A DNA stretch of 64,000 bases from Sphagnum magellanicum (lineage: Eukaryota; Streptophyta; Sphagnopsida; Sphagnales; Sphagnaceae). A program made the translations under genes and the position numbers. Below the pieces are notes generated by a model. The model had not been told where the DNA came from. It worked only from the letters and a program-made list of their open reading frames with translations, and did no database searches. The stretch spans positions 9,718,041 to 9,782,040 of the forward strand of contig CM038917.1 in assembly GCA_021904315.1 (NCBI GenBank), in the 5' to 3' direction. This document shows positions 1 through 64,000 of the stretch, one piece after another; the stretch's first letter is position 1, and every line of letters starts with the position of its first letter.

Positions 1-3000
1 AGGAAATCAAGAGAGATCTGATCCCTTGAAGTCCATGGAACTAAAAATAATAAATTTTGATGTTTGTAAGGATTTAGATGTAGAAATAACACTTGTAATA
101 ACCTTCTTTTTGTTTCAAAAGATTTCAGCAAATCCTATTGAATTTGTATACCCAATGTTAAGGATTTCCGCACTAGAAATCATCTCCTTTTCTTTTTTGG
201 TGACACTTGTTGTATTGAACATTTCCAAGTTAAATGGTACATGACACAAACTAGAAAGCCTCTGCTACCTTGTGCATGGTCCATGGCCATGTTGTGTCCA
301 TGATTTGGAGGTTGGCAGGCCCAAGATTAAAATATTTGCTAATTATTATTTAATTGTCCAATTTCCTTGGGTGTGAATCTTATAATGGGCAAAACAACAT
401 TCAACATCACCAAGTTGATAGTTGATGATTATCACAATTGCAATCCAAACAACCAAAGTTGAAAGAAGATAATGTGACCTTTATGTTAAGCTTGAATAAA
501 ACCCTTGGGATCAGAGCATTAGACAACATAGAAACCAAGGGGTGTTGCTCTCCCACAAATATAGCCATAATTATATTTTTGTAGTCACATTTTTGTTTGT
601 AAATATGTAATTATGATTATATTGGCACATGTTGTTTGTCATTGAACGTAAAGCCTTTCTACAAAATTGAACGCCCTTGTTGAGTGTTTTACATACTCAA
701 TCAAATGCCCTAATTATATCTATAGACAATTAAAAAAAGGAAATGTTTAGAAATAACCCAAAAATTTTGGGGTTTTTACCATGCCACTAGTGTAGGTGTT
801 TATTCATATCCGAGGTAAAAAAGACAAGAATTTTGCCCAATTTGGGAGTTGGAAAGGTCATTTCCATTTGGCCATTATGATTCTAAACATTTGTTACAAT
901 AACAACTTTCCATTACATTGTTCCACTCAGTTTGTACTTACAACCAAAGGAATGAAACAACAGTGAACCAAAAGCCAACCTATGTCAACTACATGAGTCA
1001 TCATAGGGTGGTGTTTGTCACCCTTCTTCTATAAGAGTGTATGTTCCTTAAAGGATCATTCACACCTCATCATGTTAATTATGGTCCGTCAACTTTAGGA
1101 TTAAACACTATTGGCATAAATTCACACATGTAATGTTTAAGTAGCTTGGAATCCTTGTTGGCATTCAATGGCAAGTTGGTGGTACATTAGATGGTAGCTA
1201 ACACCTAATCTAAACATTAACCTAGATTTTGATGGTCTAAAATGATGTTATGTAAAATATCTCCAAAGAGTCCCCCCAACTCAAGTGTTGTTTAACATGT
1301 TAAAAAAACTCCATCCAAAACACTTGCATAAGAAAATGGCAATAGACCAAGCTTGAGATTCAAGCAAAACAAATAGAGCATGACAAAACACACAACTTAA
1401 TTGAACCATAATAATATGGAAACTCAATTGTGCACTTCTGGTGGCAGCTAGCTCAATGTTCACACATTGCATACATGTTATGGAAAGCCACATACTTCCT
1501 TTAACTTGAATCTTGCATTATATTTTTTATGACATTGAATTCCATATACATCAACCACAAAATATTCTGATGGCCTACAATGACATACGAGTTGAAAGCT
1601 TTTAAACACTCGAAATTTGTCAAACGCTTTCTCTTTCTTGCAAAGTAGCAACTAACAACTTTTCATGTGCATTTGGTGAAGGTAAAAAGCTCATGGTTGT
1701 TGGATGGGTTGTTGATGGCTATGTCAAGGTATTCTAGGCAAGAGTTTGAATAGATGAGAATAGTTATAGCTAGAGTTAATGGTAGGGTTAATGATATGCA
1801 ATGCCACATGTCAATTTTCAAACATTAACCTTGAAGTGAACCTAATTTAACACTAAAAGGTGAACACTAGGTGTGAATGATGTTTTAGAGCCCGTTCCTT
1901 ACCTTAAAAGCCCAACTTACATGGAATTGTAAAAGAGAAGAAAATGCATGAATTGTGTGATAATTATCCATGTTTAATTATCATAAGTATGTTAATTAAC
2001 ATGATAAAATGATTAATTATACATAATCAGATTAATTAACATTCAAACATGACACCATGATTAATGGCCTCCAAGTATTATTGGATTTTGGCATTGGTTT
2101 TAATATGGATAGATGAATGTTTATTTATGACAAGTTGATGTGTTGGGTTGGTTAAGGATTTGGTTCAATTTTGTGAAGTTTAGGGATTTTTTCTTTTCTT
2201 GTAAAAAATTAAACTTGTGACCTATCCAACTATAGTCAAAAGCTCCTTGACTAAATCATTAGTATATTCAAATGAAACTTTTCACATTGGAAATGACATA
2301 TATATTCTTGTGTACACGAAGGAGTCAACTTTTAATGGCAATTTTAACAAAGCATTTTCAATTTTAACAATAATCAAGATGTGAATAAAGTAATTAATAA
2401 ACATCTGAAAAATTAAAAAAATATAATGAACATTTCCAAAATTGTTTCCATCCATGTGAATGGCATGTTAGTCATAAGTGTCATGTGCAATGTGACAAGT
2501 TCTATTAACTATGTAGTCATGTAATCATGTGTGTCACATATGATTATAACATTAGACATGAATGTAATCATAGATCCATATTTTGTCATTTTTCAAAAAA
2601 TGATGTTAACTCACTAATGCATGAGGATCATAAGATGGTTGAAAGAACAAACATAATTAGTGTTTGCATCATATGAAAATTGGTTTCACAAGCAATGGTT
2701 GCAAATGCATCAAATAATACATCATGCATCACAATGTGTTCACTATCATGAATGCACATCTTAAAATGTGCATAATCAAAAGGTTGATGGTGTGATTCCA
2801 AATACATAGAGGATGGGATTATTCAAACTTGAGGTTCTCAAAAGGACTATTTAACAAAATAAATGATTACATAGCCTAACTTTGGGCTTTTTTCATAATT
2901 ATTTCATTATAATTATAATGGATTGTTGTATGCTTACAATTAAAATGATATTATGTGAAATAAATAAAAATGCTAAAAAAGATGAGATATTATATAAATA

Positions 3001-4572
3001 TTTTTTTGATTCTTTCAAAAATAATTATATTAAATTTTTTTCAAGTAATTAGGATAATGGAATTTGGTATTTTAAATAAACAATGTTTATATTTATGTTT
3101 AAAAATATTCATTGAATGCATTTGATTAGATTATAAATCATACTAAAATTTTAAAAGTTACATACTTTGTTTTGAAAAGTTGTGAAAAATGAACCATGTT
3201 TTCTTACCATAATTTGGTTTAACATTTATATTTATTAAGCTTAAAATTTGTAGCCTCAAGTGTAGATCACATGTGTAGACAAGTGGTCACATTGTGGCCT
3301 TGTCATTTACATTACAAAGTATCTTAAGGCAAAAGAAGAATTATGAAAATTCAAATATTTCACCATGAATAAAATCTTCAAGAAATCTTCTAAAAGAAAC
3401 CAAAATCCTTCAATATATTATAACTTATAACTAATCTCAAGTTTCAACACAAGCCAAAATATCATCTTTCAAACATCCTCATATAAAAATAGATCTATTA
3501 CCTAGGGGCCAAAATCCCTTAAGCTACTATACTCTATAATGAATCTTAACACAATATCATGGGTCCTTGGTAGGCAAGGTCAAAAATAATCATGCAAAAC
3601 AAATTAACCTGTCTAATAAAAGCTTATTTAAACATTTTATGCATTTAAAAAAAAACCAAAATATTGATGCTTAACAATGTACACATGTGAAAAATTATCA
3701 CCATCACATGAATTACTTTCATTTGAACTTTTCATGTTTTCTCACTTAAATTTATCTTGTGTGTAGATTCTATATGTATAAACTAATCGAAACAAATCCT
3801 AAAGTTCTTATTGCCTAGTCTTGAATGAGCTTGGTTGGTCAATTTCATAAGGATAGGGCAATTATAATACCTTATGCTAAGTTCACTTTAGTCATGAAAT
3901 AATCTTCAAAATAGTGAAATGAATTTTTGTGAAAATACAAAGTTGAGATGTTGAGAATCATCATAATTATCATAGGCTACACTCTGAATAATTTCACTAC
4001 TCATGTGACAATATCATAATAGATCATGGAAAATTCAATAATTTCAAATTAAAAAAACGAATTAATTTTTTGAAAAAATAATAATTGTTGGTTTTGTCAA
4101 TGTGGAAACTTACCCTAGGCTATCTTCATTACAAGATAAAGGGCAATGAAAAAGATTGAGGATGATAAACAAAATGTGAGGATGACAACATAGGATGTTT
4201 AACCATCTTCCCACATTAGGGGTGACTACTTGGCTAAAATGAGACGAATGCCATTTAACCAAAATGAGAACAGTCACTTATTGACATGCTAAACCCTCCA
4301 AAAAGTAAAAATAAAAACCCTAACACAATTTTATAAAAAACCCTAAGAAAAAACAAGAACAAAATGAAAAGCCCTGATATTAGTACAAAGTAAGAGTAGT
4401 CTAAATATTCAAAAATAAAAAACCTGTCTAAAGTTTAAACAATGAAAAATGCTAAGTTAATTCTACCAAACCAACATCTAAGACGAAAATATGGTGAATA
4501 AAATAAAATTTATTTTGGCATTAATCTAAATTTCCCCAGAAAAAAGGGAATATGCAAGAGCAATATTTTTTA
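1..4572. other. AT-rich intergenic DNA, no gene recognised
   Basis: Open frames here are short, lack recognisable domains and have the composition of random AT-rich DNA. There are many A and T runs. Telo-box-like AAACCCTA strings occur near 4315-4345, close to the promoter of the Pol III subunit gene downstream. No transposon termini or RNA genes were recognised by eye; an old decayed element cannot be excluded without a repeat library. Confidence 0.6.
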
Positions 4573-5034
4573 TTTTTCACATTTGTATCAAACTCTCCCG
4601 GATCCGTCTCGCATTTGCGCATGGCATGAATTTACAGACTCGGTTTTGAAGCGCTCGGATGATTGTGGAAGTTGCAATCGATTGCGTTGGCTTTTTTTCC
4701 CTCCGCACTGCAATCCAGGAGAGTTTTTGCGGGGTTTATACAGAGTGGTGGATGGAAAACCCTTGATTCGTAAACCCGTCCTTGATTTGTTTCGTAGTTC
4801 AGGGAATGGGAGAGATGATCGCCGTAGTTTTCTCAGTGATTTTTCTTCTCTTGTGAATGTGACGTCGAAGCTTTAGGGTTTAGGGTTCTTCTTGTTCTTC
4901 GTGTTTTTCGAAAGGGATTTAGGGTTAGGGTTTAGGGTTTATTGCTTAATAGAAGATTATTGCAGAACAGGGAGATCCAGAGGTGTGTTCTTCAGCGTGT
5001 TTGCATTGTTGCAGGGTGCTCAGGCATAAGGGAA
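4573..5034 (+). promoter_or_regulatory. Promoter/5' leader of NRPC2 with telomere-type repeats
   Basis: Composition shifts here from AT-rich intergenic to mixed, gene-like DNA. Two clusters of the plant telomere-type repeat TTTAGGG lie at 4872-4887 and 4918-4941, just ahead of the coding start. In plants the same motif, called a telo box, is common in promoters and leaders of translation and ribosome-related genes; a role here is inference. A possible 3' splice site (ttgttgcag, ending near 5015) could mean a leader intron. An in-frame TAG at 4933-4935 limits upstream extension of the reading frame unless spliced out. The open frame from 4583 has no resemblance to known Pol III subunit N-termini and is treated as leader. 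Confidence 0.5.
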
Positions 5035-16004
<10,970 letters not shown>

Positions 16005-18288
16005 TGAGTGGGAATCAGTTAACTGGGGCTGGCAAGCAATCAAAGACAGCCATCAGCAGTAGGTAATGCAAAGCAATTTGTTTAGGTCACGAGTATGGAT
16101 AATAAATAAAGTGCTAGTGATTGAAGGGGAACACCTTGTGAACTAAGTGTGACTGAGTGACTCTTTACCCTTTATGGCTACTGTTGATCACTTTTTTATG
16201 AGGGGCTTCATTGTCCAGAGATTTTCCCCCAAGTTTTGACCCCGGGTACCCAAATGGGTTTTTGGTGACCAGTTGATGCCATGAACTACAGCTGGATTGG
16301 GTAAGTGGGTAATGTATAGCATGACCATTGTCTAGCATGGCCTATTGGTTAATTGAACCCACAACCATTTGCTAGGTAGCTGTAAATCCCAACCACTTGG
16401 GTTCTTGACTTCCATACTTTTAGTGACAAATCCAAGATTAGTAGTAATGTAGTCTTAGTACCGCATGAGCAGATGGAGGATATTGCAGTTTTGTTTGCTC
16501 AGTTTGTTAGATTAGTCTGGGGGTAACTAATGCACCTCAATCCAGAAGAAACATATCTAACTCCACACTTGTTAGATGGGTGGAACTAGCTAGGCATGCA
16601 TTTCCATGTTAGTGAGGCCCTAAAATTATTCTAGTACTTTTATGAAATATATGGTTGCTTATGTCTACATTTTTAAATGCAGGTGCGTCCTGCTTGAAGA
16701 GGCCATCTTTAACATATGATTAGGGTGATCAAATGGGCATTTAGTTGGGACAATCACAAGATGATAACTAGGTACTGTAGGGCAAAATTCTTGAAATAAG
16801 TGGGGGCATTCTCTGAATAGGGGGGCCTAGGTGAATCAGTAGAAGAGGTGCAAAGGAACAAGGCATAATGTGCCTCCTCATCTTGAGGTTGCTTTACTAC
16901 TGGATAAAATGTGTCCTCCAACAACACTAAAAGAAAGTCTATGGAAAGTCTTTACATTTGTTAAGCTGTTTGCATCCACTCATGCCCTGCACCTGTAAAT
17001 ATACCAAGTACATTTCTAAGAGCTGTACCTGTAATAACTTCCTTTGAAATTTGAAAGTCCAGGACTGACGAATTGGACAGGAATCTGCCCTCGGATAGCC
17101 ATACACATGATAGTGTACTACTTGCATTACACCTAAATAGCAATATAGAGATAGGAGAGTCATGGTTTGAATCCTACTTCTCTAAAAAGTACTACAGCTC
17201 TGACATAGAACATCATAGCTGTGATCTAGATTCTGCACAAAAGTTTTAGTGAAAAATTCTACAAAAAGTCTGTGTCCTAAGTTACTATCTCATCTCCAGA
17301 AACAACTGGAATGCTCAAGTGATGTAAGTTACTGAAATGTGGCTAGTCAAACAAGTGAAGATACACACATTCAAACTGCAACAAGCTTATGACTAAGCCA
17401 AAACATCTTTATAATAATCTGCAAAAAACTTCATGCAAACCATCACACAAACATTTATATTATTGTATTATCTATTATATTTTAAGAAGCAAAGGGTGGA
17501 TGACTCAGAAGATTTGACAGTATTGTCACTGGAGATTTGGCTGAGCAGATTTAGGAAATCAGCAGGTGAAGAAGCTAAAAAAGCTAAAGAAAATGAAACC
17601 ATTGAGATGAGACACAGAAGTGAAATGGTAATCAATTCACCAGGTTCAAAAACAGATCATCCAAGGAATGATTGTGCAAAATCAATTAAGAATTATCTGG
17701 ACAAAAAACATAAGTACAACTATTTACACTGCCATGGACCCTAGACCTTTCACATTGTGAACAGACTAATACAGTTGGCCAGTCAATTTTGGGTAGGACT
17801 TTCTCTGTAAGGAGAACCGTGTTCATGAAATTGTCCACTCTGATTGCACTCTGTTGTTATAGGCCCAAAATTCAATGCATGAACCTCAGCATATACCATC
17901 AAATATCAGTGAGAGGGATAGAATGATAGGATCTTTTCACATGAATGTTCCAGGATTGACAATTTAGTTATTGGGGCTCCAGAATCTTCTTGCTTAAAGG
18001 CTGTTGCATATTACCAATCAACTGGTCCTAGGACTACCTGGAGCAATTAAAAATTCCTCCAATTGGGTATTAGGAAACATCACTTAGTGAAGATTCCAGA
18101 AGGTGGGTACACCCCCTAGCACTTCCTTGAATCCTTTTTCTGGCCCCCTGTGAGATTCAGCCATACTGGGAACTGGGCCCCTGATCACAAGGGTATGGTA
18201 AGTCTGCAGGTAGCATAATGTGAAAGGAGACCAAACCACAGAAGTTATATAGAATACGAACACAACATACACAAAAGCATGAGATAGC
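16005..18288. other. Region between two convergent genes (3' UTRs and intergenic)
   Basis: NRPC2 ends on + at 16004 and the WOX gene ends on - at 18289, so this stretch holds both 3' UTRs and terminators. The only open frame of note is 17433-17744 (+), whose second half is lysine/glutamate-rich and looks more protein-like than its surroundings. It matches no family I recognise, so I do not call it a gene. No RNA gene or transposon terminus was seen. Confidence 0.5.
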
Positions 18289-20888
18289 TTACCCTGCTAA
18301 GCTATAGCTTTCTTCAATCTGGATAGGGTGTAATGATGGACTCCCTTCACTGGTGGGAATTATCTGAGCCTTTGAATCACCAGGAAGAGTACCCTCATCA
18401 TTTACATCCTGTGCTGCTTGCAATGGTTTGCTGCTGTCACCAATCTTCACTGTGCTGGATACAGTAGCTCCTGCTAAAAGCATAATAAATAATAAGCCCA
18501 ACCTTAATATAAAGCATAATAAAGTATGTGCTCCAGCTATTTCCAGTGAGTTATCATCTCTTGACTGACAGCATCACAAACAATTCAATGACAGATCATG
18601 AGAAAAAAAGTTAATTGAGAAAGGCATTTACCAACTTACATGGCAAAAAAGGAAGTAAAATCAAGAATGGTCCAGAGCACTCTCAAGGAAACACCAAAAG
18701 AATAAAAGAGCCAATCTAAAAATTCTTAACAGGTAATGGACTTTGAAATGAGATGTAAATGCAGACAACATCTAGAGCCTTATGTCCTGGGCTTGACAAT
18801 AGAATCCTGGGCAGAGGCCATGCCTCACTGGAATGCTCCAAGAGCCCAACCTTAATATAAACATTACTATAAGCATAAAGAGCTCTCCATAAAGTTTGAG
18901 TCAGCACAAAAAGGAATTCTGAGAGAACCTGATACTTTAGATTAATGAGATTCCAATTCATAAAAGCAAACTGCAGGAGGAAGAGCAGGGAAAACACCAG
19001 ATTTTAAAAATATCAAGGAACAGAATTGCAGCTTGAACAGTTGAAATCAGGGTTCTCAAGTTTCTCTGATTGAAACAAAAGCACTCAGCTGGTAGCTGAA
19101 AGGCTCACCTCCAGCGAAAGGTGGATCTACACAGGTTAGGGACAACAGAAGCATCATACATTCTAATTCCACTACCAATTGGACATAATAACTGGTGAGA
19201 CAATTGACCGACTCAGACAGCAAATAGCAACTTCTCAAATAGATTCTCAAGTTATGACCTTGGGCAAAGCCACGTGGATCAAAGCCTCCTGCAATGAAGG
19301 GAATTTTGGGTTTGATGTCATCTTCCTCCACAAGCACTGATGACACTGTGACCTGTTGCCATTCCTGGTGATCAATCTGTCCAGGACTCTGCTCATTTCC
19401 GCTTCCGTTTCCTTGATCAAAACTGATCCTTTTCACATGTGCAAAATTTTCAGAGTTATTCTGGGTCAGCTCTCTGTCATGCCTTGGCTGCTTCTGCCTG
19501 GGAGAGTCAGCATCTGTGTCTACCTCTGAATCCCCATTCTTCATTGACACCTACAAAAGATAAACTAGTCAATATGCTGCTGTAAGATCCATCAAAGCAT
19601 TCAAATTTGTTGAAAAATCCAAAGCCTCACAGAGAAACATGCACTCCAGTGTCTGATTTTAGTGATAGTCGGATTTAAGCAAATGATAATGTGACAGCAA
19701 TAATTGCTGTGTTTCTCACAAGCTTTTTTCTCAAGAAGAATATATATCTCTCATGAGAATTGAAAAATCATTCTTAACAATAGAAATGAGAAAAGTAATA
19801 AAAAAGGACAAAACCAAAATAAATGGCAAAGAGACAGGAAAGACACAATTTTAACCAAGATCAAGGACTTGATTGCAAGAAAGAAGTTCAGGTAAGATTA
19901 ATTGAGTAACCTGTTGAGCACCCTTGGCTTGGTTCAAGTGGGTTCTGCATCTCCGGGCAACCTGCTGGTGTCTTCTCTTGGCACGAGCTTTGCGATTTTG
20001 GAACCAGTTATAGATGTTGGTTTCAGCAATCTGTCCATGCTGTCTTAACTCATCAGCAATTTCTTTAAGGTGCTGCTTGTTGGGGGTGCCATTGTCCTGC
20101 TCAAATAGCCTCTCTAAAATCTGGAATTGGATCTGGCTAGGAGTCCACCGCACTCGGGTTGGGGGCTTGTGGTTGGGCGTCCCCATTTGATCATGTGCCA
20201 AGTGTTGTTCCCCAATCATGATACCTACCACTCAGGAGAAGAAAAAGGAAGCTGTGTTCCTCAGTTTGCTACACCGAAATGCCTGAGTTTTTGTTGGTGG
20301 TCAAAGGAGATAAACTGTTTCCCTCTGCCTTGTGCTTGACCTAACACCATCTCTCACCCTTAAAATCCATACAAGGTCTCCAAAGGACATGACTTTTGGC
20401 ATCCCAGTAGCCACAAAGGGAAAAGATGCACTGTTAATGCATAAATTGCACCTCTTGAGGTGCCCCAAATGCATCAGATCCACAAAAGCCCACTAACCCT
20501 AAGCCCTAAGCCAACATTTTAGGGCTTAGTCTTTAAAATACCAATTCTTGAGATATAAGTGTCTGGAAAAAGGCCCAAATCCTGTACAAGGGTTTGGAAG
20601 AAGAATTTCACTCTTTCTGCAAATAAGAATGGTGCTTTCTTAAGATTTTAGAAAATATTGCTGCTTAATTAATACTCTTTCAATACAGATTTTATCTGTC
20701 AATACCAAAGCAAATTCATGATCTGCGTAAACTAACATAGGAGTTCAAGAGAACTACCTAATTGTTCTTGTGAGCATTAGGGTTCTCCATGCGGTAGGGT
20801 TTTGGCCCTGATGATCAACCTTGTTACAAAGCTGACAAAGGGTTGCATATACTGAAACCTGATGCCTCAAGGGTCTCCAGTCGCTCAT
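18289..20888 (-). CDS. WOX13: WUSCHEL-related homeobox protein, WOX13 (ancient) clade
   Basis: Predicted nuclear transcription factor of 282 residues. Exons on the minus strand: 20888-20828, 20224-19911, 19550-19259, 18470-18289; phases agree (61+314+292+182 = 849 nt) and all introns are GT-AG. The homeodomain spans about residues 44-108, starting RVRWTPSQIQFQILERLF, with recognition helix NIYNWFQNRKARAKR. The YNWFQNR form and the family's 4-5 residue insertion (GTPNKQ region) mark the WOX13 clade rather than the WUS clade (YWFQNH); no WUS box is seen. Exon 1 encodes LRHQVSVYATLC, matching the conserved N-terminal segment of this clade (in Arabidopsis LRKQIAIYGTIC). The remainder is acidic/glutamine-rich and ends ESYSLAG. 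The chosen ATG (20888-20886) has a weak context, and the clade motif upstream of it is in another frame (see findings); MIGEQ at 20219 is an alternative start. In mosses such genes act in cell-to-stem-cell transition; the role here is inference. Confidence 0.88.
20499..20529. repeat. Telo-box hairpin in WOX intron 1
   Basis: CTAAGCCCTAA (20499-20509) and its exact reverse complement TTAGGGCTTAG (20519-20529) flank a 9-nt loop. It lies in the first intron of the WOX gene. AACCCTAA-like strings are frequent around this gene; a function is not shown. Confidence 0.6.
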
Positions 20889-21020
20889 CAGTCCAGATCT
20901 GAGTAAATAATATGTGATCCTGGTCAAGCGAACTACCTGATCGTGCTTGTGGGCATTAGGGCTCTTCATGAATTAGGGTTTTGGCACCGAGGATCGACCT
21001 TGTTGCAAAAAAATTCAATG
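20752..21020. repeat. Direct repeat pair (period 179) flanking WOX exon 1
   Basis: About 85 bp beginning aactacctaattgttcttg at 20752 recur, diverged, from 20931 (aactacctgatcgtgcttg). Both copies carry attagggtt-type strings and the ccttgtt(a/g)c(a)aa segment that, on the minus strand, includes the exon 1 splice donor area in the 20752 copy. The unit including exon 1 therefore looks partly duplicated. Confidence 0.7.
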
Positions 21021-24000
21021 TAAATGTATGAATCAAGCGATCTCATGATCAAAGACATCTCCACAGGTGTGTGATCATAATTCTTTCTGCACAAAGCTTT
21101 AGGAACTGTAACATGTATCTCCGATGGAGGTTGCAAAAGAGCGCAGAAGTCGTCGGGTTCAGATGGAAAAGGGAGCTCCATATATTCTAAACAAGGCACA
21201 AAAAGAAAGACAATAATGGGGGAACCAGCTTTTGCAGAGACCGCATGGTCAATAATGAAAAGAACCCGATTCCACGCACAAGGAGGAAGAGGAAATCGTG
21301 ACCTCCCTATTGACGAATGGACGTAGGGAGGTTCCTTATCTTCCTCCTTGTCGCTGATGCCACACAGACACCTCATGCAGCTGAAGATCCTTGCGCCACT
21401 ACAGTCTAGGCTTCCGATCCCACAACGACGTGGGGAGAAACTTCTTCTTGTGTCCGTTTTCTGCATTACCTCACGACAGAGTGCACCAAATTCTGAAACT
21501 TTTAGATCAACATGGACGGATGCAGATGGAGGAAAGAACCGTAATCCTAGCAGAAAAGAGCTAGTACTAATCTAAGGATCCACGACCTGCGAATCCAAAC
21601 CAATCCACGACCTCCGAGCTACCGACGCGACTTACAACGCAAGTCGGAAGCACGGAGACGACAAAGAAGGATGATAACCTAAGTCAGATTATTATCATTC
21701 GAATTGTGACTTCTTGGATGAAGCTAGAAGTCCCAACCAAGGGAAACGACAAATAAGGATGATAACCTACACGCCTAGGCAGATTATGATCTTTCGAATT
21801 GTGCCCTCTTGGATGAAGCATGTCACTTCTGGGATATCCCATTCATTAAAGCAATGGTTGGATTAACGGATTCATGTTGGTCTTTGTAGATAAGTTACAG
21901 GCTGCACATACCGTACGTGCCTACCAAGTTAGGCATTTTTGCTAATTAGTATTTATCAAATAATGGAAAAGTTTATTAGACGAATGGAGTTGGAATTTCA
22001 GTAAAATTAGGCATTTTTTCTTGAATTAGACTAATCAATTGAGGATGGGTGGAATCAACAAATCAACACGAGGTACTTGGAGCTTTAAGGTGTACATACA
22101 CATAATTCTCATCAATGTTTCGAGAGGTTTGAGAAACACCTTTCAAGCACTAGCATTTGTTATGTGTGGCATGTAGTCCTCTTTTGTTTTGTTTTGTTTA
22201 AGTTTGAAGAATTGTGCTCACATGGGTTTATTTCTTGCGAAGATATAATGTTTTAGGATTCATGTTTAGAGCATCTTGAGTGAAAATTGATAATTTTGCT
22301 TTGCAAAATCACAATTGTAATTGAGTGTACTTGTTATAACCCAAATTAAGTTGGGCTAAATGAGCCATGCACCATTGCAATCACATGATACACCTTTCAT
22401 TGCAAACATATTTCATATCATGTATTTTGTAGCACACAACTTCCACCTAAAATACACATATTTTCCGTTAGAAGCCAAAAAAAATTCCACTCAATGAGGT
22501 GTTTGCCTTCAAAGCTCTAATAAGTTAGACACCCATGAATTTAGGATATACAATGTACATCTTCAACAACTAGCAAGCATTTTACAAAGAAAAGACAAAA
22601 CAAGCATGTAAAAGAAGAAAATAAAAGAGGTTACTATCCATCACACATGCATTAGAGCAAACTTCAATTGTGGTTTACTTCTCTCTTCCCCATGTGGTGG
22701 TGTAAGTGCATAAAAACAAGAAGCAATGTCAAGTTCTAATTTCATAATGGACCTCCCTCTTTGCCATGTAATAATAAAACGTGGGCACTATTACTTGGAC
22801 AAAGAAAGATAATAAGACTCAAGAACCTTCATAAAAAAAATAGGAACAAATCAACCAAACTTTTGGAGGTCTCCACCAACATTGGGTGGATACCATTTTA
22901 AAAAACTATACGTTAGATTCAATTTTCACAAATGCTTTGAAGTGCTTCACTAGTTTTCTCTAAAAAGAATTAGAAAATTTCCAAGACTCAACAAGGTATC
23001 ATTGGTTTTAAAAAAAAAAAAAACGATTGGTTTTCAAAGTGTTAGTATTCATAAATTTGACAATAGTTATTATCCAAGGCAATTTTCACAAGCTAGTTAT
23101 GAGATTAAAAAAATAATCAAACCATGGTACTTGTGTAGGTGCTAGTTCACCTAGACCCTACTTGCATTGGGGTTTTCAATATTGTCATCATCCAAACAAA
23201 AAAAAGCCAAATTTGGTTAGACATTAAACAATAAAATTTTTAAAAATAAAATCCTCCCTATTTCCAATTATTAGAAGGAACTTATTCTCTAAATATAGCA
23301 ATGTGTGATTTTTCCCCCCCTCAAAATGTGTCATTTTTTTCCCTTGAAAACTTTTGTACAATTTGCATTTGGTTTTTTCTTTGTCACCATAGCGCAAAAA
23401 TTCTCTCACAAAAAACCCCTAAGTCTTATTGTAGATGAGGATATTTATTAATCCATTTAAGTTTGAATTACTATAAAAAATAATTCCATTTAACTTTTTT
23501 GAAAAAACTCAAATTCAATTCAATTGCCATGCTACACACCCATATGCTTTATCTAACCAATATGCATTACAATAGATTTTTTTAATTCATCATTTTTTTT
23601 CAAAATTTTTAGTACTTAATCTAAGGTTTGTTTTTTCACATTGACAACCTAGAATTAAGTTTGATACCTTGGCCTTTCTTTTCACCCTTTTATCTCACCC
23701 CATGTATCAACATTTAGAATTAGTTTTCACACAACGAATCTTCAAGGATTCAAATATCAATCTAGATATCACTAAATGTGATATTTACATGTGTTCAAGG
23801 ACCAATATTCGAAACAATTTTCAATACTTGCCCAACATTGATTTCCACTTTCACAAGAGACAAAATGACAAAAGGATTTGAGGTGGATAAACATTTAGGA
23901 CATGACAAAAAGGAAAAGATCAAAACATTGGAGATGAAAAAAAATTGAAAAAGATAAAATGAAATATGATGAAAAACAAAATGGTAAACAAGTTGGAGGT

Positions 24001-25853
24001 GAAAAAAAAATTTCAAAAAGATAAAACAAAAATTAATTTTTTTGACAAACAACATAGTGAAAGAAGTTTAATTTTGACCATAAAATGTTATGTATTGTTG
24101 CCAAAGCAAGGTTTTAAAAATCCTAGGGTAGGTGTTCTTTTGGTGTTACATGTGTTATAATGAAAATGCAAATTATATTCCTTTCCCCAACCATTAGTAG
24201 CTTGTTGTTGAAGGCAATTTTATAGTAGTGTTGTGGAGATGTTCTTAAGACATCTATTGTGCATAATAGATGCATTATTTCTACTTTGAAATTATTGTTG
24301 TTTTTTAAGGTTTTATATTTTATTGCGAAATTAAAAAAAATTCAAGCATATTTTTTTAATAAAAATGATAGATAGACGAGTGTAAGCAAGATATTTCAAC
24401 TTTATTTGTTATCTTGGTTTCTATTTGTAAAGTAGAAACAAAATTCAAAAATTTTAACCTTTTTTTAGCATCTCGAATAAAATGGAACCTTTAGATATTC
24501 TCATTGGCCCTTCTAGCCTCCCTTTAGTTTTTCAAAAAAAAATGTACCATATCATTTGGACTTGGAAAAGTACCCAAAAAGTATCCTCGAAAATTATGTT
24601 AGTTTTTTAGGGTTGGGGAAAAAGAAACATCATTTGCAAAAAACATTCATATACTTTCAAATTGTCAAAAATTAAAGGTCCAATTCAAGTACTTGCAAGT
24701 GCATTGGAAAAACATAATTATATCAATTTGGCTTTTGAAACCGATGCCGACAATAATTAAGAAAGAATGTTCTAAAAAAAATGATTATTAAATGAAAAAT
24801 TCATCTACTTGTTGTACCTTTATTTGGAGGCCCCAAGTTTTTGCATAGTGGAACCACTTTTTGGGCTACTTTATCATGCTTTCACCTAGACATGCAATTA
24901 TTAAGTATTTTGCCTTTGATTTAAATTTGAACTAACATGGTAGGCAAGTATGTTAATCTATCGTATGTAACCAATTAACTAGATTTCAAGATTTTGAACT
25001 TCCACATTTTTTTTCACAAATACTTTTTAAGGTTTCCACACACTTTTTCTTGGAAAAACGTCTTACACATTCATACCATTGTTTACACTTATTTTTTATA
25101 TTTTTATAAAAATTTAGTGTTGAATATGTCATTGTCATATAATTTATATATAATTGACATATTTAATACCAAAGACCTCCGATATGTGAATAATAGCCAA
25201 TTGTTTATAAGTGGCATGCCAATTAATGTCATAAACATGCCAATTTTACATGTTAATTATAGCCAGTTATAGACATGTAAAATTTTAATACAAAATTATG
25301 AATTCTACACTCTTAAAATGATTTATTTAAAAAAAATACTATTAGTAAAAACAACCAAACTGACATGTTTATATTCATGTAATGCTAGAAATTATAATCA
25401 ACATTTGTGTTTTTTAATAGAGGAAGCAATTTCTCAAAATTGACTCATGTCTTTTGCATTTTCATGTTGTGTGGGGTGATTCATTTTTGGTAGATATGAC
25501 ATTTCACAAAGTCCATAATTCAACACTAAAATGAAAAAAATCATAAAAAGTCAATGTTAAGTGGGGATGTTGTGATGATTAATGAACTAACAAAATTCAA
25601 ATGAACAAAAGCTAAACTAAATAACTTTTTGACGTACATTATTAAGGAATAAAATATTAATTCAGCACAAATGATTGAAATAAGGAGTTTTGAAAATAAG
25701 TTCCAAATTTGGTCATGATTCAATATTCAACAATTATTTGTTGGTTCAAGTTTTTGTAATTTAAAAAAAAGTCCATGTTTGTTTTTTAAACATGGATCAC
25801 ATATAGAATCCTTATAAAACATCTTGAGATGAAATAACATTGAAAAATGCATT
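21021..25853. other. Intergenic DNA upstream of WOX; gene-like 5' part, AT-rich remainder
   Basis: From about 21020 to 21660 the composition is richer in G+C and probably holds the WOX promoter and leader; no TATA box could be chosen with confidence. From 21.9 kb on the DNA is AT-rich with long A and T runs, for example poly-A at about 23010-23023. The frames here are short and featureless. No gene was recognised. Confidence 0.5.
21660..21820. repeat. Tandem direct repeat, period 88 bp
   Basis: The string gacaaagaaggatgataacc at 21660 recurs as gacaaataaggatgataacc at 21748. Similarity continues through cagattat and ttcgaattgtg to cttggatgaagc in both copies. Two copies of about 65-70 alignable bases, with a short insertion in the second. 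Confidence 0.75.
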
Positions 25854-25858
25854 TGAAT

Positions 25859-26208
25859 TGTTATGGACCGACTGCAAACAAGTGGAGAATTACAAGACAA
25901 GACAAGTTTTATTGATCCATCAATCGGTGTTGATCTGCTGAAAGGTTGTTCCCCAGACTATCTCCTTTTATAACCCTGAACCATACTAGTCCCAAAATAT
26001 CCTAGGCCATGATATTGCCAAAAGTATTCCAAAATATCCTAGGCCATGATATTGCCAAAAGTATCCCAAAATATCTTAGGACATGACATTGCCAAAAGTA
26101 TCCCAAGTATCCAAAAATATCCTAAGCCATGATATTGCAAAAAGTATCCAAAAATATCCTAGGACATGACATTGCCCAAAGTATCCCAAAATATCCTAGG
26201 CCATGACA
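25859..26208 (-). repeat. 3' LTR of the chromovirus (350 bp)
   Basis: Begins tgttatggaccgact and ends ggccatgaca on the + strand. It carries a minus-strand TATA box, TTATAAAAGG (25964-25973). The other half is an array of about six 37-bp units of the type ccaaaatatcctaggccatgatattgcc. It is longer than the partner LTR by exactly 74 bp, two such units. Confidence 0.97.
25993..26208. repeat. 37-bp tandem array inside the 3' LTR (about six units)
   Basis: Units read ccaaaatatcctaggccatgatattgccaaaagtat with variants: gga for ggc, cttagg for cctagg, gacatt for gatatt. One unit carries a small extra insertion (gtatcccaagtatcc). The matching array in the other LTR (about 31987-32128) has about four units. 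Confidence 0.9.
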
Positions 26209-26220
26209 TTATCCTCTCTT
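26209..26220 (-). other. Polypurine tract of the chromovirus
   Basis: Immediately beside the 3' LTR the minus strand reads AAGAGAGGATAA, purine-rich and directly abutting the LTR's TG. This is where plus-strand DNA synthesis is primed in LTR retrotransposons. Confidence 0.75.
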
Positions 26221-26262
26221 AAAGCGACATCTTCTAGATGGAGCCGGTTTGTTAGGATACCG

Positions 26263-26649
26263 TTAGTGAAACTGATTAACTAAGTCTTGGGCATGAACTA
26301 GGTTTCTAGCAGGCTCCCAAGTAGCTTCAGAAGGAGGATAACCTCGCCAAAAGACAAGGTACAAGAGCTTTCCACGAATCTTCTTGGAGTCCAAGACCTC
26401 CTGAACTTCAAACTCTTCTTGGCCTTCAATTTCGACTAGAGCTGGGGGTTTTTGATGACGTTCTGGGATCGGGTTTTCATGATAGGGCTCAAGTAGGGAG
26501 ACATGGAAAACATTGTGGATTTTGAACTGGGGTGGAAGCTCCAATTGGCAAGCCATTAGACCAACCAATTTGGCGATTTTGAAAGGTCCGAGGCGCTTGT
26601 AATCCAACTTGGCACATGGGCAAGTGGTAGCAATGTTCTTTTTGAGAAG
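26263..26649 (-). pseudogene. Integrase C-terminus with chromodomain
   Basis: The open frame 26607-26263 ends the pol polyprotein. After an integrase C-terminal GPFKI.KLVG segment it carries a chromodomain at about residues 60-112 of this fragment, with EVQEVLDSKKIRG, YLVFWRGYPPSEATWEP and a final helix. Chromodomains of this clade are thought to direct insertion to particular chromatin. The frame is cut off from the rest of integrase by the TAG at 26650-26652, at a position usually held by tryptophan in the GDKVW motif, which fits a TGG-to-TAG change. Confidence 0.92.
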
Positions 26650-27669
26650 CTAGACCTTGTCTCCAACCTTAAAGTTTGGATGGTCCTTGCGTCGGTGGTC
26701 TGCTTGCTTCTTTTGCCACTTTTGTGTTAGCTTGAGTTCTGCCATAAGGTTCTGTTGAACCTGTCCAAGCCTTGTGGCCCTTTCTTCAGCCGAGGGGTTT
26801 ACGGAGTCTCCAAGAATTTCAAGGCTGAACCTGGGATGAAAACCGTAATTGGCAAAGAATGGACTGATCCTGGTCGATGCATGTGTTGTGTTGTTATAAA
26901 CAAACTCTGCTTGAGATAGTAGGTCCAGCCAATCGTCTTGTTGGTAGTTCATAGTGCAGCGAAGGTATTGCTCGAGTGTCTGGTTTGTCTGTTCGGTTTG
27001 TCCATCTGTCTTGGGGTGGAAAGCTGAAGATAGCCGAATGTCAACTCCAAGAAGCTCAAATAGACGATGCCAGAACTTGGATGCAAATTAAGGACCTTTG
27101 TTGGACACAATTTCCTCGGGGAGTCCATGCAGTCGGACGATCCTGTCCAGAATTAACTGAGCTGTCACTTCTGCCGTGATTGACTTGGAACAAGGGGTGA
27201 AATGGGCCATTTTGGTGAGTCGATCGACCACAACCAGTATTGAATTCTTGGTTCTGACAATAGGGAGGTCCGTGATGAAGTCCATTGCAATAGATCCCCA
27301 AGGTCGGCTAGGAATCGACAGAAGTTGTAGGAGTCCAAACGGGCGATGTTTGGGAGCCTTGGATCGAGCACATGTATCACAAGACTTGACATACTCCCGT
27401 AGCATCTTGTTCATTTTGGGCCACCAGTAAGTCCTTGACACTAGTTCGTGAGTCCGTGCTATTCCAAAGTGACCCGCCAGGGTGTTGTCGTGACATTCTC
27501 TCAGGATTTTTAGGCGTATAGGTCCTTCGGGTACATAAATCAGGTTATTTCGAAGGGGAAGTCCGTCTTGTTGCTCAAATTGATCCAGGTCATCATGATT
27601 TGGGTTCCTTGGTTGTTCCTGGAGTTCCTTCTTGATGTTGGTAGCCCAGGTGTCTTCCTCAGTTGCCAT
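26650..27669 (-). pseudogene. Retroelement integrase (zinc-binding and catalytic core), broken
   Basis: The N-terminal HHCC zinc domain is visible (CHDNTLAGHFG ... CDTCARSK), followed by the catalytic core. The first aspartate is present (MDFITDLP). The second, normally in SDRGP, reads VSNKGP, an Asp-to-Asn change. The glutamate region DGQTEQTNQ is present. A TAA stop (27088-27090) follows the GP, and a TAG ends this part at 26650. Integrase cuts target DNA and joins the element's ends; this copy cannot make a working protein. Confidence 0.93.
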
Positions 27670-27783
27670 CTTGATGTCCTTGACAAGGTATGAGTATGGG
27701 AGGGTGCTGATTGTTGCTGTAACTCGAAATTGCTCGGGGTTGAGTAAAGTTTGGTTCTGTTGACTGTAGGCCTCGTCCCCCGC

Positions 27784-29466
27784 TCAAAGTTCATATTCTG
27801 AACGACGAGATAGTGCGTCAGCTTTCCCTTGCTGGGTGCTGGGTTGATACTGAATCTCAAAGTTGAAATCAGCTAGGAAGATAGACCAGCGTGCTTGGCG
27901 ACAATTTAAGGTCCGAGTAGTTGTGAAATAAAGGAGATTCTTGTGATCTGTCAGAACTTGGACTCGATGTTGAGCTCCGGCAAGATACGGACTCCACTGC
28001 TCGAATGTCGTGATGATTGCCAGGAGTTCCTTATCGTAGACCTGGTAGTTGATTTCGGCATTGGTTAATTTCCGTGAATAGAAAGCAACTGGATGCAGCA
28101 ACCCATCTATTCCAAATTGAGATAGAATAGCTCCCAAGGCAAAATCTGAAGCGTCCGTTTCCACAATGAATGGCTTGGCAGGATCGGGATGTATCAGGAT
28201 GGGTGCAGAGGTGAATGCCATCTTGAGAGTATCAAAAGCAGCCTGGGCCGTTGGGTTCCACGATAAGGGTTTGTCTTTGCAAGTCAGGGTTATTAACGGT
28301 GTTGTGATCTTGGAGTAGCCTTTGATAAACCGACGATAGAAGTTGGCAAACCCCAGGAAGCGTTGAACGTCCTTGACCGAGGATGGAGTAGCCCAACACT
28401 GGATGGTCTTGACCTTTGACTTGTCCATGAAAATGCCATCTGGAGAGATCACGTAGCCGAGGAACGCCACTAAAGATTTGTCGAATTCACATTTTTCCAA
28501 CTTGGCGTATAAACCATGCTTTCGGAGAGTCGCAAGCACCAATCGTACATGTTTGTCGTGGATTTCCTGGTCCTTGGAAAAGATTAAAATGTCATCCAAA
28601 TAGACCACGACAAATTCATCCATGTAATCCCGGAAGATATCATTCATCAGATGCTGAAAGACTGCGGGTGCATTGGTGAGGCCGAAGGGCATGACCGTGT
28701 ATTCGAAGTGGCCGTAGCGTGTGTGGAAAGTTGTCTTCCATTCATCACCGGGACGAATCTTGAGTAAGTTGTAGGCTCCACGGAGGTCAAGCTTGGTGAA
28801 GATCTTCCCGGTACATAGTCGATCCAGGAGACCTGAAATCAAGGGCAAGGGATATCGATTATTTTTGGTTATCTTGTTGAGTCCACGATAATCCACACAG
28901 AGTCGAAGGGAGCCATCCTTCTTCTTGACAAACAAAATTGGGGCACCGGCTGGAGACTTGGAATGCTGAATGAACCCCTTGGCAAGATTTTCAGTAAGGT
29001 AATCACACAAGGCTTGGAGTTCTGGTTTCGATAGGCCATAGATAGGACCAAAGGGTGGTGAGTGTCCTTCTTCTAGATCAATTGGGCAGTCATATGGACT
29101 ATGGGCGGGGAGCTGATCAGCATTAATTTTTTCAAAAACATCAACAAAGTCCTTGTACTTCTTGGGAAGGTTGACATGTGTTGGTTCTGATGGGGGGTTT
29201 GTGTTGTTGGCTGGGTTGATATGGATGGCGAAGATTTGAAGATTCTTAGTAGCTCGATAGAAAGGGACAGTTCTATCAACGAAGATTTGGACAGGGTTGG
29301 TTTTCTGGGTGGGATTCTTGACAAGGTTCTTGACAGGACAAGGTTTAGTTTTGACCAACTGGGGGTTCTTGACTGCAGGACTTGACATAACAGACTTGAG
29401 AAAACTGGAATTGGTTCCGACCCTCTTTGGGTTCTTGACCACAGGGTTCTTGGCAGGACTGGACAA
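27784..29466 (-). CDS. Reverse transcriptase and RNase H of the chromovirus (uninterrupted 560-codon frame)
   Basis: The reverse transcriptase palm is complete: LRLCVDYRGLNKIT, KLDLRGAYN, MPFGLTNAP, and the catalytic VVYLDDILIFS. The thumb/connection follows (FLGFANFYRRFI). RNase H follows with PFIVETDASDFALGAILSQ, YDKELLAI, LTDHKNLLYF and ADALSRR. Length and motif order are normal for Ty3/gypsy. The leading ~100 codons are a low-complexity linker rich in KNP and VKNP repeats. The frame ends at a TGA (27784-27786) that separates it from integrase in the same frame, so it is part of a broken pol polyprotein rather than a free-standing gene. Confidence 0.95.
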   Translation of the reverse strand: MSSPAKNPVVKNPKRVGTNSSFLKSVMSSPAVKNPQLVKTKPCPVKNLVKNPTQKTNPVQIFVDRTVPFYRATKNLQIFAIHINPANNTNPPSEPTHVNLPKKYKDFVDVFEKINADQLPAHSPYDCPIDLEEGHSPPFGPIYGLSKPELQALCDYLTENLAKGFIQHSKSPAGAPILFVKKKDGSLRLCVDYRGLNKITKNNRYPLPLISGLLDRLCTGKIFTKLDLRGAYNLLKIRPGDEWKTTFHTRYGHFEYTVMPFGLTNAPAVFQHLMNDIFRDYMDEFVVVYLDDILIFSKDQEIHDKHVRLVLATLRKHGLYAKLEKCEFDKSLVAFLGYVISPDGIFMDKSKVKTIQCWATPSSVKDVQRFLGFANFYRRFIKGYSKITTPLITLTCKDKPLSWNPTAQAAFDTLKMAFTSAPILIHPDPAKPFIVETDASDFALGAILSQFGIDGLLHPVAFYSRKLTNAEINYQVYDKELLAIITTFEQWSPYLAGAQHRVQVLTDHKNLLYFTTTRTLNCRQARWSIFLADFNFEIQYQPSTQQGKADALSRRSEYEL

Positions 29467-29475
29467 AATGTTTTT

Positions 29476-30024
29476 CTAAACGTGGGGTTCTTGAGAGGTG
29501 CACCGTTGTGCGTTGAAGGTGAGGGTTCTAGACCGCCAATCAATGATAGGGTTGTGTGCTTCTAGCCAAGGCAAACCAAGGATGATGGGATGGTGAGGGG
29601 TGGAGATGATGTTGAGAACAATCTTTTCCGTGTGCTTGTCGATACAGAGTTCTAGAGGGGTTGTTTCGTGTGTGATTGCACCAGAAGCAATGGTTCTCCC
29701 ATCAATAACCTCTACTGGAATAGGGGTTGACTTCTTGATCACAGGGATGTTATGTTGGATGACAAATGTTTGGTTGATGAAAGAAGAGGTGGTGCCGAAG
29801 TCCACCAAAGCTGACACTTGTGGTATGTCTTCTGGAATACGAATGATGTCCACATACTGAGTGAAACTGGGACTGGGACCAACAGTGGAACAGGAGCCTT
29901 TGCAAAGGTGGTGTTGGGTGAGATCCAGTCGCACGGCTCCTACTGTGACTGGATGTTCTTGTTTTCCAACTCTTGGGGAGTTTCCACAGCTTGTACTTGA
30001 AGTTTGACAAGCTTTTGAGGGCAC
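29476..30024 (-). pseudogene. Retropepsin-type protease segment of the chromovirus
   Basis: The fold is recognisable from SALVDFGTTSSFINQTF to IILGLPWLEAHNPIIDW. The catalytic triplet, normally D-S/T-G, reads D-F-G, so activity is doubtful. It is in the same frame as reverse transcriptase, divided from it only by TAG at 29476-29478. It is in a different frame from gag, so expression would need a frameshift, or the shift is a mutation. Confidence 0.85.
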
Positions 30025-30914
30025 TGACGAGCTATATGCCCTGGGTTACCACAGTAAAGACATAGATTGTTTGTCCTTCGGCGAAATTTTTCGGCTTTTG
30101 TCAAAGATTTAAACTTAGCTGTGTCGATCTACATCGGAGCAGGTCCAAAAGAGGCAGGTCGAGCAACTGGTGTTGTTTGAGGAACTAAGGGGAGCGTAGT
30201 AGGCCGAGTGTTCCAAAACTGGGCGTTGGAGGTGACTTTCTTTTCCTGGCGACGTTCGAACAAACGATTATTGCACCGAATTGCCTGGGTGATAGCTTCA
30301 TTGAAAGAAGAAGGGTCTGCGAGTGTCAACAAAAGATCTTGAACATCATCACGAAGCCCACAGCGAAACTGATCAATCAAGGCAGCTTCTCCCCAATTGA
30401 CGTCGCAGGCAAGCTGCCTGAATTTTGAGGCGTAGACGATGGCCGAACGTGTCCTTTGCTGGAGACGACGCAACTTGTTAGCTGAAGTCCTGGCCTTGTC
30501 ACTGTCCCCAAACACTACTTCAAATTCCGCCATAAAGGCGTTGAAATCTTGTAGGAGAGGGGATGATGTTTCTAGGATGGGAGCAAACCATGCTGCAGCT
30601 GTCCCAGTGAGTAGGGTTCTAATGAATCTTACACGAGTGGTGTCATCAAAATAACGACGGGGGTGTAGTTGCATGATCAGGCGTACCTGGCTAACAAAGC
30701 CTCGAAATTTGAGGTGTGTTCCATCAAACTTTTCTAGCAGACTGATCTTGGGTTCTGGGGCGACCATTGCAAGAGCAGGAAGTACTGGGGTAGGAGGTGG
30801 TGGTTGATTCTGTAGGTGGGTCACCGAGTCTCTAAGCATGGCATTTTCTTGTTGAAGGTGCTGAAGGGCGACGAGGATTTGAGTGAGATCGATGTTTGAT
30901 TCTGAGTTGTCCAT
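30004..30914 (-). pseudogene. Gag with CCHC zinc knuckle, interrupted by a stop
   Basis: Probable start ATG at 30914-30912 (MDNSESNIDL). The gag capsid-like core follows: FRGFVSQVRLIMQLHP, RFIRTLLTGTAAAWF, FEVVFGD, RQLACDVNWGE, FRCGLRDDVQDLL. A TAG at 30129-30131 ends the frame. Beyond it, in the same frame, is the zinc knuckle [14 protein letters not shown] (30021-30062). Gag forms the particle and the knuckle binds RNA. In this copy capsid and knuckle are separated by the stop. Confidence 0.92.
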
Positions 30915-31393
30915 GGTGGTAGTTCTCACACTTTTGCGCTTCCCAATCTTCAAACTCCTTCCTTCAAGATCTCCCAAGTTGTATTTGCTCCACTTCAAAA
31001 CTTTGGCTTTGATGTCTTTTCAAAACAAACTTCTGTCATAACAATTTTGCAAAGCTACACTGCTCACATATGACCTTGGATCGTTCTAAAATTTTGGTAA
31101 AACATGAGCAACTATGTCTACTACCTTCTCACAAAATCTCAGCTCATTTAACTTTGGAAAGTGAAAGATCTTGCTACTTCCTTGAAGTCACCTCAAACTA
31201 GGACCTGAACACAAAATGACTTACAACTCGCTCTCAAAAACTCCAAAATCCTTGAGATTTTGGGAGACACATAAAATATATGTCTTCTATATTTGCTCAA
31301 AATTTTAGCCCTATTGATGATGACCACAAAGAGATATCACTTTCAAAAGAAACTGACTTCAAAACTGAAACTGAAACTTCAGATGCTTGGATC

Positions 31394-31703
31394 TCTCACA
31401 ATACAAGTCCAAATGACATGAAATTTCTTTCACACATATATTCCTATATGATCTATAAGATCACAAAGTTACAGACTCAAAAATGCTTAAACAAAGGAGA
31501 TATGACCAAAAAACCAGATCTGACACAAAGTTTTCAAAAGCTCTTAATTCTCACAATACAAGTCCAAATGACATGAAATTTCTCTCACACATATATTCCT
31601 ATATGATCTATAAGATCACAAAGTTACAGACCCAAAAAAACTTAGACAAAGGAGATATGACCAAAAAACCAGATCTGACACAGAGTTTTCAAAAGTTCTT
31701 AAC
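31394..31703. repeat. 155-bp tandem duplication in the chromovirus leader
   Basis: Two near-identical copies of a 155-bp block (31394-31548 and 31549-31703) start tctcacaatacaagtcc and run through ccagatctgacacag/aagttttcaaaag. Mismatches are few. It lies between the 5' LTR and gag, where no coding is expected, so a duplication may affect RNA packaging or translation signals. Confidence 0.9.
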
Positions 31704-31852
31704 TCTCATAAAACATATCCTTTTCTTTTGAAACTTTGAGAGTAGAAGTGTCCTATAGTCTTCTATAACCTTTCCAAGTTTCACCCCAAGATACCTCTAG
31801 CTACTTACTGAAACAACAAAACAAACAAACAAGAAGAAGGAGCATATCAAAC

Positions 31853-32128
31853 TGTTATGGACCGACTACAAACAAGTGGAGAATTACAAGACAAGACAAG
31901 CTTTATTGATCCATCAACCGGTGTTGATCTGTTGAAAGGTTGTTCCCCAGACTATCTCCTTTTATAACCTTGAACCATACTAGTCCCAAAATATCCTAGG
32001 CCATGATATTGCCAAAAATATCCCAGAATATCCTAGGACATGACATTGCCAAAAGTATCCCAAGTATCCCAAAATATCCTAAGCCATGATATTGCCAAAA
32101 GTATCCCAAAATATCCTAGGCCATGACA
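31853..32128 (-). repeat. 5' LTR of the chromovirus (276 bp)
   Basis: It matches the partner LTR from tgttatggaccgact to ggccatgaca. On the minus strand it carries TTATAAAAGG at about 31958-31967, the probable promoter for the element's RNA. It contains about four 37-bp units against about six in the partner. Confidence 0.97.
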
Positions 32129-32133
32129 TGAAT

Positions 32134-35100
32134 CTTCATACATATTCAAAATCATAATCCATGATTCCATTTAAAAAATTCATTATTATGTGTTTGGTGT
32201 AAATTTATTGAATTTCATTGTCATGTACACATTCAAGAAAATTAACAATCTTAATTAATAAAATGATTTGCCACATTCATGATTTTACCACATGTTTGTG
32301 ACGTTTGAATAATGCATTATGTAAAGAGTCCAATTTAACACAAAAAATGATTTGCCTTAATTTACAATTACCATGCGATTGATGGAACACAACATGTGAA
32401 TTGTGTTGGATGCAAGAAGCTTATAATTTCTTTCAATTTTCCCCTTTTTATTAAATGTTTTTTTGAATATCATGGCATATCACATCAAGAACAATGGACA
32501 TCATAAAGCACAACAAAAGTTATTAATGTGAACATGGTAAGGATAGGAAATAGTTATTTAATAAAGTGATCTAATTTGAACACAAGGCAACCTTAAATTT
32601 GGGTTGTACAATAGTAATATATTTTGACATTATGTTAATTCTTGTCAAGTAATAACAAGAATGATTAAAAAAGTTGAGTTCAATGTAACAAGTAATGAAA
32701 GTTTACCATTAAAGTGTTGATCTCAAGTGGTGTAAATTTCAATTTGTAAACTACAACTACTAACTAATATTAATTGAAGAACAAAATAATTGAAAAATAA
32801 TTGAATGTTCAAATTTTAAAGTTCTCATCATTTAAAAATATATTGCATTATATTATAATGTAAAAATGTGCATTAAAAATTTCCCAATAAAAGTGTAATA
32901 ACATTAGTTGCATTGTTTTAAAAATGTTTTTGAATAGTTTGTATTCAAATTAAATTCATTTTTAATTTTGTCAATTTTTTTCTTAATACACAAGAAATAT
33001 TGTTATATAAATTCATTTAGAACTTTAAACATCAACTTATTAAATGACCACTTATCATAATGGAAATAAAATAATGATTACATTATGGACACTAGAATGA
33101 ATTTTTGTCCTTTGCAACCAAGAAATCAATGACTTTTTTATATTTTAATTTGAAAAGAAATAGAAGTGTAAGATGTGAGAAATATATAATTTATTTGTAC
33201 ATTAAACTTTTATCATAAGGTGTAGTCAAAGTAATATGTACACAAATAGTTGTAACCAATGTTTGGTTTTATGTATTTAACATTTTTGAATAAAAACAAA
33301 GAATTCCAAATGGAATTGCTTTCACATAATGTTATTTTCAATGTATTGATATATATATTCTAAAATTTTGAAATCATTCTAATGAATGAAAAACACCCAA
33401 AAACATTTTGAAAACATTATAACTAATGTTTTAAAACAATAAAAGGACTTGTAAATGGATTTGATTTTTTTTGACAATGACATATTTTAAACAAATTTTT
33501 GATGTAAGCCATAACATAATAGTATGATGAATTTGGAAAAAAATTTAAAATATTTTTAAAAAAATTTTGTTCAAAATATTCTAAAAATATTTTAGAATAA
33601 ACACCCAATAAACAATCACCCAAGGGGATGGGTGTGGTTCATGATACCCTGTTTTTAGTCATAAATTTTAATAAAAAATTATATAATATATGTATAAAAA
33701 TAAATAAATTCATTTTACATGTGTAAAGCCTATTATCACATAATTATATTAAATCATATGTGTAAAAATGAATAAAATTTATAATTTCAGAAATTTATTT
33801 ATTATTTGAATATTAATTAATTAATATTCACATTAAATTAAAATATTTAGATTAAATTTATACCTCATATTTAATATGACTAATATATATATATATATAT
33901 TTAAAAAGATATAATTGATTTATGATCCATTAATATTATGTGGATAAATTATATGGATTCATACGTCTAAATTAAAAATTACTTAAGGGAGTTTAAATAA
34001 GTAGATTCTGTGGTTTACTTACCCATTGAAATTAGGTTTTCAACCTAAGATAGGTGGTAACACATGTCAACAATTGATAAGATGAAAGATAATGAGATTA
34101 AACAAATTAAAATAAATAAATAAATAATTATATATAATATATCTATAATAATGAATAGTATAAATATAAAAATAATGTTCCCTAGGTTTTTGGGTCCAAT
34201 TTTTAATAATAATAAATGAATAAACAATGATTAAACTATCACTAATGACTTCATATATGTCCTTTATAACTAATGTTTTAAACAATTCGTCTTTAATAAC
34301 TTTAGGGCTATTAATCATTTTTGTCCTTTATGAATGGAATACTAATCATAAACTCAATCATATATTTGAAAATTTTTATTAGTGGAAGTGACTTTTATTA
34401 ACCAAATTTGACCCCTTCACCACATTTACATATCAATGGCACATGCTTATGTCAAACAAATGTATTCATTTATTCATTTGACATGCGGGTGAAAACATGG
34501 TCAAAAGAGTTAGGGTTGTTAAGGTAAAAATCTTTTTCTAAGGATTGCACAATGATATGTGTTGTTTTTGTGTTGGTTTATAACTTTTAAATTTGTATTT
34601 TAAGTACCCCTTTTAACATTGCATTTTAGATATAAATACATTTTGATTACAAATTGATTTTATATCATGTATATTATGCATTTATGCTTTTTATCACATA
34701 AACATGATCAACAACTTTTGTTAAAAGCACATTTTCAAAATCCATAATTTTCAAGGTCAAAAACACTTTTGAACCAAATGTGCTTATATCAATTATAATT
34801 TAAAAAAAAAATTAATTCAAGTCTTTTTGCCTTCTAATCATCAATTTTAAAATCCTTTTCAATTTTTAGAAGGATTGAAGCACATTTGGTAGAAAAAAAA
34901 AGATTTTTGGAAAAAAAAAACCTATCCATGTTCTAGAGGTTTGAGTGTTTTGAACATGCAAACCATTTTTAATTTGTGTCAAACTTTGAGCATGTAAACT
35001 TTATAATCAATGAAATATATTCCAAAATACATAATGACAATCCAAACTCTTATGCTTCACTTGTGATCTTTTAAATGTTCATATTAAGGAATGTCCACTC

Positions 35101-38100
35101 ACTTGGGTGGCTCCTTTGATTGTGTTTTTACCTATGCCTATGTTGATTGCACATGCATTTGTCAACCGAATAATTTGATTTCAATATTCATTCAGCATGT
35201 CAATGTCAAAAATGCCAATGATGTCCATTTGGCACTCGAAAGCTTATTCAACATGCTTATGTAGATTTGTGCATGTGGATGTTGAATGCACAAATTGTTC
35301 ACATGTCACTTTGATTTTCTTTCCATGTTCTTTCAACATGTGTTCATAAAATGTCAAATGAACACCAATTTTGTATCTTTGCAGAACTTTTCTCACGAAG
35401 AGAATAGGTATGTTCCCAAATTTTTATATAATTTCATGATTTTACTCAAAATTTTACCATTATTTAAACAAGCTTCCATACAATTTAAACCATGATTTAA
35501 ATCCAGAGTCATATTGGGCTAGCAAATCTGTGCACAACCCACCCTAAACCACGAACTAGTTTATTTTCAAACTAGCCTGAGAATGGTGCAGCCTGGAACT
35601 GAAATGCAAGGTGAGCAATTAGGGTTTCGCGCTTGTGTGGTGCACATCGCATAGGTTTCTTAATGGACACATGATAGACATGGGCTAGAAACATAGCAAG
35701 TAATTTGCAGCTTCAAAATGTTAGACATACTATTATACTTGTAGTCATTTGTATGAGAAGTGTACCATGAAAAGGAGCAAGTGCTTACACCAACAAGCGA
35801 AGTAGCATGTGTACACACTACTGAAATCTCCTCAAGTTTGTCAAATGATGAGTACACACATACTGATTTGATTTCAGTTCGAAAATATGCTGATTTGTGC
35901 GAAGCAGAGAACGGCAGTTAATTGCACTCAAGACAAAGAACTGCAAACAGAATCCAAGTTACCAGTTTACAGAGTTCAGGTATTTTCAGTTTTTAGTTTT
36001 AAAATATGATATATTAACAATTATGCAAAAGAATTAACTTCCGTAATCCAGATAGAGAGAAAGATTGAGTGCACTACATCCCACGACTGCAAATCTACAA
36101 GACTTAAGATGATCCGGCCTGTTCAATTATGCATATAATATACTCGTTCTTAAAATTCCTTGTTGGATTTGCGACTAAAAATACACACGCAGGAGATCCA
36201 CAAGAAATTTAGTCGTTGAGGAGATTTTATCATAGAAAACTAAATTCAATTTACAAAAATTCTTGTTGAAAGAAAGCTCGCTCTAGTTATATATTACTTC
36301 CAGCCTTAGCCGATACCCCCTCGATACCAGTGTTGGTGTGGTGTCCACATTTGAACGTATCAGGTGGTCCTGGTATTGGGTAACTTGGAAAAATTTGTTA
36401 TCAGCCTGGTCCTGCTCTTGGGTAACATGCAGATATCTAGCTTGCAGGCTCACGAAACGTATATGCCTCGAATTGCACGCTTTTTAATGTTCATGAAAAC
36501 TGGGAGGGATTTTTGAGACTAGATAATTTAGTTAAGTTACAGCGAATTTTCAAAACGGATATCAGAGTTCCAGCAATTGCAAATTGTACATCATGGTGTA
36601 CTTGAAGATCCGTGCACGAAAACGGAAAGAGAATTTCAGAACCAAAATTCCTTCAATACGTGCAGGTTCCAAATGCTGACGCTATTAGCCCACGAGCACT
36701 AATACAATCCGGGGGCCGGTGTCGTGAGCTTGCAAGCTAGATATCGTATGTGGGACCCCAGCGGAAGCAGCAGCACGTTGTAATATTATTAATCAAACTG
36801 GCACAGAACACAATGATGGCAATAACAGTACTGAAGCAGTTTTTTTAAACTGCACAGCAGGCTGCAATATATCTCTATATTCTTCAACTGATGGTCTCTC
36901 CACCTTCATAGAGAATCCACCCCCGGCTAGACCGGGATTCTCAAATAATATGCCAAGGTATTACTCAATAAGTGCTCCCAGTTTATAATGGGAGGTATTA
37001 GCCAAGGTTAAAACAGTGACAAACCGTTTTGGAATTAGAAATTTCATGTAGCCAATGAGAAATGCTCTAAGCATTTCTACGAGTTCTAATTAATTAATCT
37101 AGTTTTTGAACATTCAAATGTGCTTCATCACATTCTAAGTCATAAGTTCTGGATTAATATATATAACATTATCTTTATCCAATTCATGAGAAATAAAATC
37201 TGAGGCCCTAATGTATTTCATGATCTGTGATCTGCATATATGGGGATCATCGATCACAGTTCAGAATTCATGGCTTTTATAATCAGCAGCTGGTTAGATT
37301 GATCAGTATCTTGTATTGGGACGATATCTCTCACATGGTTCGTGCTATGACCACTGTATGCTATTCTAGTGCTTGTTGAGTAGTGTCACCTGTTGAGCTG
37401 GATCTTGACATTTAGCACATCAACCCATCATGAGAGATCTCAAATGAATAGCTGCAAAAGATGATCTGCAAAGAAAGTGCCTATCGACTACTTCATTTGT
37501 TCAAGTTATATTGTACACTGGTCACAATCAGTAGCTCTAGTCGTGCAGAATACATTAAAGTGATGTAGAGCTGTGATATGGAACTTATGCTGAAAGCAGA
37601 GAGCTAGCTGATGGAGAATGATACACAACACCTTCAACAATTTATCCAATGTTTAGTCCAACAACTTTTGATATATATATAACCAACTGACCAGCTGGAC
37701 GAACGAATTCACATATATTTGAAACTCAAAAAAGAAACTTGGATTCTGATGAGAGCGGTTGAAAGATGACTACCTAAGTACGACCAGCACATTGTGGAAG
37801 ACATCCTGGAGTCAACTTCCACTAAATAAATTGTGACGAGAATACTGTCTGCAAGTACCCCGTCTGAATCCTTCAAATGTTACAAGACAATTACCTTTGC
37901 AAACAATGTGTAATGAATGACAATTACCTGTGCAAACAATGTGCAAAGAGTTAACCCTGTACACCTATAGTATCATGAATTGCCCATTGACCACTGGACT
38001 TGTAAATTACTAGTGTCTACTATCTAGCTGCTTATGGATGAAGGGCCTCAAGTTCTCAACGCCCAACAATTGATCCTGGATGAAGTTGCAACTGGTACAA

Positions 38101-38922
38101 TATGCTGCAGAGATCCTCGTCTCGATTTGGCAGCCCGTTATAAACCTTAGTAATTGCGTAGCTGTTGTGTTTTGGATCCTTGTGGGAACACTTCATGGCC
38201 ATGCCTGCTCGAAGGACAAGAGTCTGACATGATCATGATCTGCAGGCAATTGCTAGCAGCTACTGTATGTCTCAAGGTTGAGAGCCACAGCTGATGAGGT
38301 CTATTGATTTGGTTCAAATTTCTTCAATGAGTATCGAATTTTTCAATCAGTTAGTTTTGATTCTGTGAACTCCTTCTCCAAATTTGTGCATCGTCTCGAC
38401 ATGAGCACGTAGTAGACGTCACCAGCTGCTTGGCATGCTCTCGTCATTGTTGATGAAGCTGCCGGCAACAATGATGATCCGTTGTGATCCGTTGTGGTGA
38501 GTTTTCTTGAACCCTTCCGAAAAAGCTGTAGACAATGTCGTTACACACCGTGCTAAAAAGAATTCCCTGAGCGCTAGAAAACCCATCATGAACTACATAG
38601 AATCATGATCCATTTACAGACGGTTGAACCTTGCTTAATCTCCGCTGCAAACTGAACCTGACTCCAGCTATGGTGCAGCAGCTGGCCCCCAATGTTTACA
38701 AAGCATTGGATCATGCTGTCAGGCGTCTGGCGAGTCTGTAAAGGACCACGAGTGATCACTATTCCTGAGCACAAAGCTTCACATATTCACATTGTGCAAG
38801 ATCTGTTCAGTATGTATATATGTTCAGCTGATCATGCACGACCAGCTGCATGATCATGTTGTGTACAGACGAAGTTCAAACCTCGATGTCAGTGGAATAT
38901 GGGTACTGATCTGCCAACAGGT
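32134..38922. other. AT-rich intergenic DNA, then mixed DNA downstream of NAC
   Basis: 32.1-35.5 kb is extremely AT-rich with palindromic A/T runs and an (AT)n run at 33883-33901. From about 35.5 kb composition becomes more balanced but no domain is recognisable in any frame. The final kilobase should include the NAC 3' UTR. An inverted repeat is listed separately. Confidence 0.5.
36432..36745. repeat. Inverted repeat, 24-bp arms about 310 bp apart
   Basis: gatatctagcttgcaggctcacga (36432-36455) is the reverse complement, with one mismatch, of 36722-36745. Weaker similarity continues outwards to GGGT on both sides (about 36420 and 36759). It could be the termini of a small non-autonomous DNA element; no target duplication was clear. 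Confidence 0.65.
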
Positions 38923-40979
38923 CTAGTAGCATGACCAAAGAGATTCTGACACCAGGTCGACGGGGCCAGCACCAATTACATCGGAAGTCCCAAAGTTACG
39001 GTTGGAGTTCGTGTTGTACACGAATTCCCCTTGCTCATCCCCACTGCATAGAAATTCACAAGAAGACTGATCAGCAAGGTCACTGAAGCTCTCATGGAGA
39101 GCAACCATTGGAGACTCGGAAGGGACGTCGTACAGCTGCACTGCGTTATCCCCGCGAGCTGCACCCCAGCAGTTCGCTGTGGCGTAGTGATCAGGTCCGC
39201 ACCTGAGTATATGAGTACTCTGGGCTTCATCCTCTCCCTCGCCCATACAGTCGTAAGCTGGATCCTGCTGCTGCATCTTGGTTCGAACGGTACTCCTGTA
39301 TCGGTAAGAATGCTGAGCAGCTGCTGTTGGGTATGAGGATTTCATTGACGAGATTTTTGATTGCATTAGGGCACTAGCTTGTGAATCACTGATCTCTTGC
39401 TTCAATAGCCTTGACAGGTTCGCACTCGCGGCAGAACCCAACAACGCTTTGCAGCTCGCCGTATTGTGCATGTCAATTCCCGGAGACCACATACGGTCGA
39501 CCGATTTGAGTGCTGTTGCATCGGCGGCACTGCAAGGGTTGCTTCTCACCATCCACGGGCCGAGAGAGGAACAGTCAGTGGGAACCGGACAACCTTCGTC
39601 CGTGCAGACTGTAGGGTTAGGCGACTGATCCTGATCATGATCCAAATCATCATGGCTGGGTAGTGAAGAATGTGCATCATTGACGACTTGGTAAGTCGCG
39701 ATGGAACTTGGCATGTAATTTGCGTACAGAAATGGCTTCTTGTTGGCCGCATTTTTCTGGAAGATTCGGCAAACAACCCATTCATCCTGCAATAAACAAC
39801 TCTAAACCATTAAACCAACAACACATGTGTATGCCTACCATGACACTCACTGGTATTCAGGGCACATCAATTCTAAGCTCCTGGAAATTTCAGCATCTCC
39901 ACCGGCGCTCAGTACGTGGCCCTGGAAATCTTAGATGAGGTGGAGCACTCAAATCCAGTGGATCTACTGGAAGACTGCTGTGAACCTGGAAAAATGCACA
40001 GCTTTCAGAGCACTGAAGGAGCCCTGGAACAGTCCAATAAATAGAGTGATATCGTATTTATAGACTGCTCCCTGTTTCTGATTTGTTAAATCATTTGATC
40101 AGTCAAGCCTGTGGGTTGCTATTAGCCTGTTTGCACTCCCAGTTTTAGTTTTATGGGTGGGGTTCGAAACAAAAGTAACTAAAACTTGGATGTGAGAAAT
40201 TTTTTTGCAGGGTCACATACTGAGCATCTCACATACACTACAAGTCTGGATTTGTGTACAAGCGGAGTTGCTGGAAAACTTGAATACCTTGGATAGACGT
40301 GGGTGATGATGCAGATTACTAGTACTTCTGTCATCGACCTCGCAGCGATACTCATGCATAATCCAGTTGGTTTTCACTCCCCGGGGAGCACGTCCTTTAT
40401 AGAAAACTAAAGTCTTCTTCATTCCGACAAGATGACCGCGAACTGGTCGAGAGCCGGTGGTCACCACGTCCCTGTCTTTGCCTGTGGCCTTCCAGTACCC
40501 TGCTTCAGTGGCCCGGTTGGTTCGCATCCCTGTAGGGTACTTTCTGTCCCTCAGACTGAAGAAGTACCACTCCTTCTCCCCGATCTTGGATTTCTCTGCA
40601 AGACCATGCATACAACAGCTTCTCTTGTTAGGATCTGAAGAAACCCATGACTTTAGGGAGCAATTAGGATGCAGCTAAAGTGAAATTGGTCATCTCGGAA
40701 ATGTTGCTGACGGTGATCAGAGAAAGGGTCGAAAGCTGGAGGGGAAGAAGTCATACCAGGCAGATCCCAGGGCTCACACTTGTTGAGGTCGACTTCAGAT
40801 ATTGCATGTACTTTGAAATTAGCGTTCAGCAACTTCCGTGCAAGATAGTAACTAACGAGCTCTTCGTCTGTCGGGTGGAAACGGAAACCTGGTGGGAGCC
40901 ATGCAGGCTCCGACTCCAGCTTGCCTTCCTCATAAGTAAATGCTCCGATATTGTCGCTGCTAGGCTTGAAGACCGCCAT
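38923..40979 (-). CDS. NAC domain transcription factor
   Basis: Predicted nuclear protein of 464 residues. Exons on the minus strand: 40979-40757, 40595-40288, 39786-38923; phases agree and both introns are GT-AG. The NAC domain fills exons 1 and 2 and the start of exon 3: [19 protein letters not shown] (A), the B/C region [40 protein letters not shown] (C), [26 protein letters not shown] and TNWIMHEYR (D), and DEWVVCRIF (E). Intron positions, after DLP and before DEWVVCR, are the usual two of this family. The C-terminal 250 residues are serine-rich with low-complexity stretches and end [14 protein letters not shown]; such tails act in transcription activation. The domain resembles the NAM/CUC/ORE1 group. 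I saw no miR164-type target (peptide E-H-V-S-C-F) in exon 3. The start is the first ATG in frame; the frame stays open upstream without an ATG. Confidence 0.93.
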
Positions 40980-42100
40980 GAGAACTTGTAAGGAACGTCT
41001 CTTGAGCACCTGCTGCAGTGGTTGCACTACTGAACTGCAAATCTAGATGCAGCCGGCAAATTTTATCGATTCAGCTTATATGATCTGCATGCGGATGAGA
41101 GCCTTGATCAGTACTGAAATTCCTTGACCTCTTAACCAAAGATCTGGATAAACACTGATGCAAAATACAGACGGTACAATAGATGGGCAAATGTTCTACA
41201 GAGACCTCAGAAACTTCTCTCAAAGTGTCTATCTGTTATATTAGCTTCGATCTGAAGAAACCTATTCTGTTTACGAATTTCCGAACCCCTAATGGAAAGA
41301 GACTAAAATAGGTCGCAAGCTGGTCTAGATGGTTTGAGAAACACAAAAACTCAAAACTTTCGGATGCAGATGCTCCATGCTGTTTCCCGAGTCGCAACAA
41401 AGCAAAAAAAAACCAGAGAGAATTACTAGAAGTTGACAGAAGCCGAGAATATCAAGCTCTTAAGACTCACCGGGATCAACTTGGAACATGGGTCGGTCCA
41501 GGACAAAGAAGTTATGAAATATATGTAGCAGCTGGCAATAATAGCTAGAGTAGTCCAAAAAGCTCAATCATGAGAGTTCTCGGGATTCAAAGCTGTTTCT
41601 GACTAGAGCTTGTAATACGACTAGTACTAGGGTTGTTGATTGAACACTAGCAGAGGCGGCGTCATTTGGAAGACACAAGGACACTAGACTTGAGGTTAAA
41701 AACTTGAAGCTGATAGATCAACAAAGATCGTTAGCAAGAAACAATGCCAGCTGATGTATAACAAGCAAGGATGCATTCCCACTGAACGTAGCAGACACGA
41801 AACAGAAAAGCCCTGGGTACAGAGAGAGATCAGATCGACTTTTGCACAGAGACTAGTTAGAGAGAGAGACGGAGACAGAGAAAGAAAGCTAGCGCAGCAA
41901 TTACCAAACCCAAAAAACCAAACATGACAATACCAGGGGTGGGGATTGTATAGCAGCGTGTGAGATCAGGAGAAGAGCTGGGAAGGTGCGCGAGTCACAG
42001 GGGACTTAGGTAGGACCCGCTGTTGTGATGACTGTGCGAGGGAAAACAAGACCAGACGACTCCTCTCCAGTACTGAGCTTCGTTATATAAATACATGTAC
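40980..42100 (-). promoter_or_regulatory. Probable long leader and promoter of the NAC gene
   Basis: No coding frame is seen. On the minus strand a TATA-like TATTTATATAAC sits at 42082-42093. Downstream of it is a pyrimidine-rich stretch (complement of gagagagagacggagacaga, about 41859-41880), a pattern common in plant leaders. If this TATA box is used the leader is about 1 kb, possibly with an intron. The TATA core is palindromic, so the direction is inferred from the neighbouring gene. Confidence 0.4.
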
Positions 42101-42998
42101 AAGCTCAGCGGTAGATTCTTATATATCCTTGGGTCGAAGTCCTCAATTCAAAAACCGTTAAAAGTCTCATTGGAGACTGGTCATTATGAAATAATAAACA
42201 CATGGTTGGTTGAAGAAGAGGAGGGGAAAAAATGGATTCATCTTGCCTTACAAATTTTGCATCACCAAATTTGCAGATCTATGATCTTAGCTAGACTGGT
42301 ACACTTACCCCTAGAGAGTCTGATGCATGCACCTGCTCATATTGGTAATTATGCTCTTGATCAATTTTGTAATAAGTCAAGTTGCGCGTTTTGCTTTATT
42401 CCGCTTGTTTTTCTCCCTTGAGATCTTATTTGTTTTCTTTCGAGAAAGGAATATGCTCACTGGATGAAGGATCTGAGGAGGAGGAGGAGGAGGCTAGATC
42501 TCTAAGTCTTCCACGACACTGGCCTGGAAAATCACAAACTAATTTACTTGCCACTAACACGTCTGTTATATTCCTTTATCCTTAATCCCCAAATCCCATT
42601 AATAGTAAGCTGCTTCATTCCATCAAAGTGGCCGGAAGGTAAGGTAGACTTGGACCAAAGAAAAAAGGGTTGTAATTACTAGTGATGAGTAACTACTACC
42701 TTATGGAATGGTCAGTTTCGACAGGCAAAGTTCCAAAATCAATTAATTTTAGGCTATGAGGTCATTTTGGACACTTGACCTAAAAGTTTTTAAGGTTCAA
42801 CACATGGGTTTTCAAATATTTGGACTCTAATTTTATATATATGTCTTTTGTCCATTACTTTTCCACTCTTATAGTTGTTTCAGAAGATATTATCTGGGAA
42901 TTATCATTCAAGAGATAAGGTATAATCCTTAATTTGGTTTGGGTTTGATTTTGTTGCCATTAGTTTTTAGTTATCAAGATTCTTTTCTCTTACTATGG

Positions 42999-43020
42999 AA
43001 TGTGAGCCATAGCTCACATT
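42999..43020. repeat. Perfect palindrome, 9-bp arms
   Basis: AATGTGAGC and GCTCACATT flank the 4-nt loop cata. It lies in non-coding DNA about 2 kb upstream of the NAC start. Unknown function. Confidence 0.7.
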
Positions 43021-43583
43021 AGGCAACATGGAATAATTTTCACATTTTCATTGCTCCAATTTGAAAATTTTAAAACATTCATCACAATATGGATTATATA
43101 TAATTTTAAATACAAATCATCAAAATGCCCATGAAATTTCTTATAATTCTCTTTTTATGATTTTTATAATTTCCGCCAAATCTGACGAGAAGGTAGAGTA
43201 GCTACATAGATAGCTGGGTTACTAAATATAGAAACAGCGAAAGCGTGCACTTTGCAGTGCAATTGCGGAGTCACTTGAGAGTGATCATAGGTCAGCAAAG
43301 CACCTGCACGGAATCAGCCACGAGTCTGGCCTGCAGTCTATCAATCCCCACGAGGGCAAGCACATCCATTGCAATCATATGGAGACCTTGTAATAGCGAC
43401 TTGACCGCTTCCCAGTCCCAACCCACCGCCCCCAAAACCTCCTAGAGACGTATATACAGATGGCGGCCAAGGTTTCCGGGCAGGAGGAAGAGCTGCCGAT
43501 TGATTCTATTTATCTATCTATGACGCGAATCCAGGCACTCTTAGGCTCTAGGCTTGAAAATCTTGCACATGATCTAGATCGCC

Positions 43584-43603
43584 GGGGAGGGGGGGAAGGG
43601 GGG
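43584..43603 (+). other. G-tract cluster, possible G-quadruplex
   Basis: Runs of 4, 7 and 6 guanines separated by A and AA satisfy the usual four-run G3+ pattern, because the run of 7 can supply two. Its position in non-coding DNA gives no clue to a role. Confidence 0.5.
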
Positions 43604-43856
43604 AAAGAAAGTGACAGTAAAGAGATTAGATCACGTCAGTGATGTCTGCAAAAAGACCAGCCGCCACTCTGGCTTCTAGCGTAGAATTATGTTTTACTAC
43701 TTATCCGTGCCCGGTAATTCAGGAGAGTACCTGATGCACCACCTTCGTCGGATTCACACTGCCGGTCTGATCAGTCCTTGCTCTAGTGGACTATGTAGAC
43801 TGCTAATTTACGCTACTGGCTGTTGAGAGGTCAGAACCTGCACGACCCGACGAACA

Positions 43857-43910
43857 GTACCCCCACCCTGCCCAGCAGCAGCAGCGAGCTCGTGCCGCAG
43901 CTGGGGGTAC
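43857..43910. repeat. Inverted repeat with 9-bp perfect arms in GC-rich DNA
   Basis: GTACCCCCA (43857-43865) pairs with TGGGGGTAC (43902-43910) around a 36-nt interior rich in cag triplets (cccagcagcagcagcgagct). Further weak pairing inside is possible. Confidence 0.55.
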
Positions 43911-46317
43911 GTGACGGTAGCGTGAAACTAGACTTAGACTTGCATGTAACTACCACGTGAACATCACCCAAGCATGCAACATATGGCATGATGTAATTTC
44001 ATGCTGCTGCTTTCATGGAGGAGTAATAAGCTAGCTAACCACCTAAAGATAACTGGAAGTGCAAACTACTTAAGACTATATCTTTAATGCTTTTTCTTCA
44101 CTTGTTAAAATGATGAAAGAAAGGGAGGGAAAAAAGCATACAAACAAAATCCAATCCACCTAAGAAACTTGTGTTTCCAACCAAGGGACCTAGATGTGAA
44201 AGTTGTTCTTTGGGACGTGCTATAGTCACTCATCCAACCAGAATACAATCTTTTAAGGAAGGAAGTTCGTTTTGTCTAATCGTGACCGAGTTCTCCCAAA
44301 CCATGACGTCCTCACTGCACTCTTGGTTGGTACAGTTGGAAAGCCATTAATGAATGGGGTGCACTGAGTTTGTTTTCTAATGTTTAGATGTGCTGTGGAT
44401 GAGTTATTGAATATTGAACAAATTTGTGAATAAAATTCAAAAGTAAAATTTTTAAAGAAATTAAGGCATTATGCTAAGTTGGTATTGTTGGAAATTGCTC
44501 AATGAGTAGGATTTCTGGAGATGTAGTTTTGTAATTTTTAGAACTAAGGTAGGGAATTTTGAGTAATTTTCGTCATTGGAAATTCAATAGAAATTCAAAA
44601 TTCAAATTCCATTAGTTGGGCAACAAGTTCACACTTGGGCCAACAGCATAGGCCATCTACATAACCTTATGTTCAAAAGTTTTCAAGCTTCTAATCGGTC
44701 CTCCCCTCATCTTCCACTATGCATAACCTCTCCCTCTTCTTTTTTCTTGCATACATCAATCTAGACAAAGAATTGTTATGGATTTTAATCCATGGGGAGG
44801 AGGGTTACATATTTTTTCATCCATCTACAAGAAGGTTATCCAACTTTTCATCCACCCACATGAAGTTTATGGGGTCACTTTTAAACCTCTGCACAGAAGG
44901 CTATGTCTAGATTAGCATCTCTGGGTGGTTACCTAGTCCATAAGATGCACCAAGAAAAGAAACAATAAGGTAGATCTAGATAGCCTGGTCGTTGAACACA
45001 TAAACTTGGTTTGGAGATATTGCTACCATCATCTAAACCTCGCATCAAATTCAAAGATATTAAATGACCAAAATGCATGTGAACAGAAAATGGACCCACT
45101 TAATTCTCTGGAATACACACTCAACAAAATTGTCACAAATTTTGGAGCCATAATTTTTGAAAACTGACACCTGGCCAAATATGGAGATGTCTTTGAGACC
45201 TTCAATGAAGTTTGAACAGGTGTGCAAATCCACTTGATGGTAGTTTACCAAACAACGAGAAAACTTTACAACGTTCCTAGGAAACAACTATAGTACAAGG
45301 AACTTGTGTTGACAGATTGGAAAAAAACATTTTGGACATACCTAGACCTGATGTTGTCCTAAAAAGATTGACTTTCTACCTAGATTAGGTGACTGTGGAG
45401 ATGCAAAACATTTCCATCACAAACTAATGTCCTCCTCCAAGGAAATTATGTGGACTGTATGATTGGTATGATTGGCTTGCCTAAGCAAGGACGATACCAA
45501 GCTGCCTCTTATTAGAAGAGTAATGATGCAAAGGATTGTTCACAACTGTTCTTCCTTTTTTTCTTGGAACAAAAAGGGAAATACCCATTGCCAGGAAAGA
45601 AGAGAACAACCGCAGGACCAGAACCAAGGGCCATCAGGTTCACAACACTGTTTGAACAGCTAATGTTATTCCCACTGAAATAGTAAGGACAATGATTAGA
45701 TTTGACTTTCTGAAGCATGCAAGCCACAAACTAAGCCAACGGGGCCGCCCCGCCCATTCTGTAGACTGTTGTCTAACAACTCCACAAGTTGAATTTACAT
45801 GCCCACATTGTGTATTTTATGTGACCCACTACTAAGTGAAGCATCCATTGTTTATCTATTTTGACTCAGTGATCGGATGAACTGGATTTGAGTTACCAAT
45901 TGGCTGCAGGGATTCACCTTGGTAATCTATCTTGTAAACCCTCCTACCTCCACCTCAAGCTACCTATGTACTTATCTATGTCAGTGGGTAGGTATCATAG
46001 GGTAGTTGCTAGGAAATTTAAGCCGCTACTGTGTTTGTAACGGTGTTACTATGTATGCCGTTACTATGTATGTATGTAAGCAAATTGGTGGGTACTAGGT
46101 ATGCAAATATGTGTGGATTGTTAGTACATAGCTAACCAACCATGGTTAGCTACTGGAATACAAAGAAAAAGTGTTTCCTGTCCACGTACCATCGATCCTG
46201 CATAGCAGGTGCTGGTTCACTCTGGCAACTTGTATAGTAAATACTACAGCTAGGTGCGCCCAATGCTTATTTCTTACATGGCCACTGACATGTCAATGGT
46301 CCTGTGCTAAAGCCTTC

Positions 46318-46504
46318 GGTGAACCAGCACCCACAGTAGTACCAGGTCCTGAATTTTTGTAGGTTGCTTCTAACTATGGTAAATATCCCATCCTAAGACC
46401 AAATGAAGATCTTGAGTCCAAATTTAACATTTCTTGGGTAGAATATGGCCACTAAAAGGCCTAACTCAAGGAGGTGAAGGTACCAGTGTGGGTGCTGGTT
46501 CACC
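46318..46504. repeat. Inverted repeat, 26-bp arms, 187 bp in total
   Basis: ggtgaaccagcacccacagt... (46318-46343) matches the reverse complement of 46479-46504 at 24 of 26 positions. A third partial copy, aggtgctggttcac, lies at 46207-46220 in the orientation of the right arm. Could be a MITE or remains of nested insertions. Confidence 0.65.
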
Positions 46505-49500
46505 TTGGCCCTCATGTGAGCTTTGAAAGAAAATAAACCATGTAGGTTAGCCAGGTTGGTCACCAAACACATAAGAACTTCAGATGAATTCACATACTAG
46601 GAGTGGGATTTTTTGGGCATGGGGTTCAAAGAGAACTTGTGTCTCATCTCTGAGCTCATCCATAGTTGCAAAAATTAGGTGAGTTGGTAGGGTGAAAGCA
46701 TGTTAAAGTATATCAATTGGTGATATGTACCAACAAGTAAAAGTAAATTTAATTTTTTTTGTATTTTAAGTATTTTAGTCATGCTATAAATTTTGAGGTG
46801 TACTTATCATATTAAATAAATCATATATGATCATTTGTAACATATATTATTACTCTCACTCATTTATTTATTTATTTATTGAAAGTTTATTACTCTTGCT
46901 AACATTGCACATTTTCCAAATCAAATAAATCAAATGATGTGTTACTAATGTTTGACCCATTTATGCAATTTGATACACATTTTTTGATATTTGAATTTTT
47001 GGATTATGACAATGTGAAGCCTTTCAAAAGTAAGTTTTCCATAAACTCTAATTTGGCGTCCAAAATATGTTTTTTGATATGATACTAAAGTGCATGTTGT
47101 ATTTTTTTAATTTATTAAATCATGCCCCAAACCCTTTCAAAATGCAACATATGAGTGAAATTTTCAAATTAAATCTTTTTGACCTACTTTCAATCTACTT
47201 TCTCACAACAAGATAAACTAACAAATTTTGCAAAGTAGATTGAAAATAGGTTTTTAAAAAGGTTGATACAACTTTTGAAACTTTCAATATCTTCAACATA
47301 TCACATTTGATGCCTTTATGTATTTCAAAAGGACAATCTCCTAAAGCATGACCTACTTTTTAATCTACTTGTCACAAATTTGTGTTTTTTTTACCTAGGA
47401 TGATTACTTTTTTTAGTATACTTTAGTATGCTTTCACCTAGTAGAGAGATGTGAAAATCATGTCTCCTTAAAGGAAAGGGGTTCATTAACAAGGAAAATT
47501 TTTCAATGAACTTTTTTCTCCTTCATGATGCACATTCAACATTTAACAAGTGGACAAGATCTAACCATTGACAAAATCAAATTCAATGAAGATCTATTCA
47601 TTTATTTGTTTAAAAATCATTCATTTTCCATCAATGGAAGATATCATTACCACAAAAAATTGAAGGAAATCTACAATCATGGGCAAAGCCTTATCTATTT
47701 AATTGTAAAATCTCAAGTGGCATCACATTTTTAACATCCTAGGTTTAGTGTTTTTATTCTTTCAATGCAAAGTAATCTTTTATAAGGCAATCTTGTGTTG
47801 CAATCTTGTTAAAACATGACCTTTAGATTTTTATCAAATCATTGCCCTTGCTTTAACTGATTTTTAAGCCTTTTGATGTAGCCCCTAGGTTGATAGTTAT
47901 GAACTTTAAAGGACAAGTGATAAATCCTATAGCAAAAATTTTGTGACATGTGTCCTATGCATATCTTATTGCAAGCATTATTAAAATATGTTTATTGATT
48001 TTTTTTAAATTGCTTTTGAATTACACTTTGAATTAGAATCTTAGGACTCTCACATAGATTTTTTCTCTTCTTTGTCTTTCCTTCTTTGTATTTATTCCTA
48101 TAGTCGATTTGTCCATGGTTTTTTGTCACAAAATTTTTATTAAGCATTAGTTAAATATTACTACCTATGACTAATTACAATCTAATAATGGTTTTTTCCC
48201 CTTGTTTTTCTTACAAGTAGATGTGGCAAGGATAGCAAATTGGCAAAGCATAAAGGAACTTGAGTTGAATTGGCAAAATTGTGGAGTTCCAATAGTTCAC
48301 AAATGGGTCCATGTAAGTCTATTTATAGGTTAGAAATAAGTTTTTTAGCTTCAATTTCTTTTGTTGTGGGACTTGGACTCATAAACACTTCCACATAGTA
48401 CTTCAAGTCTACCTCCTATTGGTCAACATATTGCAATTATATTTCTACATCATCTTGAATAGATGTTATGTTCACTGGTTGTGTGGTAATTCCATCCTCC
48501 CCCATTGTTAACCTTCATCAACCATTCCATCAATACACCATGATCTTAAATGTTAATAGGTTCTATGATGTATGCATCACTTGATCTTGTCTTGTGATCC
48601 ATGGCCTTGGGATTGAATGTGTAAATTCTTATTGCTTTAAATCCATTCATGATTATTTTTTTAAGAATGTTTGATCTAAAGCCTTGTCCACTTAGTTAGC
48701 AAATGTGCGTTTTCTAGTTCACAATTATTACTTTTAACTATGACATTGTTTCTCTCTTTCTTGAAAGAAAAATTTGAAAGGCTTGAAACAATTCACATCT
48801 TGAGGTTATAGGGGATGGGAATTGTGAGAAGGTAAGGTGACCATATCTAACCCAAATTCCTATGCTTGTTTTATGGATTTTAACATAACATATGAACCAT
48901 GCCCATCTTATACCCATATATGTCTATTTGATTGAAATATCTCTCCTAAAATTGACCTTTTAAAAAATGAGCATAATTCTTTGTTTTTGTTTAATTGCAA
49001 CAACACTCATGTCCCTAATTTTTAATGTCTAATGTAATATTGTTGAATCCTTTCACCCATGAATATGTAATGAACCCCCAATTACATTTGCAACATACTG
49101 GACTATCAATCATCCTTGATTTTGTTTTGCCATTCATCTAGAATAACCTTTAAATGTTTTAAGATTCTTAAAGCATTGATGGGGGATCTTCAAATGATCG
49201 ATAGTTTATTCATTTGGATGTTACTTTTATGTTTTACTTTATGATTCAAATGCATGCTTTTGGTGGGAATCCAATGTGCTTACAATGGGGGGAAGTCAGA
49301 TGTTTTTCAAGGTCATCAATGTGTTTTGTGTTGGAATGTAAAGATGTTGTTATGCATTGAATCTTAAAGTCTTATTTGTTCATTCAAAAAAATGTTTATA
49401 CCACAAAACGTTAAATCTTGTAATCTTACATTAAGTCACCCCCATTACCAAACAAATATTTTCATTGATTAAAGTAGGCTAGTGATTTATTATGTAGTTT

Positions 49501-52020
49501 TACACTTTATACTAAACATTTAGATTGTATCCTTGGGTATAATTTTAGTAAAATTGTGTTATTTTACACCTATGACCAAACATTTGGTGTTAAGGTTAGA
49601 AATTTTTAGGCTAATTAATGCCATGAACATCCTAGTAAGTAGTTAATTAGTAGTGCTATATTTATTTATAGACTTTTATTTATAAGGGATGAAGCTAATG
49701 GGGTGGTTAATCTTTGAAGATAATGATTAATATTTGTTATCCAATTAATTAATGAAATATGTGAAAAAGATTAGGATAAGGAGAAGAAGATAAGGAAATC
49801 CACATGTGTGGTGGGCAACCTTCCTTAGTTCTTTATTTATCCTTTGAAGAGGAAGGAGAATTATTACAATTCTCAAGGTAGCATGGTAGCAAGAAATACG
49901 GAGAGGTTGGGAATGTTGGTAAGAGAACCATGTTGAACTTGGTGTTGTGTAATGGAAAATGGTTGAAAGTTATGTGAAATCAAGTGCATTATTTCTTTTC
50001 ATTTATATTGGCTTTTTTAAAAAAAAGGAGTTCCTTCTTAATTGATGTAAAATATTAGTTTTTTAGTTTGATTCTTTTTTTTTTTTGCAATGAAATTAGT
50101 TTTTATACTTGCTACTAAAGTATGAGAATAGGGCTATTGCAAGAAGGTAGTTATCATTACAAAGCATTAACATAAAAGTAGCATTAGATTTACGAGTTGA
50201 AAGGGTAGATTAATGTGTAGATGGCAAGCCATAGTTATAAGAAGTCTATGGGTATTGTAGATGGTAAGCAACAACTCCAAGAGGTTTGCAGGTGGCTATG
50301 AGTTTTCTGTCAAGTCTACAAATGACAATAGGTGCAAGACAGTAGTTGACACAGGATGGTAGCTATTATGAGATGGTAGGTAAATGAAAGATAGGTCTCA
50401 CTTATATATCTTTCCATTTTTTTATTTTTCTACTCGACAATTCTTTCCTTGATGGTAATTAGGTTATCAGATCCTATGGTTTTACACTTGGCTTGTAAGC
50501 TTGAACAACTTTATTTTATAGAAATGCATGGAATCACTCCCATCACCAAACATATTTTTATTTTAAATGGGATGCAAAGAACACCCTAGTGTTCAAATAT
50601 TTAACCCATGACCAAACACAAAACAATTTGCCCAAATGTGAGTTATAAAAAACTAGACACAAGATTTCCACATATGTTCAGTTGTAACCAATGTAGTCAA
50701 GGCGATTGACCAGCCTAGATCAGAACTTTTGCTTCAATCAATCATTAGCCTATGTTCAGTGATGTGCATAGATACTCTACATGGAATATGAGTTGAAGAC
50801 AAAAGACTTCTAATTAAAAAGTAACCAATAAGATCCATCAACCTCGCATCCACTTTCCATATTCCCAATATCAACATAAACCATGGTTTGGATTTCACAA
50901 GGAACATGGTTCTGCAGAATCAGATCAATTTGCATCCAAAGTCTCCAACTTGGGTGTGAACTTTGACTTTCTATTGCATCTTACAGGAGAGAATATTCTC
51001 AATTTGCATATTTGTTGTACTTTTTGTTTTTGTTTCTTTACAGGAAATTGATAGGTGTTTTCATGAGCACCCATCTTTTGCCACCCTTTAGGTTAATTGG
51101 TCCTTTGATGCGCTGATTGTCCATGAAGCACATCTTTTGGACAAGTTGAACAAATTTGTGACATGCAATAGCACGATGATGGGTGCAAACTTGAACTCAT
51201 GAGGCATCTAAAGCATCCAGGACTCACCTAAGACAACAAGAGTAATACAAGCCTCAGATGAAAATGTTTAAGTTTGGATGAATGAAAAGAATGTAATGTA
51301 GTGTCAAGGCAAATATTCAGTTGGCTGCTTTTGAATGTCAATTATTCTTGGGTTCTAATTTTTTAAGGTGTATCACCCAGAACATAGTAAATCTGAGCTG
51401 ATTCAAACACCCAAGTAGAGAAGAGTCAATTGAGCAGTTATACCAAACTATTCAAAGTTGTAGTGGATAATATACTTAATTGATCAGATTCTTTCCCAAG
51501 AACCATTTGGCCAAACAATATCTAATCGGAAACCATAAGCTAGCCAAACGACAACTAGCTTATTATCATTGAAATATTCCTCCAAGACAAACTGCCATGG
51601 AAGTTGCACTTGCTAATTCCCATGTGATCTTACTTACAACCCATAAAAATAAACCCCATTGTGGGTCACCTACATAGCTGTTAGAATTCTTGTGCATGCC
51701 AGGGTCCAATGATGGTACCACTTTCGGGTAATAAAGAATTTTGAGATCACGTGTAGCCATGGCACACTAAGAGGGATGACCAACTGCACAGAAAGATTTT
51801 CAACCTGGCAAGATGAGCTTTTGCATGATTTTGTTTTTGTCTGTGAAAACTACCAGATCCTTAAGAAGCACATTATATGTCCCTGAGAAACAGGGTCAGA
51901 TATCAAGTTTTGCAATACCACCATGATCAGTCTGTTGGCCCACAAGGTTTTGAAACCATCACTTGACCTTCCATACATAAAAATAAACATGTCACATACT
52001 TGTAAGTTGTGATTCTGCAA

Positions 52021-52095
52021 ACTTGATCCCATGATGACCAAATGCAATATATACCGGAAACTTGTTCCAATGATGATCAAATGCAATATATACCA
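52021..52095. repeat. 39-bp tandem duplication
   Basis: acttgatcccatgatgacca at 52021 recurs as acttgttccaatgatgatca at 52060; both copies end aaatgcaatatatacc. Confidence 0.75.
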
Positions 52096-55000
52096 AACTA
52101 GTGAGTTCTGGAATGTCTAGCCTGGGGAGGTGTTTATTGAATTTATTCTTTACACATGGCTAAAAGTTCCTTTTTTCCCAGATTTCTTGCATATTATTGA
52201 TACCAGTATCACTATCTCTGAACAGAGGAAGTTCTAAGGACATCCTTAGCTTTTTCCCTGTTTTTGATTTATTTAATTTCTTTCAATAAGATGGGGGGAA
52301 GGGCATATATCCCCTTTTCTATAGAATAGCTAGTCAAAATACAAATCACATGGTCATCATATTTGTTTAGGTTTTCATCATTGGCAATTTGATATCTTTT
52401 TTTAAATAAATCTTTAAACTTATCAAAATGGTTTGTGATTCTACAAAAAAATCCTAAACTTATTTGAGGGGTAAAATGACAGAGATTTGCCATGTCCATT
52501 AAAGCCACAAGAGAAACACAGGCCAATCTTTGTTTACAGCAGTTTAATCAAGCAATGCACAAGATAGTCAAACAAGAAACCTTGTATACTTACTTACAAT
52601 TTACACCACCTCCATCATAACTACACAGCCACATTCACAAACGTAGTCCCATAGTTTGTGCCCCTGCCATTAGCCTAGGTCAAAAAGGGTAAAGAATAAA
52701 GGTAAGCATATAAAGTTTTAATTACCAATGAGGTGAGCCAGCATGTATCCAAGGGGCCCAGTTTTTTTTCTTGAGGAGAGGGGGGCGAGTGTTGAATTTT
52801 GTTATTCTCAATGTGTTCCCATCAAGTTTTCACTGTGTTCCCTAACATGTTCCCAATAGCACCTCACTTTACTGCCCATCCTTTGCGCTAAGTTTCACTC
52901 TTGTAAACCTATATAATCAGCCCAAAAGGAGGAGACTATGATAGACCTATTTTGGGATTGTTCAAAGCTTGATTGAATAGTTGGGATCCTCCTTGCAATC
53001 AATTTCCCATTTGTTCCCAAAAAAAAGCAATTTAAATGCATGATTAAATTGTTTCATGATGGGCCTATCAGACATGCCCATCACAAAAGAAAAAAATTGA
53101 ACTTTGGGGTCCCCACAATTATTTAATATGATGTCATAATTACACAATATCCCTCACCCAACCTTTTTTTAACCCCTTTCATTAATGCATACATTTTGCA
53201 ATTCCTTTGATCAAGTTTGTGATTGTTAGATACTTAATATGTATAGACATTGTTTCTACTAATACTCCCAAGGGCCATTGCAACTACAGTAGTACACAAA
53301 TTCCAAAGCCATAGGTATGTCATATAAACAAATCCATTAGAATCAGTACACAAAATTTTGTACAAATGCTTTCAGAATTATGCATAGCTGGAAGATATGT
53401 GACCCAAAGAAAAAGTTATCCGAAGGAACATTCTCTTGATATACACTCGTAGTATCTGACAACATTTATCTTTCCTTGAATTCATGTGACTATGCAATAC
53501 TGCAAGGTCTGAGCAACAAGAGCCTGTGCTAACAAATTAGTTGACCAAAACAAAACCAGCCTTCTCTCAAGAGACTTGCGCGCCATGGGCCATTGTATCT
53601 CAATGCACTTATGTGTCAGAATAATAAAACATTTTTTCACTTATTATACAACATTCAACAATCAACTATGTTGTAAGAAACGTTCTATCCACAACTGCAA
53701 GACTTCACTAATAAGAACACGTGCTAATAAGTTGGTTCAAGATAGATTTGACTGTGTTATGGATATTGGAAGTTGGAACGTGCCTTAACAGCCGTCTGAT
53801 GCCAGCTTACCTTAGCTTTTGGATAACAACAACTGCTTGGTTGAGTCTGTGAATTTGCAGACCAAGAATGAGTAAGGATTTTCTTGGGGTTTTCCCTTGC
53901 CACCAAAGATAGACATTTCCTGACTTACTACTTTCACTCCAAACTAATGTCTCTGGTCAAAAGGTGACACGTTGCATCACAAATTCAGCATAAATCTTAG
54001 TGTTGAGCTGTTATGGAAGCTCCACCGTCATCATTGGCTGGAATTTTTTCCCCCGATGTTTCCAAATGACACGTGTGAAGAATCATAATTGGAGATTAGT
54101 TTGATAGACATGTATGCTTTTAGCCAGAATATGAGAAACAGGACTGGAAGACTATGGTGATCAAGATGGTTCTTAGGGTTCATAACTGCGATTCTCAACA
54201 CAAAAGCTCAGAGATTTACAGTTGGATTGCATATATAATCACAGTTCTTGATTCTTTTGAAAAGATCAAACAATCACCTGTAAAACTGCCAGTTCTTTAC
54301 TGGTTCTTTTGTGAAAGCAGCCAGTTGTTTCACGTTTTTCAAATAACCAAAATTGGCAATTCTTTGCTTCTGAATCTTTTCCCCCCAGAAAACTGGACCC
54401 TACACTATTTCATTTAGACAATAATGTCACCTCTTGTCATGTTTGCCAAATTAGAAATGAGGGCTGAGGGAGAGACTGAAATCTGTGATCCTGAAATATT
54501 TTTTAAACTGAAACCAAGGATTCTTCAAAAATGCAAAAAACAGCACAACACTGGTAAATAGTACTATCAAAGATTCAAGATTGAATCTTACTAAAAACAT
54601 GATTCGCACATGGTGTTAAATCAATGGTAAGTCAATGTTAAGTTTTCCTAATTTTCAAGTGCATTCACATATGGATTGTTAGCTAACAATATTAATGACG
54701 TGGCTTTGTAGATGGCAAAGGTGTTAGCATTGGTGGTACCTAACATTCAATCTAGCACAAAACCTGCATCTTAACATTTTTTTCAATGCTAGTTAACAAG
54801 GCCAAAAATGATCTTTTAACTCAAAGTTAGCTAGCACATACAAGATGGGGGGTCTAGATCCCTCGTCCTTCCCACTTATTGCCCACATAGAGCAACTATA
54901 GACCAGTGGTTGTTTAGGAATTTTTGTTTGTAGCCGAAGTGGCTATCATCCATAGAAAGATGTAGAAGAACAAATGGCGATCATTTAGGTACATTTAGCC

Positions 55001-55920
55001 AAATCTGGCTGTAAATCAGAAATAAATAATCATCCCTCTATGTTTAGGGGGTACATTTGGTAGTCTGAATGCTCTATGCTGTTAGCGTAGCAAAATAAGT
55101 TGTGGCACATAGCAATGTCTTTAGGTGTGAATGCACAATAGCTAGTCACTGCAATAGCTTTTACAATAGCTCTTTCCTGGGACTTCTATCCCCAGTTTGT
55201 GGATGGGAGAGTCAAACAAGAAAACACATCAAAGATTTAAAGGCCTGAAACAATCTAGACTGGGAGTGATGTGTGAATTCCCAAATCACTTCCAAAATAT
55301 TTGTGCCAGATTTTTCATGAAAAAACATAAGTCAAAATTTGGTGAAAATTCTCCAATTTAAAAAATCATTCTCTCATGTCATTATAAGTCATCATGTGCT
55401 ATTAAATTGGCACTCAACAATATTGAAACTAACAAAGTCACACACATGAAAACATGCACACACAAATGTTGAAACCCTATTCACATTGAATTGGATTTCA
55501 ATAACAAATAACAAACTACAAAAAATTATTATCATATAGTAATTACTTTACAAAGTTTTCAACTCATTCCCAAGGTATTATCATCATTTTCTAGTAAGAT
55601 GTTTGTCTAGATGATATGATCGTTAGAACACCTCCATCAAAAAGTAAAATGGCATGCATACTATATTTTGGATCACATATAGTAGCTCAATAGTGTGAAA
55701 TCCACTTTACACTTTAAAAAATGCCCAAGTAAAATGCCCCTCAAGAGGGCATTTGAAAAGAAGCTAATATTATTTATTTGCCAACAATAATGATTGCCTC
55801 CCCCCCACTTAAATAGTCTCTTTGCTAATCAATATTGTCTTATTTTACTTTTATAGTTTTATTACTAGCTACTTAATTTAAATTTGAACTATTTAGTAGT
55901 TAGTTTACATTTTAATTTGA

Positions 55921-56240
55921 ACTTGATTCATGACATTTAGTGGTTTTCCAAGCAAACATTATTATGAACCAACAACCTATATACTTTCAACATTACTTTG
56001 AACTACCTCAAAGCAAAGGTTGTTTAAACTCAATGGACCAAATACTTTGTAAGGACCAAGTTCTTACCCCTTATACCCTCACCACTTGATTCATGACCAT
56101 CTAGTGGTTTTCCAAACAAACATCAAATTATGAAGCAACAACCTATATACTTTTAACATTATTATGAACTACCTCAAAGCAAAGGTTGTTTGAGTTCAAT
56201 AGACCAAACACTTTGAAAGGACTAGGCCCTTACCACCTAT
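55921..56240. repeat. 163-bp tandem duplication
   Basis: Blocks starting acttgattcatgac(c)at at 55921 and 56084 both continue through agtggttttccaa, caacaacctatatactttcaacatt (t/c variants), gaactacctcaaagcaaagg and ccaaatactttg/ccaaacactttg. Two diverged copies in non-coding AT-rich DNA. Confidence 0.8.
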
Positions 56241-56954
56241 AGCCATGTCACATTTCAATGACCCTTTAAAATTTTACAAGCAAACACTCATAATATCCAA
56301 CATTGGGTAGTTGAACAAGATCATACAAAATGTTTCACAAACCATAAACACATGGAATTTAGTGGATTCCAATCTTCAAACCAACTTAACTCTTGTATGT
56401 TTTTCTAATTTTAGTGTTTTAAATAACACTTTATAGATTGTCTAAACATAGATTGAATTTACTTGACCAACAAGAAGTACCTCTAACACTATTTAGAACT
56501 AGCCTTTCAAGAAATTGACGATGAACATGGATAATGTTCTTGCCAAATTGGCGTTTTATCATTGCACTTGTTTAGGGTTATCACCTATAGACATCGAACA
56601 TGCAGATTCTACATAAGCAACAAGTTTTGCATTTTTTGCAGCAACTTGATCACTTTTTGTTACTCGTAACTTTACCTAATGATGCATGTAATTATGTTGA
56701 TACATCCTCTTGTAAACTTTCTTTTTCTTGCAAGGATCTAAAATCTCCTCCTCACTTTCCAAAAATAAATCACCTCCACCTTCGTCTACCACAACTCCCA
56801 CACTATCATCCAAATTAGTGTCTTGTGTTCCAACAAGATTGACATCCCTATTGTCCACTTGAGGATTTTGGCATCAGTAGCCATCAAAACAATCTTCTTC
56901 AAGTTCAAGAGCTTGGCAAGGAGCTCATTTTATTTATTTATCAAATTCCCCATG

Positions 56955-58544
56955 TGTCATGCCCGTACATGGCCTCATACATGATGGCTAATTATGCCTT
57001 TTAAGGTTAATGTACGCTTTTAAGGTAAGTGTACGTTCTTAGGGTTTTAGCTTGTTGGTGGCTGTATAAAAGGCCAAGCCCTTCCCTTCTCTTTTTAGTT
57101 TTTCTATAATTCTTTTGTTAGGAAAATTTCCTCCATAATCAAATTGGAATTTTAATTGTTCACGGTGGTTATTGCATGGCCACCATCTACATACACTACA
57201 TGTTCATTCCTTCTTTGTAATTCAATTCTAGAAAAATTTTATTCTTTGTTGCTTAATGTTGAAAGCGGCAAATTTCTTGTGCATTTGAGTTTTTGAGTTT
57301 TTGGTGTTGGTGTTGTTGTTACTATTGTTCCTAGTGTTGCTATTGTTGGTGTTGCTGTTGTCAGAGGGAGCTTGCGTTGCTACATGAAGGAGCTTGTGTT
57401 GTTACATTTCTACTAATAGAGTCGGGATCTTGGAGCAAGTTTCAAAGTTTTTTTTTTCTCTTTCTCTTTCAAGCATAGAGACGCGCACTCTTGTGGCGGT
57501 TGAAGACTCTTGAAACTCCCAAGTAAATTTTTTTTTTAAAAACAAAAATTTCTGCCATTGCTACCGAACGCCATCGTTGCAAAGCGCCATTGTTGCCAAG
57601 CAGCGTTGCCGCAACTTACAACGACGCGAGTTGCAACGTTATCGCAAGCTCTTATAGCCGCAAATAACGATGTACATTGCAGCGCCGTTGCAAGTTGCAG
57701 TGTTGCAAGTTACAGTGCCACTACCACTTATAGCGACGCAAGCTATAACATTGCCATGAATTCTTGCAGTCGCATGAGCTGTAGCTTTTATAGTCGCACG
57801 AGCTTGCAACGTTTGCAACCATTAACCATTGCCACAGAGCTCCTCCATCCGTCCATGGACTTCTGTCCGTCCACAGACTTTCGTCCAATGTTCGTCAGAC
57901 TTCCATCGGACTTTTATCCAACTACCATCCTACATCCTACGTTTTATCAACCTGCCATCATGCGTCTTGCATTTTGTCATCATATGTCATGTGTTCTATC
58001 ATCCTGCATCATGCGTTCTACTATTTTACCGTCCTACCTTTTCGTCCAATGTCCATTTAATTTCCATCCAACCTTTGTTCGACCTTCATGTGACGTCCAT
58101 TTGACCTCCGTTTGACATTCGTCTGTCACTAATCATTCTTGGCGATGCATCGTATTCTTCAAATCGTACATTGTGTTAGAACTTAGTAGTTAATGTTTTA
58201 TATTGTTACAAAATTTTAGGGCATGGGACAACACCGCGTCCTCAGATGATGAGAGCACTACCGCTCAGCCAGAGGCCAAGTATCAACTATGAAGTAACAC
58301 ATAATCCTTTGAACTGATTTCTTTAAGTTCATAATCTTCACAATAGTACCATCAAGCATCTACAGCACCACCGCCATCTAGTACAACTCCTACCAAGAAT
58401 TTAGGTTCAGGTTACACTACATCAACGGTACATCATAGTCCATTTGGAAGGGTTCATCAGTGGGGTAAGCATGTTGCCGCACTTGTTTTCACACCGTCAC
58501 CGTACATTCCGTTGTAAGTTGTTACCTCTACACCCATATACACC
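56955..58544 (+). mobile_element. Probable 5' LTR and leader of the second Ty3/gypsy element
   Basis: TGTCATGCCC at 56955 is a typical LTR beginning, and a TATA box (TATAAA, 57065-57070) follows about 110 bp later. Gag coding begins at about 58545. The partner LTR lies beyond the window, so the LTR's right end is not defined and no primer binding site was found. 57295-57365 is a gttgttggtgtt microsatellite-like stretch. 57550-58140 is low-complexity, first rich in cgttgcaa/gcaacg strings, then in cgtcca/tccgtc strings; it stays open for 185 codons only because of this repetition. Confidence 0.55.
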
Positions 58545-59520
58545 ATGGAGGTCAATAATTCCTCTGGGAGAATTGAAAATTTCAGTGGAAAGCCAGGTGT
58601 TATTTTTTTGAAGGAGTTCAAGGCAATTTTCTCAACTATGGTTTGTGAATTGAAACTCAAGTATGGTGTTAATTACATCGAAGCATTCACATTCAAACAA
58701 TTGGCCCATTATGTGCACTATGAGGCATTAGTTGTCTACGAATAGCATTCTCCAAGGATTTTGGACGTCACCCAGATCCCCAATCCAACTTATGCCACAG
58801 CCATCGCCATCATTTCTCAAGCTGCACTGCAAACTGCCATTACACATCATGGGACTATGCCCAATAATCTAGATCCGATACCTACTTTAGTAAACCTTTC
58901 TCCTCAACAACTCATTGTTGCTACTACAAACATTCCTCCCACCATCGATGCACCAACTTTTGCTGATCCAATGGGGGAATTCTTTCGAGTTCTTAAACTA
59001 AAATTTCTGGTGAAGAATTTTGCAGCTCGCCACATTCTCTCGGCAAAAGGATGAAAACCTTCAAGATGCTTTACAGGAGGCTTCTCAAGCTTAAAGAGGA
59101 TATCCAGAACATCACAGACCTGGAAGTTGCCCATTAATATCTTCATTCATTAGAAGGTACTCCGACACTCCATGCGCATGTTTTGCAATGGGTTTTTGTT
59201 GAATTTGGAGACTTGCACATTTTGTTGGATGTGTACAACATTTTTGAAAAGTTGGAACTGGTTCATGCACACTATGAGGTTAGTACTATGAGGCCTCCCT
59301 TATGTTCAAGGCCTTAGCCTTCACCAGTTGCACTAACCAGATCATCACATTCTTCTTCAAGGGCTAAAACAGTGCATTTGGCTACACCCATCCTACCTTT
59401 TTGCAACTACTATGGCAATCTTGCCCACAAAATAAATGAATGCAACATTCCTTCTAAGGATCTTTTTTGTGATTATTGTGGGAAGGGACATCAGGAAGCT
59501 GTTTGTTTTGCCAAGTTCCC
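58545..59520 (+). pseudogene. Gag region with variant zinc knuckles
   Basis: The first part reads NNSSGRIENFSGKPGVIFLKEF..., typical of gypsy gag capsid openings of the type G.I.NFSG.PG. It is followed by FTFKQLAHYVHYEALVVYE and then a TAG (58743-58745). The frame continues from 58761. A frame change near 59040 and a TAA (CAT-TAA-TAT) near 59137 follow. Two knuckles lie in 59395-59520: a degenerate CNYYGNLAHKINEC and CDYCGKGHQEAVC. Expected role: particle assembly and RNA binding. Confidence 0.75.
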
Positions 59521-60064
59521 AAAAAGGAAACAACTTCGATTACCACGACAAAATCTGCCAGCATCTTCCGCTACCCCTTAACTAAAAGCCAAGGCACCTC
59601 GGCCTTCCACTCAAACTTTCCCCACCAAAGGTAATTCTAGTAAGAATGCTAAGAAGAAGGAGCACAATGCTAACAAGAGCAAGGTGCTTCAAGCCCATGC
59701 CATTCAAGTTCAAACTTTATAAAATGAACTCGAATCATTGAGGGCCCAACTTGCTAATCTAAAAGGCAAATCTTCCCAACCAACTAATCATGCCTAACCT
59801 ATACAAGGTTCAGGATCATGGGAGGGACCTCCTAGGTCATTCTATGGCTTCTCACATGATGAAATGGTTGAGGAGTATGTTCTTTTCAGTGCACACAATT
59901 CTAATCTCACACCAGAATTCACTACTTCTTTTTGCCCTTCCTATGTTACAGCACAAGAAACTAGTGTGGCACCCAGAGTTTCTGCCACTAGGTAGGTAAT
60001 TCAGACTGATGGACTCGCATCTGGTTTAAGTCCTATTACCAGGGCTAGAGGAGCCCGAGCAGTC

Positions 60065-61150
60065 ATGCCACAATCTTTTCGTCCTTTCAATACGGAAGAA
60101 GAACGCACCTTGTTGGTGAGGGGGGAACAGATTACTACACCACAAGCTGCTAGGGCATCAAATTCCTGTGTTTCAAGAGTACATGTACATCAGGAAAACA
60201 CACAATTTTCCACTGATCGACTTATGGAGTGCCAATTTCAAATGCGTGAAATGGCACAAAAGCTTATGAATACACCGTTATTTAGTTTTCAAGATTTGAA
60301 ATTAAACACCAGGGACATAATTATAGTACTAGAAGATACCCTAAACACTACATTAGGTCCTCTACCAATCCCTAATCCACATGCTACAAGGGTCCCATTC
60401 AACACCTTAAAGAGACATTTGATTGGCTCACATATAACAGATGGTGTTCGTAATCTGGTCATTAGTTCTAGCACGACTAAACTAGTGGGCTCTCTTAGCT
60501 CTAATTTTACATTCACATATCAGAAGGGAGTTAAAAACACCTCACTTGTGGATTTATTATTCAGCAAAGGCGTTGTGGATAGCCATTTTCTTCACAAAGT
60601 CTCTCATTCATTTCCAAAGGTGGTACTTAGTGAGAGAACTTCCATCACCACCAGAGTTACCATTGTCGACAATACTGAGTCAAGAATTCAAGTGAGAGGA
60701 CATACACCCAAAGTGGTACCTCTTGATACAAGTGCCTAACCAATGATTCTTGGAGTTCAATTCGCCAAAAAGATGGGCATGCTTGACTCTAAACTACGAA
60801 AATCTATGTGGCAAATTCACACTGTTAGTGGGAGTGTAGAGGAGGTACTTGGGGAAAGCTCGGATTTGATTACACTTAACTTCAATGAAGGTACAGATCA
60901 GGAGCCTTGTTTATAGGTCAGATGTTTAGTCACCAATGCCACCAGCTATGATGTGCTCATTGGGCAAAAGGCCTTGTTTCCACCAGGTTTCATAATTAAC
61001 AATTGGTTCAAGCATGCAAACTATCAAGTGGATTGGGAGACTAATGGGCACCACCTAGGATACATGCCCCTTGATTTACATGGAAACCGTAATCCTATGG
61101 CTCACCATTGTATGTTCAAGGAAGCACACACTATTTCTTACATCCAATAA
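60065..61150 (+). pseudogene. Gag-pol linker and aspartic protease region
   Basis: The open frame 60065-60739 (224 codons) ends VVPLDTSA then TAA, followed in frame by PMILGVQFAKKMGM. The D-T-S/G and ILG spacing suggests a retroviral-type aspartic protease with D-T-S-A in place of D-T-G-A. The frame runs on through a TAG (60914-60916) and YDVLIGQKALFPPGF to a TAA at 61148-61150. The long stretch before the protease (TEEERTLLVRG..., QMREMAQKLM) is unfamiliar. The protease call rests on position and short motifs. Confidence 0.6.
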
Positions 61151-61341
61151 GCTAGCCACGAATGGATAGAGAGAGATGAAGAGGAAACAACTTACACCCA
61201 AGCTATTGAAAGCTTGAGGGTGGTTCCTATTGACATTTAACACGAACCAAAGGTTTTACAAAAGTTCAAAATAGCCACGAGCCCTTGGTCAAAACTTTGT
61301 CTAATTTTGAGAACATGGAAAGCCATGATGAACTAATTAAG

Positions 61342-62373
61342 CCAGTATTTCGTGAACTAATCACCTGGACACCACCTAAGGAGGGGATTACATTACTAGA
61401 GTTTTTTGGTGGTATTAGTACAGGTCTCGAAGCCTTACTATAATCAAGGATGGTGGTTCAGAGGTATTTCTATGTAAACATTGATCCTATTGCAAGGCAA
61501 GTGGTGGCATCAAGAATGATGGAACTCATAGGTAGATTTCCACAACAGTTTTCAACCACTGCATGGAAGGCCAGTTTCAGTTTCTTGCCTTTTAACATAC
61601 AACTAATTCAAAAAAAACATATGGAATTACTTGGCCCCGTGGACCTCATCATTTCAAGTTGGCAATGTTAAGGATTTTGAGCGGTTGGATTTGGAAAAGC
61701 TTGAATGACATAAGATCCAGTCTCTTCACAGACATGGTATGATTAATCACCTTGGCTCAATCCATTTCTCCTACGCTTGGTTATGTAATTGAGAACACCC
61801 TTTCTTAACTTAACCAAAGGGAAAAAGTCGAAGAACACTACATGCTAATCAAGCATTACCTTGGAGAGCCCCTCCTACTCGATGTGACACAATGCAAAAC
61901 CTATGCGCACCAGCTGCGCAACTAGTGGACCAACCTGGTACCACTCTCAGTTCTGCAACTAGCTTTGAAATACACCATCAAAGACCCCAACCTGCAGGTT
62001 TCTCACATATTGGATGATCAAAGCTCTTGCCAACCATGTACAAGGCAAGATAAACCTCCTTGGTTTCTTACGAACACAATAGGAAAACCAAAAGGTGCTT
62101 GGCCCACCTTTGTCTCCTTCCAAGGAGCACACGCCTTTCAAGGAGATGGACTAGGCCTGGTGTATCATCATGCTTCAGCCACTTGGGATGAACCAAGCCC
62201 AGAAGAAAAAAAAAAGGGCTATGGGGTTCCAAGCTGGCACTACTAGTCACACTAAGGTGACTAGATTGGAATGTAACGCTCTATTGGGGATAGGCATGGA
62301 CCTGAACTCCCTTACATGGTTGTTGGTAACTTGTGTACTCTTTCAAATGTACACAACACCAACACTGATTTAA
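61342..62373 (+). pseudogene. C5 cytosine-DNA methyltransferase domain captured by the retroelement
   Basis: The domain spans about 340 codons in three frame pieces. Motif I, the SAM-binding loop, is LLEFFGGISTGLEALL (61393-61440). A motif II-like acidic strand follows, YFYVNIDPIARQV. The motif IV region is GPVDLIISSWQC, with the probable catalytic Cys at 61666-61668; the usual Pro before it is Gln. Motif VI is GYVIENT (61779-61799), equivalent to the ENV motif. Motif IX/X is AMGFQAGTT followed by LLGIGMDLNSLTWLL (about 62215-62328). Motif order and spacing fit DNMT-type enzymes, which transfer a methyl group from SAM to C5 of cytosine. Stops (61441, 61669, 61740, 61806, 61923), a missing base near 61699 and a shift in the A10 run (62206-62215) show that this copy is dead. 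From memory, cytosine methyltransferases inside retrotransposons have been reported in charophyte algae and dinoflagellates; this one sits between protease and reverse transcriptase. Confidence 0.85.
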
Positions 62374-62568
62374 TCAACTTGCAGTTCTGGCGATGCGATC
62401 ACATGGCACCCCGACCAAGTACACTTGCTTATCTTCAACACTCTACATTTCACTTTTAGTGTTGGGGGGGAGGAGGTACCATGTAGTTTGACTCAAGTTG
62501 TGTCTGATACACCTAGAGGTACATTAGCTTCTGGAGAAACAATTACAACCTTCTACAAATCTATGTAG

Positions 62569-63540
62569 TTGGATAGTGGAGAACCCAATACACCAAGTTC
62601 TTCAAACACACTTTCAAATTCCATTCCATGTGTTTCCAACTACCTTTTCGTTATGGGGAACCAACTCACCAAGAAAGAAAGAGACCAGGTCATAGACTTG
62701 TTAATTAAGTATGAGAATGTGTTCGCATTCTCAATGAAAGACTTGGGTAGGTGTAAGACCATGCAGTTCTCTATAGACCTTACAGATGAAACACCCGTTT
62801 ATCGAAGGAGGCATAGGTTGAATAAGCATGAGTGGGAACTAGTAGATGAAAGATGCAAAGAGCTCCATGAGGCCGGTCTCATTCAGCCATCAAATTCTAA
62901 TTTCGTAACTACTACAATAATGCCAACAAAAAAAAATTTAGCTAGATTATGGACTAAAAAAAGGATGTGCGGGGATTATAAGCCTTTGAGCCTAGTTACA
63001 CCTCAGGACAAGTACCCCATGCCCATCCTTGAAGAACTGTTTAATAGCATCGGAGATTCAAACATCTTCACAATTATGGATTTAAGGCAAGGCTTCAACC
63101 AGATTATGCTCACTACGATGGATCGCAAGAAAATAACATTCCATGGAAGCAATGAGTTGTGGGAATGGCTTGTGATGCCTTTTGGATTGAAGAATGCACT
63201 TGTCTTCTTTCAACGAATCATGGACCAGGTTCTCGAAAGGGTAGATTTCTTAAAGTGCTACATAGATGACGTCCTAATGCATAACAAAGGACTCGTGCAA
63301 CATTTGGCTCATCTTGAGGAGTTATTCAAGAGGCTCCACAAAGTCAATATGAAAATCCATCCTAAAAAGTGTGAGTTTGTTGTCACATCAATAATCTACT
63401 TTGGACACAGAATTTTGCCAAATGGTATTATGGTTCATTGGGCCAAAGTAATAGCCATTTTGGAAATGCCCAATCCTATTGATGTTCACACATTGAAGAA
63501 CTTCATTGAATTATGTAATTACTATAGAATTTATGTCTAA
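62569..63540 (+). CDS. Reverse transcriptase of the methyltransferase-bearing element
   Basis: A 323-codon uninterrupted frame. Typical Ty3/gypsy palm motifs: MQFSIDLTDETPVYRRRHRL, CGDYKPLSLVTPQDKYPMP, FTIMDLRQGFNQIML, WLVMPFGLKNA and the catalytic CYIDDVLMHN (Y-I-D-D), then HPKKCEF and FGHRILPNGI. Some positions are degraded, for example MCGDYKPLS where C-V-D-Y-R/K-x-L-N is usual. The frame ends at a TAA (63538-63540) inside a motif that continues in the same frame as RNase H, so the stop is premature. Confidence 0.93.
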   Translation: MDSGEPNTPSSSNTLSNSIPCVSNYLFVMGNQLTKKERDQVIDLLIKYENVFAFSMKDLGRCKTMQFSIDLTDETPVYRRRHRLNKHEWELVDERCKELHEAGLIQPSNSNFVTTTIMPTKKNLARLWTKKRMCGDYKPLSLVTPQDKYPMPILEELFNSIGDSNIFTIMDLRQGFNQIMLTTMDRKKITFHGSNELWEWLVMPFGLKNALVFFQRIMDQVLERVDFLKCYIDDVLMHNKGLVQHLAHLEELFKRLHKVNMKIHPKKCEFVVTSIIYFGHRILPNGIMVHWAKVIAILEMPNPIDVHTLKNFIELCNYYRIYV

Positions 63541-64000
63541 GATTTCAGTACTATTGCTCATCCTCTTTATGCATTATTAAAGAAAGATGTTGCTTGGACA
63601 TGGAGTGATGAAACTCAGGAGGCTTTCAACACACTCAAGGAAAAGCTTTCAGAGTTCCCCTTTCTAAGAAGACTTGATTTCAACAAGGTCTTCATTCTAC
63701 ACACTGACTAGAATGTTCTTAGTATTGGAACTATTCTTGGCCAACTTGATGAGGAAGGCAAGGAATATGTTATTGCCTATGCATCCTAAAACAACAAGGT
63801 TGAGAGTAACTACTTTTCATATGAGCCTTACTATTGTATGGGCCGTCATACATTTCAAGCCTTATCTTTATGGCACCAATTTCACTTTGTATGTTGACCA
63901 CCAGCCTATCAAGTGGTTGATGACCAACGATAAGCTTACTGGTAAGTTAGCTCATTGGGCACTTATATTTAAAGAGTATGAGTTCAAGGTTATTCACCGA
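63541..64000 (+). pseudogene. RNase H domain, partial at the window edge
   Basis: In frame after the reverse transcriptase stop come DFSTIAHPLYALLKKD and AWTWSDETQEAFNTLKEKL (the connection), then the first RNase H strand FILHTD followed by a TAG (63709-63711), GTILGQLDEEGKEYVIAYAS and a TAA (63787-63789). After a frame change, YVDHQPIKWLMT-like and YEFKVIH sequences run to the window end. Confidence 0.85.

What the first reader, a model, noticed from the sequence alone, without database searches (positions are those of the whole stretch)
61342..62373. A Ty3/gypsy retrotransposon in a land plant that carries its own cytosine-5 DNA methyltransferase
Seen: C5-methyltransferase motifs I, IV, VI and IX/X in order, between a protease-like region and a reverse transcriptase in one ancestral frame. 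Known: host methylation normally silences such elements, and retrotransposon-borne DNMTs are, from memory, reported only in charophyte algae and dinoflagellates. Inference: this family took up a DNMT gene that may methylate the element's own cDNA or copies, as camouflage or self-restraint. If this is a land plant, it widens the known range or shows vertical inheritance from the algal ancestor.
Basis: partly seen in the sequence, partly recalled or inferred. Interest (0 to 1): 0.95.

Follow-up and report, generated by a model that had tools for sequence, protein, structure and literature searches.

The report
Moss retrotransposons carrying a DNA methyltransferase
A peat moss genome carries a large family of copy-and-paste genetic parasites that have built an enzyme for adding methyl marks to DNA, the kind of mark plants use to silence such parasites, into their own replication machinery.

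Summary
Confirmed, and larger than described. The window copy is a dead Ty3/gypsy-type element (window 56955 to window-equivalent 65830) with a broken C5-methyltransferase domain between protease and reverse transcriptase. The genome is the 439-Mb peat moss Sphagnum magellanicum/divinum assembly. It holds at least 104 DNMT places of this subfamily, 8 full length without a stop. Open copies read Gag-protease-DNMT-RT-RNase H-integrase-PHD finger. Relatives' DNMT domains match DNMT3A/3B best by sequence and fold and keep the unrearranged motif order: DNMT3-like, not DRM. Their dN/dS (median 0.24) resembles that of RT (0.30). Relatives occur in a second Sphagnum subfamily, Marchantia, Calypogeia, Closterium and metagenomes. 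7 of 16 fetched copies end in DIRS-like split repeats (A-body-B-A-B), the arrangement described for Klebsormidium's KnitGypsy-Dnmt3, yet the elements have a DDE-type integrase and 4-bp target duplications (8 of 9 testable copies). This is a land-plant branch of a known kind of element, with a PHD reader. One published opinion says land plants lack transposon-encoded DNA methylases. Self-methylation of cDNA is plausible but untested; subfamily A has Glu for Pro in the catalytic loop. Vertical descent from algae is possible, not shown.

The parts
56951..56954 (+). 4-bp target-site duplication CATG, left side (right side at window-equivalent 65831-65834, in L040)
   Evidence: same 4-bp rule in 8 of 9 testable copies
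56955..57228 (+). 5' terminal repeat A (starts TGTCATG; diverged)
   Evidence: blastn to repeat A of copy L024 at 56998-57041 and 57039-57228; start at 56955
58521..59580 (+). gag remains with two zinc-knuckle-like cysteine clusters at 59402-59509
   Evidence: tblastn against open copy L025; open pieces; zf-CCHC by Pfam in copy L034
60640..60995 (+). aspartic protease remains (Asp-Thr-Ser-Ala at 60725-60736; Asp-(Ser/Thr)-Gly-Ala in open copies)
   Evidence: frames, range by tblastn; PF13975 2.5e-7 in open copy L025; no Pfam protease match in the window's own pieces
61384..62327 (+). broken DNMT3-like cytosine-5 methyltransferase domain, motifs I, IV, VI, VIII, IX/X in order
   Evidence: PDB by sequence and fold of relatives
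62569..63540 (+). Ty3/gypsy-type reverse transcriptase (open piece)
   Evidence: PF00078 3.9e-25
63668..64000 (+). RNase H; the element runs on past the window with integrase, PHD and repeat B remains (L040, to window-equivalent 65830)
   Evidence: PF17917 2.9e-14; continuation in L040

Best explanation
WHAT (about 0.97): a dead copy of a multi-copy Ty3/gypsy-type retrotransposon family of peat moss whose polyprotein is Gag-protease-DNMT3-like methyltransferase-RT-RNase H-integrase-PHD finger. HOW (about 0.45, inferred): the polyprotein is made from one long frame and cut by its protease, so the DNMT travels with RT in the particle. It puts 5-methylcytosine on the new cDNA (or RNA-DNA hybrid) before integration, so that the incoming copy is not handled as naked foreign DNA, or so that its chromatin state is set at once. 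The PHD finger at the integrase tail steers integration to particular histone H3 tails. The element ends TGTCATG...CACGACA are joined by the integrase with a 4-bp target duplication. The internal B1-GC-A2 junction carries both end sequences two bases apart and may serve as the template by which the ends are completed or circularised. Shown: domains, order, copies, ends, duplications, constraint on the domain. Inferred: packaging, cDNA methylation, histone steering, use of the junction.
Against: No methylation, expression or activity data. In yeast the Klebsormidium gypsy DNMT showed no activity, which its authors call inconclusive. Subfamily A, the window's own, has Glu for the Pro before the catalytic Cys (GWECQG) in all 5 of its rows in the tree, one of them Calypogeia, and Closterium has it too (Glu in 27 of 129 domains). 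CpG depletion does not single these copies out. dN/dS was measured only on copies with an intact domain. One of 9 testable copies (L028) has no matching 4-bp flanks.
Confidence: 0.6

Rival explanations
1. Same element, but the domain is no longer a DNA methyltransferase: it is kept as a structural, RNA-binding or RNA-methylating part of Pol.
For: Pro-to-Glu before the catalytic Cys in subfamily A and in Closterium; Thr for Val in motif VI of subfamily A (ENT); Klebsormidium domain inactive in yeast (inconclusive per authors).
Against: Subfamily B, the Marchantia rows and 89 of 129 domains keep Pro-Cys in motif IV; fold and sequence closest to DNMT3A/3B.
Confidence: 0.25
2. Self-restraint: the DNMT methylates integrated copies and dampens the family, which spares the host and so the element.
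For: Most of the 104 places carry stops in the domain; the idea is offered in PMC5890265.
Against: The 104 places lie on 20 of 31 contigs, and paired terminal repeats of 7 copies are 96-100% identical, which speaks of recent spread; nothing here ties methylation to reduced spread.
Confidence: 0.2
3. Chance insertion of a DNMT gene beside an unrelated RT.
For: None found.
Against: Same order in other copies, two Sphagnum subfamilies, Marchantia, Closterium and a metagenome contig, and PR-DNMT in Calypogeia; DNMT and RT trees group the same rows where both are sampled.
Confidence: 0.01
4. The land-plant elements came by horizontal transfer from algae living with mosses and liverworts, not by vertical descent.
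For: Subfamily A of Sphagnum is nearest to Calypogeia, and Sphagnum B2 is nearest to Marchantia rather than to Sphagnum B; a relative lies in a metagenome contig filed under a cyanobacterium (L098).
Against: The same pattern follows from old duplications before the moss-liverwort split; mosses and liverworts are in both groups.
Confidence: 0.35

Closest known systems
KnitGypsy-Dnmt3 of Klebsormidium nitens (de Mendoza et al. 2018, PMC5890265; abstract, passages, sections 9 and 11 seen)
   Same: Gypsy-type element with an unrearranged DNMT3-type domain in the Pol ORF; DIRS-like repeat arrangement with gypsy domains (legend of Fig. 4); purifying selection on the DNMT.
   Different: Host is a moss (land plant); PHD finger at the integrase tail (no PHD is mentioned in the parts of the paper that I saw); subfamily A has GWECQG. 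Its sequence was not in hand, so no direct comparison was made.
SymbioDIRS-Dnmt3 and SymbioLINE-Dnmt (Symbiodinium, same paper)
   Same: Retrotransposons with a built-in DNMT; DIRS-type repeats in the former.
   Different: Tyrosine recombinase or LINE machinery; here rve integrase and 4-bp duplications.
Chromoviruses (Ty3/gypsy with chromodomain at the integrase tail)
   Same: Chromatin reader fused to the integrase tail.
   Different: Reader is a PHD finger, not a chromodomain; extra DNMT.
Plant DNMT3 and DRM
   Same: DNMT3-type catalytic fold, unrearranged motif order as in DNMT3.
   Different: Inside Pol; no DRM rearrangement. No plant DNMT3 gene was compared directly.

Membership tests
Ty3/gypsy (by pol) | RT, RNase H, rve integrase in the order RT-RH-INT | tested here: met
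   Pfam on slices of L025 and L098; in L034 RNase H and rve (its RT slice was not scanned by Pfam)
Ty3/gypsy (by pol) | TG...CA ends with short target-site duplication | tested here: met
   TGTCATG...CACGACA, 4 bp duplicated in 8 of 9 copies with both ends held; L028 fails
standard LTR retrotransposon | a full LTR at each end | tested here: not met
   of 16 fetched copies 7 end B-A-B, 7 in a single B, 1 is cut by the stretch, 1 has an inverted A; repeats are split, A at the left end and B at the right. It is therefore filed as Ty3/gypsy by its pol genes only.
KnitGypsy-Dnmt3-like elements | unrearranged DNMT3-type domain in the Pol ORF of a gypsy-type element | tested here: met
KnitGypsy-Dnmt3-like elements | A-coding-B-A-B repeats | tested here: met
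   7 of 16 copies, with 251 and 109 further bases between A2 and B2 in L034 and L036; 7 others end in one B, as B1 x B2 recombination or unit-length integration would give
KnitGypsy-Dnmt3-like elements | DNMT Ka/Ks below 0.2, as reported there | tested here: inconclusive
   median 0.24, range 0.05-0.42 among young copies
KnitGypsy-Dnmt3-like elements | common descent of its DNMT and RT with the Klebsormidium sequences | not tested
   no row named Klebsormidium was listed (lists capped at 120 rows in the first two); Closterium P0230 was
DIRS | tyrosine recombinase | tested here: not met
   no such Pfam match in the slices scanned of L025, L034, L098; rve instead
chromovirus | chromodomain at integrase C terminus | tested here: not met
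   PHD finger there instead; no chromodomain match at E<=0.01 in the slices scanned
DNMT3 (versus DRM) | motifs I to X in unrearranged order, closest to DNMT3 | tested here: met
   Sphagnum DRM-like genes are rearranged
active cytosine-5 methyltransferase | Pro-Cys of motif IV, Glu-Asn of motif VI | tested here: inconclusive
   subfamily B met; subfamily A has Glu-Cys in motif IV
active cytosine-5 methyltransferase | 5mC transfer to DNA | not testable with these tools
   needs an assay

The most novel reading that the evidence does not exclude
One old clade of streptophyte Ty3/gypsy-type elements pairs a DNMT3 writer with a PHD reader and split terminal repeats, and has passed down from charophyte algae into bryophytes, so that a methyl-writing parasite has lived inside the methylation-guarded land-plant lineage since its start; it was then lost on the way to (or in) vascular plants. 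The conserved CACGACA-GC-TGTCA junction is the sign of a replication route between LTR elements and DIRS.
Probability: 0.4. Interest if true: 0.85.

Novelty: new variant of a known kind. Interest (0 to 1): 0.72.

Why it matters
Plants silence transposons by cytosine methylation. Elements that bring their own methyl writer, and a histone reader, suggest that the mark can serve the parasite. Bryophytes such as Marchantia have genetics and methylomes (recalled), so the question why a retrotransposon would carry a DNMT becomes testable there. [quoted passage not shown] section 1 parts 1-2 of 4 read): bryophytes have them. And it warns that some bryophyte proteins named DNA (cytosine-5-)-methyltransferase in databases are retrotransposon pieces (P0176 with protease, P0197 with gag cysteines).

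Tried and rejected
PF00145 on the window copy itself: not significant. PDB by single pieces of the window copy: nothing. Chance insertion: rejected by recurrence. DRM origin: rejected by motif order and PDB scores (DNMT3A 1e-8; 4onj 0.03; DRM2 0.8). CpG depletion as a sign of self-methylation: rejected, the rest of the window is as depleted. Viral contigs: 53 loci, best E 2e-14, best identity 53% over a short stretch; not looked at further. Genome contigs: 7 loci, one close relative (L098), six weak matches in actinobacterial records, not looked at further. A genome-wide count of subfamily B, of the B-A junction, and a search for a host DNMT3 gene were wanted but did not complete. Dating in years was left out for want of a moss rate. 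Not-in-print statements rest on ten searches of an open-licence library only; [quoted passage not shown]

Full report
Observation. The copy is broken, and PF00145 does not reach significance on it: no match in the five open DNMT pieces and E 0.059 for one read-through with X at stops. The read-through finds 230 proteins with E<=0.01 among 957 candidates; the 120 listed are 59-88% identical, and the named ones are from Sphagnum and Calypogeia. So the domain is real.

Organism. The window is G000:C11:9718041-9782040 of a 438,994,042-base assembly. The Sphagnum genome paper (PMC9946827, passages) gives 439 Mb for S. divinum of the S. magellanicum complex and has no occurrence of methyltransferase, retrotransposon, Gypsy or DNMT in its main text. 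This is a land plant.

Family in the genome. PF00145 alone gives 124 matches, host genes included. The subfamily A domain (400 aa of copy L025) gives 104 places on 20 of 31 contigs (105 rows, one place split in two); only 104 of 1209 candidates were scored, so this is a lower bound. Eight match residues 1-400 with no stop. The window copy itself is not among the rows listed. Eight of the fetched copies have frames above 1200 aa; in L025 one frame of 2379 aa runs from the gag cysteines to the PHD finger.

Architecture. Slices of L025: gag-asp_proteas 2.5e-7, DNA_methylase 1.5e-9, RVT_1 9.8e-30, RNase H 4.9e-39, H2C2 6.5e-16, rve 5.6e-12, PHD 9e-12; its gag slice has no gag match. Slices of L034 (subfamily B): zf-CCHC 1.2e-5, DNA_methylase 1.3e-13, RNase H 5.8e-35, rve 1.8e-12, PHD 1.2e-8. 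The PHD slice of L025 matches PHD fingers of KMT2D (7e-17), KDM5, BAZ2B and CHD4 in the PDB. Over the database proteins PR-DNMT and DNMT-RT orders prevail, but in a second group the DNMT lies between RNase H and integrase (P0229 in full; RT-DNMT or DNMT-integrase in others).

Catalytic residues. In 129 domains covering over 72% of the profile (not independent; many are copies from one genus) the residue before the motif IV Cys is Pro in 89, Glu in 27, Ser in 1, Lys in 1, and not found by the pattern in 11; motif VI begins Glu-Asn in 114. Glu is in all 5 subfamily A rows of the tree and in Closterium, P0164, P0189, P0229 and P0236. Whether Glu permits catalysis is unknown; this is the strongest point against an active enzyme in the window's own subfamily.

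Selection. Nei-Gojobori dN/dS: DNMT median 0.241 (9 distinct copies, 36 pairs, 30 with dS>0.03, range 0.05-0.42); RT 0.300 (10 copies, 45 pairs, 40 with dS>0.03, range 0.13-0.54). first counted one genomic copy twice (L014 = L030), which one search corrects. The copies are those among 29 loci (some places fetched twice) with an intact domain, which removes nonsense but not missense changes.

Ends. Copies show repeat A at the left end and repeat B at the right. In 7 of 16 fetched copies the right end is B1-A2-B2 (L022, L024, L026, L029, L033, L034, L036; in L034 and L036 further bases lie between A2 and B2); 7 have one B (L023, L025, L027, L028, L030, L031, L035); L021 is cut by the stretch; L032 has an inverted A after B. 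A1 and A2 are 99.0% identical in L024 and 98.6% in L034; B1-B2 identities are 96-100%. Element ends are TGTCATG and CACGACA. 4 bp are duplicated in L022, L024, L029, L033, L034 (A-body-B-A-B) and in L030, L035 and the window copy (A-body-B), not in L028. The end rule was set on L024 and L034; the expected 4-mers for L022, L029 and L033 were written into the script from the 3' side before their 5' flanks were read; L026 could not be tested. At the B1-A2 junction both subfamilies have CACGACA-GC-TGTCATG. L098, a 9285-base contig filed under a cyanobacterial metagenome genome, encodes gag/PR-DNMT in one frame and, after a stop, RT-RH-INT-PHD; its zinc knuckle (0.0057) and protease (2e-4) are below Pfam's cut-offs, the other domains above. 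Its ends overlap by 127 bases, as a circle or a collapsed repeat would give, and it carries ACACGACAGCTGTCAC in its 2-kb non-coding stretch. De Mendoza et al. state in a figure legend that KnitGypsy-Dnmt3 has DIRS-like repeats with gypsy domains, the same oddity.

Mechanism. Ordinary LTR replication would rebuild full LTRs; split repeats do not. The junction holds both ends with two bases between them, like the two-base tails that integrases trim (recalled, not from a call). A unit-length form and a form with an extra A-B both carry target duplications, so both are integrase products, or the former arises from the latter by B1 x B2 recombination. The DNMT sits in Pol, so methylation of the cDNA is the simplest use, as de Mendoza et al. 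argued for DIRS. None of this was tested here.

Literature. PMC5890265 (abstract, passages, sections 9 and 11) reports charophyte and dinoflagellate elements. [quoted passage not shown] PMC12344493 (passages) mentions streptophytes in general. PMC6317226, PMC8775202 and PMC9289625 (term searches in the main text) gave no DNMT-bearing element. I found no report of bryophyte DNMT retrotransposons or of the PHD finger in the searches listed under Tried and rejected; most subscription papers and all preprints are outside that library.

Verdict. Real, multi-copy, evolving under constraint, in a land plant: a new variant of a known kind. Interest 0.72.

Noticed in passing
window 27787-29475 (minus strand): A second Ty3/gypsy-type RT in a 563-aa open frame; used as outgroup in the RT tree, at most 38% identical to the DNMT elements.
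   Followed up: partly
L098: A complete-looking retroelement contig of this family is filed under a Synechococcales metagenome genome (AVDCRST_MAG81), probably eukaryotic contamination, with a 127-base terminal overlap; nine database proteins are 86-93% identical in the DNMT.
   Followed up: yes
P0229, P0238, P0239, P0240: A group of metagenome elements carries the DNMT between RNase H and integrase instead of between protease and RT: moved or taken up at another site.
   Followed up: partly
P0154, P0176 (S. troendelagicum), P0197 (Marchantia): Database entries named DNA (cytosine-5-)-methyltransferase belong to this family; P0176 has a protease and P0197 gag cysteines beside the DNMT, so they could distort counts of host DNMT genes.
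   Followed up: no
L034-L036 against L021-L030: CHG observed/expected is 0.75-0.80 in six subfamily A copies and 1.21-1.23 in three subfamily B copies, 1.0 in the rest of the window; CpG is low in all. Unexplained.
   Followed up: no
L032 8475-8927: Repeat B followed by repeat A in inverted orientation.
   Followed up: no
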